Shown one piece after another: positions 1 through 64,000 of a DNA stretch of 64,000 bases. The first letter of the stretch is position 1. The number at the start of each line of letters is the position of its first letter. The position numbers and the translations under genes were made by a program. The stretch lies in the NCBI RefSeq assembly GCF_018736065.1, contig NZ_CP076128.1, positions 310,001 through 374,000 of the forward strand, written 5' to 3'. The notes under the pieces were generated by a model. That model was not told the origin of the DNA and searched no databases. It worked only from the letters and a program-made list of their open reading frames with translations. Source of the stretch: Flammeovirga kamogawensis (lineage in GTDB: Bacteria > Bacteroidota > Bacteroidia > Cytophagales > Flammeovirgaceae).

Positions 1-109
1 TGTCAGTTCTAGTTCCAGAACCAGAACCACCTCCCATACTAATTTGAGAGTAAGAAGTTTGACTTGTGTAGAATAATATGCCAATAAAAAAGGTTATGAA
101 AAGTTTCAT
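1..109 (-). CDS. Secreted protein, N-terminal fragment (cut by window edge)
   Basis: A minus-strand reading frame begins with ATG (complement of 107-109) and stays open to the left edge. The visible 36 residues start MKLFITFFIGILFYTSQTS and look like a signal peptide with cleavage after YSQ. A Gly/Ser-rich stretch (MGGGSGSGTRTD) follows, so the mature N-terminus is probably a flexible linker. The family cannot be told from this fragment. It lies downstream of and on the same strand as the porin-like gene, separated from it by a hairpin. Confidence 0.6.
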   Translation of the reverse strand, partial: MKLFITFFIGILFYTSQTSYSQISMGGGSGSGTRTD

Positions 110-175
110 TGAAGAAGGTTAATGTTAAATACCTTAACAAATATAGAAGAAACTTTTGGTTTCAGGTATAAAGAA

Positions 176-203
176 ACCCCAAACAATAAAAATTGTAAGG
201 GGT
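176..203 (-). terminator. Hairpin, possible terminator of the porin-like gene
   Basis: ACCCC (176-180) pairs with GGGGT (199-203) and ACAA (183-186) with TTGT (193-196), with a small internal loop. Read on the minus strand the hairpin is followed by a T-rich stretch. The U-tract is interrupted, so this is a moderate candidate. Confidence 0.35.
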
Positions 204-241
204 CTAAATTGGTTTTTTAGTTGTTAGTAAGATGCTAAAGG

Positions 242-1561
242 CTAGAAAATGAATCCAATGCCAAGCTCAAGTAAATTGTCTTCTTGAGCAGCATATGGGC
301 CAGTAGCTCGATTATTTCTGAATTGATAATCGATTTTAAAAGCAATCTCTTCTCTTGGTTTAAAATTGACGCCTATGGTAATAATATCAGAATTAAAATG
401 AACCATATTAACGTTATCTTCTTCAAGAAGTTTTTGATTGTAATTCTTATGTGTATCAATGTATTCATACCTGATAAAAATTGGTATTTTGACATCGTGA
501 GGATCTATCATAAAGTTTTTCTTTCTTAAAAAACTTCTATTGGAGAATAGAGAAAGTAAGTCGTAACTAGTTTCTACTAAGTAGCCTACATTTTGGTTGG
601 CTATAACTTGACCAACACCTCCAGAACCTTCTTTTGTGATATGGTATAGATCATCTGTTCCAGACATATAGCCAGTTGTGGCTAGTGCCATAAATTCCCA
701 ATTTTTTTGCGTGTATTTAATATATGTTGAATACAATTGAGCAACGGCATTAGCAGTTTGAATAGTACCATTGCTATTTGTAAATTCCATATTATTTCCA
801 GCCTGACCAACATAAGCAGAAGCACTTAAGGTCCAGTTTTCAATACCTGTAAAATTTAATTGAGGATTAACAGAGAAAGTGGAAAAAGCATTGGAATCGA
901 AACGAGGTTCTCTACCTGAACGAATAAAGGTTCCACTTTGTAAAGAAGAGCCATCTAAACCCTGTGCAAACCCAAGTGTATAATTTAAGTCATTAGTAAT
1001 TCCACCATAAAAACTCACGCCTAAACCCATCCATGTACTAGGTATAATTATGCGCTCAACATCAGATCTGTTTACAGATGAGAACATAACAGGTTCATCA
1101 TTATTATTGATATAACCAATACTAAGAGGGTAAAGTCCAGTTCTAACATTAAAAGAGTTATGAATACTAAAATCTAAAAAAGCTTCGACAATAAATTCAA
1201 AGTGATCATTTCCATTAGGATCTTTTAGATATTCAACCAAAATTTCAGAATTCCATATGATTTTATCTGTAAATCTATATCCAAAAAAGGTTGAAAATCT
1301 ATAAAGGTTATTATAGGATAATTCTATGTCGTCTTCCATTCCTAGAGGAACGTCATTTCTATTCACCATAGAAATTTCTCCAAAACCTGAAACACTCCAA
1401 GGTTTTTCTGAATAGAATATCTTAGATGCAGCTTTAGCAAGCCCAGGTTGTTGCTTAAATTTAGTATCTGGCACTTTATCTTCTTCTGAAGATTCTTGTG
1501 CTTTTGAATACAATGAGAGAAGCATTAATACGACCCATTGTAGTACAATTATTTTTTTCAT
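242..1561 (-). CDS. Outer-membrane porin-like beta-barrel protein
   Basis: The 439-residue protein has a signal peptide (about residues 1-21, ending SKAQ) and then a long series of alternating polar/aromatic beta strands. It ends in a strand finishing with Phe (LGIGFIF), typical of outer-membrane barrels recognised by the BAM machinery. The length and the pattern of short turns resemble the phosphate-selective porin O/P type of Bacteroidetes, but no family signature is clear enough to name a substrate. It stands alone on the minus strand between a partial secreted protein and a small hypothetical protein. Location in the outer membrane is well supported; the function as a porin is inferred. 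Confidence 0.7.
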   Translation of the reverse strand: MKKIIVLQWVVLMLLSLYSKAQESSEEDKVPDTKFKQQPGLAKAASKIFYSEKPWSVSGFGEISMVNRNDVPLGMEDDIELSYNNLYRFSTFFGYRFTDKIIWNSEILVEYLKDPNGNDHFEFIVEAFLDFSIHNSFNVRTGLYPLSIGYINNNDEPVMFSSVNRSDVERIIIPSTWMGLGVSFYGGITNDLNYTLGFAQGLDGSSLQSGTFIRSGREPRFDSNAFSTFSVNPQLNFTGIENWTLSASAYVGQAGNNMEFTNSNGTIQTANAVAQLYSTYIKYTQKNWEFMALATTGYMSGTDDLYHITKEGSGGVGQVIANQNVGYLVETSYDLLSLFSNRSFLRKKNFMIDPHDVKIPIFIRYEYIDTHKNYNQKLLEEDNVNMVHFNSDIITIGVNFKPREEIAFKIDYQFRNNRATGPYAAQEDNLLELGIGFIF

Positions 1562-1653
1562 TGTTAAGTAAGTAGAAACCTATAAGTAGTATTATAGTTT
1601 TCGATTTTCAAATCTTTAAAATCAGTAAATAAAAATTTACTGTAGGATTGAAA

Positions 1654-2034
1654 TTAACTTACTCGTGGAGGGGGAGGGATTATATCAGTTACCGGTGTTG
1701 GATAACTAAAATCTAGATAGAAAGTGTTTATTTCGTCATTTTTTAATAGAATTTCCTCTTTGTAATCATTAATTATATTGATAACAGGAAGATTGAAAAA
1801 GACCTTAGCAATAACACTTTTGCTTTCATTTTGCGAAAATGGATTGTCTTCAAAACCATCAAATTTTTGATCGAAAAATAGATCTGCAAAAAGCTCAACA
1901 AAACTTTCAACCTTATTGTCGTACGTCTGTTCTTGTTCGATAGAATAGCTTACCTGAGAAAATAATACAGCATCAATGTCCACACTATAATTTAGTGTGT
2001 GGAGTGCAACCCATATTGTAAATAGGTGCGTCAT
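1654..2034 (-). CDS. Small hypothetical protein with proline-rich tail
   Basis: I chose the ATG at 2034 (126 residues); a TTG at 2064 directly after an in-frame stop is the only longer choice. The protein begins with a hydrophobic segment (MTHLFTIWVALHTLNYSVD) that may be a signal or membrane anchor, is acidic and Phe-rich in the middle, and ends in a Pro run (IIPPPPRVS). Short proteins of this shape occur in Bacteroidetes genomes, but I do not recognise a named family. It is convergent with nothing and divergent from the lipoprotein gene that starts at 2273. Confidence 0.5.
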   Translation of the reverse strand: MTHLFTIWVALHTLNYSVDIDAVLFSQVSYSIEQEQTYDNKVESFVELFADLFFDQKFDGFEDNPFSQNESKSVIAKVFFNLPVINIINDYKEEILLKNDEINTFYLDFSYPTPVTDIIPPPPRVS

Positions 2035-2272
2035 TAATTTCTTGTATTTTTTAGTAGTATTCAATCAGGTAGACGTAATTTAGTAATAAAGTATTACAAA
2101 TGTAACGTAGAAAATATTTAAAAAGCCAATCTGTTAAACTATATTTAGATATAACATAATTGTAAAATATTGAGATTTCTTTAAGTGGTGTACTTTGTTT
2201 TACGCACTTTGTTATTGTTTGTAAATTTAATTTTAGCATCTTTAAACTTTTATAAACAAACAAGCTTAACAA

Positions 2273-2593
2273 ATGCGTAAGATTTTTTTATTAGTAACCC
2301 TAATACCGTTATTATTCATCGCTTCATGTTCTTCTGATGAAGAAGTGATTCCTTGTAATGAAATGGAAATTGAAGAGGCTTTTGCCTTATATAATTCTCT
2401 TCAAACTAATCTAGATGTGACATGTGAAAAGAAAATTGAAGAATATCAAAATTTATATAATCTCGGAACTAATAACAGGGATTGTGTAATTGATGTAATT
2501 AAAGATAAATATAGTTCTAATAGTAAAGAAGCAGGGGTCTTTCTTGATAATGTACTAAGAAATATCAAGGTCGATATTGACACAGGTTGCTAA
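2273..2593 (+). CDS. Small lipoprotein of unknown function
   Basis: The 106-residue protein starts with a clear lipoprotein signal: a charged start (MRK), a hydrophobic core, and a lipobox ending IASC (Cys19), followed by SSDEE, an acidic stretch like the Bacteroidetes lipoprotein export signal for surface exposure. The mature part is helical, with four Cys (C19 lipidated, then PCN, TCE, DCV and a C-terminal C), so one or two disulfides are possible. I do not recognise the family. A strong terminator follows it directly. Confidence 0.7.
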   Translation: MRKIFLLVTLIPLLFIASCSSDEEVIPCNEMEIEEAFALYNSLQTNLDVTCEKKIEEYQNLYNLGTNNRDCVIDVIKDKYSSNSKEAGVFLDNVLRNIKVDIDTGC

Positions 2594-2617
2594 TTTCTAT
2601 CTTAAATAGATCTAAAA

Positions 2618-2654
2618 AAAGCACAATGATATAAATTCATTGTGCTTTTTTTTA
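2618..2654 (+). terminator. Rho-independent terminator after the lipoprotein gene
   Basis: AAAGCACAATGA (2618-2629) and TCATTGTGCTTT (2637-2648) form a perfect 12-bp stem with a 7-base loop, followed by a T run. It precedes the true MutS-like start at 2700, which argues against the longer reading frame from 2640. Confidence 0.85.
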
Positions 2655-2699
2655 CTTTTACAAAGTATAAAAAAACTAGTCCACTCCAATAAAAATAAA

Positions 2700-4526
2700 A
2701 TGTCTGTTTATTACACAAAAAGACTTAACGATCTAGATCAGATAATTGAGGTCGAAGAGAAGAAATCTCAGAAATTCTCATGGCTTCGATTATTAATAAT
2801 ACTTTTAGGTGCTGTACTGGCCTATATTGCAAGTCAGTTTACAATTGAAGTTGTAGTTGGAGTATTATTGTTAACTCTTCTGTTATTTATAGTAATAGTA
2901 CGAGTACACGGTAAACAACAAGTAATACTTAACTACACAAAAATTAAAAGAAAAATAGCAAAAAATGAATTAGATGTAGCCGAAGGGGGTGAGAATTTCT
3001 ATGATGACGGAGTTGAATATCAAGAGAAATCAAACCTTTACGGTCATGATTTAGATGTATTCGGGAAGCATTCTTTATTTCATTTTATCAACAGGACATC
3101 AACATACTGGGGTAAAAGTAAATTAGCATCGTTCTTTTCTGAAGAAACATTTTCCACTCCAAAAAGTGAAATAAGAAAAAGGCAAGATGCTGTTAAGGAG
3201 TTAGCAGGAAAGAAAGAATTTTCAGAGGATTTAAAATTATATTTGTACGATGATTCTAAAAATCAGAATACACATCAATTTAAAATTAACAGCTCTTTTT
3301 TAAAAGATTTTAAATTTAAGAGCGAGAAAAAATTAAGTACATATTTAATTGCTGTTCCTTTTATTTGGACTGCTTTATTGATAGGGTTTGTATTGGGTAC
3401 AAGTTGGGCTTCTCCTTTAGCTTTGGTTACAATTATTATTAATTTTTCCATAATGAATAATATAGGAGGGCAAGTTGGGCTATTTATGAGAAATCTAGAT
3501 AGTACTTCTCATTCTTTAGACAGGTTAGCAAATGCAATTAAGCTAATAAGTGATGAAACCTTTGAAAGTGAATTAATAAAAGAGAAAGTAAGTGAGATTA
3601 GTGGAGGAGATTTTTATACGCCTTTAATACAGTTATCAAATAAAATCCAACAGTTAGATATTCGTAAAAATATGATGGGTTTGGTAGTGTTATATACGAT
3701 TATTCCATTTGATATTTTAGTAATCTACAAGATTAGGAAATGGTTTGTAAAATACCCAGATCTATTTGATAAGTTATTTGATATAATTGGTAACCTAGAA
3801 GCCTATAATAGTTTAGCAGTCACTAATCGAAATAATCCATCATGGGATATGCCATCACTATCAGATGATACTTCCTTTATAATTAAAGGAGAAGAAATGG
3901 GACATCCTTTAATTTTTAGTGGTGCAAATGGGTATACTGATGGTGGAGTTAGAAATACTTACACATTAGACAACTCTAATAGGATTAGCATTGTTACTGG
4001 TTCTAATATGTCTGGTAAAAGTACTTTTTTGAGGGTAGTTGGTGTTAACCTTCTTTTGGCTTATGCAGGTAGTGTAGTGTGCGCAGCAAAATTTATGATA
4101 GGTAAGAGAGTAAAGTTAATAACATCAATGAGAATAGCAGATTCTTTAAGACTAAGTGAATCTACTTTTAAAGCAGAACTAGAACGTATTAAATTAATAA
4201 TAGAGTCAATTGATAAAAATGAAGATTGCCTATTTTTAGTGGATGAAATGCTAAGAGGGACGAATTCTGTGGATAAATTGAAAGGGTCTTTTGCATTACT
4301 GGAGAAATTAAAAGATGCTAGTGGAGCAAATATTATTGTTGCTACACATGATTTGCAATTATCTGATTTTGAGAATAATGGACATCAAGATTTCACATCA
4401 AATTATCATTTTGATTTCGATTATTCACACAATGAATTTGATTTTGATTATAAATTAAAAGATGGAGTTTGTGAGAAGTTTAACGCATCACTATTACTTA
4501 GTGAATTAGGGTTAAAAACAAACTAA
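2700..4526 (+). CDS. Membrane-associated MutS-family ATPase
   Basis: I set the start at ATG 2700 (608 residues) because the frame from 2640 runs through a terminator. The C-terminal half is a MutS domain V ATPase: Walker A GSNMSGKS at about 434-441, Walker B LVDEM at about 512 with the MutS-type sequence LRGTNS after it, and a switch His (ATHD) near 548. The end (FNASLLLSELGL) also matches the MutS tail. It lacks the mismatch-binding domains I and II of MutS proper and carries two pairs of membrane segments (about 25-70 and 215-257). This architecture is a recurrent uncharacterised MutS-like family in Bacteroidetes. A role in mismatch repair should not be assumed from the annotation. Confidence 0.85.
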   Translation: MSVYYTKRLNDLDQIIEVEEKKSQKFSWLRLLIILLGAVLAYIASQFTIEVVVGVLLLTLLLFIVIVRVHGKQQVILNYTKIKRKIAKNELDVAEGGENFYDDGVEYQEKSNLYGHDLDVFGKHSLFHFINRTSTYWGKSKLASFFSEETFSTPKSEIRKRQDAVKELAGKKEFSEDLKLYLYDDSKNQNTHQFKINSSFLKDFKFKSEKKLSTYLIAVPFIWTALLIGFVLGTSWASPLALVTIIINFSIMNNIGGQVGLFMRNLDSTSHSLDRLANAIKLISDETFESELIKEKVSEISGGDFYTPLIQLSNKIQQLDIRKNMMGLVVLYTIIPFDILVIYKIRKWFVKYPDLFDKLFDIIGNLEAYNSLAVTNRNNPSWDMPSLSDDTSFIIKGEEMGHPLIFSGANGYTDGGVRNTYTLDNSNRISIVTGSNMSGKSTFLRVVGVNLLLAYAGSVVCAAKFMIGKRVKLITSMRIADSLRLSESTFKAELERIKLIIESIDKNEDCLFLVDEMLRGTNSVDKLKGSFALLEKLKDASGANIIVATHDLQLSDFENNGHQDFTSNYHFDFDYSHNEFDFDYKLKDGVCEKFNASLLLSELGLKTN

Positions 4527-4528
4527 AA

Positions 4529-4566
4529 AAATGGCGTTAAATCAACTACTTGATTTAACGCCATTT
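4529..4566. terminator. Bidirectional terminator between MutS-like gene and ispF
   Basis: TGGCGTTAAATCA (4532-4544) pairs perfectly with TGATTTAACGCCA (4551-4563) around a 6-base loop. It has A6 on the left and T6 on the right, so it can stop transcription from both convergent genes. Confidence 0.9.
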
Positions 4567-4567
4567 T

Positions 4568-5047
4568 TTATGCTTTTTGAATAAGAGCAACTGCATGTAC
4601 CGCCATTCCTTCTTCTCTTCCTACAAATCCCATTTTCTCAGAGGTTGTCGCTTTTAATGATATATCTTCTTCATCAACATTCATTACTGTTGCTAAGCAA
4701 GTTTTCATAGCAGGAATGTGAGGGTTTATTTTGGGTTTCTCAGCAACTATAGTACAATCAATATTACCTAATTCCCAACCTTCCTTTCTTACAAGTATCA
4801 TAACATCTTTTAATAATATTTTGCTATCAATACCTTTAAACTGAGGGTCAGTATCAGCAAAGTGAAATCCTATGTCTCTCATATTTGCAGCACCTAAAAT
4901 TGCATCACAAATGGCATGTATTAAAACGTCTGCATCTGAATGCCCAATTAAGCCGTGTGTGTGGTCAAATTTAATACCGCCAAGCCAAAGTTCTTCACCT
5001 TTACCTTGTCTATGTACATCGTATCCTTGTCCTACTCTAATTTTCAT
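4568..5047 (-). CDS. ispF: 2-C-methyl-D-erythritol 2,4-cyclodiphosphate synthase
   Basis: IspF makes the cyclic diphosphate intermediate of the non-mevalonate (MEP) isoprenoid pathway from CDP-ME 2-phosphate, releasing CMP. The 159-residue length is standard. Metal and substrate motifs are all visible: GYDVH near residues 8-12 (Asp10, His12), GHSDADVL near 35-42 with the third zinc ligand His36, FHFADTDPQFKG, and the C-terminal KATTSEKMGFVGREEG. The gene is alone; ispD is not beside it. It converges on the MutS-like gene across a shared terminator. Confidence 0.97.
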   Translation of the reverse strand: MKIRVGQGYDVHRQGKGEELWLGGIKFDHTHGLIGHSDADVLIHAICDAILGAANMRDIGFHFADTDPQFKGIDSKILLKDVMILVRKEGWELGNIDCTIVAEKPKINPHIPAMKTCLATVMNVDEEDISLKATTSEKMGFVGREEGMAVHAVALIQKA

Positions 5048-5145
5048 ATTTATAAATTTTATGTAAATATATTAATTAAAGTGACCTATTTAAATAGAGC
5101 AATACTATCAGAAGTTAACAGATAAGGAATAATGTGGTATACTTT

Positions 5146-7731
5146 TTAAAATGAGAGACCAAATGCTACGTAAACACCAAAGTTTCGAGAGTCTACAGTA
5201 TGGTATGTAGTTCTCCAGATTGTATAAACTCTCATTACTTTAAATATATTTTCTACACCTGTACCTACTTCTACATAGGGTAAATCAGATTGTAATGGCT
5301 TTGCTTCTCTACTTGGGTCATAAACTTCGCCAGGTAATAGTTGAGGGTGTACTGCTTGATTTGAATTTTGAGGACTTAACTCACCATACATAATATTACA
5401 AATACCGACCGTTCGCCAACCTAACTTTTTTATTAGAGGTATTCTATTCAAGATATTCCCTTCAAATCTATGCATAAGTTGTAATGAAGCCCATTTGTCT
5501 CCAACAAACTCTCCTAAGTTCATTAGGTTGAAGGCAAATTTATTATAAAGAACAGGTACATTATTACCAAAAGGCATTGCCAGCATTGGGAAAGGAGCTT
5601 TAGTTGGAATGATACCACCTGATAATACATAAGCAGAGGTACCAAATTTACCTATAGCTAGCTTTTGATCAATACCAACTCTTATCTGTTGATATCCATA
5701 ATTACTCCCTAAAAAATCAGGGAGTCCTAATGTGTAATCAATAGTAAATCTTGGTGTATTGTCTTGAGCAATTAACTTTCTTTTATGTCCACGTGTTGCC
5801 ACATATTTATGTCCCAAGCCATAAGTAAGTTTAAAATACAGTTCTGAACCATTTAAGCGATCATATGATGGGTTACCATCAGTAAAATCACCTTCTTGTT
5901 TATAAGGAAATAATGGGTCAAGAATTCTTTTACTAAACTTTCCTATTACATTTAAGCCTCTCGTTATATCAGTTTCATACCATAAAGAAGCATTTTTTTC
6001 CATATAAGGGTACCTCATATCGCCCCATCTAAGTGCAGCAATAAAAAGAGGCCTTGAATTAAAATTAGCTTGATTTACACTTACTCTTCTAAGATCATTA
6101 TAATACGATACACCAATTATACTCCATTTTTCTCTATTTGTTATGTATCTGAATGATCCTCCATATTTCCATTCTTTATCTTTTGTACCGTAAGCTGCAA
6201 AACCAGATAATGCTATTTTATTACTAAACTCATTGTTAGTTCTAAAACCCAGTTGAAACCTGCTAGATTCAACACTGTTGTTTGCATATAAAAAGGGAAT
6301 AGGACCAAGTTCTATTTTACCAATTTTTTTATGGCCACTAATAATCATATCGCCAACACCTGCAATTAATTTAACTCTAGGAGTATCTTCAGCAGAGTCA
6401 ATCATAGAGAAAACTTGCTCTTCTTTTATAGAAAGTTTTTCCGGTCGGTGTTCATTCCAATATTCTGCATTACTATTTACATACGCATCAGTATCTACAA
6501 TAACGGGTTGTTCGTAAAACTTTCTTGGTTTAGGCTTGTCAACTATAAAGTTCTTGTTAGAAACTTTAATATGAATTTTTACTTTAGCCCACTTGTCTGC
6601 AATTTTACCAACAGAAAGTGTAAAGTTTTGTTTTTGAGGAAGCCATGAATAAGTTTCATTTTGTAGAATTGGGCTGTATTCCTGATCAATATGGACACTA
6701 TCAACAAAGTTAATATTAGCCCCTTTACCTAATGTGGCATCAATTTTTACAAGTGCAAAGTTATTTACACTATCTGCAATATATATTGTTCCATAAAAAG
6801 CTAAATCTTCTACTCTACGCGGTTCAAAATCAATTTCATGACAAGAGATTCCATTAATTTCTACTTTTTTAGGTTGTAGCGTATAATCATAGAAATTTCT
6901 CCATTCAGAAGTAATAGGGGAGATGAAGCTTTTGTTTAAGAATAAAAATGAATTTCTGTATAAGTTGAAATCAACAAAAGATGAACCAACTATTTGAGAA
7001 ACCATTTCATCATCATCGGGGCCTAAACTACGAATTCTAGATTTAAGAATTTCTTCTGTTTCAGCATTTGGGTTTTTGATGAAATAAAGATTAGAGTGCG
7101 TTTCTGCTGAGAAAATAGGAATGATTGGTTGCCCTGTTTCGTCAGTTATTTGCTCAAAATTATCAAATGAATCAAGTATATCTTTAACAACCTTCTTTTG
7201 TTTGAAATTCTCGTTTACATTACCAACCCAAATGTCAGTTTTTGTGTAACTTTCATATTGATAAGATTTTAGCTTAGTCTTATCATTAATGTTCTTATTG
7301 TCTTGAACACTTCTAAGAATGGGCCAAGCTGGATTTTCCCATTTTTTAGATTTAATAACTACTTCGTCTAGTTCTTGGGCAGACTCTTTTAGTTTAATAG
7401 TTATATCTCTTGTTATATTGTTTTTATTAAGTTTAACCTGTTTTTTGGTATAACCCATAAAAGAAGCAATGATTACACAAGTATTTATATCACCATCATA
7501 GGGTATATTAAATACACCATTTATGTCAGATAAAGTACCTGTTGTTGTGCCTTCAATATAGACACTTGCATAAGGGATTGGATCAGATGTTTTTGCATCA
7601 ATTACATGTCCCTTAATTGTATAAGAATTTTGCGCATAGATGTTAAATTGAATAACGAGAAAAAGTACCACACTTAGAGTTCTCGTCATAGAAATTAACC
7701 TTCTATTGCTGTTTTTAAAAAAAATCATCAT
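5146..7731 (-). CDS. DUF5686 outer-membrane protein with carboxypeptidase-like regulatory domain
   Basis: The 861-residue protein has a signal peptide (the compact version begins at Met15, minus-strand position 7689, and ends FNIYAQ). A carboxypeptidase-regulatory-like beta domain follows (about 36-120, with the ASVYIEGTTTGTLSDINGVF pattern typical of CarbopepD_reg_2). A long DUF5686 region then ends in barrel-like strands finishing with Phe (VYVAFGLSF). Proteins of this type are outer-membrane components found throughout Bacteroidetes; the CarbopepD domain is the one also found at the N-terminus of SusC-like TonB-dependent transporters. The molecular role is unknown. Either ATG (7731 or 7689) could be the start. 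Confidence 0.85.
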   Translation of the reverse strand: MMIFFKNSNRRLISMTRTLSVVLFLVIQFNIYAQNSYTIKGHVIDAKTSDPIPYASVYIEGTTTGTLSDINGVFNIPYDGDINTCVIIASFMGYTKKQVKLNKNNITRDITIKLKESAQELDEVVIKSKKWENPAWPILRSVQDNKNINDKTKLKSYQYESYTKTDIWVGNVNENFKQKKVVKDILDSFDNFEQITDETGQPIIPIFSAETHSNLYFIKNPNAETEEILKSRIRSLGPDDDEMVSQIVGSSFVDFNLYRNSFLFLNKSFISPITSEWRNFYDYTLQPKKVEINGISCHEIDFEPRRVEDLAFYGTIYIADSVNNFALVKIDATLGKGANINFVDSVHIDQEYSPILQNETYSWLPQKQNFTLSVGKIADKWAKVKIHIKVSNKNFIVDKPKPRKFYEQPVIVDTDAYVNSNAEYWNEHRPEKLSIKEEQVFSMIDSAEDTPRVKLIAGVGDMIISGHKKIGKIELGPIPFLYANNSVESSRFQLGFRTNNEFSNKIALSGFAAYGTKDKEWKYGGSFRYITNREKWSIIGVSYYNDLRRVSVNQANFNSRPLFIAALRWGDMRYPYMEKNASLWYETDITRGLNVIGKFSKRILDPLFPYKQEGDFTDGNPSYDRLNGSELYFKLTYGLGHKYVATRGHKRKLIAQDNTPRFTIDYTLGLPDFLGSNYGYQQIRVGIDQKLAIGKFGTSAYVLSGGIIPTKAPFPMLAMPFGNNVPVLYNKFAFNLMNLGEFVGDKWASLQLMHRFEGNILNRIPLIKKLGWRTVGICNIMYGELSPQNSNQAVHPQLLPGEVYDPSREAKPLQSDLPYVEVGTGVENIFKVMRVYTIWRTTYHTVDSRNFGVYVAFGLSF

Positions 7732-7956
7732 AAATATTAAAAACAGCTGTTAATTGTAATAACTCAGCCGATGTTTAGATTGTAATCTGCAAAGTATGGA
7801 AATAAGTCTATTACAACAAATATAAAACTGTTAAGGGTTTTGATGTAATGGAAATTTTATAAAAAAAACGTATAATATTGAAGTTTATTTACTAAATAAT
7901 CTATTCGATTAACTAAATTGCAATTTTAATTTCAATAGTGGATTTGAAAACAAACT

Positions 7957-9039
7957 ATGCTAGCACTTATATTTTATCTTCCTTTTTTGTTAGTTTTTGC
8001 ATTATTTGGCGTGTATGCCGAAAGGAAAGTATCTGCATGGATTCAAGATAGATTGGGCCCTGTTGATGTTGGACCTAAAGGTTTATTGCAAACATTAGCC
8101 GATATATTAAAGTTGATGCTTAAAGAAGATATAATTCCGAAGGCAGTTGATAAACCAATTTTTAAAGTTGCTCCGATTATAATTTTTATGCCCGTTTTTG
8201 CAGGGTTTGCTGTTCTTCCTTTTACAAATGGAGTGTATGGCTCAAATTCTAATGTTGGTGTGTTTTATGTATTGGCAATTTTATCATTAGAAGTTCTTGG
8301 TATTTTAGCAGCTGGATGGAGTTCAAATAATAAATATGCTTTATATGGAGCAATGAGATCTGCTGCTCAGATGGTTTCTTATGAAGTACCAATGGGCTTG
8401 TCGGTTTTATGTGTTGTGATGACTAGTCAGAGTTTAAATACCGAAGTGATCTCATTTCAACAAGGAATTTTAAGTCAAGACACTAACTATTTATTTGGAT
8501 TGAAGGCGTTAGGTGTTGATATAACAAATGTTGGCGGTATTTTATCATGGAATATATTAAGAAATCCATTCTTAATATTTGCATTTGTAATATTCTTTAT
8601 TTCATCTTTAGCAGAAGCAAACAGAGCACCTTTTGATATACCAGAAGCGGAATCTGAATTAATTGCGGGTTATCATATTGAATACTCAGGAATGCGTTTT
8701 GCTTTTATGATGCTTTCCGAATATGGAGTGATGTTATTAGGTTCTGTATTTGCAGCAGTTTTATTCTTAGGCTCTTGGAATACTCCTTTTGTAAATATTG
8801 GAAGTTTTGCCTTAGCAGATTGGACTACAGGAACTTTAGGTGAAATATCTGGTTATTTATGGGGCTTTTTCTGGTTAATGAGCAAAGCATTTGTGCTGAT
8901 ATTTATACAAATGTGGGTTAGATGGACTTTACCAAGGTTAAGAGTTGATCAATTGATGTCATTATGTTGGAAGTACCTAACACCTGCAGGACTAATTTTA
9001 GTCTTTATAACAGGTGTTTGGCGTTTATGGATGATTTAA
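7957..9039 (+). CDS. nuoH: NADH-quinone oxidoreductase subunit H
   Basis: NuoH is the membrane subunit of complex I that forms much of the quinone pocket at the junction with the hydrophilic arm. The 360-residue protein has about eight to nine membrane segments and the family signatures YAERKVSAWIQDRLGP (about 21-36), SYEVPMGLS near 146, and AEANRAPFDIPEAESELIAG (about 221-240). It ends with the WVRWTLPRLRVDQLM stretch. None of the other nuo genes is in the window, so the operon is split or this is a separate copy. Confidence 0.95.
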   Translation: MLALIFYLPFLLVFALFGVYAERKVSAWIQDRLGPVDVGPKGLLQTLADILKLMLKEDIIPKAVDKPIFKVAPIIIFMPVFAGFAVLPFTNGVYGSNSNVGVFYVLAILSLEVLGILAAGWSSNNKYALYGAMRSAAQMVSYEVPMGLSVLCVVMTSQSLNTEVISFQQGILSQDTNYLFGLKALGVDITNVGGILSWNILRNPFLIFAFVIFFISSLAEANRAPFDIPEAESELIAGYHIEYSGMRFAFMMLSEYGVMLLGSVFAAVLFLGSWNTPFVNIGSFALADWTTGTLGEISGYLWGFFWLMSKAFVLIFIQMWVRWTLPRLRVDQLMSLCWKYLTPAGLILVFITGVWRLWMI

Positions 9040-9074
9040 GAAGAAACTCCATAAATATAAAAAATGGATTTATT

Positions 9075-9644
9075 TTAAATGTCAAATAGAGATTTTAAAG
9101 CCATCCATAAGTTTCTCTTCTTTTCTACATCAAGTAATAATTTTGATAAACTATCTGCAGCAACAGCAGGAAGACTATCAATTTCTGTAGGGACATATTT
9201 AGGAACTTCATCCCCACTAATTGGGCTTTCGTTTCTATTAATAAAATATAGATAATATTTAGGAGACAACTTTTCTATTAATTTAGGAAGGTTGTCTTTT
9301 TGTTCTAGTACATTTATTACAGCAACTTCTTGAAGCGTTAATTGCAGTGCACCAAGTATTTTTAATAGTAATTGAAACTCTTTACTTCTAAAGATGTCAA
9401 TACCGCTATGTTCAATAAAAACAACAATATTTCTCTTGTTTTCCCCGTAGTAATCAGTCGGTAATTGCTTTTTAATGACTTTTTTAGGTACGATAACGGG
9501 TGTTTCTGAAGTTTTTTCTGTTTTTTTCTCTTCTTTCTTTTCATCCTCTAATTCGTTCTCTGGTATTTCAATCTCCTCTAGTTCTTCGGGGAATAAATAC
9601 AGAGTATCAAACATTTGTGATAAAAATCCTAGTTCATTTTCCAT
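9075..9644 (-). CDS. Conserved hypothetical protein, possibly HolD-like (DNA polymerase III psi)
   Basis: The 189-residue protein has an acidic/lysine-rich linker (about 20-50) followed by an alpha/beta domain with a hydrophobic strand (NIVVFIEHSG), the helix LLLKILGALQLTLQEVAVIN, a strand (YYLYFINR), and a C-terminal KRNLWMALKSLFDI helix. This layout resembles a Bacteroidetes family with a uracil-DNA-glycosylase-like fold, the fold of the E. coli polymerase III psi subunit HolD. That link is from remembered pattern, not from a search. It lies convergent with nuoH. The function is unproven. Confidence 0.5.
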   Translation of the reverse strand: MENELGFLSQMFDTLYLFPEELEEIEIPENELEDEKKEEKKTEKTSETPVIVPKKVIKKQLPTDYYGENKRNIVVFIEHSGIDIFRSKEFQLLLKILGALQLTLQEVAVINVLEQKDNLPKLIEKLSPKYYLYFINRNESPISGDEVPKYVPTEIDSLPAVAADSLSKLLLDVEKKRNLWMALKSLFDI

Positions 9645-9778
9645 GGTTCAAATATAAGCTGATTTTAATAAAGTTGTTTTTTTTTAATATGAATTTGTGT
9701 TATTATTTTTATTACAAATATTTACAATTATTTTTGGGGCTGAAATTATTTTGACAAAACCTGATCAAATTATAAATT

Positions 9779-10684
9779 ATGACGTTAAGCTCACAAATCA
9801 GACAATTAGGGAAAGTGGCATTAGCATGTGGCTTAGCTACAACCCTTATCGCATGTGGTGGATCTAATGATTCATCTAAGGATGAAGCAAAAAAAGAAAT
9901 CGCTGCTCAAAAAGCGACAAATGCTGATTTCAATATTATCTTGAATAATGCTCCAGAACCAACGGATATTCCAGTTTTGTTGGAAAGAAGTGGTGCTGAT
10001 TTTGATGCTACTTTACTTAACAGTAAGGATAAAGCACAATCATATACAATCTCTGATGTATCATCGGCGTTAAACTTCGGTGTATATGTATCAGATATTG
10101 CTTACTTATCTGCTTTTGATAAAGCTCAAGAAGCAATTGATTACTTTAATGCTGCCAAAAAACTTTCTGATAAGATTGGTGTTACTCAAGCAATGGGTAA
10201 AGATCTTAATGAAAAGTTAGAGTCTGCGTTATCAGATAAAGAAGCAATGCTTAAGGTTATTTCTGACTCAGAAAGCCAAGTTAAAGCATTCTTAAATACA
10301 AATTCTCAGTACGATGTAGCAGCTTTAATTGTTACAGGTACAACTTTAGAAGGTTTACATATCTCTTTAGGTTTAGTAAACAATGCTCCTAAAGATTTAC
10401 CAGAAGAAGCAAGAAACGCTCTTTTAGTAGATTTAATGAGCTCTATTGCTAAGCAATCTTCTTCTGTTGATGCTATTGTAACAATCTTAGCACCACTTAA
10501 AGATGGTAACGAAGCTGCTCTAGTATATTATAACGAGTTTGTTCAATTACAGAAGGCGTTTAAAAACCTTCATTTCGAAGAGAAATTAAAGGATAACAAA
10601 GGTACTTACCAACTTAAAGCTGAAGATCTAAGAGATATCACTGAAAAAGTTGAGAAAATCAGAAAAATGACTGTTAGTAATTAA
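9779..10684 (+). CDS. Lipoprotein of unknown function, helical
   Basis: The 301-residue protein carries a lipoprotein signal with lipobox LIAC (Cys at about 26) followed by GGSNDSSKDE. The rest is predicted mainly helical and rich in Lys, Glu and Ala, with repeated short amphipathic helices. No catalytic motif is visible and I do not name a family. A -7-like element matching the Bacteroidetes TAnnTTTG box sits at 9729-9736, but no matching -33 TTTG is at the right spacing. A terminator at 10712-10745 closes the unit. Confidence 0.7.
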   Translation: MTLSSQIRQLGKVALACGLATTLIACGGSNDSSKDEAKKEIAAQKATNADFNIILNNAPEPTDIPVLLERSGADFDATLLNSKDKAQSYTISDVSSALNFGVYVSDIAYLSAFDKAQEAIDYFNAAKKLSDKIGVTQAMGKDLNEKLESALSDKEAMLKVISDSESQVKAFLNTNSQYDVAALIVTGTTLEGLHISLGLVNNAPKDLPEEARNALLVDLMSSIAKQSSSVDAIVTILAPLKDGNEAALVYYNEFVQLQKAFKNLHFEEKLKDNKGTYQLKAEDLRDITEKVEKIRKMTVSN

Positions 10685-10711
10685 TCAAAATTACTTATAA
10701 TCAGATATAAG

Positions 10712-10745
10712 AAAGTCCTGTGGTTTGATATCACAGGACTTTTTT
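10712..10745 (+). terminator. Rho-independent terminator
   Basis: AAAGTCCTGTG (10712-10722) pairs with CACAGGACTTT (10732-10742), followed by Ts. It ends the lipoprotein unit before the ABC transporter gene. Confidence 0.85.
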
Positions 10746-10837
10746 GTTAATTTATAATTAGTATCTATATCATTAACTAAAAATAATCTTGTTATGGTCT
10801 TGAGTTTTTGACTCAAACTATACAAATTACCTGATTT

Positions 10838-13800
10838 ATGAGCGAAAAAGTATTAAGGTCGCTAACCAAGTTATTTGCAATAATGGCGTGTGCTGACGGA
10901 TCTATAGACGAGGCACTTAATATTCTAGAAGAATACCTTAAACACACCCTTCATGAAAGCAATACCAATACATATATTGAGATTTTTGAGCGTCAGGCTA
11001 GACTTGATGTAGACGAAAATCAAATTAAACAAATTGCAGAAACTGCTGCTAAGGATTTAACATTAAGACAACGTGTTGTTATGGTGATTGATCTTTTAGA
11101 ATTAGCATTTTCTAATGATGTATTTTCTGATGAAGAACAGAGAATTTTAAGAACAATTTGTGAAGCATTTAATCTAGATTTTGAGCGTTTAGATAAAATG
11201 CAAAGGTTTTTAACAACCAATGATATTGACAAATTAGGTCAGGTTGGTCATTGTTTGACTATTTCTAATAATAAAGAAGGCTACATTAATAAAAGACATC
11301 TATATAGAGCTGAGGTAACTATACCTTTAGCTGTATTATATATGCCTCTGGCTAGAATGTATTTTGTGAAAGTAACTTCTAAAACACATCTCTACCAACT
11401 AAATGGAGAACCATTAAACCCTAATAGAGCATACCCAATTGATGTTGGTGGTGTAATTAGAATTAATACGCAAAGTGGTGCTAATCTTTATCATTCAGAG
11501 ATGGCAGCTTTGTTTATCAATAAAATTGATTCTGATCCCATCTCTTTTGAAGCAAATAACATTGATTTCTTTTTTGGTAAAAAGCAAGGTTTACACGGAA
11601 TTGATATCGTAGAAGAAAGCGGTAATATGGTTGCTCTAATGGGAGCAAGTGGTTCAGGTAAATCAACGTTACTTAATGTACTGAATGGTTCTAGTAAACC
11701 AAAAGAGGGTACGGTACTTATAAATGGTATAGATATATATAAAGAGAAAGATGAAGTGAAAGGTATGATTGGGTATGTTCCTCAAGATGATCTTTTAATC
11801 GAAGAACTTTCTGTTTATGAAAATTTATATTATGCTGCAAAATTAAGTTTTGCTCATTTTTCTCATGAAGAAATAGAAAAAACTATTATGAGAACAATTG
11901 AGAATCTTGGTTTGTATGCTGTTAAAGATCTCAAGGTAGGAAATCCATTAGAAAAAACGATTAGTGGTGGGCAAAGAAAGAGGTTAAATATTGGCCTCGA
12001 ATTATTAAGAGAACCAAGTATTCTTTTTGTAGATGAGCCTACATCAGGTTTATCATCACAAGATTCTGAAAATGTAATTGACCTATTAAGACAGTTAACG
12101 TATAGTGGGAAATTAATTTTTGTGGTAATTCATCAGCCATCATCAGACATCTATAAAATGTTTGATAAATTATTAGTACTAGATACAGGAGGTTACCCCG
12201 TTTATTATGGAAATCCAATTAATGCAGTTTCTTATTTTAAAGGAGAAGCAAATTATGCAGATGTAGAAAGTGAATGTATTCGTTGTGGAAATGTAGATTC
12301 GGAGCAGGTTTTTGAAATTATTGAATCAAAAATTCTTGATGAATACGGACGAAGAACAAGAAAGAGGAAATGGAAGCCAACATATTGGTGGGCTAAATAT
12401 AAAGAACATGTAGAGATTCCTGAAATCGAAACAGTTAAAGAGAAACCTAAAAATGCATTGGAGATTCCTTCGATGCTTAAGCAATTAAAAATATTTATTT
12501 TACGTGATTTAAATACTAAGTTTAATAATAAACAATATGTAGCTGTAAATTTATTGCAAGCACCATTATTGGCTTTAATGCTTTCTTTAATAGTTTATTT
12601 TTATCACTTAGATGAACTTGGAAATAGGGTAGATTATGTTTTTAGAGAGAACATGAACATGCCTTCTTATATTTTTATGGCTGTAATTGTTGCTCTCTTT
12701 TTAGGGTTGATGATTAGTGCAGAAGAACTTATAAAAGATAGGACTATTCGGAAACGGGAAAAGTATTTATCATTAAGTAATACATCCTATCTGTTTTCTA
12801 AAATGGCCATTCTATCTGGAATGTCAGCTATTCAGATAATTGTTTTTGTTGTTATAGGTAATACTATAATGGGCATAAAGGGATTATATTTTGAGTATTT
12901 TGCTATGTTATTTACAACGGCTTGCGTGGCAAATATGATTGGTTTGAATGTTTCAAGTGCTTTTAAATCTGTAGTTACTGTTTATATCTTAATTCCAATC
13001 TTATTAATTCCTCAGTTACTATTAGGAGGAGTTGTAGTACAGTATTCTAATATTAATCCCATCTTTAAAAATCAGCAAGGGAAAGTGCCTTTAGTGGGAG
13101 AGTTAATGGCTTCTAGATGGGCTTTTGAAGGGTTAATGGTAGAGCAGTTTTCTGATAATGTTTTTGAGAAAGAGTTTTTTAATGTAGATTCTGAAATCTA
13201 TTCAGCTGATTATTTAAGAACATATTATTACCCTACACTATTAGGTAAAATAGAAGATTGTAAGCTTTATTTGAACGAAAATCATGATGGCAAAATTACA
13301 GAATATAAATATCATGATAATTTAGAATTGCTCTCTTATGAATTTAATAAAATGGAGATTTCTAATAAGTTCGATGAGAAGCCTTCAATTCATCCTAATT
13401 TTGATGTTGCTACTTTTGATATTATTGAAGCTAACAAAGTTCAGAAGTATTTAGAAGTGACTAGAAAGCATTACAATCAAGTATACATTTATTGGAAAAA
13501 GAAAAAGGAAGAAAGAGTTCAAAAACTATTAAAAGAGTCTGGTAAGGAACGTTATTTACAATTAAAAGATATTTATACCAACGATAAAATATCTGAATTT
13601 GTGACCAACGTTGTTACTTCTAAACGAATTGTAGAGTACGGTTCGAAATTAGTTCAGAAAATATATCCTATTTATAATGTTCCTGAAGCAAAAGCGAATC
13701 CTTTTGAGTTTAGAACACATTTTTATGCTCCTAAAAAATATTTTATGGGGCAATTTTTCAAAACATTTTGGTTTAATATAGCAGTGATGTGGGGAATGTA

Positions 13801-13897
13801 TATTCTTATGGCATTTGCACTGTATTTTAGACTGTTAGCAAGATTAGTTCGTTGGATTGAACTAAGATTTGCAGATAAAGATAATATCAGATTATAG
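10838..13897 (+). CDS. TerB-like domain / ABC-2 type transporter fusion (ABCG-like)
   Basis: The 1019-residue single chain joins three parts. Residues 1-125 are a TerB/DjlA-like helical domain (ACADGSIDEAL and FSDEEQRILRTICEAF are characteristic acidic patches). Residues about 160-235 look like a small beta-rich domain, perhaps FHA-like. Residues about 240-460 are an ABC ATPase with Walker A GASGSGKST (about 268), signature ISGGQRKR (about 374), Walker B ILFVDEPTSGLS (about 397) and H-loop VIHQPSSD. A permease follows with five membrane spans between about 567 and 732, a long soluble loop, and a last span near 970-1000. This ATPase-then-permease order is ABCG/ABC-2 half-transporter style. The substrate is unknown. 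Confidence 0.85.
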   Translation: MSEKVLRSLTKLFAIMACADGSIDEALNILEEYLKHTLHESNTNTYIEIFERQARLDVDENQIKQIAETAAKDLTLRQRVVMVIDLLELAFSNDVFSDEEQRILRTICEAFNLDFERLDKMQRFLTTNDIDKLGQVGHCLTISNNKEGYINKRHLYRAEVTIPLAVLYMPLARMYFVKVTSKTHLYQLNGEPLNPNRAYPIDVGGVIRINTQSGANLYHSEMAALFINKIDSDPISFEANNIDFFFGKKQGLHGIDIVEESGNMVALMGASGSGKSTLLNVLNGSSKPKEGTVLINGIDIYKEKDEVKGMIGYVPQDDLLIEELSVYENLYYAAKLSFAHFSHEEIEKTIMRTIENLGLYAVKDLKVGNPLEKTISGGQRKRLNIGLELLREPSILFVDEPTSGLSSQDSENVIDLLRQLTYSGKLIFVVIHQPSSDIYKMFDKLLVLDTGGYPVYYGNPINAVSYFKGEANYADVESECIRCGNVDSEQVFEIIESKILDEYGRRTRKRKWKPTYWWAKYKEHVEIPEIETVKEKPKNALEIPSMLKQLKIFILRDLNTKFNNKQYVAVNLLQAPLLALMLSLIVYFYHLDELGNRVDYVFRENMNMPSYIFMAVIVALFLGLMISAEELIKDRTIRKREKYLSLSNTSYLFSKMAILSGMSAIQIIVFVVIGNTIMGIKGLYFEYFAMLFTTACVANMIGLNVSSAFKSVVTVYILIPILLIPQLLLGGVVVQYSNINPIFKNQQGKVPLVGELMASRWAFEGLMVEQFSDNVFEKEFFNVDSEIYSADYLRTYYYPTLLGKIEDCKLYLNENHDGKITEYKYHDNLELLSYEFNKMEISNKFDEKPSIHPNFDVATFDIIEANKVQKYLEVTRKHYNQVYIYWKKKKEERVQKLLKESGKERYLQLKDIYTNDKISEFVTNVVTSKRIVEYGSKLVQKIYPIYNVPEAKANPFEFRTHFYAPKKYFMGQFFKTFWFNIAVMWGMYILMAFALYFRLLARLVRWIELRFADKDNIRL

Positions 13898-13903
13898 CTC
13901 AAA

Positions 13904-13945
13904 AAGCCACTAATTTTAACGAATGTTATTTTGGTGGCTTGCTTT
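13904..13945 (+). terminator. Probable terminator after the ABC transporter gene
   Basis: AAGCCAC (13904-13910) pairs with GTGGCTT (13934-13940) across a long loop, followed by GCTTTTT. The stem is short and the loop long, so this is moderate. Confidence 0.5.
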
Positions 13946-14062
13946 TTGTGAATGAGTATTCATAAATAAATATTCGTTATATTATTTTTTCTCTCTTGTC
14001 TTATCCGTAAAAAAAGTTGTTATTACGGAGATTTTTAACTGTTAATTATTTGAATAAATAAG

Positions 14063-14626
14063 ATGAAACAATCATTACTTACTGTACTTATCGTTTTTGC
14101 AGCGTTCGTTTCTACTTTCGCACAAACAACAGAAATTTCAGATGTTACTCTTCAAAACAAAATTGATGTAGATGGAACATCTTTAACTCTTAATGGAGCT
14201 GGAGTTCGTTCGAAATATTTTTTATCATTATATGTTGGTAGCCTTTATTTACCAATAAAAGCATCTGACGCTAATAAAATTTTATATAGCAAGGAGTTAA
14301 AAATGATTCAATTAGATATTATTTCTAGTTTAATTACAGCAGAAAAAATGGAGGAAACTGTAAGAGCTGGTTTTAAAAACTCTTTAAACGGTAATACAGC
14401 ACCTCTTCAAAAAGAAATTGATGCATTTATCTCTGTGTTTTCTGAAGAAATTGAAACAGAAGATATTTTCAAATTTATTTCTGATGGAACTTCTGTAAAA
14501 GCTTATAAGAACGATAAACTTCTTACAACTGTAGAAGGTGAAGAATTTCAGAGAGCATTATTCGGTATTTGGTTAGGTAACAAACCAGCTGATAAAAAAT
14601 TAAAGAATTTAATGCTTGGTCAATAA
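14063..14626 (+). CDS. Chalcone isomerase-like periplasmic protein
   Basis: The 187-residue protein has a signal peptide (MKQSLLTVLIVFAAFVSTFA, then QTT) and a domain of the bacterial chalcone-isomerase-like family: NGAGVRSKYFLSLYVGSLYL (about 44-63), a central helix around KMEETVRAGFKNSL, and the C-terminal FGIWLGNKPADKKLKNLMLG. Bacterial members keep the fold but are not known to act on flavonoids; lipid or fatty-acid binding has been suggested for the wider fold family. It is monocistronic, closed by two hairpins. Confidence 0.85.
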   Translation: MKQSLLTVLIVFAAFVSTFAQTTEISDVTLQNKIDVDGTSLTLNGAGVRSKYFLSLYVGSLYLPIKASDANKILYSKELKMIQLDIISSLITAEKMEETVRAGFKNSLNGNTAPLQKEIDAFISVFSEEIETEDIFKFISDGTSVKAYKNDKLLTTVEGEEFQRALFGIWLGNKPADKKLKNLMLGQ

Positions 14627-14637
14627 TATCCTAACAA

Positions 14638-14674
14638 AAAAATCCACACTCTTTAAAAAAGAATGTGGATTTTT
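14638..14674. terminator. Bidirectional terminator
   Basis: AAAAATCCACA (14638-14648) pairs with TGTGGATTTTT (14664-14674), with Ts on the plus side and As (Ts on the minus strand) on the other. It can serve both the chalcone-isomerase-like gene and glycogen synthase. Confidence 0.8.
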
Positions 14675-14681
14675 AGTTAAG

Positions 14682-14720
14682 AACCCTCTTTCAAAAATTA
14701 ATTTGGAAGAGGGTTTTATT
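14682..14720 (+). terminator. Second hairpin between the convergent genes
   Basis: AACCCTCTT (14682-14690) pairs with AAGAGGGTT (14707-14715), followed by TTATTTTT. The T-rich tail favours plus-strand termination. Confidence 0.65.
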
Positions 14721-14721
14721 T

Positions 14722-16542
14722 TTATCTCTCTAAAGTAATGTTGTAGGCTTCTACATAGTACTTATAAAGTTCATTCCAATCAAAATGTATAGACGATTGT
14801 TCTACAGTATTTCTTTGTGAGATACGATCTCTACGGTCTGTAGTTACAAAGTCATACATGTAGTTGGCTAATTCTTCTGCTGAATGAGAGTAATCACTAT
14901 GCTTTCTGTGAATAACTTCAATACCTTCTACTTTTGTGCGTTTAAGGTCATTGATTACAAAGTCACCAAAACCAGCTAAATCAGAAGTAACAGCAGGTAT
15001 TCCTCTTGCTACACATTCCATTGGAGTATATCCCCACGGCTCATAGTAAGAAGGGAAGACCCCTAAATGACATCCTCTCACAAACTCATCATAGTCGATT
15101 CCGAATAATGGGTTCATAGAAGAGACAAAATCAGGATGGTAAACAAGTTTTACACGATCACTTTCATAATTCAATAGGCCAGATTGACGAGCAAAATTTA
15201 AAATGTCATCTTTACTATCATCCTTTAAATTGTGAGTAGTGATAAAAGGAAGTCTAGAACTTTTCCATGATTGTACAGTACGTCTTAATTGTAAACGTAA
15301 ACTTTCTGGAATTAAGTCTTCTATACTTGGTGTTTCGTAAACATCACCTTTAGAAGCAACATAGAATAAGCGTTCTCCAACACTTTTCTCCATTGCGTCA
15401 CAAATTTTTCTAATTTCTCCTAACACAGCTCTAGATTCTAACTCAATTGGATTAATTGAATCATAATCTTTCTTAGTGATAAAGAAAGTGACAACTGTTT
15501 TATTGATATTGTTTACTTTTAGCTTATGATTTAAACGAGCTAATGCTTCTAAAGTTAAATCAAAACCTTTGTTCTTGTACTCATATCTACCAGAGGTGAA
15601 GAAGTACAAAGTATTATTTAAATCAAATGAGTAAGATTGGAAGAAATGTCCCATTACAAACTCATGGATCTTTTGCTTATATGTCTGATGTAAATTTTGA
15701 GATTCATGTAATGCCTCAAAACGGTTGATATTTATACCATTTGGAACAATAGCGTCAGTATCTCTACCTAATAGATATTTACATTCAACAGCAGTTAATC
15801 TACTTACAGTTGTAAATGTATGTGCCCCATGAGCAGCAGCTCTTTCAATTGCAACCTGAGGTAAAATATTAAAATGAGTAGCTTCTTTTTCCCAATTATA
15901 AACACCCTTTTCTAGGTGGTTATAAAATTCAGGATCATTCATGGCCAAGTAACGACCAAGTAAGGTAGCGTGAGTAGTAAATACGGCTTTAATATTTAGG
16001 TTTCTCCTTCTAATTTCAGGAATAGGTAAACCAGCCATCCACTCATGCATATGAGCAATTATGTTTTGCTTACCTTGGTTAATATTGTCAAGTTCCTGGA
16101 AGAAATCAGTTATCTGACTTGAAAGCATTAATGTTTGATCATAAAGATCATCTCCATCAAAAGAGGGGATATTATGACTTTCCCAATAAGATTTCTTGAT
16201 GTCTCCTAACTTCCAAGCTTCATTAAAAGGGTTGAAAAGAATTACTCTTGGTCGACCCGAAACTAACCATCTACCATAAAAAACTTCGTATCCTTTAGCT
16301 CTTAAAGATCTTACCGTCTTAGAAACAAGATCATCACCTTGATCATCAATTGATTCAAAGATTGCAGATACGTTATCGCTAACATAAGGTCCAATTAAAC
16401 AATAGTTTTCATCTCCAACAGTAGATAAAACATTTAATATCTTAGATTTTATAACGGTGTAAATTCCACCTACTTGGTTACACACCTCCCAAGCTCCTTC
16501 AATAAGGAGAGGACGTTCTTTTAAATGCATGTTTTCTGGCAT
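14722..16542 (-). CDS. Glycogen synthase, family GT3 (eukaryotic-type)
   Basis: It elongates alpha-1,4-glucan from an activated glucose donor; GT3 enzymes, unlike GlgA of family GT5, are typically UDP-glucose dependent. The 606-residue protein shows the GT3 N-terminus (EGAWEVCNQVGGIYTVIKSK, the Gly-rich donor loop near 17-36), the HMHEWMAG stretch near 164-171, the VPNGININRFEAL region (about 265), and the C-terminal SYYEPWGYTPMECVARGIP with the catalytic E-x7-E type arrangement. Expected length is about 600-700. It is not in an operon with other glg genes here. Confidence 0.9.
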   Translation of the reverse strand: MPENMHLKERPLLIEGAWEVCNQVGGIYTVIKSKILNVLSTVGDENYCLIGPYVSDNVSAIFESIDDQGDDLVSKTVRSLRAKGYEVFYGRWLVSGRPRVILFNPFNEAWKLGDIKKSYWESHNIPSFDGDDLYDQTLMLSSQITDFFQELDNINQGKQNIIAHMHEWMAGLPIPEIRRRNLNIKAVFTTHATLLGRYLAMNDPEFYNHLEKGVYNWEKEATHFNILPQVAIERAAAHGAHTFTTVSRLTAVECKYLLGRDTDAIVPNGININRFEALHESQNLHQTYKQKIHEFVMGHFFQSYSFDLNNTLYFFTSGRYEYKNKGFDLTLEALARLNHKLKVNNINKTVVTFFITKKDYDSINPIELESRAVLGEIRKICDAMEKSVGERLFYVASKGDVYETPSIEDLIPESLRLQLRRTVQSWKSSRLPFITTHNLKDDSKDDILNFARQSGLLNYESDRVKLVYHPDFVSSMNPLFGIDYDEFVRGCHLGVFPSYYEPWGYTPMECVARGIPAVTSDLAGFGDFVINDLKRTKVEGIEVIHRKHSDYSHSAEELANYMYDFVTTDRRDRISQRNTVEQSSIHFDWNELYKYYVEAYNITLER

Positions 16543-16841
16543 TATAGTTTTGGTAGTTTAAATTTTGTTGTTGTAGTATTCAACCGATTGCGACAAATAT
16601 ACAATTCATTATTGATAATTCTTTTCTTAGTAAGAAAAACAGTTACAGATTGCAGAAATATTTTTTTAGAATTAGAATTTGTTAATATTTAATAGATTGG
16701 TTTTTAGTTTATTGCAAATAAGATTTAATATTGAAAGGTGGTAATGACATCTATTTTATTTTATATTCGTAAAATTCATTATAAATCTTTTATTTTTAAG
16801 TAAAAGATAATTAGTTATTAACATAAGCAATAGACTTAATC

Positions 16842-17234
16842 ATGAACAATTTTGAAAAGGTAAAAGGCTATTTGATCAATTTAGGTTACGATATTAAAAG
16901 TGAAGACCAAACAGAAGAACTATTTATTATTTCTGATGAAGAAGAAGGACTTTTAAATGTAATCGTAGATTGCGAAGATCCAATTTTAATAATTGAGATG
17001 CACCTTTTAGATATAACAGCTAATAATCCAGAATTCTACCGTACTTTACTAGAAAAAAATAGAGAGTGTGTGCATGGTGCATTTGTAATTGATGCAGTAG
17101 GTAATAGGGTGTTATTTAGAGATACTCTAGAGCTTGAAAATCTAGACGAAAATGAGATTGAAGGAACATTAAATGCCTTTAAACTTGTTATTGGAGAAAA
17201 TTACGATTTATTACTTAATTACGCACACAACTAA
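16842..17234 (+). CDS. YbjN / CesT-like chaperone-fold protein upstream of pspA
   Basis: The 130-residue acidic protein has the helix-strand pattern of the YbjN/CesT chaperone superfamily: an N-terminal amphipathic helix (FEKVKGYLINLGYD), hairpin strands (LLNVIVDCED, LIIEMHL), then LEKNRECVHGAFVIDAVGNRVLFRDTLEL and a last helix around EGTLNAFKLVIGENYDLLL. The match is by fold pattern, so it is a family-level call. It stands 11 bases before the PspA gene and very likely forms an operon with it, suggesting it is a partner or regulator of the envelope-stress PspA protein. Confidence 0.65.
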   Translation: MNNFEKVKGYLINLGYDIKSEDQTEELFIISDEEEGLLNVIVDCEDPILIIEMHLLDITANNPEFYRTLLEKNRECVHGAFVIDAVGNRVLFRDTLELENLDENEIEGTLNAFKLVIGENYDLLLNYAHN

Positions 17235-17245
17235 AATATATTTAT

Positions 17246-18034
17246 ATGTCATTTTTTAAAAGGATATTTGGATGGATGTCTGCAGAAACAAATGCAGCTT
17301 TAGATAGTTTAGAAGACCCAATTAAAATGACGGATCAAGGTATTCGTGATTTAAAAAAGGATCTAGATCAAAGTTTACAAGGTTTAGCACAAGTTAAAGC
17401 TATATCGATTCGTACTAGAAAAGAGTATGAGCAACATCGTCAGGCAGCTGGTGATTGGGAAAGAAAAGCCGTATTACTTTTACAAAAAGCAAGCTCAGGA
17501 CAAATTGATGCTGCAGAAGCAGATAGATTAGCTACTGAGGCACTTTCTAAAAAAGAACAAGCTGTTCAAGCAGCTGCTACTCATGAGAAAATGGTGACTC
17601 AGAATGATGGACAAGTTGCTAAAATGGAGCAAAACGTTCAGCGTTTAAAATCTCAAATCTCTCAATGGGAAAATGAAGCAAAAACATTAAAAGCTAGAGC
17701 AAAAGTTTCAGAGGCTTCTTCTAAAATTAATAAACAACTTGCTAGTATAGATTCAACAAGTACTGTTTCTATGTTAGAAAGAATGAAAAATAAAGTAGAA
17801 GAGCAAGAAGCTTTAGCTGAATCATACGGGGAAATTGCGGACTCAAATGTTTCAATTGATGAAGAAATTAATAAAGCAATTGGACCAGGAGCTGGTTCAT
17901 CTTCATTAGCGTTAGAAGAATTAAAAGAAAAGATGAAATTAGGAGCAGGTACTAATGATTCTACTTCTTCATCAGCATCTAATGATAGTCAATCCGATTT
18001 AGATAAGTTAAAACAACAACTTAAAGATAAGTAA
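17246..18034 (+). CDS. pspA: PspA/IM30 (Vipp1-like) family membrane-stress protein
   Basis: PspA-family proteins form ESCRT-III-like helical assemblies on damaged inner membranes and help maintain the proton-motive force. The 262-residue protein begins with the typical amphipathic helix (MSFFKRIFGWMSAETNAALD), then EDPIKMTDQGIRDLKKDL and a long coiled coil (about 35-190) with KAVLLLQKASSGQ. The tail is low-complexity (Gly/Ser/Thr-rich near 230-250) and ends in a final helix. Length matches the family (220-260). The upstream YbjN-like gene at 11 bases indicates co-transcription. Confidence 0.9.
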   Translation: MSFFKRIFGWMSAETNAALDSLEDPIKMTDQGIRDLKKDLDQSLQGLAQVKAISIRTRKEYEQHRQAAGDWERKAVLLLQKASSGQIDAAEADRLATEALSKKEQAVQAAATHEKMVTQNDGQVAKMEQNVQRLKSQISQWENEAKTLKARAKVSEASSKINKQLASIDSTSTVSMLERMKNKVEEQEALAESYGEIADSNVSIDEEINKAIGPGAGSSSLALEELKEKMKLGAGTNDSTSSSASNDSQSDLDKLKQQLKDK

Positions 18035-18067
18035 TACATTAAAGGTTTTACTTTATCATACATAAAT

Positions 18068-18134
18068 AAAAATCACTTTACAGTACAGATCTAACTTTGA
18101 AAAGTTAAATTTTGGACTATTAAGTGATTTTTTT
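18068..18134 (+). terminator. Terminator after pspA, with a nested hairpin
   Basis: AAAAATCACTTA (18068-18079) pairs with TAAGTGATTTTT (18121-18132), followed by more Ts; an inner TAACTTT...AAAGTTA hairpin sits at 18092-18107. This explains most of the 301-base gap to the next gene; I saw nothing else in the rest of that gap. Confidence 0.75.
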
Positions 18135-18335
18135 TTATCTATTCTACAGCAATAATTCTTCTGTTTAATTGAATTTTAAGGTGTATTTAGTAGTTTTATG
18201 TAAGCAAAGAGATTTAAATCTCGGTTCTATCGTCTTTTTGTTAATTTTGTATACTCAAAATACATTGGAACTGTAATACAATTATAAGTTGTAATTAATT
18301 CATTTTTTATCATTGGAACTTATTTCACTAAGGTA

Positions 18336-19046
18336 ATGAAAATCAAAAATCAAATTTTTTCTTGTGCTGTCCTTGTACTTGCACTATTATTGTCGACTTC
18401 ATCTTTTGCTCAAAGCAAAAAGAAATTAAAGCAGATGAATGAGCAATTAACTACTGAAAATACTGAACTTAGAAAAAGCAAAACGGATTTAGAGAAAAAA
18501 TCTAATTCGTTAACTGCAATGAATGATCAGTTAAAGTATGAAGTTGACGGCTTAAAGTCAGATATTAGTTCTTTACAACAACAGAATGAAAAATTACAAA
18601 CTGAAGTAGATGCTTTAGAATCTGAAAATAGTGAATTAGTAGCTGCAGCAGAAGTATCTGCAAACACTACTTCATCAGGAACTTCAGTTTCATCTGGTTC
18701 AAACATGCCTGCTGATGCTGGACAATGTTCAAGTCGTCAAGGTCAATTACAAGCTAATCATACTTATTTTGTAAACTTAAGTAGTCAAATTATTTCTCAC
18801 GGATGGGGTGTGCAAGTGTACTCTTCTAGAGAGTTATGTGATGCACAAGGTTATGCTGAGAAGTTCCAAGAGCATTATAAAATGTGGAAAACATATGTGA
18901 AAGTTACAGAAGAAGGTGGAAGCCAAGTATATTCTGTAGTTTATGGATCATTAAAATACCAAGATCAAGCTAAAGTTTATTTAGAGAACTTTAAAAAGAT
19001 TGGACGTAACTCTGATGAGCAAAATGCAGTTTTAGTTCAACACTAA
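18336..19046 (+). CDS. Periplasmic coiled-coil protein with SPOR-like C-terminus
   Basis: The 236-residue protein has a signal peptide (about 1-25, ending SFAQ), a long coiled coil (about 30-105, heptad-like EQLTTENTELRKSKTDLEKK and so on), a Ser/Thr-rich linker, and a C-terminal domain with GWGVQVYSSRELCDAQGYAE, a tandem beta-alpha-beta pattern resembling SPOR domains that bind denuded peptidoglycan glycan strands. Two Cys (about 129 and 167) could form a disulfide. A division or cell-wall role is inferred only. A terminator follows at 19069. Confidence 0.6.
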   Translation: MKIKNQIFSCAVLVLALLLSTSSFAQSKKKLKQMNEQLTTENTELRKSKTDLEKKSNSLTAMNDQLKYEVDGLKSDISSLQQQNEKLQTEVDALESENSELVAAAEVSANTTSSGTSVSSGSNMPADAGQCSSRQGQLQANHTYFVNLSSQIISHGWGVQVYSSRELCDAQGYAEKFQEHYKMWKTYVKVTEEGGSQVYSVVYGSLKYQDQAKVYLENFKKIGRNSDEQNAVLVQH

Positions 19047-19068
19047 AAACTTATTCTACATAAATAGG

Positions 19069-19096
19069 AAAGGAGGCTTTTAGTCTCCTTTTTTTA
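19069..19096 (+). terminator. Rho-independent terminator
   Basis: AAAGGAG (19069-19075) pairs with CTCCTTT (19085-19091), followed by a T run. Confidence 0.75.
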
Positions 19097-19171
19097 TATA
19101 CAATATGGAATATTTATTGTAGTAGTAAAAGTTAGATTATTTTTAATAAGGTAAACATCTATTCTCTCATA

Positions 19172-20098
19172 GTGAAAAAGCAATCTGTAGCACATACTTG
19201 GAAAAAAATTATACGTTGGTTTTACGTATACTTTGTTGTATGTTTTGTTATTGCTGTGGGTAACTTTAGCTCGTATAGACAAGTAGAAAACCAAGACCTA
19301 TTATTAGATAAAATCTTGGAGATACGTCATATGACATTAAAAATGACATTAGCTGCTCAAGAATTCCTTTCTTATGAAGCACACTATGAGGATTTCCATA
19401 AATCTAGAACGGCAACACCTATAATGGCAGAGTACCATAGTATTGACAAAGAACTAACTTCTTATGTTGATAAAATGATGAGTACAAATGCTACTTGGAA
19501 AGTAGATAATGAGCAAGATTTACAACAGTTTAGAGTCTTTTTAAATGAGCATAGAACTGTTTTCTCACAAATTATCACAAAACTAAAATTTCGAGGTTCT
19601 CCACATTCAGGCATGATTGGAGATTTACAAAAAAGAACAGAAGCACTTGAAAGGGAGCCTTATGTAAGTGTTGTGTCTTTAGAAAAAATGAAATTATTAG
19701 AAAAAAGTTATTTACTATCTGCTGATACTTCTGATTTTTATAAGATTAGAAAGATCAATCATCAAATGCAGAAAGAAGTAAATGCTATATCAATGCCTGA
19801 TGTACACAAACATCAAATTCTGAATAATTTAAGGCGTTACAATTCTACCTTATTAAGAGTAGTAGAAGTAGATGTTAGAATTGGTTTTAGAGGTGATATT
19901 GGCCTTACCTTAACTTTACAAAAAAGAACAGAAGACATTATTAATTTAGCAGATAAAATGTATCGAGATGCTAAATTAAAGAAAGATATGTGGATGTCTT
20001 ATAGCCGATGGATTGCAGTAGTTTTTGGTACTTTATCAGTAGGTGTTTTATTAGTGTTAAGCCTAGCAACAAATGATGTTATTAGTAAGATGAAATAA
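19172..20098 (+). CDS. Two-TM protein with HBM-like helical sensor domain and no output domain
   Basis: Translation starts at GTG 19172; no ATG is available upstream in frame. The 308-residue protein has a membrane span near 11-32, a large all-helical periplasmic part, and a second span near 278-297, ending six to ten residues later in the cytoplasm. The extracellular region resembles the helical bimodular (HBM) or 4-helix bundle sensor domains of chemoreceptors and histidine kinases (LEKSYLLSADTSDFYKIRKI is the helix most like the family). No kinase, HAMP or methyl-accepting part follows. It ends two bases from the convergent transporter gene. The HBM assignment is inference from helix pattern. 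Confidence 0.5.
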   Translation: MKKQSVAHTWKKIIRWFYVYFVVCFVIAVGNFSSYRQVENQDLLLDKILEIRHMTLKMTLAAQEFLSYEAHYEDFHKSRTATPIMAEYHSIDKELTSYVDKMMSTNATWKVDNEQDLQQFRVFLNEHRTVFSQIITKLKFRGSPHSGMIGDLQKRTEALEREPYVSVVSLEKMKLLEKSYLLSADTSDFYKIRKINHQMQKEVNAISMPDVHKHQILNNLRRYNSTLLRVVEVDVRIGFRGDIGLTLTLQKRTEDIINLADKMYRDAKLKKDMWMSYSRWIAVVFGTLSVGVLLVLSLATNDVISKMK

Positions 20099-20099
20099 A

Positions 20100-21041
20100 C
20101 TAAACATCTTTTTCTGGAATTATATTATCTAAATTGAATAGAATTTTAGAGAGTGGTACAGCTAAAATTGCAAAGGCGATTAAGAATGCCCCTCCGTAGA
20201 AATAGATATCCATAATTTCACTTTCCCCAAAAAAGAAATAAGCCATTATACCACCGTAAATTGGTGATAAATTATTAGCAAGAGCAACGCTAAAAGGGTT
20301 AATCTTTTTCATAATAGCCACAATAGATGAGTAAGCTATTATAGAAAAGACAATTGCTAATATTAAAATTAAAACAAAGTCTGTCATAGTAGGGTAAGTA
20401 AACTCGCCCATTTTTATATGTTTTAAATAATAGGGTAAAGTAATTGCTGTTGACGCAAAAGCACCAATCATTTGATAAAAGGTAATAACAAGATTATTAT
20501 ATTTTTTAGAAAGCTTAGAGGTTAATATCGTAACTATAGCAGCAAAGAACGCTGCAAATATGGCGGTGAACATCCCGTTACTATAAGCAAAGCTAGAACT
20601 AAAAATCATATATACTCCAAACAAAGCGCACATACCTGTCATGGTTTCATTAAATGTAGGCTTCTCCTTAGAAAAGATAGGGTAGATAAAACTTACCCAA
20701 ATAGGCGTGGTAGCCATTCCTACCAATGTTACAGACGTGTTAGATGTTTTTGCAGCAGTTACAAATAATACCCAGTAAATTGAGGTTAAAACTCCTGTGA
20801 ATACCAAGAGCAGAATATGGGATGTTCTTACTTTTAAATCAATTTTTTTATAAATGAGAACACAAAAAACTAATGCTAATGCTAGAAATGTTCTAATAAA
20901 AACAATTTCTACAGAAGTGAGGTTGATGTAAATATTTATAATAGGAATCATACTAGAACATAACACCCAAAAGTGAAGTTCTCCATATAATCGTTTATTC
21001 TCAGAATAACCTATTTTTTTTAATAGAGTATTTAATGCCAC
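20100..21041 (-). CDS. EamA/DMT-family transporter
   Basis: The 313-residue protein has ten predicted membrane helices in two five-helix repeats, as in the drug/metabolite transporter superfamily. Typical EamA features include VTAAKTSNTSVTLVGMATTP in the third-fourth helix region and the second-half PFSVALANNLSPIYGGIMAY. It starts with GTG (complement of 21039-21041). The substrate is unknown; members export amino acids, nucleobases or metabolites. It ends two bases from the convergent sensor-like gene, with no terminator between them, so antisense read-through is possible. Confidence 0.85.
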   Translation of the reverse strand: MALNTLLKKIGYSENKRLYGELHFWVLCSSMIPIINIYINLTSVEIVFIRTFLALALVFCVLIYKKIDLKVRTSHILLLVFTGVLTSIYWVLFVTAAKTSNTSVTLVGMATTPIWVSFIYPIFSKEKPTFNETMTGMCALFGVYMIFSSSFAYSNGMFTAIFAAFFAAIVTILTSKLSKKYNNLVITFYQMIGAFASTAITLPYYLKHIKMGEFTYPTMTDFVLILILAIVFSIIAYSSIVAIMKKINPFSVALANNLSPIYGGIMAYFFFGESEIMDIYFYGGAFLIAFAILAVPLSKILFNLDNIIPEKDV

Positions 21042-21114
21042 GTTAGTTTTTTATTAGTAACAGTTATGTATACAGATTTTAAAATACTACTTTTTTACTC
21101 AAAAGCATAAAAAA

Positions 21115-21756
21115 TCAATGTTTCTTGAAATTTTTCTCACCTACTTTAACTTCAGTTGCAAGGTAATTTTCAGAAGGAGGGATCGGACAGTCAAAATTCT
21201 CATTGTAAGCACAATAAGGATTATAAGCTGTGTTGAAATCAATAGTGGTTTGTAACTGTCCTTTTTTTACATTGTGTAGTTCTATATACCTACCAGCACC
21301 GTATGTCACCTTTCCCGAAGTTTGGTCCGTAAATAATATCATTACAACATCCTTAGTCAGAGGATTACGCGTCGCATCAGCTAACAGTGTTAACTCTAGA
21401 CTTTCTCCATTTAAATGAAACTTAGCTAGAGCTACTTTTTTGTAATTTCTAGGAAGCCCCTTGGTTGTTTTAATTTTAACTGTTTTGGGTAAACCATACC
21501 AATCTAAAGATGCATTTACTTTATAATTAGCATCAACAGGAAAATAGTTCAACTTATTAAAGCTTGATTTTTCATCCTCGGTTAAAGGTGATGAGCTGTC
21601 GTTTTTAAATTCAATATTTTTTTTCTCTCTTTCTGAAGAGATTTCAGTAATATACTTTTGAGTATCTTCTTCTGATGTTGAATTAAAGTAAGAGTAACCT
21701 AAAAAGATTACAACAAATAGGAATACAATTCCTTTTAAAAAAGTTGAAGGTTTCAT
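21115..21756 (-). CDS. DUF1684 protein, membrane-anchored
   Basis: The 213-residue protein has an N-terminal hydrophobic anchor (about 8-25). The DUF1684 core follows: EKKNIEFKNDSSSPLTEDEK, a FPVDANYK strand, the TYGAGRYIELHNVKKGQL strand pair, and the C-terminal TIDFNTAYNPYCAYNENFDC and CPIPPSENYL motif characteristic of the family. Its enzymatic role is unknown. It lies downstream of the divergent HIRAN gene, 130 bases away. Confidence 0.9.
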   Translation of the reverse strand: MKPSTFLKGIVFLFVVIFLGYSYFNSTSEEDTQKYITEISSEREKKNIEFKNDSSSPLTEDEKSSFNKLNYFPVDANYKVNASLDWYGLPKTVKIKTTKGLPRNYKKVALAKFHLNGESLELTLLADATRNPLTKDVVMILFTDQTSGKVTYGAGRYIELHNVKKGQLQTTIDFNTAYNPYCAYNENFDCPIPPSENYLATEVKVGEKNFKKH

Positions 21757-21886
21757 TTTAAATGTTTTTTCAAAAATACTACAAAAATTACTATTCCGTT
21801 AATACGCTATAGGATAATTTTAATAAATAATTGTATATTGCATAGCGTAAAATAATTATTAATTGTTTTTTATTATCAATAATATC

Positions 21887-22249
21887 ATGGTTAAGCCTGT
21901 GTATAACATAAAAGACCACGATTTACTATCATTACTACAAAAAACTTTACTATTCGAAGGCTTCGTTGCAGGGTATAGGTTTTATTCTGAAAACGATTTA
22001 GAATGGGAAGTGATGCGAAATAAATTGAATCTTGTTCGTTATTCAAATAATGAATTTGATGAAAATGCTGTTGCAGTTTTTGCAGGTGATAAGATGATCG
22101 GGTATGTTCCTAAACAAAGTAGTAAAACTATTGCTGATTGTTTAGATAAAGGAGAAGAGCTTTATACTGAATTAATACATGTTGATCCTGTAGCTAAAGA
22201 TCAAAAAAAAGTGCTCTTTAAAATTTGGCGTTTTAAAGAAGCACATTAA
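21887..22249 (+). CDS. Stand-alone HIRAN domain protein
   Basis: I chose ATG 21887 (120 residues); the longer frame uses a TTG at 21863. The HIRAN fold is recognisable: FVAGYRFYSENDLEWEVM near the start, LVRYSNNEFDENAVAVF (the family core, with D-E-N-A-V), and MIGYVPKQSSKTIADCLDKG with the IGYVP element. HIRAN domains bind free 3' ends or stalled forks (HLTF/Rad5) and occur as stand-alone small proteins in bacteria near DNA-processing genes. Its stop codon (22247-22249) abuts the stop of the opposite-strand type-ISP-like gene at 22250. Confidence 0.85.
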   Translation: MVKPVYNIKDHDLLSLLQKTLLFEGFVAGYRFYSENDLEWEVMRNKLNLVRYSNNEFDENAVAVFAGDKMIGYVPKQSSKTIADCLDKGEELYTELIHVDPVAKDQKKVLFKIWRFKEAH

Positions 22250-24736
22250 TTATTTTTTTCTTCGTTTTAGTCTAACAGTTGGTCCATTGTGATCAAATAA
22301 CGATTCTGGTAGACATTCATTAATTTTAGCATACGATTCAGCTTGTAATTCAATATTTTTTGCTAACTCAATGCAATTAATTTTAGAAACTTTATCGCTA
22401 AAGTATTTCTGCAATGCTTTATTAAGGGGTTTTCGTTCTTTAAATTGATGTATAATTAAATCAAAAATTGTACTTTTCCCCCAAGTGTTTTTAGTAAATC
22501 CTTTTGGTGTATTTATGGATTGAGTTGAATTAATCTTATGATTTAATTCCTCATCGTTCTCTATAGTATCTCCTTCTATTACATTAACGTGAGAAGTTGA
22601 ATTATTAGTTTTTAATGAAGCATTAAAACATTCTTTACCTATTTTAGCCCATTTCCAAAAATCATTTAATAATGGAATTCTAGGAGGGAGAGCAATTAGT
22701 TCTTTCTCGTAATCAGTTTTATAAAGAGGATGTGATATAATTGCAAAAGTGTAGTAGAAAATATTTTCTTTTGTAAGAAGAGCTTCTTTATATTCTCTTT
22801 CAATTTTCACTTTCTCAATTGTATTGATTTTTTCAGATATACGATGAACAGCAGAAGTGATATCAGAAACTAATTGTTTTTTTTGAGGCATGCTTTTGTA
22901 TAACTGCATCATTTTGGTAACTAATTGATTAGTTGCAGTAACTACTTTTTCTAATGGTGTTTCTTCTTCCTCAGTATAATTAAAAAGAATTTTAGTGTAT
23001 TTGTCTAAAACTGGTAAACGAGATGTGTGCCTAGATATTTGCTCTAAATTAGGGATTAAAATATCTATAATAGATGATACAGTATTTGCTTTACCTACTT
23101 CTGGAAGACGAGGTAAGTAATATTGTCTAAATCGGTTAAGAGCCCAGTCACTTATATTTTCAGAAGATGAACCATCTTCTTTATATATTTGAAGTGGCAA
23201 AATGGTATTTCTTTGTTTTCTTTCAAAGAAATCAGAAAGTATTGGGTAAACACAAGGGATGTTCTCAAAACCATATTCTTGACTCGCAGATAAAACCAAA
23301 GATGGATTTTCTTTATTAAAACCCATAAGGTGGCTATTTTCCCAAGTAGACGTATCCAATTCTGAAGCGTAAATCCATTTTTTTGTGAATGGTTTTACAT
23401 AGGCACGAATGATTTTAGATTCGTCAAATTTAGATAGTTGATCGTCTAATTTAAGCGTACCACTTTTTTTCTGGCTTTTTTCGAAAACTTTAAGTTTATC
23501 TTTTAATTGTTGTTTGTTAAAATCGGTAAACCAGGTTTTGTTTTTCAGCTGAATTGGAGCAACAGACTGATTAAATATACTTTTCTCTTTCTGGCTATAT
23601 AAACAAAGAAATTTACCATATTCTTCAGAAGACAACGTAATCCAGTCATCAGAATCATTACTTATAGGAGAGAAATCTTCTAAATAGCTAGGAGCATAAT
23701 AAACACCTTCATGTTCATTGTCTTTGCTAAATATAAAGCAGTAAATAATTTGATTTGAATACAGGTGAGCTTGAATATAAACTCTATTACAAATCGATTT
23801 AGCTTGTTGTCTCCATTGTTTAAATTCTGGTGCAGCTGCTAAAGAATGATCTCCTCTAATAACTAATATCCCATTATTACCAAGTCGTTCTCTAGCCCAT
23901 AATAACCAATATGAAACTGGATTTCTTTTTTGGTCAGAAGAAAACACTTTTTTTACTCTACTTGTCCATTCTTTGTGAGCAGTTCTATTCCCTAATGACA
24001 TCTGTTGGATTGTGCCAAAAACAATCTGAACAGGGTCACGGTTTAGGTTGGTTAATTTGTTTAAATTCGAGTCTTCTTCAAGGAAATTTAAATGTTTTTG
24101 ACCTTGAGGCATAATATCAACAAAGCTTAAACTATTTCCGAAAGAACGGTTACTTTCTGTGGCATTAACTGTACTCCAATAGTAAACCAATAAATCGTAG
24201 CAAACTAGAGTATTTGATTTTGCCTCAATATCTAAAAAAGGAGGTAATGTAAAAGAAGGGTATAGGTATTGAGCATCTTTTCCAGAATTATTTAGGTGTT
24301 TTCTCATTAAAGATTTAAACATTCCTAAAAAATAATTTGGCAAAGGTTCTCCCTCTTCTCTACCCATTAATTGAGTAAAAAGCTCCTCTTTATTTTGTCC
24401 ATTTTGAAGTAAAACATCAATTGTTGTTTTTAATTGATTTTGTGCATCATTGAGTAATTCTTTATCAGAAAACTGCTCTATAATTTCTTCAAAAAGTATA
24501 TATATATAATCAATGAATACAGGTTGTAAAGCTTTCTCATCTTTTAAAGAAAAAAGAATTTGCTTACTTACAATATGCTCACTGATCAATCTTAATAAGT
24601 CATCTATATTAAATGTAGAAAAGAAAGACTTTTTAAAAGCCTTGATCATTTCTTTTCCATTTTCTTGTGCTTCAGCTTTGTAATTACCTGCAAATAATAA
24701 TTGTTGCTGTAAGCCTTGAATAGCTTCTCCTATCAA
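22250..24736 (-). CDS. Divergent type ISP restriction-modification-like protein (MTase-like plus specificity domain)
   Basis: The 828-residue protein resembles the C-terminal two thirds of type ISP (LlaBIII-type) enzymes, which fuse nuclease, helicase, N6-adenine methyltransferase and target-recognition parts. The MTase-like region (about 150-340) includes VSYWLLWARERLGNNGILVI and the following strand-helix pattern. Where active enzymes have NPPY after VIxGN, this protein reads PVQIVFGTIQQMSLGN, so catalytic motif IV appears lost. The specificity-like part is recognisable around IIRAYVKPFTKKWIYASELD (about 435-455), PLQIYKED, and KENIFYYTFAIISHPLYKTD with PPRIPLLNDFWKWAKIGKE. No nuclease or helicase is present. 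The start is uncertain: TTG at 24736 is the best in-frame choice, preceded by an open frame lacking ATG. Confidence 0.65.
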   Translation of the reverse strand: MIGEAIQGLQQQLLFAGNYKAEAQENGKEMIKAFKKSFFSTFNIDDLLRLISEHIVSKQILFSLKDEKALQPVFIDYIYILFEEIIEQFSDKELLNDAQNQLKTTIDVLLQNGQNKEELFTQLMGREEGEPLPNYFLGMFKSLMRKHLNNSGKDAQYLYPSFTLPPFLDIEAKSNTLVCYDLLVYYWSTVNATESNRSFGNSLSFVDIMPQGQKHLNFLEEDSNLNKLTNLNRDPVQIVFGTIQQMSLGNRTAHKEWTSRVKKVFSSDQKRNPVSYWLLWARERLGNNGILVIRGDHSLAAAPEFKQWRQQAKSICNRVYIQAHLYSNQIIYCFIFSKDNEHEGVYYAPSYLEDFSPISNDSDDWITLSSEEYGKFLCLYSQKEKSIFNQSVAPIQLKNKTWFTDFNKQQLKDKLKVFEKSQKKSGTLKLDDQLSKFDESKIIRAYVKPFTKKWIYASELDTSTWENSHLMGFNKENPSLVLSASQEYGFENIPCVYPILSDFFERKQRNTILPLQIYKEDGSSSENISDWALNRFRQYYLPRLPEVGKANTVSSIIDILIPNLEQISRHTSRLPVLDKYTKILFNYTEEEETPLEKVVTATNQLVTKMMQLYKSMPQKKQLVSDITSAVHRISEKINTIEKVKIEREYKEALLTKENIFYYTFAIISHPLYKTDYEKELIALPPRIPLLNDFWKWAKIGKECFNASLKTNNSTSHVNVIEGDTIENDEELNHKINSTQSINTPKGFTKNTWGKSTIFDLIIHQFKERKPLNKALQKYFSDKVSKINCIELAKNIELQAESYAKINECLPESLFDHNGPTVRLKRRKK

Positions 24737-24940
24737 ACTATTTATGTCTTTTTTTATACATTCTACTAATAGATTATCAATTGTTTTCTGCTGTGTATTT
24801 TGATTTTATACATTACAAAAGAAATTCATGTTAGATAATCATTATTGTTCTAAATCCGATTAGTATATTCGCTTCTAAATCAGATTTAAGACAAACGTCG
24901 TAAAATTAATAGTAGTTCTCGTCCTTTGGACACAAAAATT

Positions 24941-27751
24941 ATGAAAAAATTATTTCTGCTTGATGGTATGGCATTGATTTTTCGTGCCCACTTTGCTTTA
25001 ATACGTAATCCACGTATCAATTCTAAAGGAGTGAATACAAGTGCACCTATGGGCTTTGTAAACTCTCTATTAGAAATTCTTAAAAAGCAGAATCCTACTC
25101 ATATAGCTGTATCTTTTGATTTACCTGCTCCAACATTCCGACATAAAATGTTTAGTGAATACAAGGCAAATAGACAAGAGACTCCTGAGGATATATCAAT
25201 AGCAATTCCAATAGTGAAAAAAATTGTAGATGCTTTTAATATTCCTAGAATTGAGATGGAAGGATATGAAGCAGATGATGTTATTGGAACATTAGCTAAA
25301 GTAGCATCTAAAAAGGGTTTTCAGACATATATGATGACACCTGATAAGGATTACGCTCAATTAGTGGATGAAAATACTTTCTTATACCGTCCTTCTACGA
25401 AAGGAGGAATTGAAATTTTAGGCGTCAATGAAGTTTTAGAGAAGTTTGATTTAGACCGTATTGATCAAGTAATTGATTTGCTAGGTTTACAAGGTGATGC
25501 CGTTGATAATATTCCTGGTGTACCTGGGGTGGGACCAAAAACTGCTTGCAAGTTATTAAAACAATATAGTACAGTAGAAGGTATTATTGAACATTCTGAC
25601 GAACTAAAAGGCAAACTTAAAGAACGTGTTCAAGGTAATGTTGAGCAAGCATTAATGTCTAAAGAGTTAGCCACTATTAAGATAGATGTTCCTGTTGAGT
25701 TTAATGAACAAGATTTACTTATTTCTGAGCCAAATAAAGAGGAATTAATAAAAATATTTACTGAATTAGAATTTAAAACTTTACTTCAGAGAGTTTTTCC
25801 AGGAGAAAAGAAAGCCGTAACGCCAAAGAAATCAATAAAAGCAGGTGAACAAGCTTCTTTATTCGGAGGAAGTGCTTCAAGTGCTACTACTTCAACAGCT
25901 TCAGAACCTGAAGACGTTGTAGAAGAAGAGATAATAATTGAAAAATCTACATTTGCTACTGTAGATAAAAATTATAGATTGGTAGATTCTCCGGAAAGAT
26001 ACGAAGAGTTAGTTAGTTATTTAAGTAAACAAAAAGAGTTTGCTTTTGATACTGAAACAACTTCTTTAGATGCTTTGGAAGCTGAAGTTGTAGGGATGTC
26101 GTTTAGTGCAGCCAAGGACGAAGCATACTATGTGCCTGTTCCACTAGATAAAAAGCAAGCAGATATTATATTTACTTATTTTAAGCCTCTTTTTGCAAAT
26201 CAAGAAATACTTAAAATAGGTCAGAATTTAAAATATGATTTACAGGTACTTGAGACTGCTAATGTTGATGTAAAAGGCCCTTTCTTCGATACCATGCTGG
26301 CACATTATCTATTAGAGCCAGATAAACGACATGGTATGGATGCGATTTCGGAAGTTTACTTAAATTATATACCTGTTTCAATAGAGACTATTTTAGGTAA
26401 AAAAGGAAAGAAGCAAAAAAACATGAAAGATATGTCTGTTCAAGAAGTATATGAATATGCTTGTGAAGATGCAGATGTAACACTTCAATTGAGAGAAGTT
26501 TTTGAACCACTCTTAAAAAATAAAGGACTTGATAAATTGTTCACTAATCTAGAAATGCCTTTAATGGAAACATTAAAAGATATGGAAAGAGAAGGGGTGA
26601 ATTTAGATGTAGAATCTTTAGAGAAGTATTCTATTGAATTAGCAAGTTCTGTGGAACAATTAGAAAAGGAAATCTATCTTTTAGCGGGTGAAGAGTTTAC
26701 AATTTCTTCTCCGAAGCAGCTAGGAATAGTTCTTTTTGAAAAAATGAAGCTTGTTGAAAAGCCTAAAAAGACAAAAACAGGACAGTACGCAACAGGTGAA
26801 GAAGTATTGCAAGGTTTAAGAAACCATGAAATAGTAGGTAAGATCTTAGATTTCCGTCAATTAAATAAATTGAAAAGTACTTATGTAGATGCACTTCCTA
26901 AGCTGATTAAATCAGATGGAAGAGTGCATACAACGTATAATCAAGCAATTGCCGCAACAGGACGTTTATCATCTACAGATCCTAACTTGCAGAATATTCC
27001 AATTAAAACATCAAGAGGTAGAGAAATTAGAAAAGCATTTGTCGCTAGAAATAACGATTATACTTTTGTTGCTGCCGATTATTCTCAAGTTGAATTAAGA
27101 ATTATGGCTGCTTTTAGTGGTGATAAAGAGATGATTGATGCTTTTAAAAATGGAAGAGATATTCATACAGCAACTGCAGCTAAAGTATTTAAAGTTGCAG
27201 AAAGTGATGTAGATTCAGAAATGCGTAGAAAAGCTAAAACTGCCAATTTTGGTATTATCTATGGTGTATCTGCTTTCGGGTTATCTCAACAGCTTAATAT
27301 ACCAAGAAGTGAAGCAAAAGCATTAATTGATGCATATTGGGAAGAATTTCCATCTGTCAAAAAGTATATGGATGATGTGATAGGAAAAGCAAGAGACAAT
27401 GAATATGTAGAAACATTAATGGGTAGAAGAAGGTATCTAAGAGATATTAATTCTAGAAACTTTACTGTACGTGGTATGGCCGAAAGAAATGCTATCAATG
27501 CTCCAATTCAAGGTACTGCTGCAGATATTATCAAAAAAGCAATGATTGAGATTCAAGCTTGGATGAAATTGGAAGGTTTAAAATCTAAAATGATTTTGCA
27601 AGTTCATGATGAATTAATTTTTGATGTTTATAATGAAGAATTAGATCTTCTTAAAGCAAAAGTTAAAGAATTAATGGAGGGTGCTGATGATATTGGAGTT
27701 CCTTTAGAAGTAGAAATAGGCGAAGGTAATAATTGGCTTGAAGCACACTGA
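24941..27751 (+). CDS. polA: DNA polymerase I
   Basis: PolA fills gaps in Okazaki-fragment maturation and repair. I set the start at ATG 24941 (936 residues); an upstream TTG adds five residues. All three activities look intact: 5'-3' exonuclease (FDLPAPTFRH, GYEADDVIGTLA near 100-112, GVPGVGPKTA), 3'-5' exonuclease (DTETTSLDA near 369 and YACEDADVTLQL), and polymerase motif A (DYSQVELRIMAAFSGD near 712), motif B (RRKAKTANFGIIYG) and motif C (LQVHDELIFDV near 887). A prenyltransferase gene follows eight bases after its stop, so the two may be co-transcribed. Confidence 0.97.
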   Translation: MKKLFLLDGMALIFRAHFALIRNPRINSKGVNTSAPMGFVNSLLEILKKQNPTHIAVSFDLPAPTFRHKMFSEYKANRQETPEDISIAIPIVKKIVDAFNIPRIEMEGYEADDVIGTLAKVASKKGFQTYMMTPDKDYAQLVDENTFLYRPSTKGGIEILGVNEVLEKFDLDRIDQVIDLLGLQGDAVDNIPGVPGVGPKTACKLLKQYSTVEGIIEHSDELKGKLKERVQGNVEQALMSKELATIKIDVPVEFNEQDLLISEPNKEELIKIFTELEFKTLLQRVFPGEKKAVTPKKSIKAGEQASLFGGSASSATTSTASEPEDVVEEEIIIEKSTFATVDKNYRLVDSPERYEELVSYLSKQKEFAFDTETTSLDALEAEVVGMSFSAAKDEAYYVPVPLDKKQADIIFTYFKPLFANQEILKIGQNLKYDLQVLETANVDVKGPFFDTMLAHYLLEPDKRHGMDAISEVYLNYIPVSIETILGKKGKKQKNMKDMSVQEVYEYACEDADVTLQLREVFEPLLKNKGLDKLFTNLEMPLMETLKDMEREGVNLDVESLEKYSIELASSVEQLEKEIYLLAGEEFTISSPKQLGIVLFEKMKLVEKPKKTKTGQYATGEEVLQGLRNHEIVGKILDFRQLNKLKSTYVDALPKLIKSDGRVHTTYNQAIAATGRLSSTDPNLQNIPIKTSRGREIRKAFVARNNDYTFVAADYSQVELRIMAAFSGDKEMIDAFKNGRDIHTATAAKVFKVAESDVDSEMRRKAKTANFGIIYGVSAFGLSQQLNIPRSEAKALIDAYWEEFPSVKKYMDDVIGKARDNEYVETLMGRRRYLRDINSRNFTVRGMAERNAINAPIQGTAADIIKKAMIEIQAWMKLEGLKSKMILQVHDELIFDVYNEELDLLKAKVKELMEGADDIGVPLEVEIGEGNNWLEAH

Positions 27752-27758
27752 TAAAAGT

Positions 27759-28643
27759 ATGAGTACAAATAAATTAAATACAGAAAAGTCGTTCTTCATA
27801 GGTTTACAAGATTTTATGCGTTTAATACGCGGGTCAAACTTATTTATCATCTTTGTTACACAATGGATGGGGAGAATCTTTTTAATAGGAGACTCGTCTA
27901 AGGTTGGAGAGTATCTTAAAGATTTTAACTTTTTCTTATTGACACTTTCTACTTTATTAATTGCAGCAGCAGGATATATTATTAATGATTACTATGATAT
28001 AAAAATTGATGCAATTAATAAACCGAATAAATTAGTAGTTGGTAAAGTAATGAAAAGGCGTGTAGCTTTATTTACACATACTGTATTTAATTTAACAGGC
28101 ATATTAATTGGTTTTTACCTTTCTACAGAAGTAGGGATTGTGTGTTTTGTTATTTCATTCTGGTTGTGGCTCTATTCAAATACGCTAAAACGGAGAGCAT
28201 TTATAGGGAACCTGAGTGTAGCTGCAATTACATCACTGTCTGTATTTTTATTGAATATTTATTTTGTTCAAAATAATATGGAAGTGTACCAGTTTGGTAT
28301 TTTTGCTTTTTTTGTCTCGATTATCAGAGAAATTATTAAAGATTTAGAGGATAAAGAAGGAGATGCACAATTTGGTTGTAAAACATTACCTATTATTTGG
28401 GGTGATGGTAAAACCAAAAAATTAGTTTATGTTCTCTTTGCTCTATTTATCGTAATTTCAATATTCATGATTTTACACATGAGGCAAGAGTATTTTCAGT
28501 ATTACTTCTTGATATTGTCTATACCAGCTTTCTTTCTTATTTACAAAATTTATAAGGCAGGGACAAGTAAAGATTATGCAACGATAAGTAAAATGATAAA
28601 GTTTTATATGTTAGCAGGTATCTTAGGAATGCTATTTATATAA
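27759..28643 (+). CDS. UbiA-family prenyltransferase
   Basis: UbiA enzymes move a prenyl chain from prenyl diphosphate to an acceptor in the membrane. I chose ATG 27759 (294 residues); a longer frame starts at a TTG inside polA. About eight to nine membrane helices are present and both Mg-diphosphate motifs are seen: NDYYDIKIDAINKPNK (NDxxDxxxD) and IKDLEDKEGDAQFGCKTLP (DxEDxxGD). The acceptor is unknown; Bacteroidetes homologues are often labelled geranylgeranylglycerol-phosphate geranylgeranyltransferase, an alternative to menaquinone, heme O or chlorophyll-type acceptors. Confidence 0.9.
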   Translation: MSTNKLNTEKSFFIGLQDFMRLIRGSNLFIIFVTQWMGRIFLIGDSSKVGEYLKDFNFFLLTLSTLLIAAAGYIINDYYDIKIDAINKPNKLVVGKVMKRRVALFTHTVFNLTGILIGFYLSTEVGIVCFVISFWLWLYSNTLKRRAFIGNLSVAAITSLSVFLLNIYFVQNNMEVYQFGIFAFFVSIIREIIKDLEDKEGDAQFGCKTLPIIWGDGKTKKLVYVLFALFIVISIFMILHMRQEYFQYYFLILSIPAFFLIYKIYKAGTSKDYATISKMIKFYMLAGILGMLFI

Positions 28644-28644
28644 T

Positions 28645-28678
28645 AAAGAAATCCCATTCGATTGAATGGGATTTCTTG
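28645..28678. terminator. Terminator hairpin after the UbiA-type gene
   Basis: AAGAAATCCCATTC (28646-28659) pairs with GAATGGGATTTCTT (28664-28677) around a 4-base loop. It is a long stem with a modest T tail, between convergent genes. Confidence 0.8.
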
Positions 28679-28724
28679 TTTTAAAGTTTTAATGTAAATT
28701 GAATTGGTTAGAAAAGAAGTCGTC

Positions 28725-29528
28725 TTATTTTGCTGATGTTACGTCTGTACTTTCGAAGATCTTATCTGCAGATGAGGCAACAAATCCTTCAAATAATTGT
28801 CCGTCTTTCTGAGGATACCTCATTGCAAATTCATAATAACAAGAAGGAACTTCGAATTCACCTTCTTGGAATTTAATCTTTACTTTATCAGCCAAAATAC
28901 TAGACTGCTCCAAGCATTGTGCTTTACTTCCTTTTATTTCACCACCGGAAGTATTCATTTTAAATTTATTTTCTTTCAAGAAATCATTCACACTTTCAAG
29001 TGTATCAAAGTTTTTAAGCTTATTACAATAAATTGTAAAATGATTCGCTCTAAAACCAAACACATACATCCAAGCAGCGTATTCAGATTCTTGTAAAAGC
29101 TTTTCGTAAATTTTATGTGATGGTTCTCCCCATGTACGTCCACTAAGTAATAAATTAGCAGGTGATGTTGAAGATAAATCAGATGTTGCAATAATTGAAT
29201 CAGCTACATCTTGAATAAACTCACTACATAATTCTAAACGTAATTCGCTAATAAATATTTTAGGGGCATCCTTATTATACATATGTTCGTAATGTGAAGC
29301 CTTTAATTTTTTTGCTTCAAATATGTATTCTCCTTTTTTTTCGTATCCAATACTAGTAAAAGGGATTGATAAGGTTTCAACGTTTACAAGTGGGTTGTTA
29401 AACGTACGAATGGCGATGTGATCATTAGAGATAGATTCGCCTTTTTTTTCAAAAATTGATTGAATTTTAGCAGCAGAGGGAGTGACTTTAACGTACTCGT
29501 CCCAAAGCTTCTCTACAATATTTTCCAT
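28725..29528 (-). CDS. DUF1338 / HglS-like metal dioxygenase-decarboxylase
   Basis: The family includes HglS, an Fe(II) enzyme that converts 2-oxoadipate to D-2-hydroxyglutarate in bacterial lysine breakdown. The 267-residue protein shows the family elements SNDHIAIRTF (probable metal His), GFRANHFTIYCN (second His), and CYYEFAMRYPQKDG (probable Glu), the expected two-His one-Glu set. It is shorter than HglS proper (about 460 residues), so it belongs to the short DUF1338 branch and may have a different substrate. No other lysine-catabolism genes are in the window. Confidence 0.8.
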   Translation of the reverse strand: MENIVEKLWDEYVKVTPSAAKIQSIFEKKGESISNDHIAIRTFNNPLVNVETLSIPFTSIGYEKKGEYIFEAKKLKASHYEHMYNKDAPKIFISELRLELCSEFIQDVADSIIATSDLSSTSPANLLLSGRTWGEPSHKIYEKLLQESEYAAWMYVFGFRANHFTIYCNKLKNFDTLESVNDFLKENKFKMNTSGGEIKGSKAQCLEQSSILADKVKIKFQEGEFEVPSCYYEFAMRYPQKDGQLFEGFVASSADKIFESTDVTSAK

Positions 29529-29639
29529 GTGTTTACGGTTAGGATGTTAGTATATCAATTTTTATATAAATGTAATATTTACGTTTAAATTGATATGCAA
29601 ATATACACATGAATTTTTATAGGCAAAGGAAAAAATGAA

Positions 29640-31052
29640 TTATTTTATTTTTTGGAAAATGATAGTGCCATCATTCTTTTCAAAACGTTCATATTTGTCT
29701 TTAATGATCGTTAGAAAATCCAAGATTTGTTCTCCCTGATTGTTAGAGTCAATGATAGTTTCTGGTAAATCTCTTTCAAACTCATTGTAGATTACTCTTA
29801 ACTGATCGTAATTATCTACATTCCTGAAATAATTTTGACAAACTCTCCAATTCAAGTAGGGTGTAGCTAATTTTTTATTTTGATAATAATCGTAATTGGT
29901 ACCAAAAACGAGAACGCTTTCACCAATTTCATCATCAAAAGGAATTGGCTTACTCCAAGCATTTAAATAAGGAGAGTCAATTTTCTTAGGAAGAATATTG
30001 AATGCTGTAGTATACATAATTACTAAAAGTAAACTACAATAGATCCATAAAGTACTTTCTGCGAACATTATTCTTCTAATTAAAAGTAATTCATGTGTAC
30101 AGAAAAATGCCAATGAAGGTACAAATAAAATGAGCTGAAAAGATGCTGTATATTGTGAAAATATTATACTCAGAGATGCTGTAATTACCCAAATAAGCAT
30201 TACTTGTTGAATACTTTGCTGTGAGTTAATAAATGAGTTATAAGAGAATGTTCTGAAGGCCCCAGATAAGAAAATTAAAGTTGGTACTACCATCAAGATA
30301 ATCATCTGCTCCCACGATAATATGAAGTTATGGTCTAATTGCGTGATTGTTAAGATACATAAGTTTACAAATTCAGATATGTTACTATTGTAATAGAGAT
30401 AGAGAAAGTAACTACCCCAAACTATTGTAAACCCAACAAAAGCTAGAAAAAGTCTTCTTATAGAAGTTACTCGGAAACTTGCTAATGCAAAAATACCCAT
30501 CAAAAGGAAGGAGAAGGAAGGAAGGTATGCTAAAGAGGCTAAACCAAAAAATATACCTGTATTAAGAATACTTTGTTCTGTATCTGTTCTTTCCATTCTT
30601 AAAATATTCCTTAATCCAAATAGCAGAAATGTAAGGCTTATCAGAATGGGGGATAAAGTCATGAAATCGTAACTGATATTAGAAAATACCAGATATAGAA
30701 AACCAGGTATGAAAGTTTTTTGTTTGTAAGCTTCACTTCTATTTAACATGGTATTAAATAAGAAAGACTGAAAGAATGTCAGTATAGAAGCAATCACAAA
30801 GAATGTGACTTGAGTACCACCAAAAAACTTTGCAGCAAACCAATAAACACCAGCAGATAATGGAGCAATATTATCCCATATATCTTGATACATCATACTT
30901 CCATCTGCTAATTTCTGACCTAATGTAATCCAATGTATTTCTTCTGACATTAATGGTATTCCACTTAACCAAATAGGAAGTCGAATAAGTATAAGTAGAA
31001 AAAGTAGTGCAATTAAGCGTAAAGGATCGTTGATCTTAAAAAATGAAAGCAT
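29640..31052 (-). CDS. Polytopic GT-C-like membrane protein
   Basis: The 470-residue protein has an N-terminal TM span, then a luminal loop with IPLMSEEIHWITLG and YQDIWDNIAPLSAGVYWFAA that resembles the first loop of GT-C glycosyltransferases (acidic residues after the first helix). About ten to eleven further helices and a soluble C-terminal domain (about 365-470) follow. The fold hint is weak and no substrate is implied. It sits 44 bases downstream of rbfA on the same strand and may share its transcript. Confidence 0.45.
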   Translation of the reverse strand: MLSFFKINDPLRLIALLFLLILIRLPIWLSGIPLMSEEIHWITLGQKLADGSMMYQDIWDNIAPLSAGVYWFAAKFFGGTQVTFFVIASILTFFQSFLFNTMLNRSEAYKQKTFIPGFLYLVFSNISYDFMTLSPILISLTFLLFGLRNILRMERTDTEQSILNTGIFFGLASLAYLPSFSFLLMGIFALASFRVTSIRRLFLAFVGFTIVWGSYFLYLYYNSNISEFVNLCILTITQLDHNFILSWEQMIILMVVPTLIFLSGAFRTFSYNSFINSQQSIQQVMLIWVITASLSIIFSQYTASFQLILFVPSLAFFCTHELLLIRRIMFAESTLWIYCSLLLVIMYTTAFNILPKKIDSPYLNAWSKPIPFDDEIGESVLVFGTNYDYYQNKKLATPYLNWRVCQNYFRNVDNYDQLRVIYNEFERDLPETIIDSNNQGEQILDFLTIIKDKYERFEKNDGTIIFQKIK

Positions 31053-31096
31053 CTCTTTGTACTAGATTTGATGTTTTTTTGGTTTGCTTTTAAAAC

Positions 31097-31486
31097 TTAT
31101 CTTGTATAAGTGTCGTCATCGTTATCTCCTTTATCATCAGGTATATCGATGTCTTTAAATAAATCTTCTATTTTTTCAGCTTCTTCTGCAGTGTTATCAT
31201 AATAGAAACGTAACTGAGGGATTACCCTTGCTTGATGACGAATGCGTTGCCCTAGTATATTACGAATAGCTTTACTTTGCTCTTCTATTTCTGCTACTTT
31301 ACTTTCAGGGTCTTTAACTAAAAGAAAGCTTAAATAAACTTTTGCAAGTCCTAAATCTGGAGATATTTCAACGTGAGTTACAGTGATAAAAGAACCACCA
31401 AACATTGAAACACTATTTTGCTGAAAAATTTCGCCTAAATCTTTTTGAATTAAGCGAGAAAATTTATGTTGTCTTTTACTATCCAT
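31097..31486 (-). CDS. rbfA: Ribosome-binding factor A
   Basis: RbfA helps late maturation of the 30S subunit at the 5' end of 16S rRNA. The 129-residue protein has the KH-like domain with RLIQKDLGEIFQQ, the VTHVEISPDLGLAKVYLSFL strands, and IRHQARVIPQLRFYYDNTAEE near the C-terminus of the core (A-R-V-I-P and the L-R-F-Y-D pattern), followed by an acidic tail (DKGDNDDD). Confidence 0.95.
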   Translation of the reverse strand: MDSKRQHKFSRLIQKDLGEIFQQNSVSMFGGSFITVTHVEISPDLGLAKVYLSFLLVKDPESKVAEIEEQSKAIRNILGQRIRHQARVIPQLRFYYDNTAEEAEKIEDLFKDIDIPDDKGDNDDDTYTR

Positions 31487-31614
31487 GGTAATGAATTAAT
31501 AAATTAAGATGCTATATTAAAAACAAGTCACATAATGTTTTAATCCTAAAACATAGTTGACCATATGAACTTACAAAGTTCGAAAAAAAAATCTTATTTG
31601 AAGCACGTTTTTAG

Positions 31615-32928
31615 TTATTCCTTTTCGTCATCATCATAATAATCATCATTACTATCATTTTCGAAGTCAAAATGTTGAAAATCATTATTTTCTTCCATGC
31701 CAAATAATTGTTCTTGGTTGGCTGCTGAATTTTCATCTAGATCAAACGGATCTCTTTTATCTTCTTCATAGTCATCATCTTCAAAATTGTCATCTTCAAA
31801 ATCATCCTCGTCGTTAATTTCAAAATGATTATTAGCCAAACCTTCTGCACTTTCATCATCATCATAAAATTCACCAGTTACAGGAGGTGTGTCTTCTATT
31901 GTTCTAGTTTGCTGCCCAAAATTATTTTCAATTTGTGTTGCAGTTGATTCTTTAGGAACAGGTTTATTTAGCGAATGTGTTACTGTTAAAATCATATATA
32001 AATCATTATATAGTGATTTTAATATAAATGACCTAGTTAATGAGTGAGTTGTGTCAACTTTAAAGAGCTCTTTTCTGATATCTAAAAAAACATACATCTT
32101 GTCGTTTTTTACAACGCAATTGACTTTTGCTTTAAAGTGCTTTTTAATCTTATAAAGTTTTTCTATAAAATCATCTTTAAGACTACTTTCTGCTGCAGCT
32201 CTATTCTCTGCGTATACCTTAAATATCTCTCTATACTTTGGGTGTTTAATAGGTACATATGTACCATACCGTTCATCTTTTTCTTCAATAAGGCGTCCAA
32301 GATGTCCCCAATGTTTTTGTATATCATCTTCAAAAATATAGACATCAGAAGCAGGAGGTTCCTTAAGTTCAACAATCATAAAGAAACCATGGAATATAGT
32401 TTCAGATTTTGCTTGTTCTTGCTTTTTTTTATTTAAATACCATTTATTTTTTGGAGGTAATTGTTTGGCAACTTCAACTTCGGAAACCGTAATATTTATG
32501 CCGTCAATACTTCCCGTAATAAGATCATCTCCTGTATAGATGTCAGGAACTAGAGGGTCAACACCACTTCTAATCCATTCTTTTAAGGGAATATAATCTT
32601 CAGGTTCATAATGGAGGGAAGGATCCATAAATCGGATCATTTCTCTTACTACTAATTCTTTATATTCACCTTCAATTGTTTCATCAAGAAAATTATTTTT
32701 AAAATAAAGGTGAGAAGCAAAAGGTGCAAATAGGCACATGAAATATAAACCATAATCATGTATTTGATTTAAATAGACAAGTATCCATGCTATAAAAATC
32801 ATAAGAAATGTAAGTCCGCCAAATTGTAGTCGCTTATTATGCATCTGGAAACGTTTAGCTTCAAGATCTTCTAACTGCGGTTTAATATTTTCTTTAAAAA
32901 AGGCTTTAAATTCTTCGAAAGATTTCAT
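31615..32928 (-). CDS. DUF3137 membrane protein with acidic tail
   Basis: I chose the ATG at 32928 (437 residues); the longer frame starts at TTG 33009. Two adjacent TM segments (about 39-78) are followed by the DUF3137 core with LITGSIDGINITVSEVEVAK and GFFMIVELKEPP. The last 100 residues are strikingly acidic (runs of D/E, e.g. EDDFEDDNFEDDDYEED), like a charged cytoplasmic tail. The function is unknown. It precedes rbfA and the GT-C-like gene on the same strand. Confidence 0.8.
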   Translation of the reverse strand: MKSFEEFKAFFKENIKPQLEDLEAKRFQMHNKRLQFGGLTFLMIFIAWILVYLNQIHDYGLYFMCLFAPFASHLYFKNNFLDETIEGEYKELVVREMIRFMDPSLHYEPEDYIPLKEWIRSGVDPLVPDIYTGDDLITGSIDGINITVSEVEVAKQLPPKNKWYLNKKKQEQAKSETIFHGFFMIVELKEPPASDVYIFEDDIQKHWGHLGRLIEEKDERYGTYVPIKHPKYREIFKVYAENRAAAESSLKDDFIEKLYKIKKHFKAKVNCVVKNDKMYVFLDIRKELFKVDTTHSLTRSFILKSLYNDLYMILTVTHSLNKPVPKESTATQIENNFGQQTRTIEDTPPVTGEFYDDDESAEGLANNHFEINDEDDFEDDNFEDDDYEEDKRDPFDLDENSAANQEQLFGMEENNDFQHFDFENDSNDDYYDDDEKE

Positions 32929-33064
32929 AAAAAATAATGGTAGAGCGAATACTCTCTTCAATTCTATTGATGAATATAAGGAGAATCTGTTTAGAAAGTT
33001 AAAAAACAAGGATTATGAATGCGGAATAATTGTATTATTCATAATCTTGTAAGAATTTAGCACA

Positions 33065-34060
33065 ATGAAAAAATTTTTAGTCATACAAACAGCTTTCATA
33101 GGTGATGTGATCATGGCAACAGCTGTTGTAGAGAAATTAATAAAATTTTATCCTGAAGCGGAAATTGATTTTGTAGTCCGTAATGGAAATGAAGGGTTGT
33201 TGAGAAACAATCCATATATAAATGAAGTTATAATCTGGAATAAGAAACAAAATAAAAATAAAAATTTATTTAAAGTTGCAATGGAAATCCGTCGTCGTAA
33301 ATACGATAGGGTTATTAATTTGCAAAGATATTTCTCAACAGGTTTAATGACATTTTTATCTGCTGCAAAATCAACAGCAGGATTTGATAAAAACCCACTT
33401 AGTGGATTCTTTTCTATTAAAAAACCTCATGTAGTAGGCAAAGGCAGAGAACAGGAAAACCATGAAGTAGCAAGGTATATATCATTAATTGAGGATATCA
33501 CAGATGATAAATTTGTTAAGCCCAAATTATATCCTAGAGAAATTGATTATGATAAAGCTAAGTTTGATGGTGAATATGTAACTGTTGCACCTAGTTCTGT
33601 TTGGTATACTAAACAATTTCATAAAGATAAATGGGTAGAGTTGATCGATAAAATCCCTGAAAATATTACAGTGATTTTGATCGGTGGACCTGGAGATTTT
33701 TCTGTTTGCGATGAGATAATAGAGAAAGTAAAAAGAGGAAACCTATGCAATTGGGCAGGGAAACTCTCTTTTTTACAATCTGCAGCATTAATGAAAGGTG
33801 GAATTATGAATTATGTCAATGATTCTGCTCCTCAGCATATGGCAAGTGCTGTGAATGCGCCTCAAACTGCAATATTCTGTTCTACTATTCCTGAATTTGG
33901 CTTTGGCCCTTTGTCAACAAATTCTAAAATTGTAGAGGTTAAAGAAGATTTAGCTTGTAGACCTTGTGGGATACATGGCCATAAAAGCTGTCCCAAAAAA
34001 CACTTTAAGTGTTCTATGGATATAGATGTCGAAGATTTACTCTTAGACGAATGGAAGTAA
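33065..34060 (+). CDS. Glycosyltransferase family 9 (heptosyltransferase-like)
   Basis: GT9 enzymes such as WaaC/WaaF add heptose to the LPS core. The 331-residue protein has the GT-B N-terminal half (VIQTAFIGDVIMATAVVEKL near 5-24, then EIDFVVRNGNEGLLRNNPYI) and the C-terminal nucleotide-sugar site (VAPSSVWYTKQFHKDKW, ILIGGPGD, CNWAGKLSFLQSAALM, VNDSAPQHMASAVNAP). It also carries a Cys cluster at the C-terminus (RPCGIHGHKSCPKKHFKC). Acceptor and donor are not determined by sequence. It is upstream of a SerC-like gene by about 60 bases. Confidence 0.9.
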   Translation: MKKFLVIQTAFIGDVIMATAVVEKLIKFYPEAEIDFVVRNGNEGLLRNNPYINEVIIWNKKQNKNKNLFKVAMEIRRRKYDRVINLQRYFSTGLMTFLSAAKSTAGFDKNPLSGFFSIKKPHVVGKGREQENHEVARYISLIEDITDDKFVKPKLYPREIDYDKAKFDGEYVTVAPSSVWYTKQFHKDKWVELIDKIPENITVILIGGPGDFSVCDEIIEKVKRGNLCNWAGKLSFLQSAALMKGGIMNYVNDSAPQHMASAVNAPQTAIFCSTIPEFGFGPLSTNSKIVEVKEDLACRPCGIHGHKSCPKKHFKCSMDIDVEDLLLDEWK

Positions 34061-34118
34061 CGTTAATTTAAATGTTTTAACTTTACTGATACTAATACAA
34101 ACTAACAAATTAGTCGTA

Positions 34119-35201
34119 ATGAAAAATTATCATCTAACTGCAGGACCAAGTGAACTGTATTTTACTGTTGAACAACATATTCAACAAGCTTTAAAAGAAA
34201 ATATTGCGGTTGTTTCTCACAGAAGTGCTGCATTTCAAGACATGTTTGGCTTTACGGTAAGTCAAGTAAAAGAAATGTTAGGTGTGCCTGCTGATTTTCA
34301 TGTAGTTTTTACAGGATCAGCAACAGAAGTTTGGGAACGTCTTGCTCAGAATTGCATTACTAAAAAGAGTGCTCACTTTGTAAATGGGTCATTTTCTGAA
34401 AGGTTTCATGCTTTTGCTGAGGCTTGGGGAATGGAAACTCAGAAAATTGAAAAACCTTTGGGAGAGGGTTTTACTTTAAGTGAGGTGGAAATTGATAATG
34501 ACGTCGATTTTATTGCGATAACTCAAAATGAAACAAGTACAGGGGTACAGTTCCCTGTTGAAGATATTTATAAAATACGAGAGGAGAATCCTGAAGCAAT
34601 TATTGCAATTGATGCAGTTTCTTCTGTACCCTATTTAAAGATCGACTTCAATAAAATAGATAGTTTATACTTTTCAGTTCAAAAAGGTATGGGTTTACCT
34701 GCTGGGTTAGGAGTGTGGATTTTTAATGAGAAGTGTGTAGATAGAGCTAAAGAGATAAAAGCAAGTGGTAGACATTTAGGTGGTTATCATGATATGTTTA
34801 CACTATTAAAAAATGCTTCTAAAAACATGACTCCAGCAACTCCAAATGCATTAGGAATGTATATTTTAGGAAAAGTGTCAGAAGATTTAATCCGTAGAGA
34901 TATGGATATAGTTAGAAGCGAGACGGATTATAAAGCAGCATTACTTTATGGAGCAGTAGAAGCACATAAAGATTTGGATTATGCTGTGAAAGAAGAGAGA
35001 GTGCGATCTAAGACTGTTATTGTTATAGATGTAAAAGAAGGTAGATCTGCTAAAGATTTAATGACTTATTTATCTGATAAAGGGTTGATTGTTAGTTCAG
35101 GATATGGTCCGAATAAAGCTACTCAAATAAGAATCGCAAATTTCCCTACGCATTCTAAGGAGTTATATTTTCAATTAATTGATTTAATTGAGGCATGGTA
35201 A
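34119..35201 (+). CDS. Class V aminotransferase, SerC-like
   Basis: Phosphoserine aminotransferase (SerC) converts 3-phosphohydroxypyruvate to phosphoserine. The 360-residue protein has the AGPSELY N-terminus, SHRS near 33-36, TGSATE near 65-70 (PLP phosphate/pyridine loop), AIDAVSSVPY with the PLP Asp near 165, and the Schiff-base Lys in SVQKGMGLPAG (Lys189). SerC uses a similar set, but this protein diverges from classic SerC in several loops (e.g. SHRSAAF for SHRSKEF), so it is a SerC-like or related aminotransferase. A terminator follows it. Confidence 0.85.
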   Translation: MKNYHLTAGPSELYFTVEQHIQQALKENIAVVSHRSAAFQDMFGFTVSQVKEMLGVPADFHVVFTGSATEVWERLAQNCITKKSAHFVNGSFSERFHAFAEAWGMETQKIEKPLGEGFTLSEVEIDNDVDFIAITQNETSTGVQFPVEDIYKIREENPEAIIAIDAVSSVPYLKIDFNKIDSLYFSVQKGMGLPAGLGVWIFNEKCVDRAKEIKASGRHLGGYHDMFTLLKNASKNMTPATPNALGMYILGKVSEDLIRRDMDIVRSETDYKAALLYGAVEAHKDLDYAVKEERVRSKTVIVIDVKEGRSAKDLMTYLSDKGLIVSSGYGPNKATQIRIANFPTHSKELYFQLIDLIEAW

Positions 35202-35221
35202 TTAGGTGAATTACTTGCATA

Positions 35222-35262
35222 AAAAAAGGATAAATCATACGAAATGATTTATCCTTTTTTGT
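35222..35262. terminator. Bidirectional terminator
   Basis: AAAAAAGGATAAATCAT (35222-35238) pairs perfectly with ATGATTTATCCTTTTTT (35244-35260) around a 5-base loop, between convergent genes. Confidence 0.92.
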
Positions 35263-35278
35263 TTTATAGAAAAAGCGA

Positions 35279-36529
35279 TTAATGACTAAAGCTTTTGATG
35301 TCGTTTGGATTGTGTTTGTGCTTAAATAGTACAGCAAAGAATAAGGCAACTATTAATGAATAAATAGCAAAACTTGTCCATACACTAGGCCATTGAATAT
35401 GTCCATCTATTGTGAAAAAAGCATCAATCATCCATCCACTGATCGAACTACCTAATACAGCTCCAAAACCATTCGTCATCATCATAAATAATCCTTGACC
35501 AGAAGCTCTAATTTTTTCATCACATTGAGACTCTACATAAAGTGAACCAGAAATGTTGAAGAAATCAAAGGCCATTCCATATACGATACAAGAAATGATT
35601 ATCCATGGTAAGCCCTCTGCAGGGTTGCCTACAGCAAATAATCCAAAGCGTACAACCCAAGCAAACATACTTATTAGCATTACTTTCTTGATGCCAAACT
35701 TCTTTAAAAAGAAAGGGATTGCAAGGATAAATAATGTCTCAGAAACCTGAGAAATAGACATTATAATTGCTGGATATTTTACAGAAAGTAAATCTTTATA
35801 TTCATCTATTTTAGCAAAATCATGAAGGAATGTATCTCCATATGCATTCGTTAATTGTAATGCAGCTCCTAAAAGCATAGAGAAAATGAAAAATAAAGCC
35901 ATTTTTCTTTCCTTGAATAACTTAAATGCGTCTAAACCAAGTGCACTTGCTAAAGATTGATCTTTTGGTTGTTTATTTACATCACATTTAGGTAATGAGA
36001 AAGAATAAATACCAAGGCATAAAGATGCGATTGCTGAAACATAAAACTGCATTGCAGATTTCTCAAAGCCTAGTAAACTAACAACCCACATTGCAGCAAT
36101 AAAACCAATTGTACCCCAAACTCTAATAGGAGGGTATACTTTTACAATATCTAAACCTTCTTTTTTTAATGCTGAGTAGGCAACAGTAATTGAAAGTGAT
36201 ATTGTGGGCATGTAGAAAATCATATTGATTAGCATGACCACAAAAAACATATGCGGTGTTTGAACTTCTGGGATGTAAAAAAGTATCCCTGCACCGAGAA
36301 TATGGAAAATTCCTAGTAATCTTTCTGCATTGATATATCTATCCGCAATAATACCCGTTATAGCAGGCATGAAAATAGATGCAATTCCCATTGTAGAAAA
36401 GATAGCACCAAACTCAGTACCTGACCAGCCTTTGTTTTGAAACCAGTAGCTACCAATGGTAATTAACCATGCTCCCCATATAAAGAACTGTAAAAAGTTC
36501 ATTATTGTTAAACGCAGTTTTAAGCTCAT
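35279..36529 (-). CDS. MFS nucleoside:H+ symporter (NupG-like)
   Basis: The 416-residue protein has 12 membrane helices and strong similarity in pattern to the NupG/XapB nucleoside permeases: QFFIWGAWLITIGSYWFQ near 14-31, GIASIFMPAITGIIADRYIN, and YPPIRVWGTIGFIAAMWVVS. The cation- and substrate-determining residues were not tested individually. It imports nucleosides or a similar substrate by proton symport. It is alone in its transcription unit, convergent with serC-like across a strong terminator. Confidence 0.87.
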   Translation of the reverse strand: MSLKLRLTIMNFLQFFIWGAWLITIGSYWFQNKGWSGTEFGAIFSTMGIASIFMPAITGIIADRYINAERLLGIFHILGAGILFYIPEVQTPHMFFVVMLINMIFYMPTISLSITVAYSALKKEGLDIVKVYPPIRVWGTIGFIAAMWVVSLLGFEKSAMQFYVSAIASLCLGIYSFSLPKCDVNKQPKDQSLASALGLDAFKLFKERKMALFFIFSMLLGAALQLTNAYGDTFLHDFAKIDEYKDLLSVKYPAIIMSISQVSETLFILAIPFFLKKFGIKKVMLISMFAWVVRFGLFAVGNPAEGLPWIIISCIVYGMAFDFFNISGSLYVESQCDEKIRASGQGLFMMMTNGFGAVLGSSISGWMIDAFFTIDGHIQWPSVWTSFAIYSLIVALFFAVLFKHKHNPNDIKSFSH

Positions 36530-36729
36530 GTTTTATTAATTGTGTTCATATAAATGTAATGGGTACAAATATAAACTTAAATACTATTTTATTGCGTTAT
36601 AAACTGATACTAATTCTTAACAGGATTAATAGTTTTATTAATCAATGACTTTTATCTAGTTTAACCAAAAAATACTATTTATTGTGAAAAGAGTAAATAC
36701 TACTCTAAATTGGAATAATGCTATCAATA

Positions 36730-38154
36730 TCAATCGGGGTCCATTATCTGACTAGCTCTTGTTTGTTTTTTATTGATGTAGTTCTTTTTCACGTAACCAA
36801 AATTAAGGTTTACCCCAACTCTTATTCCAAGTGATTGAGAGTTTTTCCAATTCGAAATATTATAAACAATATCATCTGAAATGGCATAAACTTTTATACC
36901 AGGAAAACCAACAGATACCGCTGCACCTAATCTAGAAATTCCGCTTTTATCAGCTGTATAATTTAAGCCAAGACCAAGAAAATCAGCAAACCGTTTATTC
37001 ATGCTTACTGAAACTCTAGGGTTAAAATAATTATCGTAATAACTAAAGCCTAACGTTGCTCCAACAATAAATTTATGTCCAAAGTCATAACTAGAAGCAA
37101 GATTAACATAAGTTGGTAGATAAGTTGTGTAACTGTCTAAATTCCCATCTTCAGTTAATTGATAGTCGAATAGTGCAACTAGAGAGTCGTATTGTGTATT
37201 GTCTACTTCTTGATTTATTATTTGTTGTGGTGAAGCCCCTGTAATAGTATAAGAATTGTAATCTTCAGCTCCAATTTTGTAGTTGCGTCTACCATTAGAC
37301 CAAAATATTTGACCAATATTAGTAGCAGCAAACTCAAATAATAATTTATCAGAATATTGATAGGTAAGCCCAACATCTATTGCATATCCATTTCCAGCAC
37401 CTCCAGCAAGATAGTCACCTAAATTAGCTGTAGAAAAGTTGCCTTCGCGGTCTAATACATTAGTTAGGCCAGCTGTTCTTACAGGACCATCTACTTTTAT
37501 ATGTAAAGGATAATTGACTGCATCTTCTGTAGTTATTTCAATAGTAGCATCAGTAGCTTGGATATTCATTATACCACTCAAGTATTTTACATTCAATCCA
37601 AAGGTCCATTGATCTTTTATATTGTAATTAAAACCAATTCCGTATTCTCTGTAATGAGAAAGATTGATAGTAGGAGCAACATTGAATGTTTTGTTAAGAT
37701 TATCTTGATGGGCAGTTCCTTTAGAAAATAATTCTCCAACATCTTCATTTATTGATGATAATGCAGAAAGTTTTTCTCTTATAAACAGGCTGACACTAAC
37801 CTTGTCGGAAGTAATATATAAGCCAAAAATATCTAAATATGCACTAGTTTCTAATACATTATTATTTTTTAAATTTTCAAAGAGTTTCTCAAGGTCTACA
37901 TTACTTCCATATTCATCGTCATCAGAAAAAATACTATTGTAATAAAAAGTAGTAGACTCTGCATTAACATACGCAGATGGTAATATTACAGATGTTTTGT
38001 AAACACTTCTATGTGCAGGATTTAGCTGCGAAGATTGCGGCATATCTTTCATAAAATAGAGCATTGTTTCTTGTTGGGCATTTGCTGTCAAACCAGAAAT
38101 AATAAGCATCCATAAAAGAGTAATATATATAAATTGTTTTGCGTTAAAATTCAT
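36730..38154 (-). CDS. DUF5723 outer-membrane beta-barrel protein
   Basis: I set the start at the ATG at 38154 (MNFNAKQF), giving 474 residues and a signal peptide ending ANAQQ; upstream in-frame sequence has only a non-standard start. The body is barrel-like, with many short strands of alternating polar/aromatic residues (YREYGIGFNYNIKDQWTFGL, IKVYAISDDIVYNI). It matches the DUF5723/PorP-SprF-like pattern found in Bacteroidetes near type IX secretion and gliding genes, where function is mostly unknown. It overlaps the end of the upstream lipoprotein gene by 11 bases, a sign of translational coupling. Confidence 0.7.
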   Translation of the reverse strand: MNFNAKQFIYITLLWMLIISGLTANAQQETMLYFMKDMPQSSQLNPAHRSVYKTSVILPSAYVNAESTTFYYNSIFSDDDEYGSNVDLEKLFENLKNNNVLETSAYLDIFGLYITSDKVSVSLFIREKLSALSSINEDVGELFSKGTAHQDNLNKTFNVAPTINLSHYREYGIGFNYNIKDQWTFGLNVKYLSGIMNIQATDATIEITTEDAVNYPLHIKVDGPVRTAGLTNVLDREGNFSTANLGDYLAGGAGNGYAIDVGLTYQYSDKLLFEFAATNIGQIFWSNGRRNYKIGAEDYNSYTITGASPQQIINQEVDNTQYDSLVALFDYQLTEDGNLDSYTTYLPTYVNLASSYDFGHKFIVGATLGFSYYDNYFNPRVSVSMNKRFADFLGLGLNYTADKSGISRLGAAVSVGFPGIKVYAISDDIVYNISNWKNSQSLGIRVGVNLNFGYVKKNYINKKQTRASQIMDPD

Positions 38155-39742
38155 TTGGATCAATAGTAACTGATGCTGCAAGACCTGCTTTTATTAAGAG
38201 TTTCCCAGTAGGGTAGAAAGGTACAATATCACCATTTGGTGTATCAAATATACCTCTAACATTTAAAATCTTGGATTTTAGAATATTTGTGGCATCTTCT
38301 CCTGTTATCCTAATTTCAAATTTTCTGAACGATGTTTCATTTATAGTACCATCGCTATTTAGTTTAGCGGCTTCCATAAATTTAATTGAATTGACATTAG
38401 GGCTAGAATTGAGGTCTATCAAATAAGGTGATATATCATCCTCTGAATTTAAAGTGTATATTTCAAGTGTTCCATCCATAGGGAAATGATTTTCAAATTC
38501 TATAGATAGATACGCAGAATCTAAAAAATTAACACTTTGATCAAACCCATCTTCAATTAATAAATTTGTAGAAAATGTAACATCTTTTAAACCAACTTCA
38601 AAGGGTATACCTAAGAATAAGTTGTGTTTTAGATAAGAGGTTTCGTCAATAAAATAACTCTGGCCTTTAAACATTTTAATATCTACTTGACCTGTGATAG
38701 CGACTGCATTAGGTTTTTTCTTTAATGTATTTATTGCTTGGCCAATATCAAGAGTATCAATAGCTTCTTCTCCTAATGTAATTGGATAATGTATTTGATT
38801 TTTGCTTAATGTTAACGGTATTATTTCATTATCTATTGAACTTTGAGCATATACTTCAATATTCGATGTGTATATATCAAGGCCAAAAGTATTATACGCA
38901 ACCATTGATAACCTTAAATCTGCTAAAGTAACTTGACCTTCGTCTAAAGTACTATCAAATAATGTAAGTGTAGTTATTTGTAGAGGAACTTCAATTGGTA
39001 TCTCAAAATCAAAAAAAGGTGTAAAGGTTATATTACTTATTGAATTGACTTTTATTTCTGATTTTACCCCACTTCCTACAGAAAAATCTACTTCTTGATT
39101 ATTAATAAGATTTTTGAGTCTCAACCCATAAATATATCCATCTTTTAAAGTTAATGATTTGTTATCAAGATTAAGCTGTATATCTAGATTGCTATTTGCT
39201 GCAATAGTATTATTTGTACTTGCAATTAATATTGTATCTGTTGATGAATAATGGATTAATTCTATTATTAAAGATGATTCTGTAGAATTAGGGTTTTTAA
39301 TGTTAGTTATAAAAAAACCATCTTTAATAGTAAGATTTTGAATATCAAAATATAAGTTAGATAAAGTTACAGGGAAAGTTATTTCTTTTGGGAAGATTAC
39401 ACCGGAAACAAAAGCACCTGGCAATAAAATTTCAGTATGTAAAATAAAATTATCTTCTGCTAAAACCTGATCTCCTGTAATTATTGCTGGTAAAGCTTCT
39501 TTTTCTTCTTCAGTAGTCCATGTACTATATTCTAAAACCCATGGAGTTTCACTAGTATTTACATGTGCACGGTCTGTCTCACTTAATAGAGAATTAAGTG
39601 TAATCTCTCCATTTAGTAGTGGAATAGCAAAAAATTTAGATTCTAAAGGTTTAATTCCAATGTTTTCAAAGCTTGAAGCATCAAAACCACAAGAGCATAA
39701 AAACAGAATAAAAAAAAGGAGTGAATAAGAAAGATACCTCAT
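38144..39742 (-). CDS. Large surface lipoprotein, partner of the DUF5723 protein
   Basis: The 532-residue protein starts with a lipoprotein signal (MRYLSYSLLFFILFLCSC, lipobox LCSC, Cys18). The mature part is beta-rich throughout, with repeated strand-turn units (e.g. ITFPVTLSNLYFDIQNLTIKDG) like other large Bacteroidetes surface lipoproteins built from tandem Ig-like or beta-sandwich modules. I do not recognise a named family. Its stop overlaps the start of the downstream DUF5723 gene, so the pair is co-translated and probably works together at the cell surface. Confidence 0.65.
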   Translation of the reverse strand: MRYLSYSLLFFILFLCSCGFDASSFENIGIKPLESKFFAIPLLNGEITLNSLLSETDRAHVNTSETPWVLEYSTWTTEEEKEALPAIITGDQVLAEDNFILHTEILLPGAFVSGVIFPKEITFPVTLSNLYFDIQNLTIKDGFFITNIKNPNSTESSLIIELIHYSSTDTILIASTNNTIAANSNLDIQLNLDNKSLTLKDGYIYGLRLKNLINNQEVDFSVGSGVKSEIKVNSISNITFTPFFDFEIPIEVPLQITTLTLFDSTLDEGQVTLADLRLSMVAYNTFGLDIYTSNIEVYAQSSIDNEIIPLTLSKNQIHYPITLGEEAIDTLDIGQAINTLKKKPNAVAITGQVDIKMFKGQSYFIDETSYLKHNLFLGIPFEVGLKDVTFSTNLLIEDGFDQSVNFLDSAYLSIEFENHFPMDGTLEIYTLNSEDDISPYLIDLNSSPNVNSIKFMEAAKLNSDGTINETSFRKFEIRITGEDATNILKSKILNVRGIFDTPNGDIVPFYPTGKLLIKAGLAASVTIDPNEF

Positions 39743-39891
39743 GAAAAAATGGATTATTCAATATTCTGCAATTTAAGTTTTTTTTACAATTAATTAGTTA
39801 ATAAGAGAAACATTGTATGTAATGTCTTATTACTTGATCAACTGTTAAAATTAATTAAAAAATGTATTTTGAACACTATTTCTGCTAATTA

Positions 39892-39960
39892 AGTATATAT
39901 ATGCTAAATAGGTATATATATTTAACTTCTAATAATTGATTTAATTAAAAAAGTATATAT
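39892..39960 (+). promoter_or_regulatory. Three GTATATAT repeats upstream of the IS1-type protein
   Basis: A (A/G)GTATATAT element occurs at 39892-39900 (continuing AT to 39902), 39911-39921 and 39952-39960, immediately before the small zinc-ribbon protein gene. A similar AGTATAT and its inverse occur after the gene (40390-40420). The spacing (19 then 41 bases) fits operator-like sites, with autoregulation as one possibility. AT-rich sequence produces such runs by chance more easily than GC-rich sequence, so this is suggestive only. Confidence 0.35.
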
Positions 39961-39968
39961 TCATTTAT

Positions 39969-40391
39969 ATGAAAATGAACGAGATAGCTTGCCCTAAGTG
40001 TGATAGCCATTTATATACTAAAAGTGGTTTTGTAAAAGGGAGACAAAGATTTAAATGTAAAAGCTGTAATTATAATTTTTCTGTTGCTAAAAAGGGAAGA
40101 GAAGTGGATAGGAAATTTGTAATTAAAGCTTTGCAGCTTTATTTAGAAGGGGTTAGTTATAGAGAGATTGAACGTATTTTAGGAATAAGTCATGTCTCTG
40201 TAATGAACTGGGTGAAAAGATATAATATACCCCGATTGGAATCTGATGCGTATGCACCTACATATAAATTAATGAATCATAGTGAGCTTTTAACATTTAT
40301 AATTAATAGAGAGAATTTAGAACAAGGAACTTCTATGATCACAGATTTAGGAGATAAGTACATGTTAATAACATGGCAAATGAAAAAATGA
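39969..40391 (+). CDS. IS1 InsA-type zinc-ribbon/HTH protein, orphan
   Basis: The 140-residue protein has a zinc ribbon (CPKC...CKSC; Cys 8, 11, 30, 33) and a helix-turn-helix (about 49-85: KALQLYLEGVSYREIERILG, then ISHVSVMNWVKRYN), the same order as the N-terminal part of IS1 family transposases (InsA). It lacks the DDE catalytic domain. The last 50 residues (NRENLEQGTSMITDLGDKYM) are unlike a transposase. No inverted repeats or target duplications of an insertion sequence were noticed around it. It may be a domesticated DNA-binding protein or a decayed remnant. Flanking TATATA repeats are described separately. Confidence 0.7.
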   Translation: MKMNEIACPKCDSHLYTKSGFVKGRQRFKCKSCNYNFSVAKKGREVDRKFVIKALQLYLEGVSYREIERILGISHVSVMNWVKRYNIPRLESDAYAPTYKLMNHSELLTFIINRENLEQGTSMITDLGDKYMLITWQMKK

Positions 40392-40420
40392 TATATACTA
40401 ATTTAGCAATAGTATATCTT
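40391..40420 (+). terminator. Weak terminator-like inverted repeat after the zinc-ribbon gene
   Basis: ATATACT (40393-40399) pairs with AGTATAT (40411-40417), followed by CTTTTTTAG. The stem is short and AT-only, so it could equally be two copies of the TATATA element seen upstream. Confidence 0.35.
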
Positions 40421-40530
40421 TTTTAGATAATATTAAAAAGCTCTATATATATTCAAACTTCGAAAACTTCAGTAATATTTAATTTTTATCAAGTCCAGAA
40501 GGGCTTTGTTACTCAAACTTTACAACACTA

Positions 40531-42456
40531 ATGATTAGCAGAATTAACAACCTAGAAGACTACGCTGTAGCCTATAGGAGAAGTGTAAGCGAGCCAGAAA
40601 GATTCTGGTCAGAAGTCGCAGAACAATTCGTTTGGAGAAAAAAATGGGACAAAACTGTTGAATATGATTTCGACAACTACAATGTTCAATGGTACAGAAA
40701 TGGTAAATTAAACATTACCGAAAACTGCTTAGATCGTCATTTGCTTTCTAAGGGCGATAAGACAGCTATTCATTGGGTAGCTAATGATCCACACGAAAAA
40801 GATCGTATTTTCTCTTATAAAGAACTTCATGAGCAAGTGTCTTTATTTGCCAATGTTTTAAAAAGAAATGGAGTAGGTAAAGGTGATAGAGTTTGCCTTT
40901 ATATGCCAATGGTTCCTGAGTTGGCAATTGCAGTTTTGGCATGTGCTAGAATAGGTGCAATTCATTCTGTGATATTTGGTGGTTTTTCAGCACAAGCTTT
41001 AGCAGATCGTATTAATGATGCAGGAGCAAAGATTTTAATTACAGCAGATCAAGGCCCAAGAGGTAAAAAGGTTGTTGAATTAAAAGCAATTGCAGATGAA
41101 GCATTATTTAAATGTGAAAATGTTGAGCGAGTAATTGTTTATCAAAGAACTGGTGCTGATGTTAAAATGGATGCAGAACGTGATGTTTATTGGCATGACG
41201 AAATTAAATCTGTACCAAATGTATGTGAGCCAGAAGTAATGGACTCAGAAGATCCTTTATTTATTCTGTACACATCAGGGTCAACAGGAAAGCCAAAAGG
41301 TGTTGTACATTCTACTGGAGGGTATATGGTATATACTTGGTACTCTTTTAGAAATGTATTCCAATACCAAGAAAACGATGTGTATTGGTGTACAGCTGAT
41401 ATTGGTTGGATTACTGGGCATTCGTATATTGTTTATGGTCCATTATTAGAAGGAGCAACATCTGTAATGTTTGAGGGAGTTCCTACTTTCCCAGATGCTG
41501 GTCGTTTCTGGAGAGTTGTGGATAGATTGAAAGTTAATATTTTCTATACTGCTCCAACCGCAATTAGAGCTTTAATGGCACAAGGGCTGGAATATGTAGA
41601 ACTTTATAAACTAGATAGTTTAAGAGTTTTAGGTACTGTAGGTGAGCCTATTAATAGAGAAGCTTGGGAGTGGTATCATCAACATATTGGAAAAGGACGA
41701 TGCCCAATTGTAGATACATGGTGGCAAACAGAAACGGGTGGTATTATGATTTCTCCAATAGCTGGAGTAATTCCAACAAAGCCAACTTATGCTACTTTAC
41801 CATTACCAGGTATTCAACCAGTTTTGGTAGATCCAGAAGGTAATGAAATTGAAGGTAAAGGAGTTGAAGGGAATTTATGTGTGAAATACCCATGGCCATC
41901 TATGTTAAGAACTACATGGGGTGATCATGAAAGATGTAAGCAAACATATTTCTCCACTTTTAAAGGGTTATATTTTACAGGTGATGGCTGTCGTCGTGAT
42001 GAAGATGGTTATTATAGAATTCTTGGTCGTGTAGATGATGTAATGAACGTGTCTGGACATAGATTAGGAACTGCAGAAGTTGAAAATGCAATTAACATGC
42101 ATAGTGCTGTTATTGAATCTGCTGTTGTTGGGTATCCTCACGATATTAAAGGACAAGGTATCTATGCCTACGTTGTCTGTGATTCTGCAGAATTAGAAGT
42201 AAGCACAATATTAGAATTGAAAGAACAGATTTTAGAAGTAGTAATTGATAAAATCGGTAAGATTGCTCGTCCTGATAAAGTTCAAATTGTACGTGGTCTT
42301 CCTAAAACAAGATCAGGTAAAATTATGAGAAGAATTTTAAGGAAAATAGGAGAAGGTCAAACGGATAATTTCGGAGATATTTCTACTTTATTAGATCCTT
42401 CTATTGTGGAAGCAATAAAAGAAGGTGCTGTAAAAGATAATGCAATTAATGCATAA
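40531..42456 (+). CDS. acs: Acetyl-CoA synthetase (AMP-forming)
   Basis: The 641-residue enzyme activates acetate to acetyl-CoA through acetyl-AMP. Visible are the N-terminal acetyl-CoA-synthetase region (EPERFWSEVAEQFVW), the adenylation signature YTSGSTGKPKGVVHST (about 247-262), the WWQTETGG motif near 398-405, the YFTGDGCRRDEDGYY motif near 477-491, and the C-terminal PKTRSGKIMRRILRKI with the conserved Lys (SGK) subject to acetylation in the family. Gene is single, closed by a strong terminator. Confidence 0.97.
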   Translation: MISRINNLEDYAVAYRRSVSEPERFWSEVAEQFVWRKKWDKTVEYDFDNYNVQWYRNGKLNITENCLDRHLLSKGDKTAIHWVANDPHEKDRIFSYKELHEQVSLFANVLKRNGVGKGDRVCLYMPMVPELAIAVLACARIGAIHSVIFGGFSAQALADRINDAGAKILITADQGPRGKKVVELKAIADEALFKCENVERVIVYQRTGADVKMDAERDVYWHDEIKSVPNVCEPEVMDSEDPLFILYTSGSTGKPKGVVHSTGGYMVYTWYSFRNVFQYQENDVYWCTADIGWITGHSYIVYGPLLEGATSVMFEGVPTFPDAGRFWRVVDRLKVNIFYTAPTAIRALMAQGLEYVELYKLDSLRVLGTVGEPINREAWEWYHQHIGKGRCPIVDTWWQTETGGIMISPIAGVIPTKPTYATLPLPGIQPVLVDPEGNEIEGKGVEGNLCVKYPWPSMLRTTWGDHERCKQTYFSTFKGLYFTGDGCRRDEDGYYRILGRVDDVMNVSGHRLGTAEVENAINMHSAVIESAVVGYPHDIKGQGIYAYVVCDSAELEVSTILELKEQILEVVIDKIGKIARPDKVQIVRGLPKTRSGKIMRRILRKIGEGQTDNFGDISTLLDPSIVEAIKEGAVKDNAINA

Positions 42457-42468
42457 ATAAAATTATTC

Positions 42469-42505
42469 AAAAAGCCCTTTCATTTACTTGAAAGGGCTTT
42501 TTTTT
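42469..42505 (+). terminator. Rho-independent terminator after acs
   Basis: AAAGCCCTTTCA (42471-42482) pairs with TGAAAGGGCTTT (42489-42500) with a 6-base loop, then a long T run. Confidence 0.92.
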
Positions 42506-42532
42506 GTGCAAAAAAAATGAAATATAGCAGTT

Positions 42533-42904
42533 TTAATAAAAGGCGTCTTCAATATGTTTTATATCAATTGCATGGGTTGTGTATGTAATACTGATGATAT
42601 CATATCGGACTAAGTAATTGGAGGTGTTATAGGTATCCATGTAATGGATGGCCGCATTTGTTATATTATTTATTTGTTTTTTGGAAACATGATTCTCAGG
42701 GAATCCAAAGTCATTTGAAGATCTAGTTTTTACTTCAACAAACACTAAAAATCGACCTTTTTTACAAATAATGTCAATTTCGTTATAACTGTATTTGTAA
42801 TTTCTTTTTAAAATGGTGTACCCTTTATCAATTAGATAGTTTACGGCAATATTTTCACCGTTTGTTCCAAATTGTTTTTGAGCAGTTGTGTTAATTGATT
42901 TCAT
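42533..42904 (-). CDS. YraN family (UPF0102) endonuclease-like protein
   Basis: The 123-residue protein has the PD-(D/E)XK-like core of the YraN/UPF0102 family: GENIAVNYLIDKGYTILKRN, EIDIICKKGRFLVFVEVKTR (Glu42, Asp44, then Glu/Lys of EVK), and SKKQINNITNAA. The family is predicted to be a structure-specific nuclease linked to DNA processing; the biological role remains unclear. Its start lies inside the 3' end of the channel gene (14-base overlap), so it is coupled to it. Confidence 0.9.
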   Translation of the reverse strand: MKSINTTAQKQFGTNGENIAVNYLIDKGYTILKRNYKYSYNEIDIICKKGRFLVFVEVKTRSSNDFGFPENHVSKKQINNITNAAIHYMDTYNTSNYLVRYDIISITYTTHAIDIKHIEDAFY

Positions 42905-43994
42905 CCATATTGTATTTTTTTAGCAGTCTATGCCATGAATCCTTGTCTATGTTGTCAACTATTTCTGAATTAATCTTTTTGTATAATTTACTATTTCTTG
43001 GCATAAATAAAGAATAGTAGTTTTGTTTAAAATTAGCTTGAGAGATTTCAAATAAATCTTCTCCACTTCGTTCTTTAATTATATAACGCATTATTGGTTT
43101 GTCATGAACAAATGCAATTATTTTACCACTTTCTAAAGCTAATAAACCGTCTTCAGGGTTAGAAAATGTTGATGGATTTATTTGGTGTTTTAAAAGATAA
43201 CTTTCAGCTCCAGAGTGTGCTGTAACTCCGATATTACCCTTCATTTTTCTTAAATCACTAACAGATTTTATTTTTGCTTCTAATTGATTTAAAGTTAAAG
43301 TAGATGTAATAGTTGCTGTAAAGCTAGATATTAAGCTAATAGCTACAAACATCCAAACCATAGAAATGACTCTACCAATAGTAGTTTTTGGTGTTTTATC
43401 ACCATAACCAACAGTTGTGATAGTAACAGTAGACCACCAAATACCATCCATAATACCTTCAATTCCATCTCTAAAATCTTTGGCATTGTACTTTTTTTCA
43501 ACCCACCAAACTAGAGTGCCAAAAAGAAATACGATAATTATTAAAGTGAAAAAGAGTTTCATGAAACCTACTGAAAAGAGGTTTGAGAAAAATATGGTAA
43601 GTTGGTCTTGTTTGTCTTTTAAAACCACTACACCAAGTGATGTTGTCATAAACGGATAAGTAACATCAAGCTGTCTAATTCTTGTACTACTTACAGGCAT
43701 TGGATTAGCAGATATATCAATTTGTTTTCTTGATAAGCCTAAAATTAAACCAGGCATATGTTCATACTCAACAAACTCATATACTAAATGTAAATCTTCA
43801 GCAACCATGTGCCATAAATCTATACTTAAGCCATAAAAAGTACCATCAATCCCTTTAATAACAAAAGGAGGGTCCTCTCTTACACCCACTCTTAAAATAT
43901 GATTTTCTAGTATTGTTCTTCTTTCAGTACCAGAATTTTGAGAGAATAATAAAATTGGAGAAAAAGTGAAGAGTAGCAATAAGTATAGTTTCAT
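42891..43994 (-). CDS. GluR0-like ligand-gated potassium channel
   Basis: The 367-residue protein is a prokaryotic ionotropic glutamate receptor: a signal peptide (MKLYLLLLFTFSPILLFSQ), ligand-binding lobe S1 (about 28-140, with the amino-acid-binding type Arg in SSTRIRQLD), TM1 near 147-167, a K+ selectivity filter TTVGYGD at 193-199 in the re-entrant loop, TM2 near 208-230, then lobe S2 (about 236-360, with AHSGAESYL and a likely ligand Asp at FVHDKP). It is the GluR0 architecture: a potassium-selective amino-acid-gated channel that lacks the third TM of animal receptors. YraN overlaps its 3' end. Confidence 0.9.
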   Translation of the reverse strand: MKLYLLLLFTFSPILLFSQNSGTERRTILENHILRVGVREDPPFVIKGIDGTFYGLSIDLWHMVAEDLHLVYEFVEYEHMPGLILGLSRKQIDISANPMPVSSTRIRQLDVTYPFMTTSLGVVVLKDKQDQLTIFFSNLFSVGFMKLFFTLIIIVFLFGTLVWWVEKKYNAKDFRDGIEGIMDGIWWSTVTITTVGYGDKTPKTTIGRVISMVWMFVAISLISSFTATITSTLTLNQLEAKIKSVSDLRKMKGNIGVTAHSGAESYLLKHQINPSTFSNPEDGLLALESGKIIAFVHDKPIMRYIIKERSGEDLFEISQANFKQNYYSLFMPRNSKLYKKINSEIVDNIDKDSWHRLLKKYNMDEIN

Positions 43995-44328
43995 GCAGTA
44001 ATAAAAAACGAAAATTTAAGGTGTATATATTTTTAATCATTATAAATATATAAAATTATAGAAATAAAAAATTAAAATTGTTGAATATAATACTGATCTT
44101 TTGAAAGTTAATTGAATGAGAGAGGAGGTTTAATGCTCGTTTTTAAGCGTTTGTTAATGCTTAAGGCCTGTTTTTGATTAAATTTCATATCATTAGCTAA
44201 TTTATTTATGTAGGTTGCTTAAAAGTGAAATTTAATTCATGTATTTGCTTATTTGTGTATACAAATATAATATACTAAATACTTTTATTAAGTTTGTCTA
44301 GGTGCAAGTATATAACCTCAACAAACAC
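43995..44328. other. 334-base gap between the channel gene and sucA, no gene seen
   Basis: The region is AT-rich with no supported gene. It must hold the divergent promoters of the channel gene and sucA; I saw only partial matches to the Bacteroidetes TTTG/TAnnTTTG boxes (a TGTATTTG at 44240-44247), too weak to call. Confidence 0.5.
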
Positions 44329-47124
44329 ATGGACAAATATTCCTACATCGCAAACGCTCATGGCGACTACATTGAACAAATGTACGAGGCATTCAAGCAA
44401 GATCCAGATTCAATTGATGAATCATGGAAACGATTTTTTGAGGGGTTTGAATTTTCTTTAGAAAAATTCGGAGAGAACCCTGAGTTAGATGCTAAAACAA
44501 ACTCAAACGGAACAAGCAAACCTGTAGCTGGTGGCATTTCTGAAGAAATGTTACAAAAAGAAGTTGCAGTAAGACAACTGATCAATGCATTTAGATCAAG
44601 AGCTCACTTATTATCTGATACGAACCCTGTTCGTAAACGTAAAGATAGACATGCTCGTCTAGAATTAGAAGACTTCGGTTTATCTAACGCAGATCTTTCA
44701 ACAACTTTCTCAGCAGGTTCTTATTTAGGAATGGGATCTGCAACGCTAAAAGACATTCTAGCAAGATTAAAGCAAGTTTATTTCGGTCATATCGGTTTTG
44801 AATTTATGTCAATCCGTGAACCAGAAGTGTTATCTTGGATTCAGAATAAAATCGAAAATGAGTATCCTGCTCATGATTTTTCTCCTGAAGATAAAAAGAG
44901 AATACTTGGTAAACTGAATGAAGCTGTAGTATTTGAAAACTTCTTGCATACAAAATTTGTAGGCCAGAAGAGATTCTCATTAGAAGGTGGTGAATCTTCT
45001 ATTGTAGCATTAGATACTGCAATTTTCACAGGTGCTGAATTAGGAGTTGAAGAAGTAGTAATAGGTATGGCACACCGTGGTCGTCTAAATGTATTGACGA
45101 ACGTGATGGGTAAAACTTATGAAGAAGTTTTCAACGAATTTGAAGGTCAAGCAGTTCCTGATGAAACGATGGGAGATGGTGATGTTAAATATCACTTAGG
45201 ATTCTCATCTCAAATAGAAACTCATAATGGTAAGAAAGTACGTCTTGATTTATCACCTAACCCTTCTCACTTAGAAGCAGTTGATCCTGTAGTTTTAGGT
45301 GTAGTTAGAGCAAAGGTAGATTCTATCTATGATAATGACTCTAAGCGTATACTTCCAATCTTAATACATGGTGATGCGGCAATCGCTGGTCAAGGTATTG
45401 TTTATGAAACAGTACAAATGTCTAACTTAGATGGTTACGGAGTAGGTGGTACTATCCACTTTGTAATTAACAACCAAGTTGGATTTACTACAGACTTTGA
45501 TGATGCTCGTTCTTCTATTTACTGTACAGACGTATCTCAATTAATTGAGTCGCCTGTGTTGCATGTAAACGGAGATCACCCAGAAGAAGTAGCTTATGCT
45601 ATGAAATTGGCTGTTGAATTTAGACAACGTTACAACAGAGATATCTTTGTAGATATGGTATGTTACCGTCGTCATGGTCATAACGAAGCAGATGAGCCAA
45701 AATTCACGCAGCCAAAGTTATATAACATCATTGCGAAGCATCAAAACCCTCGTGAAATTTTCTTCAAGAAATTAGTTGAAAAAGGAGAGTTTGATGCCCA
45801 ACTTGCTAAACAAATGGATAAAGAGTTCCGTCGTTTATTGCAAGATCGTTTAAATGAAGTTAGACAACATCCGCTTCCATATAGACCTCAAGAATTAGAG
45901 ATCCAATGGAAACAATTAAAACGTGGTAAAGAAGCAGATTTTGATGAATCTCCAGATACGTCAATCTCTAAGACTACTATAGAAGCAGTCGGACATGCTT
46001 TAACAACTGTACCAGAAGGTTTTAAACCTCTTAAACAAATTGACAAGTTAATTACTGAGCGTAAAGAAATGTTCTTCGATAAGAAGGTATTTAATTGGGC
46101 TGCAGCAGAATTATTAGCTTATGGTTCAATTTTGTTAGACGGTAAAATTGTTCGTTTATCTGGGCAGGATGTTCAACGTGGTACTTTCTCACATAGACAT
46201 GCAGTCTTAAATGATGCAGAGACTAACGAGAAATACAACAGTTTACAACATATAAGTAAGCTTCAAGGACATTTCTACATTTATAATTCATTATTGTCTG
46301 AATACGGTGTTTTAGGTTTTGAGTATGGCTATGCTATGGCAAACCCTAGTGCTTTAACAATTTGGGAAGCTCAATTCGGAGACTTCTCTAATGGTGCACA
46401 GACAATGATTGACCAGTTTATTACATCTGGTGAAAGTAAATGGGGGAGAAGTAACGGACTTATAATGTTACTTCCTCACGGTTATGAAGGTCAAGGACCA
46501 GAGCATTCGAATGCTCGTCCAGAAAGATACTTGCAATTGGCAGCTCAATACAATATTGTAGTGGGTAATTTCACAACTCCAGCTAACTTCTTCCATGCAA
46601 TAAGAAGACAGTTGACTTGGGACTTTAGAAAGCCTTTAATTGTAATGACACCAAAATCAATGCTTCGTCACCCTAAGTGTATCTCTGCTGAAGAAGATTT
46701 CACAAAAGGTAAATTTGAAGAAGTATATGATGATGTACTTGTGAAAGATCCTAAGAAAGTTGAGAAAGTACTAATGTGTACTGGTAAAATTTATTACGAT
46801 CTTTTAGAACGCAAGGAAAAGGAAAATAGAGACGATGTTGCTATTGTTAGGGTTGAACAAATCCATCCTTTCCCAGAGAAAAAAGTAAATAAAATTTTGA
46901 AAAGATATTCGAACCGTAAATCATTGAAATGGGTACAAGAAGAACCTGTTAATATGGGATACTGGACGTTTATCATGAGAGCATTCAGAAACGAAGAAGA
47001 GTTGATTAAGATGAAATTGGTTTCTCGTAAGCCAAGTGCTTCTCCTGCAACAGGTTTCCCTAAGGTTCACAAAACTGAATTGGAAAGAATCGTTTCTGTA
47101 GCATTCGATAAAGAGGACTTATAA
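44329..47124 (+). CDS. sucA: 2-oxoglutarate dehydrogenase E1 component
   Basis: SucA decarboxylates 2-oxoglutarate with thiamine diphosphate. I set the start at ATG 44329 (931 residues); the upstream GTG at 44302 adds nine residues. Seen are the N-terminal helical binding element (SYIANAHGDYIEQMYEAFKQ), GMAHRGRLNVL (ThDP region), GDAAIAGQGIVYE, RRHGHNEADEP, and the C-terminal HSNARPERYLQL and WVQEEPVNMGYW. It heads the cluster sucA-GNAT-sucB, with lpd following. Confidence 0.97.
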   Translation: MDKYSYIANAHGDYIEQMYEAFKQDPDSIDESWKRFFEGFEFSLEKFGENPELDAKTNSNGTSKPVAGGISEEMLQKEVAVRQLINAFRSRAHLLSDTNPVRKRKDRHARLELEDFGLSNADLSTTFSAGSYLGMGSATLKDILARLKQVYFGHIGFEFMSIREPEVLSWIQNKIENEYPAHDFSPEDKKRILGKLNEAVVFENFLHTKFVGQKRFSLEGGESSIVALDTAIFTGAELGVEEVVIGMAHRGRLNVLTNVMGKTYEEVFNEFEGQAVPDETMGDGDVKYHLGFSSQIETHNGKKVRLDLSPNPSHLEAVDPVVLGVVRAKVDSIYDNDSKRILPILIHGDAAIAGQGIVYETVQMSNLDGYGVGGTIHFVINNQVGFTTDFDDARSSIYCTDVSQLIESPVLHVNGDHPEEVAYAMKLAVEFRQRYNRDIFVDMVCYRRHGHNEADEPKFTQPKLYNIIAKHQNPREIFFKKLVEKGEFDAQLAKQMDKEFRRLLQDRLNEVRQHPLPYRPQELEIQWKQLKRGKEADFDESPDTSISKTTIEAVGHALTTVPEGFKPLKQIDKLITERKEMFFDKKVFNWAAAELLAYGSILLDGKIVRLSGQDVQRGTFSHRHAVLNDAETNEKYNSLQHISKLQGHFYIYNSLLSEYGVLGFEYGYAMANPSALTIWEAQFGDFSNGAQTMIDQFITSGESKWGRSNGLIMLLPHGYEGQGPEHSNARPERYLQLAAQYNIVVGNFTTPANFFHAIRRQLTWDFRKPLIVMTPKSMLRHPKCISAEEDFTKGKFEEVYDDVLVKDPKKVEKVLMCTGKIYYDLLERKEKENRDDVAIVRVEQIHPFPEKKVNKILKRYSNRKSLKWVQEEPVNMGYWTFIMRAFRNEEELIKMKLVSRKPSASPATGFPKVHKTELERIVSVAFDKEDL

Positions 47125-47137
47125 TAAAAGAACTGTT

Positions 47138-47572
47138 ATGATTATCAAAGAAGTAACCTTTAATTCACCTGAGCACAAATTGGCGGTTAATTTACGTAGC
47201 GACGTTTTACGTAAACCACTTGGCTTAGAATTTTCAGAAGAAGAATTGTCTGAAGAATTTGATAGCTATCATTTAGTAGCTATGAATGATGCAGACGAGG
47301 TTGTTGCTTGCCTAGTATTGAAACCAATTTCTCCTCAGGAAATTAAAATGAGACAAGTTGCCGTGAGGGATGATCAGAGAGGTAAAGGGTTAGGCTCTTT
47401 GATGGTTCAGTTTAGTGAAATTTTTGCATTTGATAATGGATTTGAATCAATGACATTACACGCAAGAGAAGTAGCTGAGAAATTCTACAACAAATTAGAT
47501 TACGAAAAAGTAGGAGATTTGTTTGAAGAAGTAGGTATTCCTCATTATAAATTCAAAAAGAAATTAGTCTAG
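47138..47572 (+). CDS. GNAT-family N-acetyltransferase between sucA and sucB
   Basis: The 144-residue protein shows the GNAT core: [20 protein letters not shown] (acetyl-CoA-binding Q/RxxGxG/A, here RGKGLG), [17 protein letters not shown], and two beta strands before it ([11 protein letters not shown]). The acceptor is unknown. It lies 13 bases after sucA and 37 before sucB, so it is within the operon. An acetyltransferase inserted in this operon is unusual and may modify lysines on these enzymes, but this is speculation. Confidence 0.85.
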
Positions 47573-47609
47573 AACTCTAGCGATTAATATCGCAAAAAAA
47601 TATAAAACT

Positions 47610-49148
47610 ATGAGCTTACAAATGAATGTTCCAGCTGTAGGTGAGTCAATCACTGAAGTAACTGTCGCAAGATGGTTAAAGGAAGATGGAGAAGCAGTTG
47701 AATTAGATGATGTGCTTTGTGAACTAGAATCAGACAAAGCTACATTTGAGTTAGTTGCTGAAGGAGATGGTATTTTAAAAATTGCTCCAGAAGCAGAAGA
47801 AGATGCAGTACTAGAAATTGGTGCTTTATTGTGTACAATTGAACAAGGTGAAGGAGCTCCTAAAAAAGCGTCAACTTCAACAGATGAAGCGGCTCCGGTA
47901 GCTGCATCAGAAGGACCAAAAGCAACTGGTCAAGTGTTGGAAATGGTAGTGCCTACAGTTGGAGAATCAATTACTGAAGTTACAATTGCATCATGGGCTA
48001 AAGAAGATGGTGATTTTGTAGAATTAGATGATCTACTTTGCGAAATCGAATCTGATAAAGCTACATTCGAATTAACTGCTGAAGAGTCTGGTATTCTAAG
48101 AATCATTGCTCAAGAAGATGAAACATTAGAAATCGGTGCTCCAATTTGTAAAATTGAAGTAATGGAAGGTGGTGCTCCTCAAGCAGTAGCAACATCTTCT
48201 TCTGTAGAAGCAACTCCTTCTGCACAAACATCTTCAGATACAACTTATGCAACTGGTCATGCATCTCCTGCTGCTGCTAAAATTTTAGCAGAAAGAGGTA
48301 TTGATGTTGCCTCTGTAAAAGGTACTGGTGTTGATGGTCGTATCACTAAAGAAGATGCAGAGAAAGCTCAAAAAGTAGCAGCACCTGCAGCTTCAAAAGC
48401 TAAGAAAGAAACTGCAGCTCCTTCTGCTCCTGCTCCAGTAGCGGGTGAAAGAGCTCAACGAAGAGAAAAAATGACAGCTTTACGTAAGACTGTAGCTCGT
48501 CGTTTAGTTTCAGTGAAGAATGAAACAGCTATGTTGACTACCTTCAACGAGGTAGATATGAAGCCAGTGATGGATCTTCGTAAGAAATACAAAGAGATGT
48601 TTAAAGACAAGCATGAAATCGGTTTAGGTTTTATGTCATTCTTTACAAAAGCAGTAACTGTGGCATTACAAGAATGGCCTGCAGTAAATGCATTTATTGA
48701 TGGAAATCAATTAGTGTATAATGATTATGCAGATGTTTCTATTGCAGTTTCAGCTCCTAAAGGGTTAGTTGTTCCAGTAATTAGGAATGCTGAATCTTTA
48801 AGCTTAGCAGCTATCGAGAAAGAAGTGAGAAGATTAGCACTTAAGGCTCGTGATAACAAATTGACTATACCAGAAATGGAAGGAGGTACATTTACTATTA
48901 CAAATGGTGGTGTATTTGGGTCTATGTTATCAACGCCAATTATTAATGCTCCACAATCGGCAATTTTAGGTATGCACAATATCGTAGAACGCCCGGTAGC
49001 AATTAATGGTGAGGTTCAAATTCGTCCAATCATGTATGTTGCTCTTTCTTATGATCACCGTATTATTGATGGTCGTGAATCAGTAAGCTTCTTGAAACGA
49101 GTGAAAGAACTTCTTGAAGATCCAATCAGATTATTATTAGACGTTTAA
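47610..49148 (+). CDS. sucB: Dihydrolipoyllysine succinyltransferase (2-oxoglutarate dehydrogenase E2) with two lipoyl domains
   Basis: The 512-residue E2 has two tandem lipoyl domains (lipoylated Lys in ESDKATFEL at 43 and 150) where E. coli SucB has one. Then come a peripheral subunit-binding domain (about 222-257: [20 protein letters not shown]) and the catalytic core with [14 protein letters not shown] (His near 483). Flexible Ala/Pro/Ser-rich linkers separate the parts. Two-lipoyl E2 is more typical of some PDH and branched-chain E2 enzymes, but the neighbours SucA and Lpd support the 2-oxoglutarate role. Confidence 0.93.
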
Positions 49149-49187
49149 TCGTTTAAACTAATCTCTTTTATAAACAAACAAATTAAA

Positions 49188-49225
49188 GGGGTGTTGGAGG
49201 GTTAAAATTTCAACATTCCTTTTTA
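49188..49225 (+). terminator. Hairpin between sucB and lpd (terminator or attenuator)
   Basis: GGGGTGTTG (49188-49196) pairs with CAACATTCC (49211-49219) with two G-U pairs, followed by TTTTTAC. It lies just before lpd, so lpd may be made partly from its own promoter or by read-through. Confidence 0.55.
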
Positions 49226-49252
49226 CATAAAAAACCCTTTTTAAGGATAATT

Positions 49253-50647
49253 ATGACTTACGATTTAACAGTAATTGGTTCAGGTCCTGGTGGATATATA
49301 GCAGCAATCCGTGCTTCTCAACTTGGGATGAAAGTAGCCTTAATCGAAAAATATTCAACATTAGGAGGTACATGTTTAAATGTTGGATGTATTCCATCAA
49401 AAGCATTACTTGATTCTTCGGAATTATATCATCAAGCAGTACACCGATTTTCAGATCATGGTTTAGAAGTTGAAACTCCTAAAATTGATTTTGGTAAAAT
49501 GATCGGAAGAAAAGGTGAAGTAGTAAAACAAACTACAGATGGTATTGCCTTTTTAATGAAAAAAAATAAAATTGATGTTCTTCAAGGTTTTGGTTCTTTT
49601 GTAGATAAAAATACAATCAAGATTGAAGGAGAAGAATCAAAAATTATCAATACTAAAAATACTGTAATAGCAACGGGTTCTAAACCTGTTATGTTACCGT
49701 TTATTGAGTTTGATAAGAAAAGAGTTATCACTTCAACTGAAGCTTTAGAATTAAAAGAAATTCCAAAACACTTAATCGTAATTGGTGGTGGTGTTATTGG
49801 TTTAGAACTAGGTTCTGTTTATGCTCGTTTAGGTGCTGAAGTTACAGTAGTAGAATATGCAGATGCGTTAATTCCTACTATGGATGTTTCTTTAGGAAAA
49901 GAAATGCAGAAAGTACTTAAAAAAGAAGGGTTTAAGTTTAACTTAAAAACTAAAGTAGAATCTGTTAAAGTAGAAGGTGAAGAAGTTGTTGTTAAAGCAA
50001 CTGACAAAAAAGGGAAAGAAATTGAAATTAAAGGTGATTACTGTTTAGTTTCAATTGGTCGTCGTCCATATACTGATAAGCTTAATTTTGAAGCTATTGG
50101 TGGTAAAATGGATGAAAGAGGACGTATAGATGTAAATGATCATTTAGAGACTTCTGTAGAAGGTGTATACGCAATTGGTGATGTTGTTAAAGGAGCAATG
50201 TTAGCACACAAAGCAGAAGAGGAAGGTGTTTATGTAGCTGAACGCATGAACGGACAAAAACCACATATCAATTATAAATTGATTCCAGGTGTTGTTTATA
50301 CATGGCCAGAAGTTGCATCTGTAGGTTACACAGAGCAAGAGCTAAAAGAATCTAAAAGAGCTTACAAAGCAGGTTCTTTCCCATTCAGAGCATCAGGTAG
50401 AGCGAGAGCGTCTATGGATATTGATGGTTTGGTAAAAGTTCTTGCAGATAAAGAAACAGATGAAATCTTAGGTATGCATATTATTGGGCCTCGTGCTGCT
50501 GATATGATATCTGAAGGGGTTGTAGCAATGGAATTCAGAGCGTCTGCTGAAGATATATCTAGAATGTCGCATGCACATCCAACTTACTCTGAAGCAATCA
50601 AAGAAGCTTGTTTAGCTGCTACAGACGATAGAGCATTGAATATGTAA
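49253..50647 (+). CDS. lpdA: Dihydrolipoyl dehydrogenase (E3)
   Basis: The 464-residue FAD enzyme reoxidises the lipoyl arm of the 2-oxoacid complexes. Visible are the FAD-binding GSGPGGYIAAIRASQLG (about 9-25), the redox disulfide GGTCLNVGCIPSK (Cys41 and Cys46), the NAD-binding GGGVIGLELG, and the C-terminal HAHPTYSEAIKEA with the catalytic His. Its position next to sucAB suggests it serves the 2-oxoglutarate complex, though a single E3 is often shared with pyruvate dehydrogenase. Confidence 0.97.
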   Translation: MTYDLTVIGSGPGGYIAAIRASQLGMKVALIEKYSTLGGTCLNVGCIPSKALLDSSELYHQAVHRFSDHGLEVETPKIDFGKMIGRKGEVVKQTTDGIAFLMKKNKIDVLQGFGSFVDKNTIKIEGEESKIINTKNTVIATGSKPVMLPFIEFDKKRVITSTEALELKEIPKHLIVIGGGVIGLELGSVYARLGAEVTVVEYADALIPTMDVSLGKEMQKVLKKEGFKFNLKTKVESVKVEGEEVVVKATDKKGKEIEIKGDYCLVSIGRRPYTDKLNFEAIGGKMDERGRIDVNDHLETSVEGVYAIGDVVKGAMLAHKAEEEGVYVAERMNGQKPHINYKLIPGVVYTWPEVASVGYTEQELKESKRAYKAGSFPFRASGRARASMDIDGLVKVLADKETDEILGMHIIGPRAADMISEGVVAMEFRASAEDISRMSHAHPTYSEAIKEACLAATDDRALNM

Positions 50648-50668
50648 TATCTATTTGATAAATAATGG

Positions 50669-50710
50669 AAGGTGTTTTAGAAGTGAAAACTTTTAAAACA
50701 CCTTTTTTTG
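50669..50710 (+). terminator. Rho-independent terminator after lpd
   Basis: A long stem starts at AAGGTGTTTTA (50669-50679), closing with TAAAACACCTT (50694-50704), extended by inner AAGT/ACTT pairs, followed by Ts. Confidence 0.85.
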
Positions 50711-50733
50711 ATTCAAATTTTCTGTTTAGATAT

Positions 50734-50764
50734 AAAAAAACCATCTAATTCTAAATTAGATGGC
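50734..50764 (-). terminator. Terminator of secG (minus strand)
   Basis: On the minus strand a stem formed by CCATCTAATT (50741-50750) and AATTAGATGG (50754-50763) is followed by a T run opposite 50734-50740. Confidence 0.8.
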
Positions 50765-50788
50765 TTCTTTATCAAATATAAAATTTGA

Positions 50789-51139
50789 CTATTCAGCATC
50801 AGCAGGTGCCGGAGCAGTTTCTGCTGGAGTTTCTTGTGCTGGTAGAGTTGTAGGAGCTGGCATTTCTTGAGCACTCTCGATGCTCGAAGAAGTTTGAACA
50901 TTAGCAGTCTTGTCATTAGGAATAAACACGTTTACTCCAATTGAAAGTACGGCTAATGAAATGATCAAGATCCAAGTCGCGTTTTCAATCCACGAAGATG
51001 CTCTTCTTGCACCCATCATCGAACTACTTGCAGCGCCCATGTCACCTGTAAGACCACCACCTTTTGAATCCTGAGCTAATACTACTAAAATTAGTAGAAC
51101 AGCGATTATAATAATCAGGATTATAAAAAAGTACATCAT
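50789..51139 (-). CDS. secG: Preprotein translocase subunit SecG
   Basis: SecG is the small inner-membrane subunit of SecYEG. The 116-residue protein has two TM segments (about 2-20 and 53-70) around the loop LAQDSKGGGLTGDMGAASSS, which matches the SecG loop signature (QDSKGGGL...G). The C-terminal 40 residues are a low-complexity Ala/Pro/Thr tail (APTTLPAQETPAE), longer than in E. coli SecG but common in Bacteroidetes. It is the last gene of the sigma-54-LptE-TPR-secG run. Confidence 0.93.
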   Translation of the reverse strand: MMYFFIILIIIIAVLLILVVLAQDSKGGGLTGDMGAASSSMMGARRASSWIENATWILIISLAVLSIGVNVFIPNDKTANVQTSSSIESAQEMPAPTTLPAQETPAETAPAPADAE

Positions 51140-51165
51140 CGTATTAAAATATTATGCTTGTTAAA

Positions 51166-52425
51166 TCAATTCTGTTTCAAGAATTCAATCCGTTCTGCAA
51201 AGAAACTAGCTTTATTTGGATTTTTCAAGATAAGATGTTGATAAATTGATATTGCCTCATCTTTTTTACCTTGTTTTTCCAATAACTTAGCAAAACTTTC
51301 CGTTTGCGGAGAAGAAAAGGGTTGAGTTGAACTTTCAGAAAGGTCAATTGTACTCTTTTCGTCGCCTGAATTATTTTTTGTTTGTGAAGTAATACCTGGT
51401 GAATCCGAAATAAATTTATCTATTATCTCTTTTTGATGCGATGTGTTTCCTGTTGAATTAGGTGCAAATTGATTAAAATCGATGATGTTTAAATCATCCA
51501 TTTTTTCAGTGCTTTTTACATAATCACTTTCATTTGCAGTTTCGTCGGCTAATTCACTAGTATAAATTGGAAACTCGGTATCAATAGGCTTAATCTCAAT
51601 ATTTTCTTTATTACTAAATGCTAAAATGTCAGAATCAATATCTTCTTCTTTTGATAATTCATCAATAATATCTTCTTCTGCTTTATTTTTAGTTTCTAAG
51701 AAGCCCTTAAAACGATCTAACATTTCATCAGAACTCATTAGGTCATCTTCACTTTTACTATCAATAGAAGGTGTAGATATAGAATGGTTTGGCTCTATTT
51801 CTTCTTCTTCAGTAATTACTTCATTTGTAGAATTAACTGAAGTTTCTTCATCTATATCAATCCCTTGAGAAATCTTTGCTAATTCAGCAAGTATTTCATC
51901 GGCAATGCTAGTAGAAACTACAGATTCCTCTTCAACTGCTATTGTACTGTTCTCTTCAAGGTCATGAAGTATTTTCTCTTCAAGATCAGAAGGCTCATCA
52001 ATTGTCTCTTTAATTTTCTCTTCAACAGGAGTTGGAGTAACTATTGAGTCATCTTTAATTTCTTCTGTTTGAATTTCGTTTTCTACTTCCTCTTTATCCA
52101 CCACTATTGGGACTTCTTCTACAACTTCATTAGATAGTAAGTCAATAGTTTCTAAATCATTGTCTTCAAAATCTATTTCAGATGTTGTAGGAAGATTTAC
52201 ATTACTATCAAAAGTAGTATTTAAAAAAGCTTGCAAAGAAGGTCTGTGTGAAACATAAGCAGCAGCACTTTTTACGTATTCATCCTCGCCATCATTGGCT
52301 TTTGCAAGTAAAACTCTTAAAGCAGAAAAATACGGATATTTTTCTATTGCTTTTTTTATCTCTTCTGCATCTTTTTCAGATACATTTGAAGGATTCCGTA
52401 ACCAAGTGTTGATATGTATATTCAC
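51166..52425 (-). CDS. Acidic TPR-like protein of the LptE-SecG cluster
   Basis: The 419-residue protein starts with GTG (complement of 52423-52425). The N-terminus (IEKYPYFSALRVLLAKANDG and YVKSAAAYVSHRP) is helical and TPR-like; the middle (about 90-330) is a long, very acidic, Glu/Asp/Ser-rich low-complexity region; a final TPR motif (ESFAKLLEKQGKKDEAISIY) closes it. It is a recurrent neighbour of LptE and SecG in Bacteroidetes. Role unknown; envelope assembly is a guess from context. Confidence 0.65.
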   Translation of the reverse strand: MNIHINTWLRNPSNVSEKDAEEIKKAIEKYPYFSALRVLLAKANDGEDEYVKSAAAYVSHRPSLQAFLNTTFDSNVNLPTTSEIDFEDNDLETIDLLSNEVVEEVPIVVDKEEVENEIQTEEIKDDSIVTPTPVEEKIKETIDEPSDLEEKILHDLEENSTIAVEEESVVSTSIADEILAELAKISQGIDIDEETSVNSTNEVITEEEEIEPNHSISTPSIDSKSEDDLMSSDEMLDRFKGFLETKNKAEEDIIDELSKEEDIDSDILAFSNKENIEIKPIDTEFPIYTSELADETANESDYVKSTEKMDDLNIIDFNQFAPNSTGNTSHQKEIIDKFISDSPGITSQTKNNSGDEKSTIDLSESSTQPFSSPQTESFAKLLEKQGKKDEAISIYQHLILKNPNKASFFAERIEFLKQN

Positions 52426-52520
52426 TTTAGTAGTAAGATCGAAGTAATAGGGGATAAGTCATATATTTGGATAAGAAATTAAGCATTATAATTTCCATAT
52501 CCAAATATAAGGTTTTTCTT

Positions 52521-53042
52521 TTACCAATCAGCTAATGCAGCTTGGAATGTATCTGTAATAATTTGAGTAAAGATTACATCAATTGCCTCAGATTCTACAT
52601 CCTGAACGTTTTGGTTACCTGGGAAATCATAGAAAAATGAAAATCCCTTGTCAAAACTTTTTTCATCATCAAAGTTGTTGATAAAGTTAGTTTTAACTGT
52701 TATAGTAAGACGTTGTTGTTCTGTCTGTTGTTGCTCTCCACCACCTGGTGAAATTGGCGTCACTCTGTACCCAGTTACTGCTCCACTAAACTCTATATCA
52801 CCTTTTAAACCTTGAGGTGCAGCAACTAAACTTGTATTTCTAAGAATATATTGCGTCAATTCATCTGTAAATGTAAAGGCCATTGTAGATGGACCATCAG
52901 AAGCTTCATTAGTGTACGGTTCTACAGAGAATGTTTTAATATTTGGGTCAATATTAACTCCAGAAAATGTAAAACGGACTCCAGTACATGCTGAAAGGGC
53001 TAAAATGGGTAAAACGATAAGTTTTATAAGCCAACTTTTCAT
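52521..53042 (-). CDS. LptE-family LPS-assembly lipoprotein
   Basis: I chose the MKSWLIK start at 53042 (173 residues); four upstream residues (MMNN) overlap the sigma-54 gene. The lipobox is LSAC (signal LPILALSAC). The domain has the LptE pattern: VRFTFSGVNIDPNIKTFSVEPYTN, TFTDELTQYILRNTSL, and LKGDIEFSGAVTGYRVTP. LptE helps LptD insert lipopolysaccharide in the outer leaflet. It follows directly after the sigma-54 regulator gene and is likely co-transcribed with it. Confidence 0.85.
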   Translation of the reverse strand: MKSWLIKLIVLPILALSACTGVRFTFSGVNIDPNIKTFSVEPYTNEASDGPSTMAFTFTDELTQYILRNTSLVAAPQGLKGDIEFSGAVTGYRVTPISPGGGEQQQTEQQRLTITVKTNFINNFDDEKSFDKGFSFFYDFPGNQNVQDVESEAIDVIFTQIITDTFQAALADW

Positions 53043-53043
53043 A

Positions 53044-54366
53044 TTATTCATCAAGTTCGTATTGTTTAATTTTTCGATATAAAGTGCGTTCTGAGATACC
53101 TAAATCTTGTGCAGCGTACTTTCTTTTATTATTATTTTTTTGCAAAGCCTTTATTATTAACTCTTTTTCTTTCTTTTCGATTGATAAAGATTCTTCTTCA
53201 GGTTTTACTTCAACTACTTTGTCTAAATCATAGGTTTTATTTCCATAATTATCAGTCTCATTGTTTGTAATGATAACAGGGTTGTCATTATTAATAGGAG
53301 TTTCTGATGGTGTATCGAAATTGTAATTAGCAGGAGGTTGCGTTGGACGGACAGTAATAGCTGTTTCTGAGGAGGTTGGAATGTCATCCATCACACTACT
53401 AAACAATTTAGAATTTTCAGCTAAAACTGTACTAGCATTTTTCTTTCCTTGTGCTAATTGAATTACAATTTTTTTGAGATCATTCATGTCCTGACGCATA
53501 TCAAAGAGAACTTTATAAAGTAAATCTCTTTCATTTAATGATTTATCGTCGTTGTCCATTACTAACAATTGGTTATTCACCTGAGGTAAGTAACGTTTCA
53601 TTGTATCTCCTGTAACTAACCTGTCTAATTCTAAAGCAGACATTTGTTCTGCTAAATTTTTTAACTGACGGATATTTCCAGGGAATGCAAAATTGATAAG
53701 GATTTGTTTTGCTTCGGGTGTAAGTGCTAAAGGTTTTACATGGTATTGCTCTGCAAAATCTGTAGCAAATTTCCTGAAAAGTAACTCAATATCATTTCCT
53801 CTTTCTCTTAAAGGAGGAACTTTAATAGGTACAGTATTTAAACGGTAATAAAGGTCTTCTCTAAATTTACCTTTTTGTACATTTTTTAAGAGATTGACAT
53901 TTGTTGCAGCAACAACGCGTACATCAGTCTTTAGTACTTTAGACGAACCAACTCTAATAAATTCTTTATTTTCTAATACCCTTAAAAGTCGAGCTTGAGT
54001 TTCGATAGGCATTTCACCAATTTCATCTAAGAAAATCGTTCCTCCATCGGTTACTTCAAAGTAACCTTTTCTAGCTTCATTAGCTCCTGTAAATGATCCT
54101 TTTTCATGACCAAATAATTCGGAGTCAATTGTGCCCTCTGGTATAGCACCACAGTTTATAGCAATAAATTTTCCGTGTTTACGAGAGCTAAGTTGATGTA
54201 TAATTTTAGAAAATGATTCTTTTCCAGAACCACTTTCTCCAGTTATCATTACAGTAAGGTCTGTTGCAGCTACTTGTATAGCTACTTGTATAGCATGATT
54301 TAAACTAGGAGCATTGCCTATTATTCCAAATCGTTGCTTGATTGATAAAATTTCTCTGTTTTCCAT
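53044..54366 (-). CDS. Sigma-54 dependent transcriptional activator (no receiver domain)
   Basis: The 440-residue protein is an AAA+ enhancer-binding protein: Walker A GESGSGKE (43-50), L1 loop GSFTGA (90-95, a Ser variant of the common GAFTGA), Walker B FLDEIGEMP (113-120), and an Arg-finger region. It ends in a Fis-type helix-turn-helix (about 400-437, AAQDLGISERTLYRKIKQYE). There is no N-terminal receiver, so it is not an ordinary response regulator. In Bacteroidetes it regularly precedes LptE and SecG. Its target genes are unknown. Confidence 0.9.
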   Translation of the reverse strand: MENREILSIKQRFGIIGNAPSLNHAIQVAIQVAATDLTVMITGESGSGKESFSKIIHQLSSRKHGKFIAINCGAIPEGTIDSELFGHEKGSFTGANEARKGYFEVTDGGTIFLDEIGEMPIETQARLLRVLENKEFIRVGSSKVLKTDVRVVAATNVNLLKNVQKGKFREDLYYRLNTVPIKVPPLRERGNDIELLFRKFATDFAEQYHVKPLALTPEAKQILINFAFPGNIRQLKNLAEQMSALELDRLVTGDTMKRYLPQVNNQLLVMDNDDKSLNERDLLYKVLFDMRQDMNDLKKIVIQLAQGKKNASTVLAENSKLFSSVMDDIPTSSETAITVRPTQPPANYNFDTPSETPINNDNPVIITNNETDNYGNKTYDLDKVVEVKPEEESLSIEKKEKELIIKALQKNNNKRKYAAQDLGISERTLYRKIKQYELDE

Positions 54367-54606
54367 AAATGGGGAGAACTGATTAGATCACATGACTATT
54401 TGTCATGACAAAATTACAAAAATAAAGATGAATCGAAAAAATAACAACAAGTCTTTTTTGAAATTTTCTTTTATTAAGAAGGTGTAAAAAAAATATAATA
54501 AAATTTAAAAGATGACTTTTCTTATCAATCGGTTGCGTTTATATGGATTACTTTTGTGAAACAAATGCTGTATGTCTAATTATCAATTTTATTATCTGTT
54601 CAAATT

Positions 54607-54867
54607 ATGCCGAATCAAGTAAAATCTATCAAGTTATTGGTTGGTCTTTGCCTCAATAAGAACATGTCTTTCCAAAATATTTCTAAGCTTTTGGGTATCC
54701 CAGTTTCATCTTATGATATCAATTCTATAGTTGAGAAGTACTCAGAAAAGGGTTATTTAAGTGATATAAATATTAGCCCTAAAGGAACTTTCGCAAATTT
54801 AACCTCTAGTGGGATAGAGTACACATCTGAGGTGATTCAGAATAAAAATGTGGAAGTAGCTTATTAG
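54607..54867 (+). CDS. Small protein, possible winged-helix fold
   Basis: The 86-residue protein has helices around SIKLLVGLCLNKNMSFQNISKLLG and then IPVSSYDINSIVEKYSEKGYLSDINISPKGTFANLTSSGIEYTSEV, a pattern like the small winged-helix DNA-binding fold (helix-turn-helix, then a two-strand wing). I do not recognise a specific family. It is alone, with a strong terminator right after it. Confidence 0.5.
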   Translation: MPNQVKSIKLLVGLCLNKNMSFQNISKLLGIPVSSYDINSIVEKYSEKGYLSDINISPKGTFANLTSSGIEYTSEVIQNKNVEVAY

Positions 54868-54889
54868 TAAAAGATAAAATATCAAAAAT

Positions 54890-54925
54890 AAAGGGTTATT
54901 CATTTTACTGTGAATAACCCTTTTG
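54890..54925. terminator. Bidirectional terminator
   Basis: AAAGGGTTATTCA (54890-54902) pairs with TGAATAACCCTTT (54911-54923) around an 8-base loop, between the small protein and the convergent J-domain gene. Confidence 0.87.
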
Positions 54926-54929
54926 AGTT

Positions 54930-56048
54930 TTATCTACAATTTCTTCTAACCTGGTATAAGGCTTCTGGGTTACCTTGTTTAGCAGATAATTTCCAATAAA
55001 TACATGCTTTCTCATTATCATGTTTGCTTAGGAAATAATGCCATCCTAAATGATAATTTGCAATTGCCTTTGTTGTTGGGTTATCAACTGCTGTTAATAA
55101 ATATTCTTCTGATAAATTATATTGTCTGTCGTTCTGAAGAGCAATTCCACATCTTAAAATAGATTGGGTTTTATAATTATCATTATTCATACTTATCTCA
55201 AAACACTTTGCTGCATCGTCATAATCATGTGATAATTCATTAAGTGTTCTCCCAAGCCAATAATTAACTGCTGTGTTATTTTTATCCTTTTTAAGGATTT
55301 CTTTAAAAGTAGCTATAGCCTTTGTTTTATTCTTTATATTAAAATAAGCACGCCCTAAGTAATAATTAATATCGTTATCAAAAGATGAATTTTGATTGTT
55401 ATTTAATTCTTCCTTTAATGCTAAAAGCTCATTAATACCTGTTTTTTCTTTCTGATCAACAATTAGTAATGCAGAGAAAATTATTTTACTTTCTGTATAA
55501 GCATCATATTCTGAAAGTAATTGAGCATCGCTTAAAGCTTTATTTGTATTTAAAACTTCAAGGTTTGTTTTGGCATTAGCGTACGCTTCTGCCGCCAGTT
55601 TGCTCTGGCGATCGACGAAAAAAGAAATAACACCAACCATAATAGCAACGTAACCCGCTACCATTGCAGGAATATATTTTTTCCTGTTTTTCTTGTTAGA
55701 TTTCTTTTCTTCTTGTACACTTTCTTTGTACTCTTCTCTTTTTGCTTGAAAACGTTCGCTCCTACGATTTTCTTCTCTTGAAGTTCTAGAAGGAGGAGGG
55801 GTACTAGGTGTAGTTGTGTTATAAATGTTTGTTGATGAAAATACACTTCCTTGATCATAATGAAACTTTTTACTATCATCAGATAGTGTATTGTAAGCCT
55901 CATTAATTAGTTTAAATTTATCTTCACTTAATGGGTCATTTCCTGCTACATCAGGATGGTATTTTTTTGCAAGGGATAAATAAGCTTTTTTTATCTGACG
56001 TTTGTCAGCTTTCTTATCAACTCCTAAAATGTTGTAAAAATTGCTCAT
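54930..56048 (-). CDS. J-domain membrane protein with TPR repeats
   Basis: The 372-residue protein has an N-terminal J domain (YNILGVDKKADKRQIKKAYL, HPD at 31-33, then KFKLINEAYNTLSD) that would stimulate an Hsp70 (DnaK). A basic/acidic linker follows, then one TM segment (about 128-148, YIPAMVAGYVAIMVGVISFF), and a periplasmic-side or cytoplasmic set of TPR/Sel1-like repeats (FNIKNKTKAIATFKEILKKD, NYWLGRTLNELSHDYDDAAK). Such tethered J proteins recruit Hsp70 to the membrane. Client unknown. Confidence 0.85.
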   Translation of the reverse strand: MSNFYNILGVDKKADKRQIKKAYLSLAKKYHPDVAGNDPLSEDKFKLINEAYNTLSDDSKKFHYDQGSVFSSTNIYNTTTPSTPPPSRTSREENRRSERFQAKREEYKESVQEEKKSNKKNRKKYIPAMVAGYVAIMVGVISFFVDRQSKLAAEAYANAKTNLEVLNTNKALSDAQLLSEYDAYTESKIIFSALLIVDQKEKTGINELLALKEELNNNQNSSFDNDINYYLGRAYFNIKNKTKAIATFKEILKKDKNNTAVNYWLGRTLNELSHDYDDAAKCFEISMNNDNYKTQSILRCGIALQNDRQYNLSEEYLLTAVDNPTTKAIANYHLGWHYFLSKHDNEKACIYWKLSAKQGNPEALYQVRRNCR

Positions 56049-56228
56049 ACTTAAAAGTTTAACCTATAATTACTAAGTAGTTCAAGTAGCATTTATAAAT
56101 GTATGAATTGATACATCTAATAATTAATTAGACTATTATAGATCGTCAAAACTACTATTTTTTGATGATAAATGTTGATCGTTCAACAAATTATTTAATT
56201 ATCTAAGGTTTTATTAGGTAAAGAATAG

Positions 56229-56263
56229 AGTTAAGATGTAGAATTAACTTCTACATCTTAACT
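56229..56263 (-). terminator. Long hairpin after pepE, possible terminator
   Basis: AGTTAAGATGTAGAA (56229-56243) pairs with TTCTACATCTTAACT (56249-56263) in a perfect 15-bp stem. The following minus-strand bases are only partly T-rich. Confidence 0.6.
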
Positions 56264-56264
56264 A

Positions 56265-56984
56265 TTAATGATTTAATAGGAAGCTGAAGTCATCTTTAGG
56301 TGTAAGTTCATAGGGTTCTTTACCTTGTATGAATATCCTAGCAGATAATTCTCCTTCAAGAACTATACTATTTCCATTAACTTTAAGCCAAGATCCTTCT
56401 CTTAAACCAACAACAACTTGTGAATTATATGTGTGGAATTCTTTAATTCTTGTTTCTCTAGTTTCACCCATATGCTTAGAATTAGGATCAGGATCTAAGT
56501 AATGTGGGTTTAAATTAAAAGGAACTAACGCTAATGCATTTAGAGATGTAGGGTGTGCAATAGGCATGTCATTCGTAGTGTTTATGGTTAAACCAGTAAT
56601 ATTAGAACCTGCACTAGTTCCCATATACCTCATACCTATCTTTACTCTAGATTGAATTGTTTTAATTAGATCTAACTTCTGTAACTGATCTAACAAAACA
56701 AATGTATTTCCTCCTCCAGTAAAAACTCCCTTAGCTGTTAAAAGAGCATTTTTTGGATTGTCAAATTCATGTAAACCTCTCATTTTGAAGCCTAGTTCAT
56801 TGAATTTCTTTTTAGCTATTGCCGTGTATTCACTATGAGTAATCCCACCAGGTCTAGCATAGGGTATAAAGATTACTTCATCAACACCCATAAAGAACTG
56901 CTTAATTGTATCTTCGCAATAACCTAAGTAGCCATTGCCGTGAACAGTTGATGTGCTAACGATTAATAAATTTCTGTTATTCAT
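56265..56984 (-). CDS. pepE: Dipeptidase E (aspartyl dipeptidase, family S51)
   Basis: PepE cuts N-terminal Asp dipeptides. I chose ATG 56984 (239 residues); the longer frame runs into the upstream gene. The nucleophile elbow is GTSAGSNI (Ser124) in a GxSAGx pattern. The catalytic His lies in NLNPHYLDPD (His160). ARPGGITHSEY and GVFTGGGNTFVLLDQL are family elements. Length matches the family (about 230-240). It is 17 bases downstream of the protein ending at 57002. Confidence 0.95.
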   Translation of the reverse strand: MNNRNLLIVSTSTVHGNGYLGYCEDTIKQFFMGVDEVIFIPYARPGGITHSEYTAIAKKKFNELGFKMRGLHEFDNPKNALLTAKGVFTGGGNTFVLLDQLQKLDLIKTIQSRVKIGMRYMGTSAGSNITGLTINTTNDMPIAHPTSLNALALVPFNLNPHYLDPDPNSKHMGETRETRIKEFHTYNSQVVVGLREGSWLKVNGNSIVLEGELSARIFIQGKEPYELTPKDDFSFLLNH

Positions 56985-57001
56985 GATAATGGGAAATAGG
57001 T

Positions 57002-57493
57002 TTAGGCTGTTACAAAAAATCTTTTTAACCAAGATTGATCAGCTTCAATGATCCATCTTTTTCTATAATCACCAAGTGATTGTATCGTATTGTCAAATAT
57101 CTTAGTAGTATTCGTAATAGTTTCATTAGCAATCATTGCTTTTGCTTCAGATAACTTAAATGTAGAAACTTTATCATTAACTAAATATGCAACATTTGTT
57201 CTTTCAAAAAGTGATACTTTAAGTAGCGTCTCAATTTGCTTGACAACTCCAACACATTTATCAATAGAGCATCCAGAAGCACTATGTGCATTTTCATCAA
57301 CAGTAATAATAATGAATTGATTATACTGTACATCAAAACTTGCATTTAAATCACTACCATGTGCATTCCAAGATTCTATAAAAGGTAGAAGTGATTGTTT
57401 GATAAGACCAACTTCTTGATCGTTAAAAGCACGATTTGATTGATATATCCAAATTTTAGAATCGTCTGAAAGTGAATTTATTGATTTGTACAT
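57002..57493 (-). CDS. Bacteroidetes conserved protein often misnamed ABC transporter ATPase
   Basis: I chose ATG at 57493 (163 residues); the longer frame reads through unlikely sequence. Residues include MYKSINSLSDDSKIWIYQSN, NQFIIITVDENAHSASGCSI (a strand then a Cys), and LFERTNVAYLVN. The family is widespread in Bacteroidetes and carries the label ABC transporter ATPase, but no Walker A, signature or Walker B motif is present, so that name is not supported. Role unknown. It sits just upstream of pepE and downstream of a terminator. Confidence 0.8.
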   Translation of the reverse strand: MYKSINSLSDDSKIWIYQSNRAFNDQEVGLIKQSLLPFIESWNAHGSDLNASFDVQYNQFIIITVDENAHSASGCSIDKCVGVVKQIETLLKVSLFERTNVAYLVNDKVSTFKLSEAKAMIANETITNTTKIFDNTIQSLGDYRKRWIIEADQSWLKRFFVTA

Positions 57494-57597
57494 ATTGTAT
57501 TTTTTTAATTTTTTGCAATATACTACGTATGAACGAAGAATAGTAGGTAGTAGATTAACTTTTTCTTTTGATGTACAACAGTGTAAGTTTTTCCATA

Positions 57598-57630
57598 AAA
57601 AAAGGACACCTTTTAGGTATCCTTTTAAAT
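57598..57630 (-). terminator. Terminator of the iron-sulfur gene pair
   Basis: AAAAGGACACC (57600-57610) pairs with GGTATCCTTTT (57616-57626), with one mismatch. On the minus strand a T run follows. Confidence 0.7.
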
Positions 57631-57648
57631 AATTTGAATTGGTATATA

Positions 57649-58449
57649 TTATAATCCTTTTGAAGTTGCCACAAGTTCTGCTATATCCATCACTTGAACA
57701 TCTTTCTCTTTTTCTTTGTTTTTGATGCCATCGCCAATCATTGTCATACAAAATGGACAACCTACGGCAACTACTTCAGCTCCGGTGCCAATAGCTTCTT
57801 CTGTACGTTCAATGTTAATGTCTTTATTTCCTTTTTCAGGTTCTTTAAACATTTGAGCACCTCCAGCACCACAGCATAAGCCATTTGTTTTGCAGCGTTT
57901 CATCTCCACTAAATCAGCATCTAATGCTTCTAAAACGCTCCTTGGAGCTTCATAAACATCATTTGCTCTGCCAAGATAACAAGAGTCGTGGAATGTAACT
58001 TTTTTACCTTTAAATGCTTCACCACCAGCTACAGATAATCTACCTTCATTAATAAGACTCTGTAAAAATTGAGAATGATGCATAACTTCATAGTTACCTC
58101 CTAAAGCTGGATATTCATTCTTAATTGTATTAAAGCAGTGTGGGCATGCAGTTACAATTTTTTTGATCTCATAAGCATTTAAAACTTCAATGTTTTGCAT
58201 TGCTTGCATTTGAAATAAAAATTCATTTCCAGCTCTTCTAGCAGGATCACCTGTACAACTTTCTTCAGGTCCTAAAACTGCAAAATTTACATTTACTTCA
58301 TTTAAAATTTTCACAAATGCTGTTATAACTCTTTTATATCTATCATCATATGAACCTGCACAGCCTACCCAAAATAAAACTTCAGGGTGTTTCCCTTGTT
58401 CTACCATTTCGGCCATTGTTGGTACTTTTAGAAAATTAGTATCTGCCAT
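57649..58449 (-). CDS. Heterodisulfide-reductase-like (CCG-domain) iron-sulfur protein
   Basis: The 266-residue protein carries two Cys-rich CCG domains: FWVGCAGSYDDR with ACPHCFNTIKNEYP, and DSCYLGRANDVYEAPR with CKTNGLCCGAGGAQMF. The CCG domain binds a non-cubane [4Fe-4S] cluster in HdrB and related proteins such as LutA and GlpC. It is the downstream partner of the membrane iron-sulfur protein that ends at 58482, so the two likely act as an electron-transfer pair. Confidence 0.88.
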   Translation of the reverse strand: MADTNFLKVPTMAEMVEQGKHPEVLFWVGCAGSYDDRYKRVITAFVKILNEVNVNFAVLGPEESCTGDPARRAGNEFLFQMQAMQNIEVLNAYEIKKIVTACPHCFNTIKNEYPALGGNYEVMHHSQFLQSLINEGRLSVAGGEAFKGKKVTFHDSCYLGRANDVYEAPRSVLEALDADLVEMKRCKTNGLCCGAGGAQMFKEPEKGNKDINIERTEEAIGTGAEVVAVGCPFCMTMIGDGIKNKEKEKDVQVMDIAELVATSKGL

Positions 58450-58481
58450 ATTTAAAGTATTGTCTTTAGTAAAATTTTAGG

Positions 58482-59855
58482 TTATGCGTTTTCTTTCTCT
58501 GTTACTGTTTTTTTAATTTCTTGGGTTCTGAGTTCTTCTCCCCATTTAAAACGATCACTAGCTGAGAAAGCCCATGGAGCTTGATTGTTCTCAATGTTAT
58601 TGAACACCATATTCCATTCTTGTGGAGTTGATGATTCTTCCATTGCAACATAACGTCTCATGTCTAAAATAATTCCTAGTGGATCTATATTAATAGGACA
58701 AGCTTCAGTACAAGCATTACATGATGTACATGCCATTAATTCTTCCTTAGTGATGAAATCGCCATATAAACTCTTTCCATCGTCTTGGAATGTACCACCA
58801 TTGCTATCTATGTTTTTTCCTATTTCTTCAGCTCTATCTCTAACGTCCATCATCACCTTTCTAGGAGATAATTTTTTACCTGTTATGTTAGCAGGACATT
58901 GTGAAGTACAACGGCCACATTCAGTACAAGAATAAGCATTCATCACATTTCTCCATGTCAAATCTTGAACATCTTTTGCTCCAAAAGTTGGCATTTCATC
59001 AGAGTCTCCAGTATCAGTAGTTTCAACTGGCATTCCTAACATAATTTTCACTTCATTGGTTACTGAATCCATATTCGTCATTTCACCTTTAGGTTCCATT
59101 TTTGCAAAATATGTATTTGGGAATGCAAGGAAAATGTGAAGGTGTTTTGAATAAGTGATGTATACAGAAAAAGCAAAAATACCTATTATATGTACCCACC
59201 AAGCACTTCTTTCAATAGCCACTAAGGTTGTTTCAGAAAGTCCACTAAATATTGGAACTAAGAATTGGCTTATAGCAAATGTTCCTATTGCTGGGTAATG
59301 TGAGTTCCCCATTGTTTGAAGAACAGCATCTGCAGCATTCATAGAAAAAAGCATTGTCATTAAAATGATTTCTGCATATAAAATGATATTAGCATCTCTA
59401 TAAGGCCAACCTTTCATTTCTGCCATATGAAAACGAGGAATGCGTAAGGCATTTCTACGGATCAAGAAAATAAAACATGAAACCGTAACAAGTAATGCCA
59501 TGATTTCGAAGAAGCTGGCTAGAAAATGATAAATTCCAGAAGGAATAACTGCAGCAAATATTCTGTGTTGTCCTGTTAACCCATCGATTACAATTTCTAG
59601 AACTTCAATATTAATTAATAAAAACCCTGCATAAACTGCAAAGTGCATTAATCCTACAACCGGTCTGTCGAACATTTTTTGTTGCCCAAAAGCAAGACGG
59701 AACATGTTGGCAAATCGTTTATTAGAATCGCCTTTAATTTCTAGGTCTTTTCCTAGTTTAATGTTTCTGTAAATGAATCTAGCTCTCTTGGTTACCAAAT
59801 AACCTGTTAAACCGATTGCGGCTACAAATAATAGTTGTTGCACAATCTGTATCAT
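58482..59855 (-). CDS. Membrane (Fe-S) oxidoreductase, HdrD/E-like electron-transfer protein
   Basis: I set the start at ATG 59855 (457 residues). The N-terminal part has four to five TM helices with several His residues (e.g. GLMHFAVYAGF, GIYHFLASFFEI, WWVHIIGIFAFSVYITYSKH), a likely cytochrome b-type or quinone-reactive unit. The C-terminal part has two ferredoxin-type motifs, CTECGRCTSQCPANITGKK and CTSCNACTEACPINID. A possible electron acceptor or quinone reductase acting together with the CCG protein downstream. The electron donor is unknown. Confidence 0.87.
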   Translation of the reverse strand: MIQIVQQLLFVAAIGLTGYLVTKRARFIYRNIKLGKDLEIKGDSNKRFANMFRLAFGQQKMFDRPVVGLMHFAVYAGFLLINIEVLEIVIDGLTGQHRIFAAVIPSGIYHFLASFFEIMALLVTVSCFIFLIRRNALRIPRFHMAEMKGWPYRDANIILYAEIILMTMLFSMNAADAVLQTMGNSHYPAIGTFAISQFLVPIFSGLSETTLVAIERSAWWVHIIGIFAFSVYITYSKHLHIFLAFPNTYFAKMEPKGEMTNMDSVTNEVKIMLGMPVETTDTGDSDEMPTFGAKDVQDLTWRNVMNAYSCTECGRCTSQCPANITGKKLSPRKVMMDVRDRAEEIGKNIDSNGGTFQDDGKSLYGDFITKEELMACTSCNACTEACPINIDPLGIILDMRRYVAMEESSTPQEWNMVFNNIENNQAPWAFSASDRFKWGEELRTQEIKKTVTEKENA

Positions 59856-60438
59856 AGTGTTTAAAAAGTTTCTGTGTGTGTTTATTGATCTCTTACTAAA
59901 TAACTCTACATACATTAAATTTGTTATGCTTGCAGAGTATTTTATGCTAATAAAGTAGATTTAAAGCGGATTTACAAATATTTATTCTACTTGATTAAGA
60001 TTTAATTTAGCTGATATTAGTGAGTAAATTTAGTTTTTGATTAAAAATAGCGTCTTTATCACACTTATTTTGAATGATTCTAAATATGAATATTCATTCA
60101 TTTAATTGTTTGATATTAATATCTATAGCCAAATTGTAGTTTAAACTCACTTCTAATATTACTAATGATTTTCTTGTTTGTGCACTTTGTATTTCATTTT
60201 TACATCTAATTATCCATTTAGAATAGAGGAATCTGATACTTCTACTAATTGCAGTATTTAAAGATAAAAGCGGTAAAGATTTTATTTGTTTATTGAAAAT
60301 CATGGTAATTCTCGTTTCATTAATAATACAGCATATCAACGTTCTAATTTCTTAAAAGAGGATTAAGATGCTAGCTACTGTGTGTTCACTACTATTTATT
60401 GCTTAAATTGGTGGACTTTCAAATTTCAACTATCTAAC
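59856..60438. other. 583-base gap with no supported gene
   Basis: This is the largest gene-free stretch. It holds only a weak 81-residue minus-strand frame with no family traits, and presumably the divergent promoters of the iron-sulfur operon and the DUF5103 gene. I saw no clear RNA structure or promoter box. Confidence 0.5.
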
Positions 60439-61767
60439 ATGAAAAATATTTTATTTAAATTCCAATTAATATATTTATTGCTTTTGATTACAAATTTATC
60501 TCATGGACAACCTCCAAAGTGGGAAGTAATCACAGAAAAAGATTATAGTTCTAAAAAATTACATTATTCAGATTATGTATACGATCCTAATGTTAGAACT
60601 GTGCAATTATATGCAAATGGAGGATCGAGAACAATACCTCAATTAAATACTCCTGTTGTTAGTTTAGATAGGCAATTTCCATTAACATTAGAGTTTGATG
60701 TTTTTGGTGATGATGCTGATTATTTTGAAGCTACATTAGTACATTGTAATAGAGACTGGACACCTTCAGAAATTCAATCAATTGAGTTCATGAAAGAATT
60801 TAACTCTTTTAAGTTGAACACCTTTGACTTTTCAATGAATACAAGGGTACCGTATGTTCATTTTAAATTTACCCTTCCAAGGGTTAAACTATCTGGAAAT
60901 TATTTATTAAAAGTATATAGAGAGGGAAATGAGGGTGATTTAATAATTACTAAACGTTTTATAGTTTATGAAGGTACAGCAACTGTAATGCCCAAAATAG
61001 TTGATATGAAAGGTAGTAATAGAAGGTATATGCAACAGATTGATTTTACAGTCAATTATGGAAACTTAACTGTAGTGAATGCTAAACGAGATTTCTCTGT
61101 AAATATTTTACAAAATGGGAGATGGGATAATGCTACTGTTGGGTTACTACCTAGATTTATAAAAGGACATGAGCATATTTTAGATTATTCTTATTATGAT
61201 GGTGAAAATGCCTTTCTAGGGAGCAATGAATTTAGAGTATTCGAAATAGGTAGTTTAAACGGGGGAGGAGCTGAAGTTTCAAGTACTGATAGAATGAAAA
61301 ATTTTAATAGAGTACGGTTACATAAAGATTTAGTTAGAAATGGAAAGTCATTTAACCAACAGCAAAAAGATTATAACGGAGGGTTTGTAATTGGTGTTTT
61401 TGGTAAGCCTGATTATTGGATAGAAAGTGATTATATGGAAGTGTTTTTTACTTTACCAATGGAAACACAGGTGGTTGGAGATGTTTATATTTATGGAGCT
61501 TTCACTCAATGGCAGCTAAATGAAGAATATAAAATGGTGTATGATAATTCGAAAAAGGCTTACGTTGGTTCTGCTTTAGTAAAACAAGGCAGATATGATT
61601 ACATGTATACAGTTTTAAACACATCTGCTATGGAGAGAGATGATGTAGCTTTAGAAGGGAGCTTTAATTTGACGAAAAATATGTATGAAATCTTTGTGTA
61701 TTACAGAGGACCAGGAGATAGAGGGGACAGAGTTGTTGGTTATAGAAAAATAAATACTAATAGATAA
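60439..61767 (+). CDS. DUF5103 protein (type IX secretion plug family)
   Basis: I set the start at ATG 60439 (442 residues), giving a signal peptide ending LSHGQ. The DUF5103 family was seen as the plug bound to the SprA translocon in the Flavobacterium johnsoniae type IX secretion system. Elements such as YDPNVRTVQLYANGG, ATLVHCNRDWTPSEIQSIEF (the C-x-x-D-W pattern), GNYLLKVYREGNEGDL and VYIYGAFTQWQLNEEYKM match the family. This organism therefore probably has a type IX system; the rest of it is not in this window. Confidence 0.87.
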   Translation: MKNILFKFQLIYLLLLITNLSHGQPPKWEVITEKDYSSKKLHYSDYVYDPNVRTVQLYANGGSRTIPQLNTPVVSLDRQFPLTLEFDVFGDDADYFEATLVHCNRDWTPSEIQSIEFMKEFNSFKLNTFDFSMNTRVPYVHFKFTLPRVKLSGNYLLKVYREGNEGDLIITKRFIVYEGTATVMPKIVDMKGSNRRYMQQIDFTVNYGNLTVVNAKRDFSVNILQNGRWDNATVGLLPRFIKGHEHILDYSYYDGENAFLGSNEFRVFEIGSLNGGGAEVSSTDRMKNFNRVRLHKDLVRNGKSFNQQQKDYNGGFVIGVFGKPDYWIESDYMEVFFTLPMETQVVGDVYIYGAFTQWQLNEEYKMVYDNSKKAYVGSALVKQGRYDYMYTVLNTSAMERDDVALEGSFNLTKNMYEIFVYYRGPGDRGDRVVGYRKINTNR

Positions 61768-61896
61768 AAACATTATTAATAGCATCAAAAAACGCATTTT
61801 AAAAAGCTAATTGAAAATAAATAAAATTATTTTTAACTATAATTCGCTGAAAAATAATGTGTTTACATTGGTTAGGATAAAAAAAACACAAAGATA

Positions 61897-61928
61897 CTTG
61901 CGTGTTAAACAAAATACCTACACCTTTG
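61897..61928 (+). promoter_or_regulatory. Probable promoter of the tRNA array
   Basis: CTTG (61897-61900) lies 20 bases before CACCTTTG (61921-61928), close to the Bacteroidetes TTTG / TAnnTTTG promoter boxes and like the box often found before tRNA and rRNA genes in the phylum. The first tRNA begins 41 bases downstream. Confidence 0.6.
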
Positions 61929-61969
61929 CACCGCGTTAAACAAAAATGCTCCTGTTGAAAGGACAATAT

Positions 61970-62044
61970 CGGGATGTAGCATAGTCCGGTTAATGTACCT
62001 GGTTTGGGACCAGGGGATCGCAGGTTCGAATCCTGCCATCCCGA
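61970..62044 (+). tRNA. tRNA-Pro (UGG), copy 1
   Basis: The acceptor stem CGGGATG pairs with CATCCCG (62037-62043). The anticodon stem is CCTGG/CCAGG with loop TTTGGGA, so the anticodon is TGG (Pro). The T arm has GTTCGAA. No CCA is encoded. First gene of a threefold repeated Pro-Arg array. Confidence 0.93.
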
Positions 62045-62066
62045 CTTTAAAGAACTTTTAAAGGAT

Positions 62067-62140
62067 GGTCCGATAGCTCAACTGGATAGAGCAGCTGCCT
62101 TCTAAGCAGCAGGTTCCAGGTTCGAGTCCTGGTCGGATCA
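62067..62140 (+). tRNA. tRNA-Arg (UCU), copy 1
   Basis: The acceptor stem GGTCCGA pairs with TCGGATC (62133-62139). The anticodon stem is GCTGC/GCAGC with loop CTTCTAA, so the anticodon is TCT (Arg, AGA/AGG codons). The T arm has GTTCGAG. CCA is not encoded. Confidence 0.93.
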
Positions 62141-62177
62141 CATTTTTGTTTACGCCTCCTTAATAGGAGGTTCTTAT

Positions 62178-62252
62178 CGGGATGTAGCATAGTCCGGTTA
62201 ATGTACCTGGTTTGGGACCAGGGGATCGCAGGTTCGAATCCTGCCATCCCGA
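62178..62252 (+). tRNA. tRNA-Pro (UGG), copy 2
   Basis: Identical in the gene body to copy 1 as far as can be read, with the same anticodon loop TTTGGGA (TGG). The spacer before it differs from that before copy 1. Confidence 0.93.
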
Positions 62253-62275
62253 CGATAAAGAACCTTTATAAGGAT

Positions 62276-62349
62276 GGTCCGATAGCTCAACTGGATAGAG
62301 CAGCTGCCTTCTAAGCAGCAGGTTCCAGGTTCGAGTCCTGGTCGGATCA
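62276..62349 (+). tRNA. tRNA-Arg (UCU), copy 2
   Basis: Same gene body and anticodon loop CTTCTAA (TCT) as copy 1. Confidence 0.93.
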
Positions 62350-62381
62350 CAATATAGAAACCTTCCTTTTTGGGAGTTCTT

Positions 62382-62456
62382 CGGGATGTAGCATAGTCCG
62401 GTTAATGTACCTGGTTTGGGACCAGGGGATCGCAGGTTCGAATCCTGCCATCCCGA
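62382..62456 (+). tRNA. tRNA-Pro (UGG), copy 3
   Basis: Same gene body as copies 1 and 2, anticodon TGG. Confidence 0.93.
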
Positions 62457-62477
62457 CTTAGAAGAACCTTTAAGGAT

Positions 62478-62551
62478 GGTCCGATAGCTCAACTGGATAG
62501 AGCAGCTGCCTTCTAAGCAGCAGGTTCCAGGTTCGAGTCCTGGTCGGATCA
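62478..62551 (+). tRNA. tRNA-Arg (UCU), copy 3
   Basis: Same gene body as copies 1 and 2, anticodon TCT. It is followed by the array terminator. Confidence 0.93.
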
Positions 62552-62565
62552 CTTGTGATTCGATA

Positions 62566-62597
62566 AACCGATAGCAGAAATGTTATCGGTTTTTTTT
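62566..62597 (+). terminator. Terminator of the tRNA array
   Basis: AACCGATA (62566-62573) pairs with TATCGGTT (62584-62591), followed by a T run. Confidence 0.85.
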
Positions 62598-62615
62598 ATG
62601 TCTACTATTTTTTAT

Positions 62616-62650
62616 AAAAAAAGAGACTGGCTTTCTTAAACCAATCTCTC
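62616..62650 (-). terminator. Terminator of the DUF3575 gene (minus strand)
   Basis: AGAGACTGG (62622-62630) pairs with CCAATCTCT (62641-62649), with one mismatch, and the minus strand runs into Ts opposite the A run at its left. Confidence 0.65.
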
Positions 62651-62674
62651 TTGTTTATACGTAGTATTTTTTTA

Positions 62675-63457
62675 TTAAAAGGAGTACCCTACCTGTATTA
62701 CAAACCTTAGACCACCAGTCCAAGTTCCGTAATCACCATTAGTATTTACTTCTTCTCCTTCTAATAAGCCATCAAGTATGGGGAACTTATTAACAAGCCC
62801 ATTTCTAATTTCATTTAGAATTTCGTCATTTTCATCAATAGTTAAATCACTATCTAATTTAAGTTTACCTCCATAAAAACCATAACCAGGTCCAACCATT
62901 ATTAAATCTACTGCTAAGCGTTTTTTAATAATAAATTGATAACCAAGTTCGATCCCTACATTAATAATATTTGCAGAACCCGTGAAATTAGCTTTTGAAG
63001 CTGTAATCTGTTGTCCTGTAGAATCAGCTAAAGAGACATTACTCGATAAATTATACCTATAATAGGTAATGTATGGTCCCCAATAGAGGCCATCAGGAGC
63101 GAACCCTCTATTTCTCTTTTTAAAATAACGTCTATAATCAGCTGCAATACTGAAACCATTATTATTATGGTCATTTGCAACTCCATATTGTCCCAGATTC
63201 AAGTTTACAATCTTAGGGAAAGTTAGGTAACCTGCATTCAAAGAAACCGAAGAATGGTCGTTTATTCTTCTTTCATAACCGAAAACATAGTTTCCACTAC
63301 CCCAAAGGATAAAAGGTGTAATGTTAAACCTTACAATGTTTTTTCTCATCATTGTAATTGATGAGTCATATTCTATCTCAAGTTCAGAGCTAGGTTCTTG
63401 AGCATAAATTGATAGTGATAAGAGCAAGCCTATTAATAAGCTAAATAAGTATTTCAT
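62675..63457 (-). CDS. DUF3575-like outer-membrane protein
   Basis: The 260-residue protein has a signal peptide (ending LSIYAQ), then a DUF3575-type barrel pattern: KNIVRFNITPFILWGSGNYV, FGYERRINDHSSVSLNAGYL, ADYRRYF and GLYWGPYITYYRYN, closing with an aromatic strand VIQVGYSF. The last residue is Phe, as in outer-membrane barrels. Function unknown. Confidence 0.8.
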   Translation of the reverse strand: MKYLFSLLIGLLLSLSIYAQEPSSELEIEYDSSITMMRKNIVRFNITPFILWGSGNYVFGYERRINDHSSVSLNAGYLTFPKIVNLNLGQYGVANDHNNNGFSIAADYRRYFKKRNRGFAPDGLYWGPYITYYRYNLSSNVSLADSTGQQITASKANFTGSANIINVGIELGYQFIIKKRLAVDLIMVGPGYGFYGGKLKLDSDLTIDENDEILNEIRNGLVNKFPILDGLLEGEEVNTNGDYGTWTGGLRFVIQVGYSF

Positions 63458-63484
63458 AGATTGGATATTAATTATACTATGAAA

Positions 63485-64000
63485 TTACTTCTTTATAAGG
63501 AAAGTTACTAATTGTAATAGGCCAAAATCTAACATTGCACCAATTGGTAATCCTAGGAAGAATCCGTAGATGATTAACCTCTTGAAATACATACCTGCAA
63601 AACCATAAAATAGCTCTTCAATTTTAGCAGGATCCATCTGATTAATTTCTGTTACAACAATATCTTTAAAGTCAATATTTCTAATTAATGTACCGATATG
63701 TGGAGATGCAGATTTAATTAATCCATCTAGAACTTTATCCAATAAGTAATTTTTAGTCTCTTTAGTTAAACACTTGTTGAAATTGTTTAACATCTGAATA
63801 GACATGTTTTTAGTTATCTCTCTTATTACTTCTTGATTTTTATTATTCTCTAAAGTTTTTGCAATCCCTTTTTCTAAATCAAATAGAAATTGTTCTTTCT
63901 GGATAATCGATGTAATTCCTTGATTTTCAATGGTTATAGCAAGATTTGAAGCTAGAGAACTTACTGTATTTTGAGTTGACCTAGATTTTAATAAAATTTT
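63485..64000 (-). CDS. DUF445 family protein, C-terminal part (cut by window edge)
   Basis: The minus-strand frame remains open from the stop at 63485 to the right edge of the window; the ATG at 63805 is internal. The visible 171 residues end with the DUF445 hallmark: IDFKDIVVTEINQMDPAKIEELFYGFAGMYFKR, then a C-terminal TM helix IIYGFFLGLPIGAMLDFGLL. The preceding helical region (about 80 residues) is typical of the same family. Its N-terminal half and start are outside the window. The role in bacteria is unclear. Confidence 0.8.
   Translation of the reverse strand, partial: KILLKSRSTQNTVSSLASNLAITIENQGITSIIQKEQFLFDLEKGIAKTLENNKNQEVIREITKNMSIQMLNNFNKCLTKETKNYLLDKVLDGLIKSASPHIGTLIRNIDFKDIVVTEINQMDPAKIEELFYGFAGMYFKRLIIYGFFLGLPIGAMLDFGLLQLVTFLIKK

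Follow-up and report, generated by a model that had tools for sequence, protein, structure and literature searches.

A motif-dead type ISP/type IIG-like protein in Flammeovirga, a probable non-catalytic descendant of a single-chain restriction-modification enzyme

Introduction

Restriction-modification genes are usually mobile and patchy in their distribution, and the single-chain enzymes of type IIG carry PD...ExK as their nuclease motif. DrdV (7lo5/7lvv), whose N-terminal part we take to be a nuclease, has a methylase-TRD fold without a helicase, and possesses motif I, NPPY and a long loop III. The type ISP enzymes LlaGI and LlaBIII (5ffj, 4xqk) contain nuclease, helicase, methylase, TRD core and guide. 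A methylase fold can also be kept without catalysis, as in the pseudo-methyltransferases of the METTL14 type; METTL14 pairs with a related catalytic sister. According to the published LlaGI study, two residues of loop III fill the flipped-base cavity and a phenylalanine stacks on the flipped adenine (R1119, R1138, F1133; PMC4872093), and in active type ISP enzymes the methylase, catalytic residues included, is conserved above the TRD (PMC4872093).

The gene described here lies in a stretch of 64,000 nucleotides from Flammeovirga kamogawensis, called the window throughout. A sequence-only reading had described its product as a type ISP-like protein with a lost NPPY motif and neither nuclease nor helicase, and had proposed a target-recognising descendant conserved beside polA. 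The literature searched, which excludes preprints and most subscription papers, yielded neither an account of such a motif-dead family of type ISP kind nor any paper on Flammeovirga and restriction-modification.

Results

The frame at 22250-24736 of the minus strand is open throughout, with no internal stop, and encodes 828 aa; its TTG start codon is identical in all nine genus orthologues, the window protein counted. Its parts and its two neighbours are as follows, the loop positions being those of PMC4872093, with the LlaGI residues placed on the window protein by inference.

22250..24736, minus strand: motif-dead type ISP/type IIG-like protein (pseudo-restriction-modification protein), 828 aa, TTG start kept in the genus
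24362..24736, minus strand: all-helical coupler-like N-terminal part, residues 1-125, from the alignment, the AlphaFold model and the DrdV profile alignment
24167..24361, minus strand: residues 126-190, corresponding to the motif X-I-II region, with PSFTLPPF in place of motif I; invariance in the genus 72%
23969..24061, minus strand: residues 226-256, corresponding to the motif IV region, with FGTIQQ in place of GNPPY; invariance in the genus 84% (residues 235-252, 94%)
23762..23914, minus strand: motif V-VI-like core, residues 275-325, YWLLWARERLGNNGILVIRGD, 67% invariant, the following loop III being 5 residues
23102..23581, minus strand: TRD core and jaw equivalent, residues 386-545, with loop IV, V and VI regions 43%, 26% and 15% invariant in the genus
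22781..23101, minus strand: helical insertion of about 107 aa at the junction of TRD core and guide, residues 546-652, 23% invariant
22253..22780, minus strand: guide equivalent and tail, residues 653-828, 51% (653-705) and 15% (706-828) invariant, with a basic tail LKRRKK
21863..22249, plus strand: stand-alone HIRAN-domain gene, convergent, adjoining the motif-dead gene in the window and in 8/8 other genus loci
24926..27751, plus strand: polA, divergent neighbour, in synteny at genus level only

The strings on which the sequence-only reading had based its MTase-to-specificity pattern (YWLLWARERLGNNGILVI, KPFTKKWIYA, ENIFYYTFAIISHPLYKTD and PPRIPL, together with FGTIQQ) are all present in the protein. 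The Pfam model Type_ISP_C (PF18135) matched it with E = 4.2e-26 and 92.3 bits (cut-off 25.9), the best stretch being residues 636-716 at the start of the guide. Neither N6_Mtase nor Eco57I matched it in Pfam at E up to 1, and the ISP_coupler model gave no match; L045, a relative that bears NPPY, is matched by all four models. When 12 motif-dead members by themselves were made into a profile, it retrieved DrdV (1.3e-86, residues 149-839 in the best stretch), LlaGI (1e-47) and LlaBIII (1.2e-41) from the PDB.

The AlphaFold model, made from 19 sequences, had a mean pLDDT of 70 and a pTM of 0.55. Its nearest PDB matches by Foldseek were DrdV, LlaGI and LlaBIII (E 2.5e-19 to 9e-16, TMq 0.40-0.45, rmsd about 12); the input alignment held NPPY-bearing relatives, and the fold search is thus not independent of sequence homology. 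The comparison with LlaBIII suggested beforehand accordingly placed that enzyme among the three closest structures, behind DrdV, whose helicase-free methylase-TRD fold was the best match (7lo5, 2.5e-19, TMq 0.45, with the methylase half at low confidence). The methylase region was modelled poorly, with 10-residue pLDDT blocks of 41-73 over residues 121-260, and because of this low confidence the pocket is not visible in the model. Homology across methylase and TRD is secure; the geometry of the pocket is not. For a Flexithrix relative of 1018 aa DrdV was again closest by predicted fold (1.1e-41, TM 0.59), LlaGI and LlaBIII also being among the best PDB matches. The PADLOC REase_MTase_IIG models matched the window protein at 2.8e-13 over residues 434-709, which is only its TRD part, with no nuclease or methylase motif. 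Descent from the type ISP/single-chain restriction-modification family, as first proposed, is borne out by Pfam, by profile and by fold.

The reported lack of an N-terminal nuclease and helicase was likewise confirmed. The N-terminus is helical in the model, the match of the motif-dead profile to the DrdV chain begins at residue 149, the alignment of the window protein starts at this helical region, and no Pfam nuclease precedes its methylase; for an SF2 helicase-like ATPase there is neither a Pfam match nor room. Unlike DrdV, the window protein has no motif I, no NPPY, no long loop III and no counterpart of the presumed DrdV nuclease, and it carries the extra helical insertion of about 107 aa. 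With LlaGI and LlaBIII it has methylase, TRD core and guide in common, without their nuclease, helicase and catalytic motifs, and their loop III and guide phosphate contacts are not kept in the genus. Because the defining catalytic features are absent, the protein was not filed as a member of type ISP or type IIG but as a pseudo-enzyme branch derived from that kind.

The alignment comprised 41 rows, 15 with NPPY and 26 without, the window protein among the latter; the terms 'NPPY-bearing' and 'motif-dead' denote classes assigned by sequence alone. FGTIQQ sits at the position of GNPPY, as had been read from the window protein by itself, and motif I is gone too; the alignment rescues neither motif. 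While YTP, GTGT[FY] and NE are kept in 15/15 NPPY-bearing rows, the window protein has PLP, TLPPF, CYD and GTIQQ at the YTP, motif I, NE and NPPY positions. Together with five other genus rows it also lacks YTP, GTGTF, NE, the arginine and phenylalanine of loop III, RDEW and GNR, and in all of them the base-flipping loop III has 5 residues, whereas it has 20-25 in the 15 rows with NPPY. Neither the RDEW arginine nor the guide arginine is kept in the genus. Motif-dead rows outside the genus vary: RDEW, GVRS and a long loop III persist in the L049 group, TP and NE are still present in L112, and L084 has retained the arginine of loop III. The nuclease residues PD...ExK are absent from the window protein and replaced in L083 (EMSG; W--KS) and L112.

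Within the genus, 39% of positions are invariant overall. The value rises to 84% in residues 226-256 (NPPY region), 72% in 126-190 (motif X-II) and 67% in 275-325, followed by 326-390 (60%), 517-545 (59%) and the guide (653-705, 51%). It falls to 43% in the loop IV region, 26% in loop V, 15% in loop VI and 12% in the jaw equivalent, with 23% in the insertion and 15% in the last 123 residues. When stretches of equal length were shifted along the protein, 1.9%, 4.5% and 15% of them reached the values of 226-256, 126-190 and 275-325, respectively, percentages that are uncorrected for the 15 regions looked at; the third cleft segment does not stand out in this control. The conserved residues of the methylase half in the genus exclude the catalytic ones, unlike those of active enzymes.

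The gene is present at full length in 9/9 genus genomes, the other eight at 56-90% identity, and in 16 of the 18 family genomes; all 27 PF18135 matches listed lie in that one gene, and none of the 16 family matches has an internal stop. Among the named hosts are Flammeovirga aprica, F. pacifica and Flexithrix dorotheae. Two of the 16 carrier genomes are less than 90% complete, and the two non-carriers are the smallest, with 2.8 and 3.0 Mb. No second Type_ISP_C gene was found in the window genome, which sets the protein apart from METTL14 with its related sister. Eco57I-model matches elsewhere occur in 17/18 family genomes, five of them in the window's own, and a separate methylase may serve as partner of the window protein.

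Selection was estimated by NG86 in five species pairs. In three pairs of the window's family dN/dS was 0.058 (dS 0.26), 0.063 (dS 0.91) and 0.23 (dS 1.27; genus g4), and outside that family it was 0.074 (g28, rank 5/8) and 0.177 (second g28 gene, rank 11/12). The motif-dead gene is under purifying selection (dN/dS 0.06-0.23 in the three family pairs). Ranked by dN/dS among its neighbours it came 14th of 15 and 13th of 14 in the genus and 7th of 7 in g4, and in two g8 genomes it was 27% identical while syntenic neighbours were 43-98% identical. It thus diverges faster than most of its neighbours, which counts against the explanation preferred below.

The position beside polA holds in the window and in 8/8 other genus loci, where polA is kept to one side of the gene and HIRAN and DUF1684 genes are kept on the opposite side. 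It does not extend beyond the genus: at the seven other family-level loci fetched, the homologue was the sole window protein found by tblastn, and comparison of 14 lineages showed no neighbour family common to all. HIRAN as a functional partner was not supported: its matches occur in 3/8 family genera (g1, g3, g5) and adjoin the motif-dead gene only in g1; polA in the same role has no support past genus synteny.

Among the fetched loci, to which assignment of a gene to the motif-dead or NPPY-bearing class is limited, motif-dead relatives were found in five other Cytophagales families. Family f2 has two different motif-dead genes, of the L049 type in seven genomes and of the L085 type in four, plus one split copy; f4 has L084 and, in each of three g11 genomes, a protein of about 535 aa; f15 has L094 and L169, f19 has L082 and f22 has L083, and one Bacteroidetes-labelled MAG has L112. 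L172, which is related to the second g28 gene, is broken up into two frames. In the order survey, profile A3 (insertion and guide) matched 92/390 genomes, and among the matches listed most lay in the guide part only; in the class survey it matched 13/395 genomes at 1e-12, where only the window's own match covered the insertion. The insertion was rejected as a mark of death, for A3 also aligns through this region, weakly (32-36 bits), to six NPPY-bearing proteins (L162-L167, 1028-1141 aa).

The N-terminal domain of the NPPY-bearing relatives, which we take to be a nuclease from its PDG...WE[SA]K residues (Pfam names no nuclease in L045), can be followed into some motif-dead proteins. L083 has lost the catalytic motifs but retains the complete layout. 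Its first 194 residues scored 98% by hhalign over 184 columns against the profile of this domain (column-shuffled control 0.2%), although other residues stand in place of the PDG and WESKD segments. The N-terminus of L112 scored 96% (control 0.2% or less) and is without the PDG and ESK residues. L042 and L043 gave 72.6%, and L042, L043, L044 and L046 together 84.9%, to the same domain; a vestigial nuclease was not detected in the L044 and L046 group (2.4%) or in the L085 group (3.2%). Steps of decay seem to survive among the motif-dead relatives, with this domain present but without its catalytic residues, worn down, or gone.

A tree was calculated from 32 of the 41 rows with the motif and insertion columns excluded, L084 (partial) and the long or distant L046, L047, L082, L085, L087, L089, L094 and L112 being dropped. 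One branch split the motif-dead from the NPPY-bearing rows with support 99/97 and in 100% of 200 bootstrap trees. A quick tree of 40 rows needed two changes, not one, and long branches may group the motif-dead rows; a single loss of the catalytic motifs is the simplest reading of these trees, not a proved one. The NPPY-bearing relatives from the same order in the tree have 982-1193 aa, and DrdV has 1029 aa. These relatives are too short for a helicase in addition to the other parts, and structurally DrdV is the closest match, so that the loss of a helicase implied by the sequence-only reading is not supported. The ancestor appears to have been a single-chain enzyme of DrdV type without a helicase.

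Discussion

The explanation we prefer, with a probability of roughly 60%, is that the window protein is a domesticated, non-catalytic descendant of a helicase-free DrdV/type ISP single-chain enzyme, with the old catalytic cleft as its working face. The recognisable catalytic parts are lost and a single intact copy is kept in nearly all sampled members of the family, which makes a new non-enzymatic role very probable. The protein would act by binding and not by catalysis. The face that once held SAM and the flipped adenine would have been rebuilt into a binding face and, being now the most constrained part, is probably where a new ligand or partner binds; in the TRD/guide half the scaffold would be retained, and perhaps a weak or non-specific contact with DNA. 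The contrast in conservation counts less for a rebuilt face because the methylase half is highly conserved in active enzymes too.

Target recognition, the main function foreseen in the sequence-only reading, is one point on which our interpretation departs from it. A protein that still bound DNA sequence-specifically, the TRD and guide clamping the target and the dead methylase half helping the grip, could serve as repressor, roadblock or sensor. In line with this, the TRD and guide are recognisable, the Pfam match is strongest where the guide begins, and the guide and the loop IV region are 51% and 43% invariant in the genus; the pI of 8.3 and the basic tail point the same way, though pI values over 19 proteins (5.8-9.2) overlap between motif-dead and NPPY-bearing rows. 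If one fixed site were read in all species, however, the recognition loops and arginines should have been kept, and the genus proteins differ: invariance in the loop V and VI regions is 26% and 15%, deletion has left loop III with 5 residues, and the arginines at the RDEW position and in the guide are lost. Direct reading of a fixed DNA site by the genus proteins is thus less likely, and we consider a sequence-specific binder unlikely as a general account. The g28 branch (L049 and relatives), with RDEW, GVRS and the long loop III, may still read DNA, and the moderately conserved guide (residues 653-705) may allow the window protein some DNA contact. Rather less probable is a sensor or decoy in defence, whose restriction-enzyme shape would be kept to bind the products of phages, DNA-mimic inhibitors for example, and which would evolve fast for that reason. 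Such a role would suit the faster divergence relative to neighbours and recalls the Foldseek results for the Flexithrix model, which include, far down, BrxX/PglX-type methylases, some bound to Ocr (TM 0.24-0.28). The PADLOC type IIG matches, and the match of the HIRAN neighbour to the candidate-defence models PDC-M03B (4.4e-12), are in its favour too, but they reflect the TRD and HIRAN domains only. Synteny of polA and other genes in 9/9 genus loci, and one copy in 16/18 family genomes, are unlike mobile defence genes.

Slow decay of a pseudogene would account for catalytic motifs that are gone and differ between genera, and for the split frame of L172. The reading frames free of internal stops in 16/16 family matches, the dN/dS of 0.06-0.23 and the retention of the gene in 8/8 other genus genomes all speak against it, and a functionless remnant, largely refuted by selection, is very improbable. 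We give hardly any credence to an active methyltransferase with unusual motifs, or to a dead half paired with an active methylase: the methylase region is still recognisable and other Eco57I-model matches exist in the genome, but replacement or deletion has struck motifs X, I, II and IV jointly with the loop that carries the adenine-stacking phenylalanine, and a second Type_ISP_C gene is missing from the genome.

For a methylase-TRD scaffold, loss of the motifs, a single copy in 16 of 18 family genomes and purifying selection would together make a clear case of a defence enzyme turned cellular protein, and the path of change is open to study through motif-dead relatives at different steps of decay. 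The case also carries a warning for annotation, as the specificity domain alone could earn such genes the label of restriction-modification enzyme.

Domestication as the preferred reading can be extended, tentatively and with the odds against it, to one ancient event in part of the Cytophagales that would have given rise to a pseudo-restriction-modification family with a core task, possibly in replication or repair; the old SAM/adenine cleft would be the new ligand or partner site and the nuclease would have been shed stepwise, down to the g11 protein of about 535 aa encoded upstream of ligA. In 3/3 g11 genomes checked (L168, L170, L171) ligA lies directly downstream on the same strand, the longest frames overlapping, with the ligase domains assigned by Pfam for L168 and by eye for L170 and L171. 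In L173, priA is two genes from a guide fragment at the contig end. A link to replication and repair from these neighbours (polA, ligA, priA), noticed post hoc, is a weak hint. Other neighbours include bactofilin and LPG_synthase_TM (Pfam) and, presumably, to judge by eye from the starts of their sequences, ExbB/ExbD-, RpoA-, RpoC- and dihydroorotase-like proteins.

HIRAN Gene Adjoining the Motif-Dead Gene

The 828-aa type ISP/type IIG-like gene of the window, classed by sequence as motif-dead (a Type_ISP_C, PF18135, relative without NPPY and SAM motif I), is adjoined by the following feature:

21863–22249, plus strand, stand-alone HIRAN-domain gene; its stop codon abuts that of the motif-dead gene

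The same adjacency was found in the window and in all the other Flammeovirga loci (8/8), and a second HIRAN match is present elsewhere in the genome in each of the nine genomes of the genus (9/9). The HIRAN gene of the window is also matched by the PDC-M03B models of PADLOC (4.4e-12).

Neighbours of Relatives in Other Genera

In two further genera of the same family, g4 and g8, two genes recur after the motif-dead gene (loci L042, L043, L044 and L046): first a membrane gene of the LPG_synthase_TM type, then one labelled by eye as amidohydrolase-like. The membrane gene comes directly after the motif-dead gene in three of these loci, with one small ORF between them in L043. Despite these common downstream genes, the identity of the motif-dead gene within g4 and within g8 is just 27–59%.

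In genus g28 of family f2, a dihydroorotase-like gene, named by eye, was observed near the motif-dead gene (the L049-type) in six of the seven loci examined (L049, L086, L088, L090, L092 and L096), and none was seen near it in L093. A second, more distant motif-dead relative of 972–990 aa occurs at loci L085, L087, L089 and L091, in genomes that also host the L049-type gene; an RpoC-like gene, again named by eye, lies near it in L085 only. The dN/dS of this second relative was 0.18 in the one pair tested. In one g28 genome (L172:3078-5835) it is broken into two frames of 196 and 683 aa, which may reflect either a sequencing error or true decay.

In genus g11 of family f4, ligA lies directly downstream of a shorter motif-dead relative of 534–536 aa in the three genomes checked (L168, L170 and L171; 3/3), and the longest frames of the two genes overlap in all three. 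A fragment of the guide domain was observed at a contig end (L173:4508-5314), with priA two genes away.
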